From assembly GCF_027942865.1 (NCBI RefSeq), contig NC_134525.1, positions 22,753,657-22,817,656 on the forward strand: 64,000 nt of DNA, in the 5' to 3' direction. Shown piece after piece: positions 1-64,000 of the stretch. A program made the position numbers and the translations under genes. Below the pieces are notes generated by a model, which made no database searches, was not told where the DNA came from, and saw only the letters and a program-made list of their open reading frames with translations. Source of the DNA: Odontesthes bonariensis (taxonomy: Eukaryota; Chordata; Actinopteri; Atheriniformes; Atherinopsidae). Every line of letters starts with the position of its first letter. Position 1 is the first letter of the stretch.

Positions 1-484
1 TACAACTGAGCAAGAAAATAAAGACAAAAAAAAGGGACAGATGTCGGTCTTTTGCGGTTGAATTTGGAAAAACATTTCCTTCAGCATCAATTCATTTTAA
101 ATCACTGAATCCTGCTGTGAAAACAGTTCAGAAAGGATACTTCACTGAATGTATTTCTGTATAAGATGCCTCCACATTAGCACATATTCATAGTGTGTAG
201 TTCTGAATTCAATCAATAAGAAAAGGACTAAAGTCTTTTATTGCCTTCCTTTTGAGGATAAGATTAGTTTTTTGTACACACAAATATAAGTACATTTACA
301 CATGTATACAAACATTTACAGACACCTACCTGTGCACATAGCATAGATAAAACATGCAGATTATCAACAAATAAGCAAGGAGTTGACCAAATCCTTCATG
401 GACAACACTGCGGGAGATGGAGCCATCTCCTTGGCAGGCCAACTAATTGCTTTTCAAGGAGGAGGGCTTGTGTCGTAAGTAGAA

Positions 485-600
485 TAGAAAAATACTTTAT
501 TCATCCCTCATTGGGGGGAATTCGAATTAGTCAAGTAGCTCAACAAATTATAAATATTTACAATGATTGTATATTAGACAACAGTAATAATGATAATAAA
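485..600 (-). repeat. Possible LINE 3' end fragment
   Basis: The stretch with ACTTTATTCATCCCTCATTG followed by AATTC is the reverse-complemented type of 3' tail seen in fish non-LTR retrotransposons. Only the tail is present and no coding part is visible. The family is not assigned. Confidence 0.4.
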
Positions 601-892
601 TGACTAAATAAATTTGAGAAAAACATGTCAGCAGTTACTGTTAAAAAGCCTTATCAGCCATAAGGCTTTTTAGGGGACAACGGACCTCTTGAACCTCTCA
701 GTCCTGCAGCGCAGAGAGATGAGCCTCTCACTGCAGCTGAACAAGTAGTGGATCTGTGAATATATATGTTTGTAGACAAAGAGGAATGTTATTTCTGTGC
801 ATTAGATGCATCACATTAATCAAGTCAATCCAGTTTGTGGAGGAGCCAGTGTCGTCGTCCCCCTCGTAAAAATCAGGATGTTAAATGTGTAT

Positions 893-1240
893 CATAGTCA
901 AAGTCAGCTTTATTGTCAATTCTGTAATACATACTCAGACATATTCGGAATTGAAATTTCGTGACTTTCAGTCTCTCTGTTACAACACAGTAAAAAAATA
1001 TAATTAACAGTAAACTGAATACAAAAAGTCTTAATATAAGAATATATTAAAAGTATAAGGAGAAAAAGTATCAAGTATATGCTATCATATGCAAAAAGTA
1101 CCAGTAAACAGTAAACTATAAGTATAAAATATTAAAACCGAAAATGCAGAAATGAGGTAGAATGCTGTGCAATGTAAACAAATTGAGCAAGCTGTTACCA
1201 CAGCTGTATTGAAGTGTCTTGCGTGTATTGCTATAACGGA
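893..1240 (-). repeat. Fish non-LTR retrotransposon 3' end, antisense
   Basis: It begins with GTCAGCTTTATTGTCAATTC and then GAATTGAAATTTCGTGACTT, a tail common across fish genomes in this orientation. It continues into AT-rich sequence with repeated short words (AGTAAACTATAAG, AAAAAGTA). No open frame with reverse-transcriptase character remains, so this is a 5'-truncated dead copy. Confidence 0.5.
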
Positions 1241-1384
1241 TAAAGATGCTCCGCAGTTTATGGAGAGCAAATATAACCGCTAAAATGCAAAAGCAAGAAA
1301 AACTGATTCTTTTCTGTGGCAGAAAACTACTAATTTTTTTAACTATTTGTGCTTTTTGTCCTTGTGGGGACGCCGTCTGAAGCT

Positions 1385-1398
1385 GTTGTCATAGCAAC
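1385..1398 (+). promoter_or_regulatory. X-box-like RFX motif upstream of LRRC34
   Basis: GTTGTCATAGCAAC matches the RYYNYYWWRRNRAC X-box pattern at all positions and ends 24 bases before the LRRC34 start codon. RFX factors binding such sites drive ciliary genes in animals. Binding here is inferred from motif and position. Motifs this degenerate also occur by chance in a window this size. Confidence 0.45.
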
Positions 1399-1422
1399 GT
1401 ACAATGCGCCGCAGCCTGAAAA

Positions 1423-4400
1423 ATGGCTGGGAAAACGATTTCAGAGTGCTACGAAGCTGTCTGCTCCGAACATGACATGAAAATTAACCCAGACATTTCA
1501 GACGTTTTAGAGAAGACGTCAGAAACAGGGTGAGTGTTGAACTTTGAACTTAAATGACGCACAGGTACGATTTTTAGATGAAAGATGAGCTTCACGGTAC
1601 ATCCGGGTCCTTTTGCTTTTAAAATGCTGTACAAACGCCACACTGAAAAGTTCCCACCTGAAAATCTTACAAAATTATATTCACTTTTTTTTTTTTTTTT
1701 TTTTTTAGAACTCTGAACTTATCAAAAATTAAGTATCAAAAATATTTAGAGCAAAGAAAACAAGCTTGAAATAACTAATGGGGAATTCAATTTAAACATT
1801 TTTTGATAAAGTTCTGTTTGTTCGGATCAGTCCAAACTCTGTTGTTTTGTTGTTTGTCGGACTTAATACAGAACTAAAGAAAGAAAACGTGTATAATCTT
1901 GAATCTTCAAGCAAGACCAAGGGGTAAGCAGGAAAATGTAGACAACTCTGACGTTTCAAGCATGACTTTTGCTCTTAAAGCTATGAGAGCATATTCACAC
2001 AGCAGAGGGAAGTTTTCTGTCTCTGTGTGTGTGGTTTATTTCGGTGGACGGGGGAAAGAAACTTTTATTAAACAAATCATAAAATGCTGCAGTGGCAGAG
2101 AGCCAAAAACGAGACAATCCTGAAACACTGATGGCAGCAAGAGCTTAAAATACTTACACAGCTGCAAACAACCACAACAGTTTGGTGGTAAACAAAGGAA
2201 TGAAACAGGATCAAGAAGCAAAAGTGAACAATTAAAAAAAAATGAACAAACTACATTTTAAAAAAGGAAGTAAAGCTAAAACACAACGTGGAAACAGAGT
2301 TCGAAACGAGGAACTAAAACCAAACCAATACAGCATTAAAGCAGCCGTATCACTGTAAACTGGTCATCTGTGTCTGTAGCAATAAGCTGAGTCAACTTTA
2401 TTTATAAAGCTCTTTAAAAACAGCAGCAAGTGACTGAAGTGCTGATCAATCGTACATAAAACATTAAAAACACATTATTACAAATCAACACAGAGGACAC
2501 ATAAAAGACGATGTGAAACAAATAAAATGAGTTTGCAATGCAGTGTTGCATTTCAAGGCTGCAAAACGTTCCAAAGAAACTTGGGACAGCAAAGAAAATT
2601 ATTTAGATTTTTTTTTTAATTATTTTTGAATGAAGCAGACATTCTACACATACAGTATATGTGTAGAATTCAATTTAAAACTATAAAAGCATTTGTTTGG
2701 ATTAAGTTTGGTTTCGAATTTTCACAATGAAAATATGAGTCCTGCTTGACTTCTGTGGAATATGTTTTTTATCAGAGCCTGATTTAAAAACAAGCCATTT
2801 TGTGCTTGATGTGTAAAACAGCGTTAAATACACTCCTCTGTTCTGTGTGGCAGGAATTTCACCTTAAAACTGACAGGAAACAACAGACTGAAACACATTC
2901 AGAGACTCGGTGATGACGACGTCTGTGCTCTTTCAAAATGTCTGCAAAGCAACGAGCGTGTGACCGGTGAGCCGTCAAATTCACGTCAACGCAGCTGGAA
3001 CAGATGTTTTTAAGGAATTAACTACCTTTTTTACAATTTGTCTATGAACAGGTCTTGATGTGAGATATAATAACATTTGTGATGAAGGGGCTGGACACAT
3101 CGCTGGGCTCTTACAGGTAGATAAATAACAGTTTCATTTAAAAAACAAAGCGTCTAACTTATTGAAAATAAGCATTTAGGGATATTTTGGACATATGTGT
3201 TACAGATTACTCATAAACCTTCATATACATGGGTTTTATTCTGCTGAGTGGGTGAGGTCAGGGCGACCTGCTTCCCACACACCAGATCATACCTGATCAT
3301 ATTTTGTGTTTTATTTTCTGTGTTACCTATAATCTCAAACTTCTTGGGAGTGTGACACAGACTGCATAAATAACACTGTGTTTATCATTTCGGCTGCACT
3401 TCTCTCTGTCAAGCTTTGACAATGTCAGAATGCTCCATCATGGAATACAGACTCAAACTCACAAAAGACAGGTTTAGGATTTCCAGCCTGACTTCATTCA
3501 CCTTCCCTCAGAAAAATGCCTTTGCTTCCACAAAAATCCAACTTTCTGTTGTCATTATTATAAATATGGAGGATTAACTGTATTTATTATCTTACATGTG
3601 CAGTTCATGGACAGCCAATTTAAAAACTGTTTTCATATTTGTGAATATGGTGTTTCATCTTTGCTGTATTGTTAATCTTGCATGTTATTAATGTGTGTTT
3701 CCACTGAGTAGGCCGAGAATTCAGCTCTGCGCTCTTTGGACCTGATGTTTAACGACATTCAGACTGACGGAGCTCACGTCCTCGCCAACAGAATGCAGGT
3801 TCGTCGCAAAAACAACCAACGAAACTTCTTCTTGTCTGCGTTCTTCTGCAGCTCTCTTTTGTTTAACACTGAAGGTCATGTCAAACATTACAGCAACATG
3901 AGTAAGACACTGATATTTATGTATTTGATATAGTTTTATTTAGTATATAACCCTTTAACATCCTAATCTACCATTTGGTAGAGCATATTTTTTGGTGATT
4001 ATACTCTGTATTATCAAAGATTAGTGGAAGGGAACCTACTTAAACCATCTCTGGTTAGGGTATGTAAAACTAAAATAAAGTATGTGCTGTGACATTTTGT
4101 TTTGAAATGTCGTACTTTTACAAAAAAAAAGTACCCCGTCTGTCATCTGATGCTAACTGGAATAGGTCTAAATAGGTTTAGGTGGGTATGGAAGGTTTTA
4201 TCTCACCTTTCTCGTACTTTAGATCCAAAGCAGGCACAGAACCGATGGCTTATTTGGCTCATGATATATTTTGAAACGCCTACAAAAAGACACTTTATGG
4301 AGATGTTTACTGTCACAGTGTCTGTGGTGAATGGTATGGACCCAGATGGAGGCAACAGATGAGTACAAAGGATTTATTAAAAGAAACAGAAGTGCGGACA

Positions 4401-5819
4401 GCTGTGACTGACTAAGTGGAGACAGTTGTGAAAGTGGACCTGAGGACCAAACAGGGGAAAAGACAGCTGAGGACATCTAGGGATAATGACATGATCTAAA
4501 CTCTGTAGAGAGATAAAGAATGATAGCTAAGAACACAGAACCGAAGAAAAGACGAGGTAAAATCTAAATACATAAACCATGAATCATGAAAGACAAGGAT
4601 CCCAAATGACAGGAAAAATCAAAACACAGAGTTCAAACAAACTAAGAAATAATTAGACCACAGAAAACACTAGAAACTCAAAGGACAAAATAACGCAGAT
4701 TACAACATTAGCAAGGTTAAAAACTTTTACCGGGGGGAGACTGAAAAGTGATGGGAGCTCTCTCCTTTTCTCTGCAGCATAACGACCGCTTGCTCTCTCT
4801 CAGGCTGTCAGGTAATAAGATTGGCAACAGAGGAGCCATGCACCTGGCCCACATGCTGCAGGTGAACAACACGCTGCAGGAGCTGGAGCTGGCTGACTGC
4901 GACCTGGTAAACACACATGCCCAGTAGACTGTGTGTGAGCTCTTATTGGCAGCTGTCCAGTTTTTCCAGCTTTAAGCTGACAGACGTCTAGTTTCTCTGA
5001 GCTTCCCTCTGTCCCCTCAGGCCACTCAGAGTGTGATAGCACTCAGCATCGTCTTGAAAAGCAACACAGCTCTTCGCAATGTCGATATCAGCCGGCCGCT
5101 TCTCTTCAGCCACCAGGTACAAACACACAGTTAACTTAGATAAGGATCTATTTAGACAGATGGGTAACTCTAATCTGGGGCTGTCTCAGGAGGAGTGGGC
5201 GGTGCACTTCTCTGAGATGCTGGCAGTGAACTGCAGCCTTGTGGAGCTCCACCTGGGGAAGGTGGGCTTGACTGACACTGGGATGGAGAGGCTGAGTGAA
5301 GGCCTGAGGCTGAACCACAGTTTGCAGTACCTGGACCTGCGCTGGTAGGAATAAAAAAAAAACTCAAGTGTCATCCTTCAAAGCTTTCAACACTGATTAT
5401 GTCACTTCCTCTTGATCTCGCTGTCTTCATGGATTTCTGCAGCAACCGTGTGTCTCGTGACGGCGCACGCCATCTTGCTGGGGTGCTGACTCAGAACTCG
5501 ACCCTGGAGATCATAGATCTGTCGTCCAATCGGATTGAGGATGAAGGAGCTGCATGCCTGAGTGAAGCCATCACATGGCCAGGCTGCATCCTGAAAGAGT
5601 GAGTCCTCCTCTGTCTTTTCTGACTGCTTGAATTCTTTCTGTATTCTTCATCCATGAGGTTCCAACTTTCTTATATTAACAGTTTAACAGATCAGCTTTG
5701 CAGGGTGGAGTCTTGTCATACCTATTCTTTGTTTTAACTTCCATAAATTTGAACTCAGATTTAGATTCCGACTGTTTTCTGGTCATGTCATTGAGCTGAT
5801 ATAGCTGATATGTTGATAT

Positions 5820-5862
<43 letters not shown>

Positions 5863-7376
5863 GAGTCCACCTGTGCATTTCCTGTAGAGGTAATGACTGA
5901 AATCTCCCCTGGTCCTTTACCTGATATCAACCTCATATCATCAATGATGATGGAAATGTGCTTGTTTTCTTCAGCCTGTCATCTTTCCATGTTTCATTGG
6001 TCCAAACAGTTCCAGCATCATCTCCTTGTAGAAAGCAGTTTGGTGATTCATCTCTGAATATCACTTTCATCCAACCATCCACAGTCCGTGACTGCTTCTC
6101 TTCAGCCCACTGTAACTTTGTTTTGCTTCTCTTTTTATGTTAATGATGGTTTAATTTGGCTTTTCTGGATGGAAATCCCATTTCCTTCAGACGGTTTCTG
6201 ACAGTCACAAATACTGACTCCTGTTTCTTCCCATTTCTTTGGTTGAACATTTTCTATTTTCAAATGTACTGCTTTGAGTTTTCTGTCCTGACACATTGAC
6301 CTGTATGTTTCCCTTTTACAACCTTCCCATTTTGTTTGTACTCGCAGCTAATTACAAAAGACAGCTGACTGGGAACAACCAGCATCTTAGGCCACACTCT
6401 GAGCTGAATTACCTTGTTGAAGGAGTTTTATAAGCCTCTCCACTGTCTCCACTGACACCTCTCTTGTTGTTTCTTGACACTCAGCAGGTGCAACAACTTG
6501 TTTACAGCATTTTTTCAAGGTTTTTAAAAGCTCTCAGCACTTAAATGAAAATATATTATTATCATATCTGTGATTCATTTATATTTTAAAAACATACACG
6601 CACACTGCAGAAATGACATAACATACTCCAAGAATAGTGATTCCATCATTTTTGCCAGGGGTTTTATTAAAGGAACTTAAATGTCTTTTAGGAGAAAAGA
6701 AAGAAAAAATCTCCTTCTTCATTCCTCATTTAATTTCACAAGTGTTAGGTAAATGAAGACAAAACTCCCTCTGTGAAGTATTTTCAGAATATTTAGAGGT
6801 GCACGGAGAGGAAAGTATCATACTTTACATTTAAGTTTGGATTGGAATCCACTTTTTCACTTGTTATAAAGACCGTTTATATCAAAGTTTGATTATTTAG
6901 TATCGAGATCTGAATAAGAATTTGGAGACCACTTTTATACATCACTGACATGCTCACGCTGTCTCTGTGTGCCAGGCTGTCCGTCAAGAGCAACAGCATC
7001 AGGACGGAGGGTCTGTTATCTTTGGCTCAGGCTATGAAAAAGAACAAAACTCTAACACACATCTACATTTGGGGAAACTACCTGGAGGAGTCAGTCTGCC
7101 AGGTAAAACACACTAAGGAGGGCTGGATTCACATTTAAATCACATGTTGTTTAAATCTATGGCTGCTTCCTCCCTCAGGCCTTCAGAGAGATAATATCCA
7201 GCGGCCGCCTGCCGCCCGAGCAGACAGACGTCAGCGCGTACGAGGTGGACGGTCGGGTGTTCCTCGCCGAGGTCTTTCAGAGTTTGAGGAAACGCATTTA
7301 TTGTATAGACGCTTCCAATGACGCCACCATTCCTCCGCACATCAGGGAACAGCACCTCGTTCCCCTGGAGGCATGA
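1423..7376 (+). CDS. lrrc34: Leucine-rich repeat-containing protein 34
   Basis: Ten coding exons join in frame to 410 aa: 1423-1529, 2854-2966, 3052-3116, 3712-3798, 4778-4906, 5021-5116, 5190-5344, 5443-5598, 6976-7102, 7179-7376. All junctions are GT-AG with matching phases. After an N-terminal leader of about 45 residues the protein is a run of RNI-type leucine-rich repeats, for example LRSLDLMFNDI, LLSLRLSGNKI, LQELELADCDL, LQYLDLRCNRV and LEIIDLSSNRI, between about residues 70 and 340. No membrane segment is visible. Identity rests on length (mammalian LRRC34 is a little over 400 aa), the repeat pattern and the neighbour LRRC31. LRRC34 has been reported in the nucleolus of pluripotent cells and in ciliated or germ tissue; its biochemical role is not established. 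An overlapping upstream ATG lies at 1404. The 73-bp intron at 5117-5189 is very short. Confidence 0.9.
2390..2600 (-). repeat. LINE tail plus Tc1-type relic in LRRC34 intron 1
   Basis: CAACTTTATTTATAAAGC at about 2393 is the reverse complement of an L2-type LINE tail. Just after it, AACGTTCCAAAGAAACTTGG (2566-2585) resembles the inner terminal region of the Tc1-like family that also appears at 10.14-10.64 kb. Both are short and degraded. Confidence 0.4.
3117..3711 (+). other. LRRC34 intron 3, nothing notable
   Basis: Intron of 595 bp with donor GTAGAT and acceptor TAG. I see no repeat, conserved block or secondary reading frame of interest in it. The intron at 3799-4777 is likewise unremarkable. 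Confidence 0.5.
5815..5858. repeat. (TA)n microsatellite
   Basis: An almost pure TA dinucleotide run in LRRC34 intron 8, likely length-polymorphic. Confidence 0.95.
5950..6490 (-). mobile_element. Degenerate Tc1-like transposon, antisense
   Basis: Read on the minus strand the segment gives the end of a Tc1/mariner-type transposase. A block reading VIFRDESPNCF (around 6050) has the Asp-Glu environment of the DDE catalytic core, and further upstream a helix-turn-helix-like block is broken by stops. No continuous frame survives and I could not place both inverted ends, so this is a dead copy in LRRC34 intron 8. Confidence 0.55.
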
Positions 7377-7455
7377 ACTCTAAAGCCAAAGTTTTCTCAC
7401 ATCCAGCGTCAACAGAGATGGATTTCGACACAAAAAACATCAACAAATGGCTGCA

Positions 7456-7461
7456 AATAAA
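7456..7461 (+). terminator. Poly(A) signal of LRRC34
   Basis: AATAAA lies 80 bases after the LRRC34 stop codon and is followed by a T-rich stretch. It is the first canonical signal downstream. Confidence 0.55.
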
Positions 7462-7469
7462 CTTTTTTT

Positions 7470-8575
7470 TAATCATTGCAAACTGATTTAACTGTAAATA
7501 CATTTTAAAAAACAGTGCATAGATTTAAAGGTCCATAATTTTGACTGAAAAGTGTCCCAAAAGTCCCTTTTACAGAGGCCAAGAATGGCTGTGCTTTTTT
7601 TTTTTTTAATCTTGAAGTAACAAAGCTGCATCACTCGTGATAACAGGTAGTTTCATCTCAAGAAATCTGCCATTTGCTCTCTTTAAGAGGTAAATACAAC
7701 CAGATACTTTGAGAAAGCAAAGCTCTTCACAAGGATATCTATACAGAACCCAAAAATGAGTATTAGATGAATTTGAACACACCTGATTTCAGCTTCAAGA
7801 TCATGACAGCTGATGTGGATCCATAAATGAACATTTAGTGTTGCTAAACATTAAGCATGATTGTCTTGCTATAGTTTAATCATAAGAGCAGACGATATCC
7901 TCCGATAGTAGACCAAGGTGACCTAATATCAGTGGTAACTGCTAAATACAACCAGTCTGACAAATCAGATGCTACAGCTGTCAGCAGGACATCTGTCCAG
8001 ATTTTCTAAAACATTGTACTGACTTTATCTCTCAGACTTGCCGACAGCAGAGCCAGCACCGGCATCTTTGAGTTGAGAAAAGCCAAGACATGGGAATTAC
8101 TTTAACTTGGGCTTCGGAAAAAAATTTATCTAGGTGTTTCTCACCATTTTATGATATTTTACACGCTAAACAAGCTGTGATTTTCACTATTAGAAAGGAA
8201 ACAGTTGTTGGTTGAAGCTTAAAAGTTATCTTGTGTTGAAATAACAAAACTAAATAAAGCTGAAATACTGTCAAAAACAATTGATCTCTTTAAGCTGGAA
8301 TTTAACTCTGATTTCATCTATAAGAGCAGGAGCTGAATATCTGATTTATTGTAAGTTAGTGGTGCAAATTTCAGACAAATTTTAGAGTAATCTGAATGTC
8401 TTTTTATATAGAAGAATATAGAAGAATCTACTGTATAAGTTATTGTTTGTAAGGGACAATAATGCTCTGATTGAGTCTTGTAGCTGAACTGGATCAGTGC
8501 TGGTATGTTTTTGAATTGAACCTCCTTCATCCATAACAGACAGTATCAGATTATCCGCCGTCAGGATTCTCATGC
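7470..8575. other. Intergenic gap between convergent LRRC34 and LRRC31
   Basis: About 1.1 kb of AT-rich sequence that must hold both 3' UTRs. TTTATT at 8345-8350 reads AATAAA on the minus strand and could serve LRRC31. No additional gene or mobile element is recognisable. Confidence 0.5.
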
Positions 8576-9898
8576 CTACTCCTCAGGCTGACTCTCCTCG
8601 GGTCTCTCCTGGTTGGTCATCTTACAAGCCGAGTCTGTGATGTCTGGATCCCACTCCAGCTGGATGCTCCTGTTCTTCATGCTGTAGTTCAGCTGCTGTC
8701 TCTCCTGGGATCCGGCGGTCCAACGCTGCATCGCCAGCCGAGCCAGCACCGGCATTCGAGGCAGAGCGCAGAGCAGCGAGGGCAGCCAGGCCGAGCAGGG
8801 AGCAGAGGTCAAAGGTCTGAGGCTGAGGTCCGCGTCCTCCAGCGAGTCCAGACCTCCTGCTGCGAACAGAGCCGACCAGCCGTCGTCACCCACCGAGCCG
8901 TTGTAGGACAGATCCAACACTTGGAGAGAGGACAGACAGCCACGTCTGCACACTGCAGCTGCACACAGAAAGATAGCAGACCAATTACTGATTGTTGATC
9001 AGTTTAGGCATCTACTGGGAGTCGGTCTGGGTTAGATTTTCCACGATACTTGCACAATGTTTCTGACTTTACAGAACTACAGCCACTGTGAGCATGGTAG
9101 ATAATATATTTTGATGATAATATTACTGATTTCTTCATAAACAAGTTCTGCTTTCTGTTTTCTCCCTGTGCCTATTGTGCCCCTCCTTCTTAAACTTCCT
9201 TAATCTTTTACATTTTCAGCTAATTTCCCTTTGGTATTATGAAAGTATTATCCTTTAACATTCAAAACATTCAATTTTAAGACCACGTTCCAGCTTTGGA
9301 ACAAATTCGGAAAGCTTTCAAAGTGAGCTTATCGAACATGGCAATTTGACCGACCTACACATTTTTGTGTTTTATAACATATTTTAATACCTAGTGCTGC
9401 TTCTGAGGTATATAGTACCATTTTCAAAAGGTATGTTTTAACATTTTTGCAACAAGTATTGTAGAAATTCAATTCAATTAGCTAAAAACATTTATCTACT
9501 TAGTTTGCAATAATTCAAATCAAGAAAGACAGAAAGATGCAAAATCTCATTAAAAGTTTGTGAGATTTGTTTAAATCTAGTTTAGAATATGAAAGCAAGT
9601 AATTTTATTCAGCTAAATGATAAACTGAATAGCTGTATCTGAGATTAATGTCAAGCTATTGTTAACAATGTTCATAATAAAAACAGCATGAATTAATTAA
9701 CTAAATCTACTGCGATGACTTTGAAGTGAGTGTTTGTTACCGAGGTGATGCAGGTCGTCAGAGGTGAGCTCACAGCTGCTGAGGCGGAGCTCCACGATGA
9801 CTGATGGCTGCAGAGCGTCCAGCAGCAGCGCCAAGCGACCGCCAACCACTTTACACCAGGAAACATCCACACTGCGCAGGTACGGGACTGCCAAGGCT

Positions 9899-9950
<52 letters not shown>

Positions 9951-12900
9951 CGTCGCCTATAACATCACGATCACTAAAGAAATTCTCATCATTTTAAGAA
10001 AGACGGTTATTTTGTCCTGTTTCCAGCTTTCACTTCGTACAGCTCATCCTTCTGTGTCTCGTCTGTGCCTCTTAGCCCCAGATTATTAGCTTTCTGTTCA
10101 GCTCCTTTTATCTAATTTAGTCATTTCTACTTGGCAAATACAAATCTCAATCCCAGAAAAGTTGGGAGTTTTACAAAAATGCTCTAAAAACTTAATTCTA
10201 TAATTTAATTTAATTTAATTTAATAGAGGTAAAGAAGGACAAAAAAGGTTTATAGAATATAAAGTAACATAATTGTGGAAGATTCTCCAATCTACAGATT
10301 ACCTGGTGACAGGCGTGGGTGTCAGGATTGGGTATAAAAGGAGCATCTACCACAGGTTTAGTCTTTCTAAACAAGGATGGGTCGTGGCTCACCACTTTGT
10401 GCCAAACTCCATGAGATATGATCAATAAGTTCAACAATATTTCTCAGTAAGATTGTAAAGAACTATTGTGAGAAGATTCAGGAAGTCTGGGGAAATCTCA
10501 GTGTGGAAAGGCCAAGGACAGAAACCACTGTAGGATGAGCTCGGAGCCGTGAGGCAGCACTGCATGAGAATCCGTCATGCCACCATGATCAATACAGCCA
10601 CATGGGCTCAGAGAGCAAGACAACAGATCCTTCTTTCATTTGATTCAAACCAAGTGACTGTCTTAAGCATGGATTATGCAAATAAGTTGCAGGGTTTTGT
10701 TATGAAGTAAAAGAGACAAAGTCTGGACTACAAATGATCTCCCTCTGGTGTGGACTTTGAATTTTGTCGCTCTGCAAAGCTTCTCATTTACATAAAACAG
10801 AGAGATCTTCATTAGTTACCCAGAGCAGTGAGGGACTCCTCATTCAGGCTGCAGCTGTTGAGCGGCAGTCGTCTCATCTGTGTCAGCGGGAGGGCAGAGA
10901 CCAGCGGGTGGACTACGCCTCCCGCTTCCTTATTGGACGATACGTCGAGCACTGTCAACGCAGTCAGAGAGGGAAGCACCTGGACTAGAGACAAAAGAAG
11001 TCACATGACTGCTGCAGGTACCTGGGCCTCAGCTCAGTCTGAGATCCAAGATTGACAGAGACTCACTCAAGGCTTCGAGGTCAGCATGCGTGAGGCAGCA
11101 CAGGTGAAGGTCGAGGCTCTCGAGGTGTGTGAGGTGAGCCAGGTGGACGGCGTGGGAGCTCAGTCCTCCGGACAGATGTTTGTTACAGGACAGGTCCAGC
11201 TCTCGCATCGAGGGGAGGCAGCGGAGTGAGCCACCTGCAGGCCAGCAGAGAGGAGACAACACGTGTATCTTAAGGTTTCTTTATTTTCTTCCAGACTTAA
11301 CCAAACGTCCTGTAATTCATTTCCATAATACAACTTTCTACTAATACGTCCTCTACGAGTTGTTGATCATGTGTGTGGGTGAGACACATCATACATGAAC
11401 GATAAATGTTGTTTGCAAGCAAAGAGATTAAAGTCTAAATAAAACTATAAATTATGCTACAAAGAGAAAACTCCTTTAAGTATGAAGAAGAACAGTTAAT
11501 GCAAAACAATACTTGTGACTGAATTTATGCTCCAGTTGCATCTACAGTCATATGAAAAAGAGAGATCTCCCATTTTCACTTCTAAGGTTTAATGTATCAG
11601 GACATTTTAATAATCATCTGGTCCTTACCAGGTCTTAAAATAAGGTAAATCCAACCTCAGATGAACAACACATGACTTATTACACTGTGTCATTATTTAT
11701 AAAACAAAAACTGAGACAAAACACAGAAGCAGTGGGTAAAAAAATGGTCCAACAGCTTGTAGAACCACCTTCAGCAGCAGTAAGTTGCAGTAATGGTTTT
11801 CTGTTTGACGTTATCAGTCTCTCACATGGTTGTGGAGGAATATTGGCCCACTCTTCTTTCCTTCTCCTGCAGCCCTTCCAAACAAGCCATACTTGTTCAG
11901 TCTGTTTCTAATTGTGCTGTCATGACCTTTAACATTTAACATGCTAACTGAGGCCTGCAGAGTCTGAGATGTAGCTCTTGGGTTTTTGACCTTGGGGTGA
12001 ACTTTCTGGGACGTCCACTCCTGGGAAGATTGACAGTTGTCTTGAAGTTTTTCCACTTGTGAATAATCTTTCTCTCTGTAGAAAGATGGACTCCAAATAG
12101 TTTGGAAATGGTCTTATAACCCTTCCCAGATTGATGGACAGCTTCTCTAAGATCATTTCTGATGTCTTACCTCCTTGGCATTGTGTTAACACACACCTGA
12201 ATGCTGCAGAGCAGCAAATTGACAAAACGTCTGCTTTTATAGAGGTGCTCACACTTACTGATGATCAATTAATCAGTGCATTGATCAGCAGCACCTGGCT
12301 GCTACTGACCCTCTTAATTCCTGTGGAAGCACTAAGGGTTCACTTAGGGTTTTTCCCACCCTGTTCAATAAATAATGACACAGTGTAATATGTCATGTGT
12401 TGTTCATCTGAGGTTATGTTTACCTCATTTTAGGACCTGGTGAAGACCAGATTTTTTTAAGAATATGATGTATATATATGATATATATATCCTGATATGC
12501 AAAACATTAGAATTTAAAGATGGTACATTTTCTTTTTCACATGAATGTATTACCATCTACAAGAAGGTAATGCAAATCCATGCAGGGAAATAAACTCTTC
12601 ATCTTGATATTTTTGGATTTATTCCCCTTTCCAGTCATCCTACCGAGAGCATCGAGACAGTCTGCCGTCAGACCACAAGCCTGTAATCGAAGCGTGGTGA
12701 GGGAGACGGTCTGAGGGAGGGAAGCAGCCAGGTCTGTGAAGCCGCCAGCATCCCCCTCCTGTGTGAGCCGAGGGTTACAGGAGACGTCCAGCACGCAAAG
12801 TCTGGGCAGAACAGCCACCATTCTTCCTGAGAGGAATATATCACACACAGGGAGTTAGCCATCAGAGGAGGCAGAGAACGGATCAAAATGTAACCAAACA

Positions 12901-15900
12901 TCATGGGGAAACATTAATATTTGTTCAAATCAACAAATTACCTAATGCAGTCGCATCTGCTGCAGTTAGCTGACAGGCCACGAGGTGGAGCTCCCTCAGC
13001 GGCGGGTGAATTCTTCCGAGCAGGCTTTGCAAAGCGCCGCCCCCAACACCACTGTTCCAGGACAAATCAAGGATCTCCAAAAGAGGGACATAACTGAGAC
13101 CTTCACCTACACAAACACACCAAACAACGGCTGATATAATGACACAGACCATTAGACAGGATCCCAGACTATACAAAAAACATGGATGTAGCCACCCAGT
13201 TATAGTAACTGTATTCTATCTCATGGCCAGCAGGTGGAAGTTTCTTTGATTGGATGTTTGATTTGCGCTTATAGTCTTGCTTATTTAACATTGTGAATTA
13301 AAGTCCTATTTAGGGTTAAAAAAAATGCTCATTTATTTCATAAATGAGATGCATCAATCAACACACTGACAGTTTATTGAGTTTTTTTCTTTTAAAAGAT
13401 GCCAAGAGATATTTTCCAGTGAGTTTAAGTTTAACTAAAACCTCATGGAAGACACAACCTTGAGTTAAACACAACATAATTATATTTATACAACTAATAA
13501 AGTTCTCATGGAATTAAACATCAAGCAAAATAAGAATTGACTTACAGTAGATGTAGACTCAGTAGATGCAGTTTGTATTTTACTCCACTTTAAACAAAAA
13601 CAACCCTTACCCAGAGCGGTGATGTCATCGGCGTTCAGCCTACAACTGCAGATCCTCAGCATCTTGATCCCAACCACGTGCTGGAGGTGAGTGGTGAGCG
13701 CTGTCAGACTCCCACCAATCAGCTCGTTCCAGGAGACGTCCAGCTCTTCCAGCTGAGGGAGGAAGTGGAGCAACGTCGCTGAGGAGGGAAACCAAGAAAA
13801 ATGAAGCGGACTTGTGCTGACACTCATTTCAAAGTTTGACCAACGCCCTGCTTCTGTCACTCCACTAATATCACTCTTTACTTCATCTTTATCATATGTG
13901 CAGGTGTGATATGGAAGTGGACATCATCCATCACATTCTGAGTTGGGTCAAAGGTAAACAAAAGGTAAAAATCCTCTTCAATATAATTCAATAATAGCAT
14001 TTGGATTTTACGTGTGTGTGTTTGTACCGAGCTCCAGCAGGTCTGTGGCTGTCAGATCACCGTGGGCCAAACTGAGGCTCCTGCTGTCGGCTTTCTTTCC
14101 CAGCTTCTGCAGGAAAACACACACTCGACCCCAGCCAATGTGGCACTCACTCTCTGCCGCTGCTGCAACACCTGGAACACACACACACCTGATCTAATGA
14201 GCCAGCACCTCTTCTGCATCTTTCTGTAACTCTCAGATTGTTTCAGTAGAGGTGGCAGCTGCTGAGCTCTTGTCTCTTTTTCTTCTGTCTAAAACACGTC
14301 TAACGGTCTCTAAGATTGTATTACAGCAAACTTCATTACCTTTACGTCATGCCCTCTCCTCTCTACCTTCTTTTTCACACTACTCTTGGCTAACAAGAAG
14401 ATGGACACTCTTCTGAACGATGATGTGAATCTCTTTGAAGTTATTCTTTTTTACTTTTTAAGTATACGTTTAAGTATACCCTGAACAATTTGGCTTTGTT
14501 TTGGCTCTAGTTGTAGGATGTAACATCACCTCCATCTAAGCCCTGTACATGCACTGCTATACATGTGAAGTTGTTGTCATGCTTTAAAGCAGGGATGTCC
14601 AAAGTCTTCCTGCAGGTTTTAGATGTTTCCCACACCTGATTCAGATGAAATGGATCTCTTCAAAAGATTGTTAAGTTTTGCAAAAGCCTGCAAATGATTC
14701 ATTGATTTGTTTCAGTACATGTGCAACGCTGTGCAACCAACGCTGTGCAACCAACGCTGTGCAACCAACGCTGTGCAACCAACGCTGTGCAACCAACGCT
14801 GTGCAACGCTGTGCAACGCTGTGCAACGCTGTGCACCCTGTTTATCTTTCTGTGCCTTGGACTGAAGATGGAAGATGGCAGAGAACGTTTTTAAAGGCTG
14901 AAAACTCCCAAGATTTTGGTGTGAAATTAGATCAAAATGCCAAAAAATATATTTTTTATGAAAGTTATATATGACTAATGCTAAGTTTAAGTTATATTTT
15001 ACTAATGTGAAGTAAATGAGACGACAGAAACCTGGAAATCACCACCAATCAGAGGAAAAAACCTGCAAACTTTCATGTGTTGTGAAATAAACAATAACCC
15101 CGGGATCCCAAGCTGCCCTGAAATAACCCAACCCAGACTTTCCTCCTCACCTGGACTCTGTCCTCTGTTCTCTTTGCCCTCCGACTCTCCATTCTCAGGG
15201 ATCCCCGTCTGGCTTAAGGTTCTGGACAGGAAGCGTCCCAGCGGCTTCCTGTCTGAGGCTGATCGTTTCCTGCGGATCTGACTCATGATGACGTCCAGAG
15301 GGGAACGTCTCTGGCTGCCACCATCCAACCCCCGCTGACCATCTGAACAAACGTACAATCATTATAAAATACAGTGAGAATGATCTGAGGTAAGTCTTAA
15401 TCAAAGTTCTATTTGTTTACTTATTATTGTACATTAATACGTGCTTAAATGTATCAAATGCTATATTACAACTCCACTACAACTTAATAGATATTACCCT
15501 GATCAATGGTTGAAGTTGGCCTTAAATAATTAAACAATTATGACTAAATACATGTTTACAAGGGTTGACATTATTTAGAAGACACATGAAAATAATTCAA
15601 CTTTATCAGGAACATTTCATTTAGTTTTTATATGAATGAAAATCAGACTGAGCTACTTGAAGGAATTACAAGATTGTAGACATCCAGGCAAGACATTTTA
15701 ACTTCAGTATTTAGGAAATCAAAAAAAAGGTGCGGCTTTATGCTAAATATGATCATCACAAAAGTACCAGTGCATGGAAAACTCAGGAGAAATCTAAAGA
15801 GATATTCATCCTTCGGTGGGAGAATTCTTAGCGTCCAGGACAGAAATCCGTCTTTGCTTGCAATAAAATATGAGCGTATGATCACAAGTCATCTTACCTG

Positions 15901-15910
15901 CAGACTCCAT
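8576..15910 (-). CDS. lrrc31: Leucine-rich repeat-containing protein 31
   Basis: Ten coding exons on the minus strand join in frame to 578 aa: 15910-15898, 15342-15151, 14171-14028, 13778-13611, 13106-12942, 12826-12644, 11234-11067, 10984-10820, 9896-9741, 8958-8576. A basic, Ser-rich N-terminal part of about 115 residues is followed by seven repeated units of about 55 residues. Each has an L-x-LDVSWN-x-x-x-GG half and an L-R-x-x-x-C-x-LT-x-x-D half, for example LEELDVSWNELIGG, LEILDLSWNSGVGG, MRELDLSCNKHLSGG and LQVLDLSYNGSVGD. Mammalian LRRC31 is about 550 aa with the same repeats and a similar C-terminal LSLRP motif. Its function is poorly known; it has been linked to epithelial barrier regulation. 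Every internal exon is in phase 1-1. The first coding exon holds only 13 nt (ATG-Glu-Ser-Ala), so the start is less certain than the rest; exon 2 also contains internal methionines. Confidence 0.9.
9000..9740. other. LRRC31 last intron, AT-rich, no element seen
   Basis: The intron between the last two LRRC31 coding exons (8959-9740) is AT-rich. No repeat family or conserved block is recognised. Confidence 0.5.
9900..9946. repeat. (CA)n microsatellite at a splice acceptor
   Basis: About 23 CA units start three bases beyond the LRRC31 exon start at 9896. On the gene strand this is a (TG)n run ending in TGTCAG, so the repeat itself forms the polypyrimidine tract region of the acceptor. Confidence 0.95.
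10140..10640 (+). mobile_element. Degenerate Tc1-like transposon fragment
   Basis: The segment has the order typical of a widespread fish Tc1-like family: an end region with AAAAGTTGGGA, a part reading GGGTATAAAAGGAGCATC, then a transposase start with GGATGGGTCGTGGCTCACCA. Next come relics of a helix-turn-helix (around 10440-10500) and a region ending in CACATGGGCTCA. Frames are broken throughout. It lies in LRRC31 between exons 8 and 9, opposite to the gene. Confidence 0.6.
11615..12455 (-). mobile_element. Internally deleted Tc1-like transposon with both ends
   Basis: Both ends share long inverted repeats: CTGGTCCTTACCAGGTCTTA on the left pairs with CTGGTCTTCACCAGGTCCTA read from the right. 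These continue into an inner repeat containing CAGATGAACAACACATGAC. Between them, on the minus strand, is the N-terminal Tc1 transposase region (bipartite helix-turn-helix, with sequence like GKTSEMILEKLSINLGRVI in a shifted frame). The catalytic part is missing, so the roughly 840-bp element is non-autonomous. A sister copy lies at 31.08-31.57 kb. Confidence 0.75.
13107..13610. other. LRRC31 intron, no element seen
   Basis: Simple AT-rich intron sequence between the exons at 12942-13106 and 13611-13778. No repeats were recognised. Confidence 0.4.
14721..14835 (+). repeat. GTGCAACGCT minisatellite
   Basis: Tandem array of a 14-base unit (AACGCTGTGCAACC), about six copies, passing into a 10-base unit (GTGCAACGCT), about four copies. 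It lies in the LRRC31 intron between exons 2 and 3. There are no spacers, so it is not a CRISPR array. Confidence 0.9.
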
Positions 15911-17150
15911 GGGGGTTTGAAGTCAAAAGAGAAACAAGAGGTGAAAGAAAATATGAAAGAGTGAGTGTTTTTAATCAATTGCACGAGGAGGCGACTCGTT
16001 CTCGGTTTGTCTGGAAAATAAAGTAAAAATGAAAAAAACAGGAGATCAGATCACCTCACCACAACTCACTGTACAGTTTGCGCGTATGCAGATATAGGAT
16101 TCAATAACTTAATTAAGCACTGTCTAAATCACCTTTTCCTCTCGGTGCTTGTACACCTGCCCGACGTCTTGTCCCGTGCTCGTCAGGTGCCTGAGCCCGG
16201 AAGTGCCACCACACCTTCAGTACATGAAGGTGTGTAAATAAAGTATTTTTCTATTCTATTCTATGACCATCGCTTTGCTCTGGCATCAGTATTACGGGCC
16301 ATTAAAAGGCAAATGTTGATTTAACTTCTTAACCAATGCTGCGATTGTGACTGACAGAAGAAAATCTAAGAATATATATATTTTAAATAAAACTATATTT
16401 ACTGTACAATAACTGTACACTTTCGTTAAACTTTGCTCCTAAAATAAAACAGCATTTATTTACTACATACCTTGTTTAGAATAAATTCAAATCGACTGAT
16501 TTATAGATTGAAACTGTTTTTTATAGTCTTACACAATAGCAGCAAGATTTTCTGTTAGGGGTTATAACCTGTTCTATAGCTTATATCTTGCAACTTTAAA
16601 TATGCCGAATTAGCCTTGAGCCGTTTCCTTTTGTTGTGTACCATCTTGTGTACCATCAGAGGTATTGATAGCCGTCACTCGATTAACAAAATGATAAATG
16701 CTGTGGAATTTCAGGGGAGTTCTGCGTCATTTCAATTCAGTCTAGCTGCTGTACTTTTCCCTCGCGATTATGAGAAAACTATCATATAATCAGAATCGCG
16801 AAGGGGACTGCGCATTGAAATCGGATAATCACGAGTTTTAACTACTAACAGCTATTTCGGAATTGACAAACCAAGATTTTAGTCAATATTGGCCAAAAGC
16901 CCGCAATGCAACAATTGTATCCATGGCAACAATACACTTCATGTTTCTCGGGAAAATTCGCGCGTTTTAAACTGTTTGGCCGTTGTACCTTCAGCTGCTT
17001 CCCTTTATTATGTACCAGAGCCTTATAAAGAGGTTGACTTAACCATTTGCCACTTAAATTAAGGAAAATTACAGCTATAATAAGCTATAATTACAGTTAA
17101 CATTCAAACAGACAGGAAAATAAGATGCAACAATGAGACATCAAGGACAA
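15911..17150. other. Intergenic gap upstream of LRRC31 and downstream of EIF2S3
   Basis: It should hold the LRRC31 promoter and 5' UTR and the end of EIF2S3. A LINE-tail-like stretch, AATAAAGTATTTTTCTATTC, lies at about 16237-16256. A near-match to an RFX X-box, GTATCCATGGCAAC, lies at 16917-16930 about 1 kb upstream of the LRRC31 start. No exon is recognisable. This is also the junction between the two synteny blocks. Confidence 0.5.
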
Positions 17151-17167
17151 GAAAGTTCCTTCCAAAT

Positions 17168-17177
17168 TTATTTTATT
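17168..17177 (-). terminator. Poly(A) signal of EIF2S3
   Basis: TTTATTTTAT in this stretch reads as overlapping AATAAA-type signals on the minus strand, about 315 bases after the EIF2S3 stop codon. Confidence 0.55.
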
Positions 17178-17491
17178 AGATTTGAAATCTGTTGAAACCT
17201 CTGCACTGAATAGACTCCTGGTGTCTGCAGGACTGTTATGAAAGTCTAAAGAACTTCCTCTACTCCTGGGCCCTCCTTTATCTCCAGCAGGAGGTAGATC
17301 AGTTGCATGCCACCCTTGAGTGCCGCTGCAGAGAAAACAGTGTAGACAAGAAGGAGGAAGCGTCTTTAAACCTGTGAAATGTCCGTGCTGTGTTCTCTTT
17401 CTTCGTCCTCTATGTGAGAAAAATAAAAATAAAAATAGCCTAGAGGAGTCGGATGGTTGTGTTGTCCGGCTGATGTTCTGGTTTGGTATTC

Positions 17492-18959
17492 TCAGTCGTC
17501 GTCCACTGTGGGTGTGATGGTCACGCCTCTCCTGATCTGTCCCCAACCAATCAGACTGAGAAAAATAAAAATAGATCGATTACATATTCTGATGGCACCT
17601 GGACACATTGGTTAATATTCTGGGAAAGTTTCCGTCTTTATTCTCACCGCCAGTGTTTCTCCACACGTCGACTCAGAGCGATCTTCTCTCCGACCTCTGT
17701 GCACACAGGATTGGTGAGGACGATCTTGGCCAGATCAGCCTTGACGGCGCTGACACGGCCGCCCGTCGACAGCGAGCCGATGTTCACCATCAGCACCTCG
17801 TTCTTGGACAGTTTCTGCACCTGCAAAACGGGAAAAACGACAGAAGCTGTTTAACACAATCAGGCCAGACAAGTTCAACACCTTCAAACAGAAGCCCCTT
17901 TCACACTGCGACCCGCTACCTTAGCGGGTCCAAATTGCACCTTCGACCCGCGTCGAGCAATGTGAACGCTTGGCGTGTCAGGGTGACCCGTGTCGCCTGA
18001 AGCCGAGTTCAGGGGGCGTTGCCTAGTGGCAGAGCGTCACACGAAACACATAAAATGCTGGGCGTGTACAATGACGTAGGCACAAGCCATGCGCCGGAGG
18101 TAGGGTTAAATACACCTGTCTGCATCAAATTTTTCAAACAAACTATGGCGGGACACCTTGAGAACTCGTTTTTGCAATGCAGTTCATGGAGATGTTACTT
18201 TACGGTGCGTCTTGCTGCGTGGGAAACCGAGCTCTCCCATCTTTCTCGCCAGCCCTTCCAGCAGATGTCCATCTTTCACCGTCCCCGACATGTGGCGGTA
18301 AATAACGTCCTCTGCTCGGGGGCTGAGGAGCTCGCGGACCTCCTTGTCTCCCCAGTTGGCCATATTAAAAAATGTCTCGAACTTGATGTAGGCTAAAACA
18401 GAGTAAAACTTGTCCTCACCTGTCGCTGTTGTTCTGAATCAGCTGTCCATTCTGTCTTTTAAACTCCTCACGTCACGCCCACGTCCGACCCGCGTCGATT
18501 GCGTTCACATCAAACTCGGCTCGGCAAAAAGACTAGGGTCCGACGCGGGTCGAAAGGCGAGTCGAGTTGACGCGGCAGCCCGGGTCGGCAGTGTGAACAC
18601 AACAGCGGACACGCTAAATTCGCGAATTAAACGCGGGTTATTCGGCAGTGTGAAAGGGGCTAGATATTCTTCTCTCATCGCTCAAAGGGATTTGGACTAC
18701 ATTTCCCATGATGCACAGCTCACCTTGGCAGCCTTCTTGTCTCCCTCTGTGCGGACTCCCAACAGCCGTCTGAGCAAGAAATAAGAAATCTCCAGCTCGG
18801 TGAAGATGTCAGGCAGCGCTCCGACGGCGCCCAGCACCTGACCGACCATACGGTCCGCCCGGCACAGCGTCGGGTCGATCTTCGTGCCCACACCTGCGCA
18901 AACACACATTTCACTGACGGTTTTACTTCACACACACACTTCACATTTTTCTCTTTAAA

Positions 18960-19000
<41 letters not shown>

Positions 19001-22000
19001 CAAGCTTTCCAGACACTGAACATGATACTGTTTTCAGTACATATGTCTTCAAGTCCACTGGAACTCTTTAGATTTGAACCTCGGAACCAGATCCAAACTT
19101 GGGAAAAAAAAAACAGTTCTTTCTTTTCTAACCGACAAAGCTCCTTTATGGAGACCAACATGTTAAAAATACAGAGCGTCTGTTTAATTCATGATAAAAA
19201 ATGAGCTTCAGTGTGGTTGTGAAGTGGAAGAGCCTGACCTCAGTGTTCTGCTGTGTAATGTTTTATATCTCCGGTCGGATTTGTGCCCAATGTGCCAAAC
19301 AGAGCAGCATTTACAAAACCCCGTCTTCGGCTGAATTTATAACCACTGCTGGGTGTTTTAATATATAACGTTTAAAGCGACATGTTGACGCAGCTCTGTA
19401 GTGGCAGTTCTCAGTTACAGCCGACTGGGAACTAGCTCCAGCACCAGCCCTGAAACAGCACCTGGCCGAAAAGCTTTAGTTTACTCTGATTATGCATCTA
19501 AATATAAAGTTTTTGTGGAAACATTTAAGCTTCACTGCCCTCTTTTAACACAAGCTCAGGGTAGATCCACGGCTCTGTGTGCTTCTTCCTTAAGAGACTA
19601 AAAACGTGGAGATGAAGCTAAATGAGAGCAGAGCATGTCTCACCGATGAGGCCTCCGGGTGCAGCGTACTGCAGGTCGTTGTGCTCCGCGAACAGAGACA
19701 CGATCTTGGAGAAGATGGGTTTGCACATTAGCTTTCCTTCCTGGTCTTTGGAGACGATGCCGGGCCGCACCTCGATCTCCTGACCCACCTGGAGGTCACA
19801 CAGAGGAGAGGACCACACGTGAATCGATTTGAGGTGTCGGTGTTTGTTGTTTCAGTTCAAAACGAGCAGGTCAAAATTCTCACCTTCAGCACGCCCTTCA
19901 GGATACTTCCCCCGGCCACTCCCCCCTTCAGGTCATCGACTTCACAGCCGGGCTTGTTCACATCAAAAGATCTGATGACTGAAACAACAGATATGAGATG
20001 TTAAACTACAATAACCTTCACAGAGCAAATAAGTGATGAAAGACTTAAAACGTGTTTCTTCGTACCGATGAGTCTGGGCTCGGAGATGAAGTCTCTGACG
20101 GGTACAGGAATCTTTTTGACGATGTACTCACAAACCACCTCGATGTTGTACTTCAGCTGGGCTGAGATGGGAATGATGGGGGCGCCCTCGGCCACCGTGC
20201 CTGCCGGGGAAACATTTAGTTAGAGCAGAGATTCCCAAAGTGGACACTAAACATTTCAAGATGGAACCGAAAAAAAAGCCATAAACCTCCTGATAAAGCT
20301 CAGTCTCAACAGTTGGAACGACTAAAAGCAACTAAAATGTCAAAAAGCTTAACAGAGAGGTTTGGGCTGCTTGTCGAAGGTGGTCACCATAGCAACATGC
20401 ACTGCCTGGCAAAAGAAAATAATGGTCCGGACGTATTCTAAGATGACAACGGGGTAAAAGTGGGACATTTTCACCCGTGGAATGACTTCTTTTAAACCCC
20501 ACCGAGAATCTCTGGGAGAAGACTACACAGCGATCCGACTCTTCATCATCAGTACAAGATCTTGGTGTAAAATGAATGCAGCTCTGAATAGAAATTCATC
20601 TGTTATCTGATTATGAGGTATGAGGTTATAAAAACGTTGCCATGGCAAATGTGCTCCAGAAGACTGCTTTAGTTGATGGACGAGCTTCTCTCGAGGTCAG
20701 GTTCGAGATAACTCACCCTGCACGAAGGCGAGGATCTGCTCGTACTGCTCTTTGGCCTGGCTCTCCTTCACCAGGTCGATCTTATTCTGGAGGATGAGGA
20801 TGTGTTTCAGCTTCATGATCTCTATGGCAGCCAGATGCTCTGACGTCTGAGGCTGAGGACACGACTCATTCCCCGCTGGAAGGACAAAGGACAAAGAATT
20901 CAATCTGCCTCCTGTTATCTGACTAGAGTCCGATCTTTGATACGGGTCGTTTGGTGTTCGACTTCAGTTCTCAGAGCCAATAGCAGCAGTGATGCTGACT
21001 TTAATCTAGATTCTTGTGTTTATTTAATTAGATACTGAAAATATAGGAACAAAACTTTGGCATATTGGAGACAAAGTGGCAGCTTGGATGTTCGTCATAA
21101 ATACTCTGAGATTTTTCCCAAAGTGACTTTAGATTACAACAGTATTCCCAAACTATTAAGACAAAACAATGTTTTAGTAGTGTAAATAAGCATCAGTACA
21201 TGACCCATAGAGTCACTACGGACACATTGTTGGGACATAAAGCAAGTTGAGTAAAACACTCATTGAATCAATCAGAGATTTACCAATAAGCAGGAGGGCG
21301 GCGTCCATGACTGCAGCTCCGTTCAACATGGTTGCCATCAAAATGTCGTGACCAGGACAGTCAACAAATGACACGTGTCTGTCAGAAGAAGAAGAAGAAG
21401 AAAATGTCTTTATTTGGGTTACAACGAACAATTATTTTACTCTCCATAGTAGTTTTGTCTGTGAAATGTGAGAAACTTTCCAAGACTTTAAGATATTTAG
21501 TTTACTACAAATAAAAAGAGGAAAAGTTTGCCGTTGTTTATGTCAAACAGTTTCTAAACTACTTGGAAACTGCTCCCCTTTTCTTCCCAGTCGTACCTGA
21601 CCAGTTTAAAGCTGCCCTTGGTGCCAGGGATATCTGTGGGAAACTCATCAGGAGTGCTGCTGCCACATGACCTGTAGCATTCTGGCCTGGGACAGCTGGG
21701 TTCGTCCAGCTTGTAGACCTAAAACATGTGGGAACACAGACATGGAGGTGAGGATTAGCTTCTGGAAATCCTTATATGTGCGAGTCCACTCAAAAGCCAA
21801 GTTCAGACTACAAGATTTTAAACCTGAACAAATGACACACATCTGAGGTAAACAAGAGTCACGAATCGCTACATGTGAACGCTTTACAGACGGGATCTGC
21901 GAGGCTGGCTGGACTCGTCCCAATCTGATCTAATATCCATCTTGCTCGATGTTCTGGAACAGTCAGCGGGGTGGAAAACAAGACACACGATGGAGAGCGC

Positions 22001-24387
22001 GGTGAATAAACTGGTCTGTTCAGGAAACTGAGCAGCTTTTGGTTAATTGTTGGTGAGAACAACCATGACTGACATTTCCACTGTGTAAACTCATTCCAGA
22101 GAGATTGAGAGATCTATGATAAGAAGCTGCCAGTTCTCCACAACAACCAGGAGCCACTTGTATTTTGTAGAATTGAATATTAATGACAGGAGAAAGACTT
22201 GTGTGCACGACACCTGAAACAGAGACACGAGTATGTATAACAGAATGTGACCAACCATCATAGATCGCATCACAACTCCAAACACAAGACAAGCGCTTCT
22301 GAATGTGGACAACACGACAACCAGATGACCATTTTATCTACAAACCTTTACTTGGATCATCCTGATATTTAAATTATCTTAAAGAGACCACCTCACCTTT
22401 TCATTTGGTCTCGAGCTGAAACCTTTTTTTCCAATAATCCTCACTGATGAGCAGTTCCCTAAAGGCTACACAGCTGTTTGGTCCCGACACACAGAGGAAA
22501 GTGGAAATACTTGCTTTGAGTCGATTTTCAAATGTTCTTTGATCACAATCATTCAAGATATTCTCTCAACCATGTCTCTCCCTAAAAGAAATGATACTTC
22601 ACCACTGTCCTTTCAGGTTTTAATAATGTGTTGGACAGTTCTCAACCCAGCTTGAGCAGCTTCAGACACCTTCTTCATTTTTCTTTTTACATTAAAGGTG
22701 GGGTCTGTGTGCACCCACTAAAATAGAATGTTTGGAAAAAAAAAACGAAATATTTTAGTCCATTGTAGAGGGTGTAGCAAGAGGAAATGTCTGACCAATA
22801 GAAGTAATGATGAGAGTTACTTCTATTGGATTCTGACATGCCAATCAACCGTCAGCCCCCCTCACCCCTCCCCCCTGCGCGTTCACAGACTCGTGACTCG
22901 TTCATGTGTTTTGAAGGCGTGGTTTCGAGGGGTGGGCTGAAGGGAGAGGCAAAGTTGTGTATTTTCAAAAATATAGCTTGCAGGAACCGTTTTTCCAAGA
23001 TCTCATACCCCATCTTTTATTATACTCTTCTGAACGAGTGTACCAGCTTTACAATGACCTCAATTTGTAACACAGCTCTCTCACTGAATGGCACATCACT
23101 CATGACACTTTGTGTTGCTGGAAGAACAATACTAAAAAATATCAGAATACTCTTAAATCTACATCAGATCAAGACATGTTGTGCCATTTAGTGTTTTCTG
23201 ATATGGTGGGTGTAATCCAATCCAAAAAAGCTCCAAATCATTTACTTATTCTAAGAATTACGCAGTATAAACGCAACTTTGGTGATTGTAGAACTTCCAG
23301 AAATATACAGGGGGCTTTGTAACCTTTTAAAACAATGAAAGGGGCAGCAGTTAGCCAGAAACAGCTCCACTCACCTTGGCGTTAGCATATCCTAGCTTGA
23401 TGGTGATGTTTCTCTCCAACTCGTTCTTGAACCTGACGGTGTGCACGCCAGAAATGGCCTTCACTACTGTGGATTTTCCATGGGCCACGTGACCAATGGT
23501 GCCTGAGAGCAAGAAGGAAGAAGACCGGAGTCAAAACAGAGCCGTCCATTTTAACTTGCACAGAGTCTCCAAAACTGATCAATATGAGTTCCATACCAAT
23601 ATTGATGGTAGCCTGTCTGCTGATGATCTCCGGAGAGAGCGGCGTCAAGGTCGACACATTCTGCCGAGAGCAAACTCAAAATCAGACAAAACATACAATA
23701 AAAACAACACGGGCAGCCAGCCTGTGTTTAATCCTGGAGGTGAATAGGGACAAAGAGAGGCAGCACATTGACACAAGTGACTCTGTACGGCTCATAAAAC
23801 ACAACAATTCAACATTAAAATGGTTAAAACGGTTGCCTCCTGCCAGTGGATATACACAACTAACCTTAACAACATTACAATACAAATACTTTTGTTACGC
23901 GAGTGTGAAAATGAGCTAATAAATTTCCTATCAGCTTTAAATGTTTAGACTGCAAACTTTTTGCCATCTATGAAAATGTATCCGGAGGACTAAATATCAG
24001 ACTTAGTGTCGTATTTACAATCTACAAAACGTTCATAACATTAATTTGATGCTATCCAGGCTAAGCTTTTGATAGCAAAATGACAAATACAGTCTCCCAA
24101 GGAGTTTGTCAAAAAAAAACAAAGAGTTATCATACAACTTTCTCAGCTTCTTTTATATTTAATCTATAATTAATCTCACATTTTAAACACCAAAGCTCCT
24201 AAATGACAAAACTAATGTTCTGCTAACCTAATTTTCTGTCCTTGTAAGCAAACCCCAATAACACTTTGTTCATTACCATGCAGCATTACTATATTAACCA
24301 CATACAACTATGTTCCAGGTGATACAAGTCCTGCACTATTTTAATCACATTTTAGCAGTTTCAAATAAATATTTAAAGGAGTGTATG

Positions 24388-24425
<38 letters not shown>

Positions 24426-24915
24426 TAAGAAAAAATTCTGCCATAACTGTTGGTTTTTATAAGACTGGATGTACGTCTAAACATGGCTTTATCCAGACCT
24501 GAATCCCAACCAAAAAACAAATGGTTCTCTACAGTTTCACAACATAAGTTGCAGCTGCCCGGGTCCATAGATCTATAAGCAGACACCACCGGCACTCATA
24601 ACTACTACACTGGAAAATCATGCCAAATATAGAACCGTTTGTTTTATAATAAAAAGATGTAGAATCCAACACTGAGCTATCCGCCCCGCCGGGCCTGGCG
24701 TCATGTGCCGGGTGGAGGCGGCGCAGCCCCAGCGACCGTACATGTTAATATTCCCACTTTTTCTTGAGTTGATGAGGTGAAACGATGGACCAGTAGTCGC
24801 TGACATAAAATCACAGAACTGTAAACGCCATCAAAGAAAGACTTACCAAAGTACTAAGATCTTGTCTAGCCAGGTGAGGCTGACCAAGCGTTGTACCAGA
24901 CTCGTCGCCCGCCAT
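17492..24915 (-). CDS. eif2s3: Translation initiation factor eIF2 subunit gamma
   Basis: Twelve exons join to exactly 472 aa, the vertebrate length: 24915-24847, 23660-23597, 23502-23375, 21718-21597, 21378-21284, 20875-20717, 20200-20066, 19978-19884, 19788-19644, 18893-18724, 17820-17648, 17555-17492. eIF2-gamma is the GTP-binding core of eIF2, which brings initiator Met-tRNA to the 40S subunit in the cytoplasm. The GTPase motifs are all present: G1 GHVAHGKST (residues 48-56), G3 DCPGH (134-138), G4 NKID (190-193) and G5 SAQ (225-227). The Cys-rich knuckle around [10 protein letters not shown] lies before G3. Domains II and III follow, ending in [15 protein letters not shown] and a short acidic DDD tail. 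The start codon sits inside AAGATGGCGG, a YY1-like context, with a pyrimidine-rich leader just upstream. No lesion is visible. Confidence 0.97.
17893..18661 (-). mobile_element. PIF/Harbinger-type element in EIF2S3 intron
   Basis: A 769-bp element with terminal inverted repeats AGCCCCTTTCACACTG and CAGTGTGAAAGGGGCT and a 3-bp flanking duplication AGA (17890-17892 and 18662-18664). Subterminal CGACCCGCGTCGA-type palindromes occur near both ends. On the minus strand it holds one Myb/SANT-like exon (listed separately), as in Harbinger elements. The DDE transposase gene is missing, so it is non-autonomous. It lies in the last-but-one EIF2S3 intron and is GC-rich compared with its surroundings. 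Confidence 0.8.
18184..18363 (-). pseudogene. Myb/SANT-like DNA-binding exon of a Harbinger element
   Basis: From an ATG at 18363 the minus strand encodes 59 residues with a Trp-initial Myb/SANT-like helix pattern ([19 protein letters not shown], then [19 protein letters not shown], then KTHRKV). After KTHRK comes GTAACA, a plausible splice donor, and then a stop. This looks like the first exon of the Myb-like protein that accompanies Harbinger transposases, with later exons lost. It cannot make a full product. Confidence 0.65.
18962..18998. repeat. (AT)n microsatellite
   Basis: Pure AT run about 70 bases upstream of the EIF2S3 exon that starts at 18893, inside the intron. Confidence 0.95.
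18999..19643. other. EIF2S3 intron, nothing recognised
   Basis: Intron between the exons at 18724-18893 and 19644-19788. No repeat family, conserved block or hidden exon is visible. Confidence 0.4.
20876..21283. other. EIF2S3 intron, nothing recognised
   Basis: Roughly 400 bp of intron with no recognisable element. The intron at 20201-20716 contains an X-box-like palindrome GTCACCATAGCAAC at 20383-20396 and a second near-match at 20635-20648. Confidence 0.4.
21719..22679. other. First half of EIF2S3 intron 3, nothing firm
   Basis: The donor lies at 23374 and the acceptor at 21719. This half has no recognised repeat; the open frames in it have no family character. Confidence 0.4.
22690..23330. 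repeat. Probable unclassified repeat in EIF2S3 intron 3
   Basis: The segment changes composition abruptly, with a C-rich block around 22855-22880 and a phrase ATTAAAGGTGGGGTCTGTG at its left edge that resembles the start of a common fish repeat. I could not find matching inverted ends or a target duplication. The call is tentative. Confidence 0.3.
23661..24846. other. EIF2S3 intron 1
   Basis: About 1.2 kb containing a (TA)n run at 24391-24423. The part next to exon 1 (about 24660-24740) is GC-richer, as expected near a housekeeping promoter. No repeat family is otherwise recognised. Confidence 0.5.
24391..24423. repeat. (TA)n microsatellite
   Basis: Pure TA run in EIF2S3 intron 1. Confidence 0.95.
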
Positions 24916-24956
24916 CTTGAAGGAAAAGGGAATGGAAGAGCCGGCTCCGGCGAATG
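24916..24956 (-). promoter_or_regulatory. EIF2S3 5' leader with pyrimidine-rich tract
   Basis: Read on the minus strand the bases just before the start codon are GGCTCTTCCATTCCCTTTTC followed by CTTCAAG. This long pyrimidine run could be a TOP-like element if transcription starts within it. The transcription start is not visible from sequence alone. Confidence 0.3.
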
Positions 24957-25599
24957 CCTGATCAACTAACGAAACCCTCAGTTCTCTTGACCAAACGTTT
25001 GTTTAAAAATGATTTAATTCTCTCCACGGGGGCGAATAATATAGGACAACTTTAAAACAATAAGATTTTTTCAATTTGCTTTGAATTACAATGACCAAAA
25101 TTTAGTATCCAATACAACGGGGTCCTTTATCAACGGCTGATGCAATTTATCTCTACCGTAAAGAAACGTTTATTGAACTTGCCGTATTTTATATCATTCT
25201 AATAATTGCCAATAACCTTAGGGGATACATGCGTCGCTTGATTTTGCTTCCCTAAAAATAAACTTAAAAGAATCTTCCTTTTTTTCTGTTCATGTGTTAG
25301 GTCCGTCGTTGCAGTGTGACGTGATCCAAATACAGTTTGTAGTCCTTTAATCTGGTTTGTAGTTCTTGAAATAATTTCATCCCAGGAAGTCCCAAGGCTT
25401 GTTGTTTATTTTTAACTATTTAATTTAATTATAATTTCTATTTTCATTTTTCTATTTGATTGAATTTTTATTGACCAAATTTTGTTACACGTAAATTTCT
25501 TTTTTAATAAATGTTATTTCATACATATAAATACAATCCATAAAGCACTATGTCATCTGAAGTAGCTTGATTTATTTTTGGTTTATTACATTGTGTATG

Positions 25600-26480
25600 G
25601 AATAAATTGTGTGTTATTTATTTGAATTTAAATTTACTTATTTATTTATTTATTTATTATTTTAATGTTTATTATCTAGATCCTGACTTATCATTAAAGT
25701 TTAGATAATTGATTTATGTAATTACTCGATTAATAAATCATAATCATTCCTTTAATAATTCTTGAAGTGGTGGATGAATTATATCCAAACATGGGCAACA
25801 AACCCCAACCACACTCAGAGATTATGTGCAGTTATTCTAAGTGTCTTTGTTGACATTTGGCATCTCATTTTGTTTATTAATTTTCTATGTGGGGGTTTTA
25901 TGTCTATTTGTTGCTGCTTTGCATCTGTTTTTTTAATTTTTCATGATTCCGTTTTGTCGACATATGGTCAGCATCATTTTGCATCTCTTTCTTGGTCTCT
26001 GCGATGATTTGGATTTCTTTATAGTAATTATTTTATATATATGTGGTCATTTTTTTCTATTTTTGGTCATTTTGAGTCTTGGTGATTGTTTTGAACATCT
26101 TAGTAGTTATTTTTAATTGATTCATTTTGTGATACTTTGGTCTCTGTTCCTGCACATTTTAATTTTTGATATTGGCATTATTTAACATTTTGATATGGTC
26201 CTTTAGGATATTTTTGTTTGTTTTAGGTGTTGTTGTAGTTAAGTTGCAGTTGATATTTGACAATTTTGAGAGTCTTTGTGGCAGGGTAGCATGTCTTCAG
26301 GTTCATTCTGTCTTTGTGAGTATTTTTGTGTGTTTTTTTGGTCATTTTAGTCCTAGTAGACGGTTCAAGTACTTTTTCTTATCCTTTGGCATATCTTTCT
26401 TGTCATTTTGATTGCTTTGAGTTGCTTTATAGTAGTTTTGACTCTCTTTTATGAATATTGTGAGAGCAATTTTGTGATTG
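25600..26480. repeat. T-rich degenerate cryptic repeat
   Basis: Long T- and TTTG-rich stretch with recurring words such as GGTCATTTT, TTGAGT and CTTTATAGTA at irregular spacing, plus a short (TTTA)n run near 25640-25665. It looks like a decayed minisatellite similar in character to the block at 42.6-43.0 kb. The open frames at 25762-26007 and 26166-26411 are products of this low-complexity sequence. Confidence 0.45.
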
Positions 26481-26639
26481 TTTTGAGTACTTTTGATTTA
26501 TTCTGTTGATACTATATAAGTATTCTCTTCATTAATCATTTCTGATTCATTCTAATCTAGCTTGTTTTTAACTAATAGGAAACTGTGGACTTACAAAAAT
26601 ATATTTTGAAATGTCAATAAGAATTAGACATGTCTATAT

Positions 26640-27320
26640 AATATCTTTGCTTCAATAATGTTGAGGTCTCGGCTCTGGGGAGGATTCATCCCTCCATAAG
26701 ACCTGTTGCCACGGATTTTCAGTCCACTTCTTGTGTCCTTTGGCACAGCTCAGCTTTTTTGCCCTGTTTCCCTTCTTTAAGAACGACTTCATGACAGCCA
26801 CTCTTCCATGGAGACCTTTTCTGATGAGGCTTGGGCCAACAGCAGATGGATCAGCTGAAGGTCCAGATGCATCTCTCAGCTCCTGGGTCAGGTCTTTGCT
26901 GGATTTTTTCCTCTTTCTTAAGGACATCACTTTCAGATCCTGTTCATCTGCTGTAGATAGTTCTTTAGGCCTGACACTTCTTCTTTTGTCCTCCACTTGT
27001 CCAGTTTCCTCAAATGTTTTAAGGACACACTGCACACCATGCTGAGATTTGCCAAGTTTTCAGCTAATAGCTCTTTGGGAATCACCTTGTTGCTGTAAAA
27101 ATACTATTTTCTGTCTGTCAAACGGTTTTATCTTTGGAGTTTTTCATAGATGAAACTAAAGAAATGGGAACAAACGATGTGTCTTTGTTACAGGCCGCTA
27201 GTAACAAAGTGACTAAAGATACTATTTTAAAACACACAACATTGGTTCATCCCTTGAGTTAGGAGCCTTTTTCTGCTTTAATGATTCATAGTTCAGACCT
27301 AAGTGGCTTAATAAAGAAAA
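26640..27320 (-). mobile_element. Degenerate Tc1-like transposon
   Basis: The minus strand encodes, from 27035 down to 26652, most of a Tc1-type N-terminal DNA-binding region and the start of the catalytic domain. [40 protein letters not shown] and NPWQQVLWRDESS (catalytic Asp in WRDES) are recognisable. The end region at about 27200-27300 (GTTGGTTCATCCCTTGAGTT type) is shared, inverted, with 44.33-44.40 kb. Internal deletions and a lost C-terminus make it dead. Confidence 0.75.
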
Positions 27321-27327
27321 ATTGATC

Positions 27328-27328
27328 G

Positions 27329-27411
<83 letters not shown>
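27328..27411 (+). repeat. (CTAT)n microsatellite
   Basis: About 21 perfect tetranucleotide units, probably highly polymorphic. It abuts the outer end of the Tc1-like relic. Confidence 0.97.
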
Positions 27412-27479
27412 ACTTTAAATTTAAATTTTACTTGTAGTGACACATCATTGTGAATTTACGATCTTCGTTACACTGCACA

Positions 27480-27745
27480 ACGCCCTTCAGTTCCGCCCAA
27501 AAGGGAAATGACGCCGGTACAGAAGATGGCGTTCGTAAAGCCCGTGGACCGCTGTGGCTCGTTACCCGTTTAATTTAGAGCCGTGTGGGGGGTCTCTTCG
27601 TCTGACAGATGGACCTGAACACAAACATGGCAGTGCACCGCTGCCCTCCGCTTTCTTGATCCCGGAATCGAACCCGCAACTTCATGTCCGAAGGAGCCAG
27701 AGCTGCCTGGTCGAAGAGGGGTTGTGGGGATTCGCACCGCCGAGG
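27480..27745 (+). promoter_or_regulatory. klhl15: Probable KLHL15 non-coding first exon and promoter
   Basis: A GC-rich island in AT-rich surroundings. It contains AAGATGGCG (27523-27531), a YY1-type core-promoter element, and ends in CCGCCGAG followed by GTGAGACGG, a good splice donor at about 27745. The ATG inside it opens a frame of only 15 codons. It lies 2.9 kb upstream of the first coding exon of KLHL15 and fits the untranslated first exon known for this gene. Its linkage to KLHL15 is inferred, since no transcript is available. Confidence 0.5.
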
Positions 27746-30615
27746 TGAGACGGCTGGATTTAGCTGCTAAGCTAAAGCTGCTCCCCAGGTCATCACAGCT
27801 GAGAATCGTGACAGTTAATTTGGCCGGATAGGTAGCCAGCCGAGGAGCTTAAAATCTTTATTTATTACATTTTCCCTCAACATATCATCTGAAAAACTAG
27901 CTTGAATCAACGGCTTCCCTCCGGATACCAGAGCTGAGAGTGAACCGTTATGTGAAGCCTTTGTTTTGGGGCTCTCATCTCAGCATGTAGCAGCCCTCCC
28001 CTCCTGTTGTTATAATAAAACTAGGCAGGATAACACTATGTGGCATTTAAGCTGCCCATATTGGTGTAAATGCAAATAAATACGTCAAAGCAACACTGTC
28101 TGTTCCTCTTTGTTAGCCTTTAGTCTGCCCTGCTGTGCTGCTCCTGCAGTTGAATGAAATATGACAGTAAAGCAAACTAAAATCTTAATTTATCACCAGA
28201 CATTTGGCGTAAGGTGTAATTTATAGACGTGTGTACTGTCTGAGATGTGCTGGCTCACCTGTTGTTTTTATTATCCTCCGTCAGTCAGAGGAATTCCAGG
28301 TCAGGTCACTCACAAGAGGAGACCTCTTAATGTAAAAACTTACACAATTATCCTTTTTTACTCCCTAATGGGCTGTAGATTAGCACTGAAGTAATCAGAT
28401 TATCATTCTTAATGTTCATTTTAGTTTAATTAATTGATACTTTTATCAGGAAAAATGTACTAAATAACAGATTTAGGATTTTAATGGCTGACCAGCGTTC
28501 TATCAGCACCATAAAAACACCAAATGAGGGAATATAATCTAGAAGAAGAGCAGAGATCCACAGACTTCTGGTGTCATTACAGAAGCTTGTTGATGTTTTT
28601 CTAGTTACACACTGACTAAACACCACTCTAAAAAGAGAAGCAAAGTTTAAGTGGTGTGGTTTTTTTTGGAAAAAAATGAGCTATTAAAGCAGAACTCTCC
28701 CCGTTCCTCTCTGCTGTGCTTCAGCTCTGTCTCCAAAGCTCCCTCCCTGCAGAGGAAGGGGGCCTGTAACCATGGCAACTCTATACTTTTGTGATTGACA
28801 CTGTCTGTTTTTGCTCAGGATGGATTTGTATGAGCAGTAGGAGGAGCTACAGGGATGTGAAATGACAGCTTCCCAAATATTACTGTTAAAGTTCTGCTTT
28901 AATGCAAACACAGCTGACATTAAGGGTTTATTGTGCTGTTCTTTGACACAAACTGATCCCTGAATGCATCCCGGACTACAGCGTCTTCTTCTGTCTCCTC
29001 TGTTAGAACCAGGGAAACATAAACACAGGAAATGCGAGCGGCCCCTTAGCGCTCAGCCGTCACAGCCTGTGATTGTTCCCCCGGGCTCCAAAAGGTACAA
29101 CTCTCAACCCCTCAATCCCACTGTGTGTTAAAACCTAGATAAAAAACTCAGCATCGTTAGTTCTCTGGACATCGGTCCTCATTTCAGCTCCTTTTATTTT
29201 GGGGTAACGTAACAGCCGGTACGCAAAATGCTGCAGTTAAACAAAGATATTTGTTAAATATCTGTTAAATTAAAGCTAATCAAGTTATTCTGTCATAAGA
29301 ACATTAAAACTTTGTTTGTTTGTTTTTAGCGAGATGTGTATGTTAATTTAAAGAAAGTAAAAACTTTTCTTATACTGACACACTTTCAGGTTTTTTTTTT
29401 ACTTCTAAATACAGTCTGCCAAAGCTGTTCTGAAAAAGTTATGTTATGGGGTTAGTGTTTAACTTTTCATCATCTTATAAGAGCTGGAGCTAATTTTTCT
29501 GCTTTATGCTCTGTTAAGAAAACACAATCACAGCCACTGATATATCTGACAGGCCAAACTCCGAATCCATCAGGGTGTAAAACTCATTTGTTATCGAGGC
29601 AAAATTCAAAGATATTATTTCCCATTAGCATTCTCTGTTGTGCAGCTTGACAGTTTATTTGTGAGTAAACAAAACAACACACTAAGAAACACACTTTTTA
29701 TGCCATCTTTGGTTCAATTACCTTGAATTTCTATCAAAATTGGAGCAAATCTAGGAGTTATTTGACCTTGTTGGTTGGTTATAACACATGAATCCATTCA
29801 GGAATTGATGAGCTATGCTAACAAGCTGCAGTCTTAAGTTTTAAACTGGGGTTATTCTTTTAATCCAAATTTTAGTATGGCTACAAGATTCACGCTGAAT
29901 TTCACCACAGTTGTTGTTATTGTTGCGACATTTTGAAACAAAGAGTTTGGTTAAAACTGTGTGGACAGGAGATGTGAGTGCGAAACGTCGGTCGGCACAC
30001 TTTTAGCCATAATTATGGCGTTCATGCTTTAACGTGGCGGTTGTGTTGACTTTGTCGTTCAGGTGATTGACGCTCAGAAAGGGACTTTGTTAGCATCTAC
30101 TGGACACAAGGGGCACTGTCCTCTGATTGGCTCGGACAACCCCCTCTGACATGCCCGTGGCCAATCAGAGGTGAGTGTGCTGTGTGTGTACGTGTGTTTG
30201 CTTATCAATGAACGGATGATGTTTGTGAATGTTTTCGTGTGTTCACTTTTTACTTGGTGTTCTTTGTCATGAACTCGGTGTGTGAGCATGGCTGCCTGTT
30301 TTCCTCTCACTGTGTTGCAGTGCAGCGGGGTATTTCCCCAGCGTGCCAGCCCCCTGTACATTTGGCTGTGAATGAGATGCAGCAGCTGAACTGCTGAGCT
30401 TTTAAAGCTGAGCATCCTATTGAATGTCCTTCCAGCCTCTGACTTAGTGTTCTCAGCAGCAGCAGCGCTCACACAAACAGAAACCTTTTATTTTTGGGGA
30501 GCCTGAATGTCTTTGTGTGTGTGCTGGATTCGTTGAAGAGTTTTTGTCATTTCCAGTTTATCTCTTTGTTCCGTGTGTTAGCGTAGCTCATGTTTTCGAA
30601 CTGTCACGCCTTCAG
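27746..30615. other. Long intron or upstream region of KLHL15
   Basis: Apart from the small inverted-repeat element at 28683-28902 I recognise no mobile element or exon. A GC-richer patch at about 28980-29095 ends in AAAAGGTACAAC and could be an alternative 5' exon, but nothing confirms it. Confidence 0.4.
28683..28902. mobile_element. Small MITE-like element
   Basis: About 220 bp bounded by TTAAAGCAGAACT and its inverted copy AGTTCTGCTTTAA. It contains an X-box-like palindrome GTAACCATGGCAAC (28766-28779). No coding capacity was found. The target duplication is not clear, so the superfamily is open. Confidence 0.5.
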
Positions 30616-30622
30616 GTGTGTT

Positions 30623-33600
30623 ATGTCGGGGGCGGATGTGGAGGTGTACCTGTCCCAGGTGCACGATGGGAGTGTGTCTTCGGGCTTCCGGGCGCTGTAC
30701 GAGGAGCATCTGCTGCTTGATGTCACGCTACTAATAGAGGAGCACCACTTCCAGGTAAACAGATAAAGCAAAGATCTCATATACATATTAACTAAAGCCA
30801 TAGCTGTATGCTAACGGGTCACGCTTCCGTATCTACACCCTCTTTACCTGTTTCCTTCTTCCCAGCGAGCTTTATTTTTATCCTAAAATAATTGGAGGGA
30901 TCACACTGCTACACGTAGGGATGTGCCAATATTATTAATTATGAAATACATGGAATCTACTTAAGTTTATAAAAAGCTCCACAGGTTAAAAAAGGTGAAC
31001 AAATATCATGTTCTACATATCACTGTCCTGCGTTTGTGGCTCTTTTCTAAATTTGACATTTTGTCCATGTGCAAAAGAAAGAAAATTAAGTAAATACAAC
31101 CTGAGATGAGCAACAACACGTGACATATTAGACTGTGTCATTATTTATTGAACAAAACGGAGACAAAACAGAGAAGCAGTGTGTGAAAAACTCAGTGAAC
31201 CCTTACTGGTTACAGCCAGGAGCTGCTGATCAGTGCAAGTGTGAGCACCTCTATAAAAGCAGACGTTTTGTCAGTTTGCTGGTCTGCAGCATTCAGGTGT
31301 GTGTTAACACAATGCCAAGGAGGAAAGACATCAGCAATGATCTTAGACAAGTTGCCCATCAGTCTGGGAAGGGTTATAAGGCCATTTCCAAACTATTTGG
31401 AGTCCATCGTTCTACAGAGAGAAAGATTATTCACAGGTGGAAAACATTCAACACAGCTGTCAATCTTCCCAGGAGTGGACGTCCCAGCAAGTTCACCCCA
31501 ATGTAAAAAAAAACCCAAGAGCTACATTTCAGACTCTACAGGCAGAAAAAAACCTGCTGAATTAACATAAGAGAGTGACTACTAAACATCATGATGTCTT
31601 GACATATTTGATATTGCGTGTCCCTCTTACAGGCCCACAAGGCGCTTCTGGCCACCCAGAGCGACTACTTCCGGGTCATGTTCACAGCAGACATGCGGGA
31701 GAGGGATCAGGACAAGATCCACATGAAGGGGCTGACAGCCGCTGGGTTCGGCCACATTCTCCGGTTCATGTACTATGGCTCGCTGGAGCTCAGCATGCCC
31801 ACCGTGCAGGAGATCCTGCAGGTAACACTTAACTCTTTGAACGCTCTGCCGGTTCATTCGAGGTTCTGTGTTTAACCCAGAGCTGATGGCGAGACTCCTC
31901 GTGTGTCCTGTTCCGACAGGCGGCCATGTACGTCCAGCTGACGGAGGCGGTGGAGTTCTGCTGCTCCTTCCTGCTGGCTAAGATCTGCCTGGAGAACTGT
32001 GCTGAGGTCATGCGCCTCCTGGAGGACTTCAGCGTGGGCGTGGAGGGTGTCCAGGAGCAGCTCGACAATTTCCTACTCGACAATTTTGTCCCCCTCATGA
32101 GCCGACCAGACTTCTTGTCCTACCTCAGCCTCGAAAGACTGCAGGTTCGGCAGAACGCTGCTTTCACATCAATGCTGTGTCATATTCTCGCTTTTTCTGT
32201 CAGCACCTGTCTGTCTTTAATCATTCGATCTGATTCATATCCAACTGCTCACGTTGGATATGAAGATAAAACAGAATTTTCTGGGTTTATGTCCAGTAGT
32301 GGGATGAATTTGAAGCAAACTTTGGAAATGTCACTTCATAGAAGAAGCTCCTCAGGCTGCGTAGTGTCGTCAGCAGGTGACTTTGAGGCTCTAATAAACA
32401 GAGGAAAATGTAAAACAGGAGGAAGAACACACATAAGCAGTCACCTTGGCCATTTTTAAGAGAACAGTCCTCAGAATTTCCTCATAACTGCGTGTGTTGT
32501 GTTTGTTTCATTGTTCTTCTCCAGAAGTAGAAACAGCCGACTGATCAGTCATGTGTGTGAAATGTTTGCTTCCTCAGAACTGAGTCAGTTCAACAAGCCA
32601 AAAAAACCCACAATTTTTTACCTTTTCAGACTGTGCTGCTTCCGTCAACCTTTTCCAAAGCACAGCTTCAGATTGCTCATCAGAAAGCACGGATGCAGAC
32701 CGGCTAACGTTGTGAAAATGTTTCTTAAGTTGCAGGAGTCCAACCTTAACAGCTCAGCTTTAGTGGGAGAAAACGTTTTGCCTCTGAGGATGATTGAGAC
32801 ACGAATGTGTTCATGTTCTGAAACACATTTCCACCACTTGACTACATAACGCCTCATATAAGTCGTGAAGGGTGAGGGGAACATTAAAAGTGAACCAAAG
32901 CTGCTGGACCTGTCCAACAAACCTTGTCCGCTGTAGTCTCTTTTATCGCTCACAGCTTTATCTTCTCTCTTTCTGAACCAGGCGTACCTGAACAGCGACG
33001 CTTTGAGTCGCTTCCCAGAAATCGAGCTGTACGAAGCCGTCCAAGCGTGGCTAAGACATGACCGGCGACGCTGGAGGCACACGGACACCATCGTGCAGTC
33101 CATACGCTTCTGTCTCATGACCCCTGCCAACATCTTTGAAAAGGTGGGGTAATTTGATTCACTTTAACCCGGGGTTTCCTCTGATCAAAGGCCTGTCTTT
33201 CAACACTGACCTAATGTGGCACCAACTGGAGTTAGAGGGTTTGCAAGGTCCTGGAATTATGGAACTAGCTGCCATAATGAGAGCTGGTTGACTTCTTTAA
33301 CATAAGCCTCAGTGCTTCAGTTCTTTATTATCTCCTTAAGCATAGAAATACTGCAGCGTCCGTTATAAAATGAGAAGAGATAACACCGTCCCATATTTCT
33401 GTGGAGCAGCAACTGTATCTTCATACATTTGCACTTTTTGTGACTCACGTAAGTAAATATGAGGACAGGAGTGTGAGCTGCCTGTGACGACAGTATCTTT
33501 CACTTTTGTGTCTTTTTCTTTCTATTTTAGATTATTACACTCGTATGATATTGTGAGATAACCTCAGTAAAACAACACAAGAAGAGTACATTAGATGATG

Positions 33601-35481
33601 TACCCGTGCGGTTGACTTTTCCTCACCAATTCCTCCTCCCATCTTTCTTCAATTTGATCACATTTCCCAGGGAGTTTTACTGTACCCCGGGTGTCTGGCC
33701 CTCTGCTTTTCTACCACAGGGACAAAACAAAGTACTCAGGGGATATTATATCCAACATAATAGCTCTGGTCAGGAGAATCTTGGTCCATTTCTTTGATGG
33801 GGCTGAATATTTCTCCCAGAGAAGCCAGTTTTCTTCAAGTTAATTCACTGTTTCTTTGGTCGTCCGTGAGGGTACACCTTGTCCCTCTTAGGCTGTTTTT
33901 GGGTTAAACTGAACAAAGCAAAAACATTTAGGCCAGAAAAAAATATAACGCATAATGAAACAGTGGAAAAAGAACTGGTAGTGATCTAATTTACTCTGAA
34001 TTAAGAAAATATCAGTGTGGCAAAGTCTTCGACAAACAGTTTTTTTTTTTTTTTTTTTTAATGTCTTCTCAGGTGAAGACATCAGAGTTTTACCGTTACT
34101 CCAGACAGCTGAGGCAGGAGGTAGATCAGGCGCTCAGCTACTTCCATGATGTCAACCAGCAGCCTCTGGTGGAGACGCGATCCAACCGCATCCGCTCCGT
34201 CCGCCCACAGACCGCCGTCTTCAGGGGAATGATCGGCCACAGCATGGTCAACAGCAAGATCCTGCTGCTGCAGCGTCCAAAGGTGGCTACTCCACTTTCT
34301 ACCATTCATGACAGCTTGATTACTTTTAGTTGTCACATGCGAACGTACACAGAGGAGCTTGAGTGGTTCACGAAGCTGTGCGTTCAGAGAAGCTCGGCGT
34401 CCATAACCTGCGCTGTTACTCCTCAGGTGTGGTGGGAGCTGGAGGGACCTCAGGTGCCGCTGAGACCGGACTGCCTGGCTATCGTAAACAACTTTGCCTT
34501 CCTGCTGGGCGGAGAGGAGCTCGGACCAGACGGAGAGTTTCACGCCTCGTCCAAAGTCTACCGCTACGACCCCAGGCAGAACTCGTGGCTCCGCATGGCG
34601 GACATGTCTGTGCCCAGGTGAGAGGAGTGTGAGATGCCTTTAAAACTGATTGTCAGAGAGGGATGTTGCAGGTACTAAACTTTCTCTGATGAATTATGCT
34701 GCGTATTTATGGTGTCTGCAGGTCGGAGTTTGCTGTGGGCGTCATTGGAAAGTTTATTTATGCAGTGGCGGGCCGCACACGAGACGAGACCTTCTACTCC
34801 ACAGAGCGATACGACATCACAGAGGACCGCTGGGAGTTTGTGGACCCGTATCCTGTGAACAAGTACGGCCACGAGGGAACGGTCCTAAACGGTAAACTCT
34901 ACATCACGGGCGGCATCACCTCCTCCTCCACCTCCAAACAGGTGTGTGTGTTTGATCCAGGGCGGGAGGCGGGCGGTGGGGGCGGAGGAGGGAGCTCAGG
35001 TGGGTCGGAATCTCACAGGACACGTGCCAGCCGAGGCCCGCTGCTGCCTGGTACTCACGCCAGCTGCTGGGAGAACAAATCTAAAATGAACTACGCGCGT
35101 TGCTTTCACAAGATGATCTCCCACAACGGGAAACTGTACGTGTTCGGAGGGGTGTGCGTCATCCTGCGGGCTTCCTTCGAGTCGCAGGGCTGCCCGTCCA
35201 CAGAGGTGTACGACCCAGAGACTGACGAGTGGACCATCCTTGCCTCCATGCCCATTGGGCGCAGCGGCCACGGGGTGGCGGTGTTGGACAGGCAGATCAT
35301 GGTGCTGGGCGGCCTGTGTTACAACGGCCACTACAGTGACTCCATCCTCACTTTCGACCCCGACGAAAACAAGTGGAAGGAGGACGAGTATCCCAGGATG
35401 CCTTGCAAACTGGACGGCCTGCAGGTGTGCAGTCTGCACTTCCCAGAGTATGTGCTAGAGCACGTCAGACGCTGCAGCTGA
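30623..35481 (+). CDS. klhl15: Kelch-like protein 15, CUL3 adaptor
   Basis: Seven coding exons join in frame to 622 aa: 30623-30754, 31633-31821, 31920-32144, 32982-33143, 34073-34282, 34427-34617, 34722-35481. Order of domains: BTB (about residues 30-130), BACK (about 135-240), then a Kelch propeller (about 320-610) with repeats such as AIVNNFAFLLGGEELG, GVIGKFIYAVAGRTRDETFY and MPIGRSGHGVAVLDRQIMVL. KLHL15 is the substrate adaptor of a CUL3-RING ubiquitin ligase; known mammalian substrates are the PP2A B'-beta subunit and CtIP. The start follows an acceptor at 30615 and gives the expected short leader before BTB. The mammalian protein is 604 aa. The extra length lies mainly in a Gly-rich insertion at about 34963-35070. 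EIF2S3 lies divergently upstream, as in mammals. Confidence 0.96.
31075..31570 (+). mobile_element. Truncated Tc1-like transposon in KLHL15 intron
   Basis: The left inner repeat (GATGAGCAACAACACGTGAC) and the first transposase region are present: MPRRKDISNDLRQVAHQSGK, then KLFGVHRSTERKIIHRWKTF, then LPRSGRPSKFTP, a helix-turn-helix pair plus GRPR-like linker. The frame stops at about 31506 and the element breaks off near 31570 without a catalytic domain. It belongs to the same family as the element at 11.6-12.5 kb, in opposite orientation. Confidence 0.75.
32145..32981. other. KLHL15 intron, nothing recognised
   Basis: Intron of 837 bp. Open frames run into it from the exon but have no homology. 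The intron at 33144-34072 is similar and ends in a T-run of about 19 bases (34041-34059) ahead of its acceptor. Confidence 0.45.
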
Positions 35482-38400
35482 GGTCCGCTCCACAACAACC
35501 TCCTTTTATAGACATGGGAATGCACTGTTCAAGGACTGAAGTCTCCCGCTGGGGGATTAGGTGTTTACAGGTGGGACACTACTGATGCGCAAGGCTTTTA
35601 AACCAGAGACCAGCATTTACCTTTAGGTGAAAAAATGGCTGGGGCCATACACAGAGTTGCTTTTCCTAACGAGGGCAATCGAAGCGTGGCGAAACGTCAT
35701 AAGTCACCTTGAACATTTTCAAAATTAGCTTTCACAGAAAATTAAGAAAAAATGATGTTGAGGAGATAAAAAAAGTTACATTTTGCTAGTTTATGTTTGG
35801 ACTGTGGTCAGTTTCCTCTTCTACTACTCACCTATTGTATTTAGGCTGTCCAGTTTCTGCAGAAACGCACTGGAAGCGTCAGGGTCACACTGTTACTGTA
35901 ACTCCACCACGCACCAAATCCGCTTCTCTTCCTGCTACCTGAGTTTTTGTACTTGAATATGCTGTCGTTAAGAAATAGGTTAGTGAAAACCAAGACTATT
36001 TCAAACACTTGAAAAGTAGGCCTATGAATGATGTGGTATCATCAATCAGGTATATGAACAAAATATAACACTATATGCTGTAGTGTAGTTAATTTTCTCT
36101 CCAAATATTCAACAGAAATGATAGAAAACCATTGAACAGATACTATAACAGAGTGCTACACATGCTGCTGATGCTTCTGTCTGCCCCCAGCTGTGAACTG
36201 TCAAGATACGAATTCATAGATTCAGTTTTCGCTTCCAGTGCGTTCCAGCTTTCAGTCCTAATTCTGCTTTCTGCTTCCAGATATCCACCATACTGTGCTC
36301 ATGTTCATACAACACAGCTTCACCATGTGCCCCCCTCCTCCTTCTTGCTTCTGTATCACAGTTTGAGAGTTAATGTGTGTCAATGGGAGAACACTACATG
36401 GCAACCAAGGCTTCACCCTTCATTTGCTATCACTGATTATAATGACGTTAATGGAGACTGCAGAGTAGAAGGGAAAGGTGTTTGTCTCAAAGCAGCAGTG
36501 CTGTACTCACTCTCGTCTTCATTCCTTGCACTTTATCTTTCCTTATTGTGTGTATAGATGAACAGTTTTACCAGCTTCCACTTCGAGGACCTGAAGTGTT
36601 AGAACACAGCCGAAGATGTTTAGTAGTGTCTGAAATTAACTTTCTTGCTGACAAGTCAAGAGTAAGTACAATGTACCCACACAGGTCTGTCTGGACCTCA
36701 TGCAAGAACATTTTCATACAGTAGAGTGGTATTCAGGGAGCTGAAACAGTTACTCCATTTTCACACACAAACACCGGAGATTTCATCAAACATCAGGAGA
36801 CAGTGCAGACAACCTGGTCTGGTCTTTTTCTGCAGATACTGAAAACACAAGCACACAACAGGTAGGCTTTCTACTGTAGATGCGCTCTGCCGGCTGGAAA
36901 TGTGAGGAACAGCTTGTGAAATTATGCCGTGGAAATCAGTGTTTCCTTCTCAGCACGTTCAGAATAGCCAGTGATGCTCCTTATTGTGTTGATATGAGTA
37001 CTGCATGTATTTGTATGAATCCATAATGGCGAGGAGCAAGCGGAAAGCAGCATACAGGTCAACAAAAAAGATAAACTGTCACCAGCACACACGCACGCTC
37101 ATAAAGCAACAATAAATGCTCCTGAATATTCTCTGATTTTATCAGAGGTCCGGGTGGAAAATCAGACAAAATCTCTGAGTCCAGGACACCTGCTCGGGAA
37201 CATCTAGAGCTTTTCAGGACACCTGTGCATGTGTGAAAGCAGCTTTAGGAAGGGTTATATTCCAGCTGAACATTGATTGTAATGATATCGGATTGGTTCT
37301 ACATGGGATTAGAAGCAAAAACTACACCAGCAATGAGAAAAGAAAGGTCTTTCTGCACCAGACTTTACAATTTTCTGTCTCGGATAATGATTTCATCAAA
37401 GCAAGGAACCATTACAGTAAAGCCCACAAATTATCTAAAAATGCTCTGTATGTCCTAGTAATATCACTATTTATATGGCTATCAATATAATGGGTTCATT
37501 TACAACTATGAACATTTTGGTTTTGTTATTTACAGGCAGATGAACCACCGAAAAGGATTATATTCATTGGTCAAAAATTGAGATGGCAGCTACTGAGATC
37601 TGCTAACCTATTTATTGTTAGCTCCTTTTATTTCCTCTTCGTCATGAACTCATTTTGCTGCTACTTCATTAATGTATTTAAAATAAACGAAACAAAAAAC
37701 AAAAATGTTTGCCAGGTCATCAAAATGGGTATTTTTTTTGTTGTATTATTTACACTGGTGCAAGATCTGTAGGTAAACCAAGCTTTCGCTAAGGCTAGCT
37801 GAGCTAGCTTAGCAGCTAACTTTCACTTTATTCAGCCCACAGACATTAGCTGTGTAGTTAGCTGTTTCTTTAGCAGAGAAGGCAGTGTGCATTGATTGAT
37901 TACAATTTAATGGGAAAAAAGTGGACTAAATGTTACATCACCAAACCTCTTGGGTCTGAAAAGTTAGTTAGCATTAGCAGGCAATTAGCAGTTTGGATTT
38001 CTTCAAGTTGAGTTAACTGCTTAAGTTTAAACTGCTCCCTCATTTAATTTTGTGGGATAACAAACCAAGATATCTTTATTATGCGTAATTGTTTATTTTA
38101 TAATAACAAGGGAACATCCATCCATTATCCTACTTATCGATTCATGGATCAATAGCTAAACTTGGCTTCAGCTAAAGCTAGCCACAGCTAGTCGCTCTCT
38201 TCCATTTTGATTAAAAAACCCTTTTTTTTTTTTTTTTTTTTACATCATCAGACTTTATTTCTGCTCAAAAGACTACTAAAACTAATTATCTTTAATAGCA
38301 CCTCTAGATTTCTTCTTAAAGGATGTTCTTGCTTGAGATCCTACCTCTAAACTGATTTTCACATTTATTTTCCAACAAAGTTATTTGTTTGAAATTAATT

Positions 38401-41400
38401 TACAACCAGTGAAGCTCAGTGTAACCAAAGCTTTTAGCTGTTAATGGCTTGAAAAACTGTTTCAAGCCAGTGCTTTAACGTTTTATTTATTTATTTATTT
38501 AGCTTGTCAGTATGTCCAAAAGTTTACGCAGTCAGATGTGTTAATTTCAGACACTGACAAGTCAGCTGAAACACAGCTATTCAGCAGATGCAAACACTGT
38601 TGTCATACAGTATAGCTTGCACGTCTCCGCAGTCAAACGTCTTGATCCTGCAGCCTAACAAGCCGTGCTTGATGGCGAGCTCCATGTTTATTATATTCTC
38701 TTTTTTTTTTTTTTTTTTTTTAGGCCAACTGTGAAAAGGGCTACAGCACACACTGATGCAGTTCTGTTTGCTGCGTATTTATTTTCTAAGGTATTGCTTT
38801 TCACCAAGCTATGCAGTAACAGTAGTAGGATATTTGTTATGATAATTTAATAGGGAATGGTGGTGTTTTCAAATCACATCTCGTCCTCTTTGGTTTTTTT
38901 TTTGTCCTTTGCTGTACGTCCTTTCAGCCCCAGCAGCACTGCATGTGGCTCATGAATGGAAGCTTTGAGAAGTTTTGTCCTCCAGTTTGCTATGTTGACG
39001 GATAATGGATTTCAGCTCAGTTGAAGTATAATTACAGGCACACTTTAAAACAGGTTTAAATTAGAGTTAATTCATTATAGTCAGCAGTATCTGATTCTCA
39101 TTTACAAGCTGTTGAATTTAAGAGGTTCAGACCTAGCTTTCCTCCAGACATAAAAACAAAAATTGTATTATCCTTTTTACCCCCCCATGTCATTCCACCC
39201 ACTGAGTCTCTACTGTTTACACTATTAAGCTGCAGCTTTACAGCGTTCATGCAAATCGACTTTGGTTTGGGGAATTCTTCCAACACTTGATGGCACTGAT
39301 AGAAATCTCTCATGTACATTTCTCCGTTGTCAAATAGTTTAGACTTGAATAAATTAGTGCTCTTAAGGGGGAGAAAAATTTTAGTCAAGAAATGTCCTCA
39401 GCAACTATTTTCCTGTGAGTCAAGAAGTTGATCAAATTTCAAGGATTTGTGGACAAACTAAAAACATGTTTTCAAAACTCTGAGAAGCGGGAGTCAATTC
39501 CTTTTTGGAAATAATTAATATTCTTGGTACTACTTGAGTTATTGGTCAATCATGGCCGTGTTGCCACATGTCATTTCCAGATTTCCCTGTAAACAGAAGC
39601 TAAATATCAGTAAGTAAAACTTTTTGTGTAACGCTTTTAATACCCCCACCCAAATTTCAACACTTACTCAAATCTTTGTTTTTAAGGATCCAAAACACCA
39701 GTCTTGTCATTTTTCCTTGCACAGTTGGGGGCAGGTCTGGAGACGAGCCTCCTGTGTGTTACTGATATGAACATCACATGCGCCACGCTGAAGTCCACTC
39801 GCTGCTCCTCCTCTTCTCATGTTGCTGTTTGAAGAAGAAACGTGTAACCGATAAAGTACTCCTGTCCCGAGCTGAGACACATTCAGTCATGGTGCAGCAT
39901 CCTTTAGTCCACCAGTCTTCAGTCTGTCAGTAGGAAAACAGAATAGAGGATTAAAAGAAAAAAAACATACCTTGCTACAATGACTGCATCGGACAAAGAA
40001 AGTAAAAATCAGATTAACATATCTTATAATCTGAGTAGAAACTCTTTGGAAACGATTTGTAACTTCTTTCCAGAAATAAATGTTCATATTGGTCAACTTT
40101 CAGCTGCCTGCCTGTGTGCTTTTGTATTTCTCTTCTACTGTCCTGTGTCGACTTTTCATGGACACAATTATTTAAAAATTAAACTTGATGAATTCCCCAC
40201 TTGTCAATGAATCATTAGAAACTAGTACTGCTATGTGGCATTGATTTGCATAATAACGTTTATAGATGTCTGGTGTATAGATGTGTTTTACTAACATGAT
40301 ATCAAGGCTGTCACAATAGATGGAGACTAATCAATATTTTGGTGATAATTTACTAAATTACATGCTGGTATGGTGCCAAAGTAGTGGCAGCCTGATGTAG
40401 CAACTCTGAACATATCGCCTTTCTTTGTATCTTATGAATATTCTTAATATCTAATTAGCTTTTTTTGTGTGTGAAAACATGTTTTTTTAAATTTTTGTAC
40501 ACTTGTTTGGATCCTGTGCTGTTTTCACTGATTTAAAAAATAAAAATAATAATAATAATTTTTACACATCCGTTATGTGTAACCATGACAACAGGACAGT
40601 TGTTTCTGTGTGGAAAAAGCCCAAGTGGTGCATAGAAGACCCCAAACCCAGAAGTTTAAAGAGAAGACGTTTAGGACGCAATACAGAAACAAATTGGAGA
40701 AAAGGAGGGGGAAGTTTAAATCGTTTTTTCCCTTGATCGTCACAAGAAATGTTAGATGCCCCAAGACACAGCGGGAATTTTGGGAGGACAATATTTGTTC
40801 AACTGAGAGCATCTCTCAACATATTATGTTTTTTTTTTTGTTTTTTTTAATCATCTTGAAATTTCAAGCTTTTTTTTCTATGAAAACACATAGGCTATCA
40901 TTGAACCATTGTTCTATGCTGATTGGCATGCTGTGCTGATGGAATTATTTTTTACATTTGTTATTATGCATAAAAATGACAACCAGTAAGTTGTTTGCAC
41001 GTGGGAGCAGCTGACTGAGCTGTCCAAAGTCCAAGAAATGCCTGGAATAAGACCCAAAAATCAGACTGGCTTAAGAAGATGTGATGTGGTTGTAGAGCAG
41101 GAACAAAAATAAGCGAAAGGAAAAAGAAGTTTAGACCATTTCATCTGCTGATCATCATGGATGCAGCGGGAATAACCTGTCATATTTGGAGGAGGAGGAT
41201 CACAAAGCTTGTTAACAGCAGTTGGTGTAATCCTGGACATGTCACTGAGAAAAAGTGTCTGTACCCAAAATATTTACCTATAAATTTCTGTCCATGTTGT
41301 TTACTGAGAGAGTTAACCTGTTAATGCTACAAAAACAACATACCGATCAATTAATAGAGATGTTTGAAGATTTCAACCACACCTCTCTCTGCTACACCTT

Positions 41401-41902
41401 TCCAAAGGTTTGTCAGCTGATTTTTGTTTTGTTTTGTTTGTTTAAACTATCTATAGCATCTCTAAGACAACATGTTATTCTGCAGAAATTATATTTATCC
41501 CCAAAGATTAACAAAGTGTAATTAAATTAAATTAAAGATGATTGCTGGTAAATGTAAAAACCACAAGTTCATGTAGTCAGAGAGATGAATTGTCCCAAAA
41601 AAAAGCCCCATAACTTTTGGTATCCGCTAGTTTGTGCTAACTTAATTTGCTTTGAAGTGTGTATTTCTTCCCAGAGACGCCCTGTGTTGAGTTAATTAAA
41701 TCTATTATCCCACATGTTATGATTACAGAGCAATGATTTTAAGAGCAATTATCTTTGAAACTCTCGGTTCGACAAGAGTTTACGATATTTGTTGAATTTG
41801 CATTTATACACGTACGTATCTTTTACGTCATGTTTAGAATACATTGCGCATGCGCCTTATGCTGTCACTCCTCCAGCTTGCCGTAGAAAAGCGACAGTCT
41901 GA
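35482..41902. other. 6.4-kb gap between KLHL15 and APOO
   Basis: No exon series, recognisable transposase or reverse transcriptase was found. The first part is probably the long KLHL15 3' UTR; possible poly(A) signals (AATAAA) occur near 37111 and 37682. T-runs lie at 38222-38241 and 38701-38721. Open frames such as 36132-36557 have no family character. The gene that lies here in human (CXorf58) is not visible. Confidence 0.5.
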
Positions 41903-44900
41903 ATGAATATGTCATATGTGAAGCTGGTAACTATTTTGAACGATATTGGCTTTTTTCGTCATCTTAAACGATTTACACTTCATAGCTTCTTTAGTGGAAA
42001 GAAATGTTTATCATAAAATCCCCATCGTAGAGTTCTTCAACTGTTGTTAATTTAGTCAACAATTCCTATAGCATGTTGCTAGCTGCTACTAGCATAGACC
42101 GCCGTTAACGAGGAGCGGTTGACCTTAACAGCTTTGACGCGTCACTGTCGTGGTGGGATGCGTCTGAATTAGTTTTCTGATAACGTAAAAGACATAGCAG
42201 AGTCATTAATCGCTTTAATTCGTCACTAACCGGTGTGTGTCTGTGTGTTTGCCGCCAGGTGTCGCTGTGTGCCGCGGCTCCGGGGCTGACGGCCCTGATG
42301 AGCAGCTCTGTGCTGGCTGCCAGCGAGGGGAAGAAGCAGAGCATCCAGCCCGTTCTGAGCATCGATGAGGTGGGTTAATAATGAACTGGCGCGTTGAAGA
42401 TGAGATATGGGTCATCCGCCCCTGCTGAGTTATCTAAAATGTTTGTTTTGTTTTTGATCCTCGTGAGCTGGTCGACAAACAGGTGTATTTCTGCCAGTGT
42501 TTGGATTTTCTGTTTGTTTGGATCATGTACTATAAATGTGTCACTACTGCTAAGTTAATATATAACTATCAAGAGATGTAAGCAATTACCACTCTACATA
42601 CATTTATATGACTAAAAAAAAAATGAGAAAGGGACTAAATGATAAAAAGTCGGACTCACTCGAACAACAAAATAACCACAAAGGAACACAAAATTGAACA
42701 AAAGGAGTCGCAGAATAACCACAGAGGCACAAAATGATCACAGATTGGAACAAATCATTTACAAAGAGGCAAAAAATAACCATAAAGTGCCACAAACTAT
42801 CCACAAAGAAGGACAAAGTAAACCAGAAAGGGACACGAAACTGAACCAAAGGAGGCATGAAATAGCTTCACTGAGGCACAAAACTAGAAAAAGCGGCACA
42901 AAGTAACCACAAAGTGGCAAGAAGCTAAATGAAAAGAGTGTCGGACCAACCACAGAAGCACAAAATGACCACAATAAGATATTTAAGGAATGTAAAAATT
43001 TGCTCTATGTACAAGAGAAAAAATTGTCCACAAAGAGACATCAAACTAATGTTTGCAGAAGAAGTGAACTGAACAGAAATGGACTAAATATACTATGGCT
43101 GGGCAAAAAGACGTGTAAAGTGACAACTATTTCCTTTACGACTACAAAAACAAGAACATATCCTTATATGGGCTCCCTTTTTCTTTCTGGGTATGTGCAT
43201 CATGTTTTCGTCTAGAACTGTGGGAGACTTTTTTTCTCGCATTATTTTGTCTAAGTAATTATATTCTGAATACAGCAGGACTGAGTATGAACCGGTCACA
43301 TCAGGTCCGCTCTCAGAACGTGATAAAGAATTCATGTTTCAGGCTCTCAGTGATCAGCTCTGACCTATGAGCTGATCTTAAATCTGAGTCAAAATAAAAC
43401 CCCAGAAGCATCCATCTTGGATTTTACAGTTTGATAGATGCATAAATGTGCTGTTTGCTTCAGCTGCCGTCTCTGTACACGACCCCTGACTCAACGCCGC
43501 GGTACGTGGAGCCGGAGGCAGGGCAGCTGGAGCAGAGTGTGGCGTCACTGAGGAAATGGGCTGAGCCGTACACAAACCAGTGTCAGGTGTGTAACCTCAA
43601 CTCAGGCTGAAGCAGTTTGTGGGTTTTGTTCCGACTACATGCATCTCAGGAATATGGGTTTCTATCCGTCTGCGATGCTGCTAACTACTACTTCACTTCT
43701 GAGGCCAATCTGAACCACATCAAAGTCATGTAAAGCAAATATTTCCAACATGTTTAAGATTTGAGTTGATCATTTATCAGAGATCTGAAAAATTATACAA
43801 GAATGTTCCGGAGATTTCATCTCTGATGAGAGAGAGTCCAAATATCCTGTAAATGATGGAGATAAAACCATAAAGTTTGAGTTTAAGGTTAAAATGTAGG
43901 TGATGGTTGTGGCTTTTCTCTGTAAAGAGAACCCGATCTGGCAGGATTTGACACTTCTCTGCTTTTCATCACAGGAAAAAATGAGCTATTTCTGATTCTA
44001 AATTATGTGAAAGAAAATCCTGTTTATTTTCATTTTTACAGATTTGCACAGAAGGTCAAATGCCGACGGTCCTTGAGAGAATGTTTGGCTCGGCTGTAAT
44101 TTTCAAAAACATATTTTTACTTTATGTGGTGTTATTTTTTGTGTTCTGTTTTTACAGCAAAGTGTCCAGGTAGGAGTGGAGAAAGTAGAGGTGAGTCATG
44201 ATCTGTGGAATTACGTCCGGATGTGGTTTTCAACAATAGTTGTCCAGGCTTTCTGAAGGTTTTTCAAAGTTTTTCTTTGGACATTGGGTGCTTTTTCACT
44301 CATTTTCAGTCCAGTTTTAGACCTTTCGTTCTTTATTAAGCCACTTAACTCTGACCTAAGAATCATTCAAGCAGAAAAAAGGCTCCTAACTCAAGGGACG
44401 AACCAGTGTTGTGTCGACACATAACAGACAACTTGGCAAAGAAGCAGTTTTAAATTGTATCTTTAGGCACTTTGTTACCAGCAGCCTGTCACAAAGACAC
44501 ATCATTGAGAGATGCATCTGGACCTTCAGCTGATCCATCTGCTGCTGGCCCAAGCCTCATCAGAAATGGGCTCCATGGAAGGGTGACTGTCAAGAAGCCG
44601 TTCTTAAGGAAGGGAAACAGGGAGAAAAGGCTGAGCTGTGCCAAATGACACAAGAAGTGGACGGAAAATCAGTGGCAACAGGTCTGATGGAGGGATGAAT
44701 CCTCCCCAGAGCCCGGACCTCAACATTACTGAAGCAGTTTGGGATCATGTTGGCAGAGAACGGAACAAAAGGCAGTCGGCATCCAAAGAAGAGCTTTGGG
44801 ATCTCCTTCAAGAAGCCTGGAGAACTATTCCTGAAGACTCCTTAAAGAAAGGACAGAAAGCTTGTCTTTGAGGTCACAGTCATGAAGGCATTTAAAAATG

Positions 44901-47900
44901 AATAGAAAATGAAAATCAGTTATTTGATGTCAGATGCTAAAAAAAACGGTGCAGCCCCTTTAATGTTCAGACTCTGTCTCCTTCTCCTGATGTTTGATCC
45001 ACAGCGAGTGTACAGGACGGTGGAGCCCGCCATCAACACATCAGTAACAGCCGTCACCGGTGAGAAAACGCACTCTGTCCAGATGTGTCACACATCTGCA
45101 TCTGAGACACAAAACACAGAGAAAATTGAAGATTAAGTAAATTTTTTCTGTACATGTGTGAAACTGCAGAATCTGGCGAAATATTCGCTTTTGTCCTGAA
45201 GGTAAATATTTAGCTTTCTGTGGATTATTATTATTGCTATTTGAATTTTAGTTTTAGATCATTATGTTCTGTATACACACTGTGTAGTGTTTCCTCACTA
45301 CTGGATCTTTTTATATATAACTGGCACAATAATACTTTAAATATCTTGTATTTCCTAAGTGTTGTTTTCTTTCTTCAGTATGACTTAAAACAACCTGATA
45401 TGGTTTTTATTTCAAGCCTCTGTAATCAAGTGTTGTACTCAAGATTTGTTGCTAACAGCCTCGCAGGTGATGTTTCTTCATTAATTAATTAATTCTGTTT
45501 ACAATAATCCAAAGTGACGCCAAAAAAAGCAACAAACTCTCCCATTTGAGCGTCTTCTACCGTCATGTGTTTGGTACTTTTACCTGATCAATGAGTTGTA
45601 GTTCATAATGAATGAATTGTCCCTGCTTAACATGCCGGCTTGTTCATGCTTTCTTTCACTTGGACATTACAGACACGTACCGGTTCCTCAGCGACCCTCC
45701 TCCTGACCTCTACCCCAGCGTGGCGGTGGTGGGTTTCTCCGGTTTCCTGGGACTTTTTCTGGCCAAAGGTGATGTGCATGCTCTCAAACACTACTTAAGC
45801 CACATGCCACTGATTACAAGTGAGATTAGAATAACTATAAAAGATGTTTCCTGCTGAGTAACTCGTAGTCATTCCAGATTAGGACGATGCTTGCAAAGAT
45901 GCGTTAAAACGGTTTAGAAACGCTGTTTCATTCTGATATTTTTCAGCCTGCTCTGCTATAAAATGTGTTCAATGCGAGGGATTTCGAACTTTCTTGAATG
46001 TCGTTGGCCAGTAAACTCTGGAAGTCACACAGCTGCTGTCTCTCTGTGAGATTAGATAGTCAGCCAGTCAATAACATGTGTGATAAAGAGCAGAGCTCAC
46101 ATCCTTTCCGAGCTCCTCTTGACTTTGAACTCTGAAACCTGTTTTTGTGGCTTTCAGGCTCCAGGATAAAGCGGCTGGTGTTTCCAGTCGGACTCATGGC
46201 CCTGACCGCCTCCATGTTTTACCCCCGGCAGGCTGCGACCTTGTTCAAGGTGTGTCCTCATATCGTACTTCACAGCAGACGAAACATGTCCTGACTGTGT
46301 GGGTTACAAAACAAGTCGAATCGAGTCAGATTCGGCTCCGATTTCGACGCTAAAGGGAAAAGAGGTTGTCTTCAGTTGTGGAAAAACTGCTCCACACCTC
46401 ATCAGCACACCCGCTCAGTATTTTCTGGATGTTTTTTAAAGGTAGATTGTTTATAAAAACTTGGAAAACCAGAGTGGGTTCAGACTGTGTCCATAATCCC
46501 CCACTGATTCACTTGGGTTGAGGGACATGTTTTTCTTCTCCTCTGTGCTAGTGTAATTTCAAGTAGTTTTAGACTGGATTCAGATTTTGGGGGAAGGTTT
46601 TAAACTTGGATTTGACAAGATTTGGACAGGTTTTGAACAAGTATCTTACATGGCTTTGGTTTTGAACTGGTTTTGATCCATTTTAAGTTCTGTGCCATTA
46701 TAGTTTTAACTGGTTTTGGACTGGTTAAGGAGCGGGTTTTTTTCCCATGTCTTCAGAAAGTTTCTAATGTGGATTTAGTCTGGATGTGGGCTGGTTTTCT
46801 GAGAGGTTTGGGGCTGGTTTTTGACAAATCTTTGACGTGGTTATCAACTTGGTTTGGCACCAGTTTCAGACTGGTTTTGTTGTTTGTTTTTCTTCTCCTC
46901 TGTGCTGGTGTAACTTCAACTAGTTTTAGACTGGTTTCAGATTGTTTTGGGGAAGGTTTCAAGCTGGACTGGTTTTGAACAAATATTTTACATGGTTTTG
47001 GTTTTGCACTGGTTTCTAGCGTTTTTTTTTTTTTTTTTTTTTTTTTTTAGTCTTTATCAATATAGTTTTCACTGGTTTTGGACTGGTTAAGGAGCAGTTT
47101 TTGTCCCGTTTTTGGGATGAATTTGATTTGGGCTACATTTTTCAACTATTTTAGATTGGTTTTGTTTTTTTCTTTCCTCCTCTCTTGTTGTGTAGATCCC
47201 CCTTTTAGACTGGTTTCGGACTGTTAGGAAAGTCTTTGAACTTGGATTTGACAAGATTTGAACTGGTTTTGGGCAAGTTTCTAAATTTGTTTGGGAACGT
47301 TGTTTTGATCTGCTTTTGTTCTCGGTGTTTAACTTGTTTGGGACTTGGTTTTGGGATATTTTTTGCCTATTTTTTACTCCTTTTCAGACATACCACGGTG
47401 GTTTAAGTTTTTCTCTAATACTGTGTTGTTACTTTGTAACATAGCACCATCTTACTTTCTTAAATCATTCATCGGGTACCCATTTGAATGCAGGAACATC
47501 ACCTCTCCTCCTAGCAGCCTGTTTGACTGATTGAGGAAATGTTTTCCAATGTTTTTAGTAGGAGTCCCCTTGTTTTGTGTAGTTGAGTAACACTTCTTTG
47601 TCTTTTAAAAGACTAAAACATTGGGAAACATCCTGATGGCTTATCGAACACAAACAGGTGAAGCGTATTCGGTTAAATTCTGTTCAGTTGTATTTATATT
47701 GCTCCAATTCTAATCCAATAAACTTAAATCCAATGTCACCATCCAGACTTTAGATTTTTGTCCCTGATTGTTACTTGACTTGACCAGAGCAGCTGAGCCT
47801 CAATTAACACCAAGAGCTGTTTGGTAGACGTGAAGAATTAGAGGTGTTCATAATCATCATCCTCATCTCCTAAATGGGAAAATGACCGTAGCTGCTCTGT

Positions 47901-49157
47901 GAGCTGGAATTTTCCGATGCTTTAAAGGTCCGTCAGTGGAAACTCTGACTTGATGGAGATACAAATCTGTTGTAATGTGTTTTAAATATTTTCCCTCTGC
48001 TCTGACATGCACTCGGGAAACAGCTGCCAGCCCCTCCACTGTTTGTTTTATTTTATTTTAGGCCCAAATTAGCGCTTTTTAAGGAAAAGAAAATTTGACA
48101 GTCAGAGTTTTTAGCTGGGAATCACTGAGGAAACTCTAACCCTGACCCTATAAACTGTATTTATCCAGCTAGGACCGACCTCGCAGGCATTAAAACTTTC
48201 CAGTTATCGGTGTTTGTGCGTTTGATCTGTGACTGGTTTCCTTTTAGGAAAGGGTTGTGCTTCCGTGCAGGAAGCCCAGGTTGTGAATTGTGTTTCTAAT
48301 TCCCTCCCATGGCTGGGTTATTTTATTCTCTCTGTTTCCTTTGCGCACACATGGAGACAGACACACCCCGACACAATCACACCTCAGCTTCTAACATCTG
48401 AGGATGTGAAAACCGAGCGGGGCGACGAGATGAAGAGTCTGGTTATTGTTAGAAATGAGAAAAGCTACTTTCTGAAATACTTCTATTAATGCTGCGTTAC
48501 ATGTTGATAGAGGATCGTCTTTAACAGCTGGAAGTAACCACCTCTGCCTTTTCTCAGAGTTATTACATCTTTTATGAGTATGCTGCTTTCTTGAAGGCTT
48601 TAAAATAGAAACTAAAAATGAAAAAAAATCCCCAAATCTTACAAGAAATTCACAGACAGTATTATTGCTATCATTATTTTATGATTTTTTTTTTTTTTTT
48701 TCATGACAAATGAACCCTAATCATCAGCAGCTGCATCTTCTGTGTGCCTTCCTGATGTTTTTTCTCGTGTTTCCACCAGGAGGGTCGAGACTCGGTGTAC
48801 GTCTGGACTGAGCAGGGTCGTGTTGCCATAGAGACGCTGTGGAAAGATCCACCATTCGGCAAGAAAAAGGTGAGTCTGGTTCTGCCAGTGTTTCTCCAGC
48901 TGTTTCTCTTTAGCACCACTTACTTCTCCCGCCTTTAGTTGCTGCCATCAGGTTAAACAGTAAAACGTCTCACTTCAGACACTTTTGTACCATCATGAAT
49001 AAAATGTTGGTTTATGATATTTGGAAAGCATTGCCTTCTGTTTTTATGTCCCTTTTTTTCAATTGAAGTGGTATTCGATTAATTGTTTTTCTGACCGTTT
49101 CAGTCTAGGAAGGCTGAGAAGAAAGAGCAAACAGAGAGCAACGAAACAAGCAGCTGA
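41903..49157 (+). CDS. apoo: MICOS subunit MIC26, apolipoprotein O
   Basis: Nine exons join in frame to 225 aa: 41903-41926, 42259-42369, 43464-43586, 44158-44190, 45005-45059, 45673-45768, 46158-46249, 48780-48869, 49104-49157. Human APOO is 198 aa. The protein belongs to the APOO/MIC26-MIC27 family of the mitochondrial inner membrane, part of the MICOS complex at cristae junctions. Visible features are a short hydrophobic N-terminal part with alanines, a [19 protein letters not shown] helix (about residues 60-80) as in the family, and two hydrophobic segments, [18 protein letters not shown] (about 131-148) and [17 protein letters not shown] (about 154-170). A Lys-rich tail ends in SNETSS. 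Synteny with SAT1 and KLHL15 favours APOO over APOOL. Exon 1 codes for only eight residues and its ATG (41903 or 41909) is the least certain part. Confidence 0.92.
42600..42995. repeat. Degenerate tandem repeat in APOO intron 2
   Basis: Recurring, diverged words of about 20-26 bases such as CACAAAATGACCACA, AATAACCACAAAG and AAAGTGGCA follow each other without a fixed period. It is a decayed minisatellite and any open frames in it are by-products. Confidence 0.6.
44270..44890 (+). mobile_element. Internally deleted Tc1-like transposon
   Basis: The left part (about 44330-44400) matches in inverted form the end of the relic at 27.2-27.3 kb. The right part encodes the C-terminus of a Tc1-type transposase: [20 protein letters not shown], then [20 protein letters not shown], with the SPDLN catalytic-region motif of the DDE_3 fold. 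The N-terminal and middle portions are largely deleted. It lies in the APOO intron between exons 4 and 5. Confidence 0.75.
46530..47360 (+). repeat. Imperfect ~350-bp tandem repeat of TGGTTTT-rich sequence
   Basis: Three diverged copies begin at about 46537, 46891 and 47175. Each opens with a CCTCT-type phrase followed by TTTTAGACTGG and runs through AAGGTTT, TTACATGG and CACTGGTTTTGGACTGGTTA. Within each copy the heptamer TGGTTTT recurs at short intervals. A pure T-run of 27 interrupts copy two (47022-47048). It lies in APOO intron 7. Confidence 0.65.
47361..48779. other. Rest of APOO intron 7
   Basis: No further element is recognised apart from a T-run at about 48686-48701. The acceptor follows at 48779. 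Confidence 0.45.
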
Positions 49158-49605
49158 AGCAGACGAACACCAGTAACCTGTGACCGGTGACCTTTACGAC
49201 TCCTCGACATCAGTTCTTTACACAAACCTCCGGAGCTGCAGATATTCAAGGTTGTTTTACATCAACAAACTGCATTATATAGTTATATTGCAGGACTTTG
49301 GAAACCTTCTGCCTCTACCTGAGTCATTCCTAAACACACAGTCTCTTCTCAGAAGCGGGTTTGCTCAACTTTCTTTGGGTCACTGCTTGGATCTGCTGCT
49401 TCTTAGTGATCCACCTCCTCTGTTTACTGCTTGTAGTTAATGACCTCAGCTCTTCAAGTCTCTGTTTTGTCAATCTAAACAGGTTAAAAATGTCTCTAAA
49501 CACCCTCATTTTGTGCTTCCTGCTTCAGAGAGATGTGAAACTTCTTAAATTTCCAGTCAGTCTGATCAAACCGTCTTTATTTTTTATTTGTACTTTTTAC
49601 TTTTG

Positions 49606-49636
<31 letters not shown>
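49606..49636. repeat. (TTTC)n microsatellite
   Basis: About eight CTTT/TTTC units in the APOO 3' untranslated region. Confidence 0.9.
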
Positions 49637-50583
49637 GTTTCTTTGTCTATCTTTCTATCGTTTTGATAAAACTAAAACTTTTGAGGGTTTTAACTATTCA
49701 GAACCAGTTTTAGGATGTCAAGTTTGACTTCTCTGTTATGTTGATAGCATTGCAGACACTAAATGGTGGATTTATCAACATCTAAACATGGACTTCAAAG
49801 AACTGAGGAGGATCTTTTACTGAACTTTATGTAGTAAATCGGCTGCTCGTGTTCCACTGATCCAGATTATTTTCCACCAACAGGTGGTGCTTCATACTGG
49901 TTGGCCGCTTTAATCAATATGCAAATTTAATGACGTTATGTTACGTTATATTTATATTCATGGCTGCATCATAACTTCAACTAAGTCACTGGACAGTTAA
50001 ATCTCTCTGGTACTGATTAGAAAAACTAAGAAGTCATACATACAGCATTAGTTAAAAGTTGTTGATGCACTTACAGTTTATTTATCGAAGTATTTTCAAA
50101 ATACAAAATGATGATGAGTGGTTCTTTGATTGCATGAAAATCTGTCAGGCTTTGTAGATAAAGATAGAAAAGTAAAGATAGGCTATAGTTTAAGCAGAGT
50201 ATGAGTCATGGTGTTTGTGTTGGTGGAATATCAGCGTCTTACCTCTCCTGGCTGGCTTCCTGTTTGTGTTTAAACATCAAACAACTTTTCATCAGGCTGT
50301 CATGTCAGAATTATTCCATTCTATATGTAAAAAAGAATATGTCTAAAAATATAGATTTTAGGTGAAATGGCTCACTCTCTGCTTTTAATCAGTCTGGCTT
50401 GGTGGAAAGTTGAACTGTTGTCACATGTTGCACAGAAGAGCATCTGGAGTTCAACACTGTTCAGATTTAACCTCTCAAAGAGCTTCACTCACTGTGTTTG
50501 TATTAAAGGGTCCAAATAATGTATTCATTGTATTCAACTAAATCATTGATCGTTGTTTGTCCACACACTGTCTAAACTGTGTC

Positions 50584-50589
50584 ATTAAA
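50584..50589 (+). terminator. Possible poly(A) signal of APOO
   Basis: ATTAAA followed by a TTTTTTGT stretch about 25 bases later. If used, the APOO 3' UTR is about 1.4 kb and includes the TTTC microsatellite. Confidence 0.4.
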
Positions 50590-50609
50590 GCTTTTATTTA
50601 ACACTCATA

Positions 50610-52488
50610 TTGCAGTTTTTTGTATGATGTGACGAAACAATGTAGATAGAAATAGTTCAGTAATATTTAGGTGTTACAGATAGTTTGTACTCCAGCCAGG
50701 TGTAGTTTTCACTTTTCAAATGCATACAGGAAAAGATATAGACTGAAATCGTCTGTGACGATCGTGTCCTGTTGTTGTTGTGAGGGAACCCACTTCCTTA
50801 CACAACCACTGCTGCTCAAAGTTCTCAGCCGTGCAGACAGCATGGCTCTAAAAACAGACCAAAACTGAGCTGAATTCACTTTCAGACTGTGCTGCGAGTT
50901 CCTCACTAACTGATGTCTCGTTTCCCCTCTTTTCCACTTTTTCCACCTGGTTTTCATTTGCCTTTCAGCCACGCAGGTCACGTTTCTGCAGACGGAGCGG
51001 AAAACATGTAATTACATCAACTTTATGTGGGTTTCTCTTTTACTGATAAAGAGCCCTGACTTGCCAATCTGCGCTGATTTGAGGCTTCTTGGTTTTTAAG
51101 AAGCCAAAGCAGCTGATTGTTGCTAAACTTTGTCCAGGTTCGAGCTCAGCCCATTCCACACATGAATGTATCGGGCGCATTCATGTGACATGCTGCTGTG
51201 TGAGCGCTTTTGTTCCTCATTAGCTGCTTAGAAGTAGTCACTTCCCCATCTCTTTATGAATAATTAAAGAACATTCTCAGAAGTACTCTTGGCCGTGCTG
51301 TGGGTGTAAAAACAGTTTGTTCCAAGCTGCTAATGTGGTGTGCTATTCTGTAGAAGTGCATGCCCTTTCCGGGCCACAAAACCTGCTCTGAGATGGACTA
51401 AAATCTGCAGAAACGTAGCTGTATGTGCTATTAGATTACGTTGTATCACACCAAGACATGCTTTTAATGTTATCTCCAACCCATCTGAATCAGTAAGTTT
51501 CAGGTAAATAACACAAACAGCTCTATCTTTAATGGAAAAACTACTCTACAGACCGTCGAGATAAACTGTAGAGAAAGATGAATTTTTATGAGGACAGACG
51601 CCGGCTGAAGGGCTGAGGATAGAGTTCAAATGCAACAAAAACTACTCATTTTAATGTTATTAATTTAACATTTTTTGCTAGTTAATATGTTGACACAGAG
51701 CAGTTTTAAGTTGAAGTATAAAATTACAGTGTGTGCAATCTACTTATATTTCATAGATAATTTTACACTTATTTACCTTGTAAAATCTGTTTTTCTGCCG
51801 GATTTGAAGGGCAAAGCCAAACATATGGTCAAAATAAATGATGTGCTCCTGAAAAGTACCCCATTTTATTTGTTAAGCCACAAGAATTTTATTACTTCCA
51901 TCTGGAAAAACTCTTGCCACCACCTTGAATTGGTGGTCTTGTAATTTTCTTCATTCATTTAAAGATTTCTTCTGAAGTTTCTACTTAAAATGGATTGTTA
52001 AGTCATTTTCTGGAGTATTTTATTTATTTTTGCACATGCTACAAGGCATTTGTGTTACTCAAGTCTTTTAGGTATAACTTATGTTAACAGAACCCCCTCT
52101 TTTGATTGTTTTCTGTTACTAAATCAATCTCTTCTCCAGAGATCTGTTAGAAACCCTGTTTTACAAATGTGATCCGAAGGTGAATAACAGGCTCTAAGTT
52201 GACCTGTATGTGACCACTCTAACATAGACCACAAAGTTTAAACTGTGGATCACATTCCACCCCTTTTCATACCGCATGCTACTCAAGATGAGAGCCTTAT
52301 CATAAGGCCTCCGTAATGCCTTTGATCCAGATAACGTTCATGGTGATGGTTATTACCATCTGCAGTTTTATCAAATTGGAAATGTGAAAAATCATAAGAT
52401 TATTCAAATGAAACCCAAACGTGGGATGGTTGAAAAATTAACTTTTGAATGAGAAAAATAGGCGATGAGTCATCAAGGTGAAAAGCTT
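50610..52488. other. Intergenic gap between convergent APOO and SAT1
   Basis: AT-rich, with no exon, transposase or recognisable repeat. Short open frames here have no supporting evidence. Confidence 0.5.
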
Positions 52489-52494
52489 TTTTAT
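52489..52494 (-). terminator. Poly(A) signal of SAT1
   Basis: TTTATT reads AATAAA on the minus strand, 240 bases past the SAT1 stop codon. Confidence 0.6.
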
Positions 52495-52733
52495 TGATTT
52501 TTACACTCAAAAACACTAGTCAACAAAAAGTTATGATAAACATGAGTAAGACTGACATACTATTAGACTAAATGAATTACATGCAGAATCATATTACTGT
52601 GATACAAAATTCCCTGTTCCAAAGCTTAACTTTGAACAAATCTCCCATCGACAGAACGGAGAGAAAAGCCGAGACATCTGGTTGGACTGGTTCACTTCTC
52701 TCCCTCAGCTGCTCCGCTCTGCCGGACCTCATG

Positions 52734-55700
52734 TCATTCTTCAGACCGAGTGGCCATCTTGACGAGGCTTTCCTTGTCAAACCTGAAGAGCCTCCAGCCC
52801 TCCTCCTGAGAGAGGTCCTCAGCACCGCGCGACTTGTAGAACTGAACGGACGGCTTGTTGTTCTCCGCCACCACAAACATCATGCCGGTGCAGCGCGTCT
52901 TCATCGCCAGCTGGAGGACGAACGAGTACGAAGTTAAAGAACAATCAATATGCCTACATTTCCCATCATGCAACTGGTCAATGTCACTACAGACCAACTT
53001 TAGGCTTTTAAGCTCCAGACATGACAAACAGAGTGAAATAATGTGAGAAAAAGCTAAAAGAATTACAGGTTTAAACGTTTGATTCGTTGGGTAATCATTT
53101 TTTTTTGGTTTGCATAGCCAATAGAGATCCTATAACATTCTTTAGTATTCCAATCTAAACACATATACACCACACAAGCATTAATAATATTAAAAATTCT
53201 AATAAAAAAAAAATCATGGCACTCTTCAAATTCTTGCGCTTTGATTCTGATGCAACTTGTGGACAGAAAAATTAAAACTGACGCATGTTTTTATTTAATT
53301 TACAATCATTTCTTTCCTTAAAAATGAGTTTAAAACAGATATATCTCGCACGGTCTCCAGATGACTGCAGTCCTATAGAGTCATTGTGCGACTGCTTAGA
53401 GCAAGTCAAAAAGTGGATGAGCCAACATTTCCTTCAGTTAAATCAAGAACAAACTGAGGTCATTGTGTTTGGCAACAAAGAGAAGAGGTTTGCTGTCAGT
53501 AAACATCTTGAGTCACTGTCTCTAGAAACTAAAGACCAAGTCCGGAACCTCGGCGTGCTGATAGACTCAGACCTGACCTTCAACTATCATATCAAATCAG
53601 TCACCAAATCAGCCTTTTATCAACTTAAGAACATATCCATAATTAAGGCTTTCATGTCCCAAACAGATCAGGAGAAGCTGATTCATGCTTTCATCTCCAA
53701 CAGACCTGACTACTGTAACGGTCTTCTGACTGGACCCCCAAAAGAGTCTCAAACAGCTGCAGCTCATTCAGAACGCTGCAGCCCGAGTTTTAACCAGAAC
53801 AAAGAGATCACATCACATCACCCCAGTTCTCAAGTCTTTACATCGGCTCCCAGTCAGATACAGAATAGATTTTAAAGTTCTGCTGCTCGTCTACAAATCA
53901 CGGAATGGTTTAGGTCCAGAATACATGAATGACATGCTAGAGCAGAGTATAAACCCAGCAGAGCTCTGAGATCTACTGACTCAGGTCAGATAGTGGAGCC
54001 CAGAGTTCAAACTAGACACGATGAAGCAGCTTTTAGCTGTTATGCTGCACACAACTGGAACAAACTACCAGCAGAACTGAAATCAGCCCCAACTGTAAGC
54101 ACTCTTAAATCCAGGTTAAAAACATTTCTCTTTCGGTGTGCTTATGGTTGAGTTTATATCTTTCTTTTCCCCTCTTCTTTGATTGCTTTTAACTGTGTTT
54201 TTAATTTTTATACTATTTTTTTCTCTTTAAATTGCTTGTTTTTATGCTGCTTTATGCTGTTGTTTTAAATGCCTTGTCTTTATGTAAAGCACATTGAGTT
54301 GCCTGTGGTATGAAATGCGCTATATAAATAAAGATGCATTGCCTTGCCTTTAAATGATTTTTTATTGTTAATTATCACGAAATCTTATTTTTTGATTTTA
54401 CCGAGTCCAAGAATAGATACAAATACAAAAGCAGAAATGTTTAGTAGGATGTAATGTGTGCTTGACCAGCTGCTGCTGGAGCTGAATTTAGTTTCAGTTT
54501 TGGAATCTACTCACATCACTGAGGTGTCGCAGGATCCCCGAACCGATGCCCAGCCCTAAAAACAGAGAGAGGAGAGGAAAATATTGGAACTCGAGACTTA
54601 TAAAGCTTAAGAAAAGCAGTGAAATGATGAGCAGATGAGTTGAGCCTACCTCTGTACGTGTCCATCACATAGAACTCCTCCAGGTAGAGCTGTTTGCCAA
54701 CCCAGGGGTCGTAAGTGAAGTAGTACATTGCGAAACCCACCACGTTCGGATCTGCAGGGGGAGACAGACAGCAGTGTTAAATCATCAGAGCGACAAAAAA
54801 AAATAAGGCGCTTTTAGTGTATTTCAAACAACTAAGCAAATGAAATATCTGCAGAAAAAGTCAAACAAAACTATCCAGAGTCAGTAAGTAAAATACATAT
54901 TTATTCTTTACTGTACAACACTTCTGTTTAAATACTTTAATCATTTATATGTATATATTACTATATTTTATATGTAGAGATAGCATACCATGCACCTGAA
55001 CATACTTTCTAAAGGTTTTAAAGTTGCATGTCTGGACTTGAATAGTTAAACTCGATGCAGGTGTGAAGTGTTTGGCCCTCGGGGAATGTAGTTCACACAT
55101 GTGAAAGACTGTTTTTCTCCACCCAAGAGAGTTTTACTTTTGACCTACTTCTTCCTGCTTTGATACTCTCGAGTGGAAACTTCCTTTCAAGCTACAGAAC
55201 CTTATTTGGCCTAATCTTCAGCCTATATAGTATGTGCTATAATTACTGAGACTGTGCTGTGGATTGTTTCTCAGGCTGTTTTCACACTGGGACTGTATTT
55301 TCGACAATGTATACATTGGGAAACAATGTAAACCTGCAGCTAAACATCTGACTCACAGCCAGTTCTGCTTACGATGAGACCGGTAATTATATAAACAGGA
55401 AGCACACCCCGTGATGCCTGTAAACAGACAATCCGTCCCTCCAGATGGTAGAAAACTGCTACCCCTCGTGCTGAAAACCAGTTAAATCCGCTAATCTGAT
55501 TAGCTCGGGCCTGATCTAAAGGCTGACATGGAGAGCAGGCTGTTTTCCGCTGTGTCAGAGTGTGTTTTTATTCTTAAAGGAGGGGGTTTGGAGGAATGTT
55601 TCACACCTTCACTGCTGTTCTCTCCTTGGATTTCAGCGATGATGCAATGGTAAAACGGGGTGTCACCGAATCCATCCTCAAGGAGATCTACACGGAAGAA

Positions 55701-56875
55701 CAATCTTTCATCAAATACGGGAGGAAGACCAATGATTGTTTGCGTAAACATGCCGACGGTGTGACGCAACACTCACCCTTTTCCGTCAGTGTCACCTGGT
55801 GCTCCATCTCTTCGTATTTTGCAAGTTCCTGGGACAACAAGGAGAGAAAAATGTACACATTTACAGCTTTAACGGCTGCTTTATTGACCATAACATGAAC
55901 TGACATCTGATAGCAACAAATCCACAGTTATTCTCAATTGGTAATGAGTTAATATTGAACATGTTTTAGATATAAACACTGCTTAAAAATACCATTTCAA
56001 GGCACCTGAATACAGAAGCTAAAACTATGGTACAAGATAGAAATACTTAATGGGCTTAGCTGACTATTACTAACAATGTTCTGCACAAAATGGTTGCCTG
56101 CTTTTATGTACTGTTACGACATGAGGGCGTTACTTGCTAAACATGGGGTGACTTTTGTAATACCCATATACACGAGAATGTGCGATAAATTACATGTAAA
56201 AACAACTTTCATTTGTTGCTACCTCTAAAATATGTGAATTTTCCCCATTTCTGTGTATTTTACCAGGACAAATAATCTTTTTTTTTTACTTGCCGGGCAA
56301 GGAAAATACATTTAGGAAACTTGTAATGGGCATGTCTTAACTTTTGTCCACCCGTTTAATTGCCCTAAACAATCAAAATACTCAGACATAACTGTGTTAT
56401 TGTGTCAGATCCGTTATTTATTTAAGGTCAGTCGTTATACAACTGTAATAACATTTCATCCGGGTCAGCGTAGATAAGCACATAAGCTTGCCGTCAGACC
56501 GCCCATATTTGGAGAAGAGGAAGTCGAAGTGTTCATGAGTCGTCTCGTCTGGCTGAAAACTAGGGCCACCAGCTGATCTCATACTCGGATATCCCCCGGA
56601 CACCCTTCATTCCCCTGATTTGCCTCCATCACCCGGTGCTCAACACGTCTGACGTCAACCAATATCGTCATCGAAACTACTCTGTTAGCCGAAGCATCAG
56701 CTAGCCAAAAAGTTTAACGATGACTCCACACTATCGGTTACTTTGAATCCCTATCGCGTGTGATGATGTTAACTGAATTTTTGCCAGAAATGTTTATTTG
56801 TCTCAAGTCTACCTTCACCAGTCGTAATATGTCCGGGACGTCCTTGGATTCCGCTTTTCGTAATTTATAATCCAT
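52734..56875 (-). CDS. sat1: Spermidine/spermine N1-acetyltransferase 1
   Basis: Six exons join to 171 aa, the exact length of the vertebrate enzyme: 56875-56813, 55828-55777, 55687-55607, 54751-54650, 54555-54515, 52910-52734. SAT1 is the cytosolic GNAT-fold enzyme that transfers acetyl from acetyl-CoA to spermine and spermidine, the rate-limiting step of polyamine breakdown and export. Visible signatures: [26 protein letters not shown], the acetyl-CoA loop RGLGIGSG (about residues 99-106), the catalytic-region Tyr in [10 protein letters not shown] (Tyr 138) and the C-terminal [12 protein letters not shown]. Mammalian SAT1 is controlled by polyamines at splicing (a poison exon between exons 3 and 4) and at translation; the matching intron here is 54752-55606. 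The last intron carries an L2-type LINE in antisense. Mobile elements begin about 400 bp upstream of the start codon. Confidence 0.97.
53285..54353 (+). mobile_element. 5'-truncated L2-type LINE (Maui-like)
   Basis: The plus strand encodes the C-terminal part of a reverse transcriptase: [20 protein letters not shown], then [20 protein letters not shown], then [20 protein letters not shown], then [19 protein letters not shown]. After 53745 the frame shifts. The remainder (AATGGTTTAGGTCCAGAATA, then AACTGGAACAAACTACCAGC) is recognisable in other frames. The tail ends AAAGCACATTGAGTTGCCTG followed by a polymorphic ATAAATAAAGATGC-type end. This is a dead insertion in the last SAT1 intron, opposite to the gene. 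Confidence 0.85.
54752..55606. other. SAT1 intron 3
   Basis: 855-bp intron in the position where mammalian SAT1 carries its regulated poison exon. I could not pick out such an exon with confidence. No mobile element is visible. Confidence 0.4.
55829..56812. other. SAT1 intron 1
   Basis: About 1 kb, no repeat recognised. The minus-strand frame at 56418-56603 is short and without family character. Confidence 0.4.
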
Positions 56876-57085
56876 TTTCTTCTTTTACTTTTTTTTCCTT
56901 TCGTGAGAAGTCCTCTGTATGTGAAGTGGAAGATCAGAAGTTTCTTCATTCGCTTCAGAGTGGCTTTTCCCCCACAGTCAGCCTCTGGTCAGGACGCTTT
57001 TGTAGAGACAAGAACATCCAGTACAAGTCACCCTTGGCTGGGTCGCTGCCGTTCAACTGAACTGACCTCTTTTGTTTACCTCGGG

Positions 57086-57126
57086 TATATATATAACCGC
57101 ATGTTACTCGAAGACTATTGGCCAGT
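57086..57126 (-). promoter_or_regulatory. Probable SAT1 core promoter (TATA and CCAAT)
   Basis: TATATATATA at 57086-57095 would place a TATA box about 210 bases upstream of the SAT1 start codon. GGCCAATAG read on the minus strand (57116-57124) gives a CCAAT box about 25 bases further upstream. A second CCAAT, in the other orientation, lies at about 57149. Position fits a short 5' UTR of about 180 nt. No promoter data are available. Confidence 0.45.
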
Positions 57127-57270
57127 TGGCACAGTGCTCAGATTTCTGACCAATCACCGTTACACTTCGGCTGCTTTTCATCCTATCAGCACAAAAGGAG
57201 GAGACACTGGGATGTTTGTTTTGGACGGCGAAGACAGCAAATTGGTACCCAGGCTCCGCCCTCGCAGTGA

Positions 57271-57278
57271 CGCAACAC
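57271..57278 (+). repeat. Left target-site duplication of outer hAT
   Basis: CGCAACAC, repeated exactly at 62016-62023. The 8-bp length is diagnostic of hAT insertion. Confidence 0.85.
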
Positions 57279-57787
57279 CAAGGGCGTCAGTTTGGTTTTG
57301 GAAGTGGTGGGGACAAAAAACGTAATGCATTCTATGCCCCCCACGGACCACCCACCATCCAGCACATTAAAAAGTAACGCATTCTAGATCTATTCCAGCG
57401 TCATGTTTAATAAGCGGCCCTTTTTTTGATGAACGCATACAGAGTTGATAAAATATATCCTTTAATTTCATGTTTCCATATCATTATGATTTGATTCGAA
57501 AGTATGTATTTATTCATGAATTAATTACTGTTAATTAATTACGCTACTGTACTGTTTGTAAGAAAGGGGAAAAGTGCAACTGCAACTGCAGCTGTTAGTC
57601 CGGACAGACTATCAAAACAAACACAGACTTCGGCCAACGGGCCCTATAACTAAGCAGAAACCTGTAGTCTGTGGGCTCCTCATTCCTCCTCATCGAGCCT
57701 CTCACTACCACCTTTCCATCAACTACATTTGACACTGAGCATATACAGAATGTTATTTTCAGGAGTTGCTAAAAAAAAAAAAACAAG

Positions 57788-57795
57788 CAAATAAC
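57788..57795 (+). repeat. Left target-site duplication of inner hAT
   Basis: CAAATAAC, repeated exactly at 60404-60411. It marks the point where the second hAT copy entered the first. Confidence 0.85.
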
Positions 57796-58743
57796 CATAG
57801 GCGTCGATTACGGGGGGGACGGTGGGGACATGTCCCCCCCACTATTTATGATTTGAATTTTGTCCCCACGACTTTTAAAAATGTGCTCTGATGCTACCGA
57901 AAAAAAATCCCCACATTCTCAACCGAAATCGTCGAGTCTAAATCATGCGATAGGCGCGCACGAACATGTGAAAACCCCAATTTGGTATTTAGTCGTTTGA
58001 TTTGCCGACTGTGAGCCACTGTGGAAACATGAAGTTGTAAAATGACAGCGGAGTCGGTGCATTCCAATGACGTCACACCAGAGGTCCGTTTCACGAAGCA
58101 GGTTTAGTGAAAACTCTGAGTTGATTAACCCTGAAATGAGGGAAACTTTTACTCAATAAACCTTGAGTTTCTCTCTGTCTCCGCCCTCTTTCAGCCACAC
58201 ACGCCATTTGATTTCCTCATTCATTCAGTCAGCAGAGCGAGTTCTTCTACTTCTAGAAGTCCATTAGGCACAGCAGCAGGCGACTGTTTCCACCAACATG
58301 TCCTTTAGACAACGATCCCGTGGATGAAGGTGCAGCATTATTGCGCAGAGAAATAAATATTCCTCAGGAGATGGTTATCAGGCTGCGCATAGATTTTTGC
58401 ATTTACAGACAATTATCTTTTTGAGCGGCACCATCAGAATGTGTTGGGACAAAAGAAAAAAAAGACATAAAAGACAAATAAATATTTTTTATGAATAGGC
58501 TTAAAAAAAATTATATAGGCTTATTATATTTTATAAAGACACTCGTGTCTTGGGGCTGGATTCCCTCCGGGGATTCCCTCAGCCACTGCACTCATTTCTA
58601 AAAACGTATTGAAACTCGCCTTATGAGCGCATTAAGGTTGGTGAAAAACGTAGCCCCTCCTCTTCCCCGTTGCCATGGTGACTCGTCGAATTGGGGCTCC
58701 ATTGATGCTGGCTTTTTAAAGTTGTGGCGCACACGCTAAACTC

Positions 58744-59277
58744 TAGCCTGACTACGTCATACTCACGATTCTAGTCAGAATGTGAGTCTGATACTGCTCA
58801 ATAGAGATTTGGGTATGGGGCGTGTTTCAACCGAACCAGGAGAAAAAATGCCTCTTCGCTCAAGTGGATAGACCTACAACCAATCAGAGCAACGTAGTAT
58901 GTGACGTAGATTAAGCGACACACACTTGTTGTAGGAAGGACGGCAAAAACATCTTTTCTATCGATAAAAGCCTTTATCGCGTTCCTCTGTTCGTCTTTCA
59001 AAATGAATGCAATGTGGAGATCCTGTAGAACAGGTTCGATGGCAGAATCTACACGCCCTAGCTCTCCAGCGGCAGCCGTGTTCAGCTCTTTAGTGACGTA
59101 GTCTATAATGTCCCTGTTGATCATCTGTCCATCATCGTATAAAGCCCGCCCTGGCAATCTGATTGGTCCGACCAATTCTTGGTCGGGCATAATGATTTCC
59201 CAACTGAGCAGAGCCAGACCGAACTTCCCGACCAAAACTTTTATGGGCGGGGCTAAGTTCGGCTGGCACCCAGGCTA
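58744..59277 (-). mobile_element. 534-bp nested element carrying a helicase gene fragment
   Basis: The ends TAGCCTG and CAGGCTA are inverted, and the 9-bp flanking duplication GCTAAACTC is exact (58735-58743 and 59278-59286). The matching position in the outer copy (about 61021) is uninterrupted, so the empty site is visible in the same window. Most of the interior is a piece of a RecQ-like helicase reading frame on the minus strand. The 9-bp duplication does not fit hAT (8) or Harbinger (3); the superfamily is unassigned. Confidence 0.75.
58925..59190 (-). pseudogene. RecQ-like helicase N-terminal fragment
   Basis: From an ATG at about 59188 the minus strand reads MPDQELVGPIRLPG and later IEPVLQDLHIAFILKDEQRN, then AIKAFIDRKDVFAVLPT. 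The EQ-x-x-AI-x-x-F pattern is the Gln-containing motif 0 and VLPT is the first half of Walker A of RecQ-family helicases. The sequence breaks at LPT before the GxGKS part, so the ATP site is incomplete. It is an internally deleted passenger of the 534-bp element. A related fragment lies at 62253-62415. Confidence 0.6.
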
Positions 59278-59416
59278 GCTAAACTCTAGGTCCTACTCAG
59301 AGTTGATTAAACTCACTCAAATCAGCGTTTCTGGAACCGAAAACTCAGAATTTTCTATCTTAGAGTAGATCAACTCAGAGATCAGGAATAGACTCAGAGT
59401 TGGTGGAACCTGCTTT

Positions 59417-59707
59417 GTGAAACGGACCCCAGGTAAACCGCTTTCCCGGCGAAACTCATTTAGAGCTACTTCTACACAAACAAAAATGCAGCGTTTCTTC
59501 GCAACTTCGCTGGTGGTTCTTCCAAGGATAACTTTAGAGGATATACACAGGATCGTGGAGTCACACTCACCAACACCACAGTCCAGGCTGAGGAAAGGGT
59601 ACAAGTTCTTTGTGGAGGAGTATATACACAGTTATCAAGGTAAATTGTCTAACGTTTTATTTTTATCAGTAGGCTACTCAATAGCCTTCCACATTCATGT
59701 TTTGTAA
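59417..59707 (+). pseudogene. First-exon-like frame inside the inner hAT
   Basis: A likely start is the Met of MQRFFATSLVVLPR (59486). The frame continues ITLEDIHRIVESHSPTPQSR and KGYKFFVEEYIHSYQ, then reaches AAGGTAAATT, a plausible splice donor at about 59640. The upstream ATG lies partly in the Harbinger-like element. I do not recognise the protein with confidence. The part around KGYKFFVEEYIHSY is reminiscent of SWIM/YqaJ-type proteins found with some fish transposons, but this is a weak impression. No later exons were found. Confidence 0.4.
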
Positions 59708-60596
59708 TGATAAGCAAACCATATACGATCCATAGAAATCATCTGAAATATTGTCTGTGTGTGAAATGTGTGTTAAATATTTGTCATGTGTAGACTATAA
59801 TATTATGAATATAATTTGCTATGGTGGCTATGAAGTCTCCGCGTGCAGCGTTAGCATTTTAGTATTAGGTTAGCCAAGGAAACGTTAAACTAGTTATTTG
59901 CTTGTTTTTTTAGCAACTCCTGAAAATAACATTCTGTATATGCTCAGTGTCAAATGTAGTTGATGGAAAGGTGGTAGTGAGAGGCTCGATGAGGAGGAAT
60001 GAGGAGCCCACAGACTACAGGTTTCTGCTTAGTTATAGGGCCCGTTGGCCGAAGTCTGTGTTTGTTTTGATAGTCTGTCCGGACTAACAACTGCAGTTGC
60101 AGTTGCACTTTTCCCCTTTCTTACAAACAGTACAGTAGCGTAATTAATTAACAGTAATTAATTCATGAATAAATACATACTTTCGAATCAAATCATAATG
60201 ATATGGAAACATGAAATTAAAGGATATATTTTATCAACTCTGTATGCGTTCATCAAAAAAAGGGCCGCTTATTAAACATGACGCTGGAATAGATCTAGAA
60301 TGCGTTACTTTTTAATGTGCTGGATGGTGGGTGGTCCGTGGGGGGCATAGAATGCATTACGTTTTTTGTCCCCACCACTTCCAAAACCAAACTGACGCCC
60401 TTGCAAATAACTAGCTTAACGTTTCCTTGGCTAACCTAATACTAAAATGCTAACGCTGCACGCGGAGACTTCATAGCCACCATAGCAAATTATATTCATA
60501 ATATTATAGTCTACACATGACAAATATTTAACACACATTTCACACACAGACAATATTTCAGATGATTTCTATGGATCGTATATGGTTTGCTTATCA

Positions 60597-60887
60597 TTAC
60601 AAAACATGAATGTGGAAGGCTATTGAGTAGCCTACTGATAAAAATAAAACGTTAGACAATTTACCTTGATAACTGTGTATATACTCCCCCACAAAGAACT
60701 TGTACCCTTTCCTCAGCCTGGACTGTGGTGTTGGTGAGTGTGACTCCACGATCCTGTGTATATCCTCTAAAGTTATCCTTGGAAGAACCACCAGCGAAGT
60801 TGCGAAGAAACGCTGCATTTTTGTTTGTGTAGAAGTAGCTCTAAATGAGTTTCGCCGGGAAAGCGGTTTACCTGGGGTCCGTTTCAC
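60597..60887 (-). pseudogene. Inverted copy of the first-exon-like frame
   Basis: Same frame as at 59417-59707, in the outer hAT. It differs by a single residue (Gly in place of Glu in the FVEEYIHS block). The conserved frame in both copies reflects recent copying rather than proven function. Confidence 0.4.
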
Positions 60888-61729
60888 AAAGCAGGTTCCA
60901 CCAACTCTGAGTCTATTCCTGATCTCTGAGTTGATCTACTCTAAGATAGAAAATTCTGAGTTTTCGGTTCCAGAAACGCTGATTTGAGTGAGTTTAATCA
61001 ACTCTGAGTAGGACCTAGAGTTTAGCGTGTGCGCCACAACTTTAAAAAGCCAGCATCAATGGAGCCCCAATTCGACGAGTCACCATGGCAACGGGGAAGA
61101 GGAGGGGCTACGTTTTTCACCAACCTTAATGCGCTCATAAGGCGAGTTTCAATACGTTTTTAGAAATGAGTGCAGTGGCTGAGGGAATCCCCGGAGGGAA
61201 TCCAGCCCCAAGACACGAGTGTCTTTATAAAATATAATAGGCCTATATAATTTTTTTTAAGCCTATTCATAAAAAATATTTATTTGTCTTTTATGTCTTT
61301 TTTTTCTTTTGTCCCAACACATTCTGATGGTGCCGCTCAAAAAGATAATTGTCTGTAAATGCAAAAATCTATGCGCAGCCTGATAACCATCTCCTGAGGA
61401 ATATTTATTTCTCTGCGCAATAATGCTGCACCTTCATCCACGGGATCGTTGTCTAAAGGACATGTTGGTGGAAACAGTCGCCTGCTGCCACGGGATCGTT
61501 GTCAAAAGGACATGTTGGTGGAAACAGTCGCCTCCTGCTGTGCCTAATGGACTTCTAGAAGTAGAAGAACTCGCTCTGCTGACTGAATGAATGAGGAAAT
61601 CAAATGGCGTGTGTGGCTGAAAGAGGGCGGAGACAGAGAGAAACTCAAGGTTTATTGAGTAAAAGTTTCCCTCATTTCAGGGTTAATCAACTCAGAGTTT
61701 TCACTAAACCTGCTTCGTGAAACGGACCT
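60875..61729 (-). mobile_element. Harbinger-like element in the outer hAT
   Basis: Inverted counterpart of 58082-59429, with the same 3-bp duplication (CTG here, 60872-60874 and 61730-61732). It lacks the 534-bp nested element but has a private tandem duplication of about 48 bp (about 61440-61535, repeated phrase CACGGGATCGTTGTC). It carries the same X-box-type palindrome at 61079-61092. Confidence 0.7.
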
Positions 61730-62096
61730 CTGGTGTGACGTCATTGGAATGCACCGACTCCGCTGTCATTTTACAACTTCATGTTTCCACAGTGGCTCAC
61801 AGTCGGCAAATCAAACGACTAAATACCAAATTGGGGTTTTCACATGTTCGTGCGCGCCTATCGCATGATTTAGACTCGACGATTTCGGTTGAGAATGTGG
61901 GGATTTTTTTTCGGTAGCATCAGAGCACATTTTTAAAAGTCGTGGGGACAAAATTCAAATCATAAATAGTGGGGGGGACATGTCCCCACCGTCCCCCCCG
62001 TAATCGACGCCTATGCGCAACACCTTCGGCTATACTTGCTACAACTTGCCACAACTTGCTACATTCAGGCAAACTGCTCATTCAGGTGGATTCGAG

Positions 62097-62135
62097 TTCC
62101 CGAAAAAATGGGAACTCCACCCACTTTTTCGGGAA
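62097..62135. other. Strong hairpin, 16-bp arms
   Basis: TTCCCGAAAAAATGGG (62097-62112) pairs with CCCACTTTTTCGGGAA (62120-62135), with one mismatch and a 7-nt loop. It may be the subterminal part of another mobile element just upstream of the helicase fragment. Confidence 0.6.
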
Positions 62136-62252
62136 GCAATCAACTTTGAGCAGCGCCAAAAGCCCGGGGTAGAGGCGTGTTCAAGGTAGTGACGTGGTTG
62201 AACTGCCACTCAACCCATGGATTGTACACGGAAGCGCTTCATTCAATATCAA

Positions 62253-62415
62253 CATGGAGCAGCGTCAAGCTTTTGACACTGCTGTAGATGCTGTAATGAA
62301 AGTGTTCGACGGGAGATTCTCGTTAAAAATCGAGCAAAGAACAGCCCTTGAATCATTTCTTGACAGGAAAGACGTTTTCGCCTTGCTCCCTACTGGCTTT
62401 GGTAAGAGTTTTAAT
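62253..62415 (+). pseudogene. RecQ-like helicase N-terminal exon fragment
   Basis: From ATG at 62253 the frame reads MEQRQAFDTAVDAVMKVF, then GRFSLKIEQRTALESFLDRK, then DVFALLPTGFGKS. LKIEQ is motif 0 and LPTGFGKS a complete Walker A of the RecQ/SF2 type. Eight bases later the sequence runs into CAGGGGCGTC (62416), the typical start of a hAT element, and the frame ends at 62436. A full RecQ-like helicase needs several hundred more residues, so this is a broken gene or transposon-borne fragment, related to the one at 58.9-59.2 kb. Confidence 0.65.
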
Positions 62416-62560
62416 CCAGGGGCGTCTGTAGCTTGAGCAAACATTCGGGGCTGTAGCCCAGACATGAAAATAATTTTCAACGGGGGGTCAGGGGATTTTT
62501 CCCCCGGGATTTTTTTTTTAAAAAAAGGGGGTGTTAAAATGAAAATTTAACACAGTTCAT
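62416..62560. mobile_element. hAT-type terminus
   Basis: CAGGGGCGTCTGTAGC at 62416 has the form of fish hAT terminal repeats and interrupts the helicase frame. The opposite end was not found in the window with certainty. The following G/C-rich run (62480-62510) and an A/T-run complete the recognisable part. Confidence 0.4.
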
Positions 62561-63037
62561 GACCAGCTGCTTAACATGTTGAATACCGAGCTGTGAATGT
62601 TGGCATTCATGTTTTGATAAAATGCCGAGATCCATATATCCAAATGCTGACATTGTGTCTTTGTTAGCCTAATGCACACGAGAGAGAGCGAGAGCAATTC
62701 TGTTGTCAAGAACCTGGGAGCTAATGTGCGCTGTTAGCACTTAAGCACTTCGTGGATACTACTGAAACGTGAAGATTGTGACGACGTGACAAATTTGTTT
62801 GGTTTAGATCAACCACTCTCAGAGATCGCATGAAACACCGCTGGCGGTGTCTTAGCTCTGTGTTTTGGTAACCCAGCTTGACCGTCGGAGCCCAGTCCAC
62901 TGACAGTAGCTAACAACGCGCTGGGGCAGCCTTCAAAACAAAGCCCAAACGTAGCCCGTATTACAATACTGTTGATTGGCATTTAGCAACATAATACTTT
63001 ACTGCACTACTACAAAACTGTTAGATTTCCCACATAC
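62561..63037. other. Unassigned repeat-like sequence
   Basis: No exon or inverted ends could be identified. By context it is probably transposon interior. Confidence 0.3.
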
Positions 63038-63260
63038 CTTTGAAAAGTGGTCACCGCAGACACGAGCATTTGCAAATTCAGCTCCTCCAGTCTGTAAACG
63101 TAGGTTAACTATCCACTTTTTGCGGCGTTGTTCTGTGAGTTTTTTTCCATTTCTCACCTCTATGGGCGATTACCTTCGGTACCCGATAGTAACCCTTTCC
63201 CTTCTCTCGGTTAGACCGATTGCTACATCCAAAAACGGCACAAAACTGAGGTATTTTGGG
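63038..63260 (-). pseudogene. THAP zinc-finger exon with a frameshift
   Basis: The minus strand reads [19 protein letters not shown] and then [17 protein letters not shown], a C-x4-C THAP start. After a run of seven A (63140-63146) the frame is off by one. In the next frame [14 protein letters not shown] and later ARVCGDHFSK complete the C-x2-H half of the THAP zinc site, ending at a GTATGT donor (63038). THAP domains occur in P-element, Kolobok and ISL2EU-type transposases and in their domesticated relatives. With the frameshift the domain cannot be made from this copy. Confidence 0.6.
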
Positions 63261-63416
63261 CAAAAAGTGGCAGACAAAACACAGTGTTTTCAATGGGCTC
63301 CAGCTCAGGCTGCCCACCACCTGGGTAGAACAATACGGAAGTGACGTCAAGTGAAACCCTCCTATTAAAGGTGCGATTTTTATGTCATTTTGAAGTGTAT
63401 TGCATACAAAAAACAC

Positions 63417-64000
63417 CTATACATACCATAAGAGTGATCAGAAATAATCCTACTGGCATGTCCTAACCAAAGTTTATACGCAGCATAGCTGAGTTTTACT
63501 GCAGAATTAGCAGGCTAACTGATAGCGCCGGACCGGCAGTTTTTCTGGCCTGGAGGTGGCGATATAGAGTAAAATCAACCTCCGTTCAACCCCAGGCAGG
63601 AGAAGAAATCGCTGGTCTGGCGCTGGCGCTGCCCCCGCCGCCCCCACCGCCCCCACCCCACTCACTCCTCCTCAGAGCAGGTGGAGAGAGCCTAGGCATT
63701 GGGCTACGCTAATGCCAATGCTCTGATGGTGACTCAAAGCCAAAGTAGGATAAAATCATGTTTTGCCAATGTCCACAACGTACGGACATTGGACGGGCGG
63801 GCCTATGTCACTATACCACCGTTTTGGAAGCAGCAATTTAAAAACGTCATTTAGCTTTGAGTTATGTTGACGTGCCACATCCCTTCACTTCGTTTATTTC
63901 GTGTTAGTGAAGTCAAGGTTGAACGCGGCATCTAGGCTATCACCTTCAGCTTGGCTAGCGTTCACTGATAGAAAAGTATGAGGTAGACTAGACTAGTTAG
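63417..64000. other. Window end, no gene recognised
   Basis: It contains a C-rich low-complexity patch at about 63632-63662 (CCCCCGCC-type units). The sequence is otherwise unassigned and probably belongs to the same transposon-rich region. Confidence 0.35.

Follow-up and report, generated by a model that had tools for sequence, protein, structure and literature searches.

We analyzed a 64-kb stretch of DNA, referred to here as the window (C25:22753657-22817656), and searched the whole assembly to which it belongs (945 Mb in 187 contigs). The coding region of SAT1 (diamine acetyltransferase 1) occupies positions 52737 to 56875 on the reverse strand. Residues 71 to 129 of the open reading frame (ORF) at 52737 to 53129 match diamine acetyltransferase 1 in a search (E = 1.1e-19), and the other exons were assigned by eye. 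Translation puts the start of the first coding exon at 56875, where the predicted peptide resembles what we take to be the SAT1 N terminus. Upstream of this gene lie two copies of a transposable element, one inside the other. The outer copy starts 404 bp upstream of the inferred start codon, and TATATATA occurs between the two, at 57086 to 57093. An earlier reading of the window, made from the letters alone (here called the sequence-only reading), had placed the locus beside SAT1, and the gene is indeed real.

Structure of the nested pair

The outer element lies on the forward strand and is split in two. Its left part, aligned to the family, runs from the A end, CAAGGGCGTC, at 57279 to 57795 and includes the left copy of the inner target site; its right part, from 60412 to 62015, terminates in the B end, GACGCCTATG. 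Rejoined, the two parts measure 2121 bp, and they are bracketed by a perfect 8-bp target-site duplication, CGCAACAC, at 57271 to 57278 and 62016 to 62023 on the forward strand. Between them, alignment places an inner element of 2608 bp at 57796 to 60403 on the reverse strand, inverted relative to the outer copy, with its B end, CATAGGCGTC, at 57796 and its A end, GACGCCCTTG, at 60403. The inner element has a perfect 8-bp duplication of its own, CAAATAAC, at 57788 to 57795 and 60404 to 60411 on the forward strand. The window sequence thus confirmed the four element ends, both duplications and the block order A-B-A'-B' (57279 to 62015), all of which the sequence-only reading had located correctly. 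A complete copy therefore sits inverted within a complete sister copy, each with its own target duplication, as in a double Ds.

Four long inverted arms of 474 to 624 nt are 99 to 100% complementary, which excludes chance as their explanation. The inverted repeats form two sets, one pairing 57279 to 57780 with 59902 to 60403 and the other pairing 57796 to 59901 with 60403 to 62015. Because these two sets cross, the locus cannot form one hairpin from one strand; in the larger set, about 0.5 kb is left as a loop. The earlier description of the locus as nearly self-complementary therefore holds base by base, but not in the sense of a single hairpin.

When the outer element was aligned with the reversed inner element, 2061 of 2065 positions matched, with 4 substitutions and three indels; a multiple alignment counted 5 differences in 2065, of which one borders a 50-bp indel. 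The restored outer element had been described as equal to the inner copy reversed, and the near-identity stands, but equality does not, given indels of 543 bp, 50 bp and an A-run that differs by 6 nt. The four substitutions are scattered along the element; by alignment with 15 other copies, the inner element has the derived state at two of them and the outer element probably at the other two. The 543-bp insertion is found only in the inner copy, at 58747 to 59289 by alignment, and comprises roughly 531 bp and as many as 12 bp of target duplication, GCTAAACTCTAG, which is repeated at both ends of the insertion and is single at that site in the outer copy. No match to it was present in the fetched family loci that were compared. 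The 50-bp tandem duplication (61481 to 61530, forward strand) is found only in the outer copy and is absent from all 15 other aligned copies. Since later changes are present in each copy, the nested pair has persisted.

Both copies also carry an older passenger element, identified by sequence comparison at 58077 to 59434, with 28-bp terminal inverted repeats that are 89% complementary. It houses the 543-bp insertion, and parts of it match all 20 family stretches that we fetched. An ORF on the forward strand at 59369 to 59704, containing MQRFFATSLVVLPRITLEDIHR..., is a possible remnant first exon and had no Pfam match at E values up to 1. By eye, the ORF of the 543-bp insertion resembles a helicase-like fragment at 62173.

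A genome-wide family of elements with 8-bp target duplications

Using the 281-bp B end as the query, we scored 40 copies out of 110 candidates, at 97 to 100% identity; the two at 100% were the inner and outer copies. Exact patterns retrieved 52 B ends and 91 A ends across the genome, and the reversed-pattern controls retrieved 0 each. For 46 of the 52 B ends, a correctly oriented A end lay within 45 kb (among 64 A ends compared); the outer pair is counted among these 46, as are a few pairs too far apart to bound a single element. Element lengths cluster at 2.05 to 2.07 kb and at 2.45 to 2.64 kb. Both ends were present in 15 of the 20 fetched stretches, which had been found via the B end, and all 15 of these copies begin and end alike.

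The sequence-only reading had proposed a search for solo copies with the same ends and 8-bp duplications, and such copies were found. Among 29 solo copies, the duplication was perfect in 27, had one mismatch in 1 and was missing in 1; these comprise an initial 15 (14 perfect, 1 with one mismatch) and 14 further copies (13 perfect, and a copy on C14 with none). Because solo copies share their ends but carry varied flanking 8-mers, these 8-mers lie outside the element and are target duplications. A second proposed check concerned the empty inner target site: in 15 of 15 other aligned copies, CAAATAAC (reversed, GTTATTTG) occurs once and without a break. The proposal of two nested copies of one element, the inner one inverted, is thus backed both by alignment and by solo copies throughout the genome.

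The hAT superfamily has a target bias of nTnnnnAn. In our set, 24 of the 60 strands pooled from 30 duplications have T at position 2, against a background of 0.26, a weak preference. Only two pairs of B ends within 10 kb of each other exist among the 52, the nested locus and a palindrome on C4 (34470921/34477885). We rejected the latter as a second nest: the palindrome extends past the element ends, and the fetched stretch was without an A piece.

Relationship to hAT transposons

hAT terminal inverted repeats start with CA. The termini of the nested element, CAAGGGCGTC and CATAGGCGTC, agree at 8 of 10 positions, forming short terminal inverted repeats; over 60 bp, its A and B ends showed no significant likeness to each other (score 8, reached in 127 of 1000 shuffles). 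A Pfam search of nine ORFs within or close to the element found no transposase, with a few matches below curated cut-offs, and Rfam gave no match at gathering score within the 64-kb window.

The C14 copy of the family (L082) contains a 4087-bp element between AGAGCGAG duplications, which encodes a protein of 736 amino acids (aa) with matches to DUF4371 (4.6e-18) and Dimer_Tnp_hAT (1.8e-7). Compared end for end with the nested family, this element scored 40 for A with A and 32 for B with B, each reached in 0 of 1000 shuffles. The family A end against the L082 B end scored at chance (8; 111 of 1000 shuffles), and the family B end against the L082 A end scored 19 (2 of 1000), perhaps through G/C runs. 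The window alone was insufficient to sustain the hAT assignment of the sequence-only reading, which now gains support from a coding relative: because the L082 hAT has similar, though not identical, ends in the same order, the nested family very probably belongs to the hAT superfamily. The DUF4371-type element shares alignable terminal regions and an 8-bp duplication with the nested element; unlike the latter, it carries a 736-aa transposase, and it represents a separate family. Mobilization of one family by the other is an assumption of our model.

A search for relatives of the 736-aa protein gave 71 matches (61 of 1905 candidates scored). At least four stop-free copies with about 100% identity occur at separate places, which suggests that a related hAT transposase was probably active recently.

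The outer copy is the closest known relative of the inner copy

To place the two copies within the family, we aligned the inner and outer elements with 15 full copies; the remainder of the genome was covered by exact searches with a 31-mer and a 23-mer. Ten substitutions are common to the inner and outer copies and occur in no other copy that has a base at the site in question (10 to 15 of the 15, depending on the site). The nearest of the 15 other copies is 98.4 to 98.5% identical, compared with 99.8% between inner and outer, and the two were paired in a tree with 100% bootstrap support on a branch of 0.0094. The 31-mer and the 23-mer, which hold private alleles, each match only these two places in 945 Mb; without its private end, the 23-mer has 91 matches in the genome. 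At the level of sequence, these data show that the outer copy is the closest known relative of the inner copy, through a kinship specific to this pair.

Origin of the nest

We consider it highly likely that a non-autonomous hAT element, with ends like those of DUF4371-type hATs, landed the other way round within the copy most closely related to it, producing a vertebrate counterpart of the double Ds layout. Most likely, the copy on one sister chromatid hopped into that on the other. The locus would have been replicated, after which a hAT transposase acting in trans would have excised the element from one sister chromatid; the excised element would then have reinserted, reversed, into the copy on the other chromatid, at CAAATAAC. 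After nesting, the outer copy would have gained its 50-bp duplication and the inner copy its 543-bp insertion, and the four substitutions would likewise have accrued.

Low divergence by itself does not prove such a local hop, because L040 and L041 (15 Mb apart on C1) and L047 (on C14) differ by 0.15 to 0.25% and are thus as alike as inner and outer despite the distance between them. These copies lend some plausibility to the idea that the inner element came from an unlinked sibling copy since excised or missing from the assembly, so that nesting was a chance landing. Cut-and-paste donors do vanish, and one that lay elsewhere and excised afterward would have produced an identical pattern. We regard this origin as unlikely, although it is the rival that deserves the most weight. 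Within the assembly, both patterns that hold private alleles are confined to the inner and outer copies, and the expectation for a random landing is about 2e-4 for the sister copy (over 91 copies) and about 0.011 for any family copy. It is the occurrence of the private alleles together with the location of the pair that favors a local hop.

The similarity of the arms might also have been acquired late. Inverted repeats are prone to gene conversion, so two older, ordinary family copies could have nested long ago and been homogenized afterward. This would require the erasure of nearly all of the approximately 35 differences expected from the median pairwise divergence (1.75% over about 2 kb), yet the 543-bp and 50-bp indels would have had to survive and the four remaining substitutions are scattered, which makes such a history very improbable. 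Gene conversion between the arms could have wiped out older differences. An inverted duplicate created by misassembly or a chimeric read is hardly credible: a near-perfect palindrome elsewhere in the assembly (L049; arms of 3719 bp, 99.9%) could be such an artifact, but each junction of the nest falls exactly at an element end, the two 8-bp duplications differ from each other, and substitutions as well as two structural changes separate the copies, none of which a chimera would yield. The nest, in a genome that SAT1 and the assembly size mark as probably that of a fish, is real and well supported, and it is double-Ds-like: unusual, and of a known kind.

Comparison with double Ds and possible consequences for the locus

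Double Ds consists of one Ds inserted in inverted orientation in another, in exactly this layout, and is a classic chromosome breaker. The nested pair shares with the maize double Ds (state I Dissociation; Ac/Ds, a hAT system) a non-autonomous hAT inverted within a near-identical copy, four ends and 8-bp duplications; it differs in residing in a vertebrate-like genome, in having other ends and in carrying passenger elements. Self-insertions of Helitrons in Fusarium, reportedly also cases of a transposon inserted in itself, involve another class of element than the nested hAT. Our literature search found no vertebrate hAT nested in itself, which does not amount to proof of absence from print.

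In maize, all chromosome-breaking Ds have multiple transposon ends, and nesting is rarer for Ds types, probably through selection against the chromosome breaks that nested Ds cause; no chromosome-breaking double Ds was detected in B73, and one Ds-l4 inside a Ds-l3 is reported (PMC3260210). Sister-chromatid transposition, a form of Ac/Ds alternative transposition (SCT and RET), acts on 5' and 3' ends that belong to closely linked elements and lie in direct orientation, and bridges and breaks can result (PMC3744419). The nested locus offers two close pairs of A and B ends in this arrangement: 57279 with 57796, and 60403 with 62015. These pairs would be expected to permit sister-chromatid transposition with bridges and breaks, as in maize.

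The nested pair may possibly affect SAT1. That a double-Ds-like element persisting 404 bp ahead of the inferred start codon of SAT1, together with a recently active hAT transposase, would cause recurrent breakage or aberrant transposition altering SAT1 or its neighborhood seems quite improbable. A vertebrate-like nest with known ends, an origin resolved by kinship and several later changes offers a natural test of whether such nests are tolerated. Two further questions could be put to it: do the hAT transposases of animals act on ends that lie on sister chromatids, and how does an inverted locus of 4.7 kb behave next to a gene promoter?

Candidate autonomous partners

Neither the long copies inspected nor the listed relatives of the 736-aa protein include an autonomous element bounded by exactly these ends; the inspection took in a minority of the copies with a lone A end. 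As judged by eye from the listed ends, none of the relatives is enclosed by exact family ends. For two partial relatives, at C3:27609102 and C4:35617507, a bare CAAGGGCGTC occurs at a distance of about 5 kb or less, and in neither case is it among the 21-base family ends.

Four long family copies were rejected as partners. The 4.5-kb copy on C2 (L060) has no ORF of more than 117 aa, the long ORFs of the C23 copy (L053) are retroelement-like by eye, and the C14 copy (L082) holds the hAT of the other family. The C6 copy (L061/L062) is 14.3 kb long because it contains another element, about 11.8 kb in size, which carries a PHD and Ulp1-protease protein. A match among viral contigs (L001) was likewise set aside as a chance match inside phage-like coding sequence, as no family piece matches it. 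Adjoining a truncated family copy (L056), we observed a 314-aa ORF with a sub-threshold match to DUF659.

Other transposon-like sequences in the window

Both the inner and the outer nested hAT copies near SAT1 carry a passenger element with 28-bp inverted ends (window 58077-59434), and partial matches to it were found in all 20 of the genome stretches that we fetched. Beyond the nested copies, a helicase-like fragment at 62173-62436 gave a DEAD match that remained under the cut-off (E 0.011) and is followed by CAGGGGCGTC at 62417, perhaps the terminus of a further hAT. When compared by eye, the open reading frame (ORF) of the 543-bp insertion (58747-59289) contained residues resembling this fragment. 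A minus-strand ORF at 63105-63416, with weak THAP-domain similarity that was likewise under the cut-off (E 0.0067), may be a remnant of another transposon.

Copies of the nested hAT family elsewhere in the genome

On contig C20, 17 A-ends of the family lie inside 0.85 Mb (12184527-13031911), and exact-pattern matching in the genome identified no B-end among them; the cluster may represent a fragment or subfamily that was amplified locally. Two B-ends were located on contig C4 (34470600-34478200) inside a near-perfect inverted repeat (3719-bp arms, 99.9%, 157-bp spacer) that extends beyond both and is either a genuine palindrome or an artefact of assembly. A family copy on contig C6 (11324300-11339100) is interrupted by an element of ~11.8 kb, which has CACTGCRGTCACGCCATCTGCGCTTCAGAGA in inverted copies as its termini and encodes Ulp1-protease and PHD domains in one protein. 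Within a further copy, on contig C14, sits a coding hAT (positions 517-4603 of fetched stretch L082) flanked by duplications AGAGCGAG. Its 736-aa protein contains DUF4371 and Dimer_Tnp_hAT domains, and the genome holds four stop-free, near-identical versions of this protein, including that of L082 itself.
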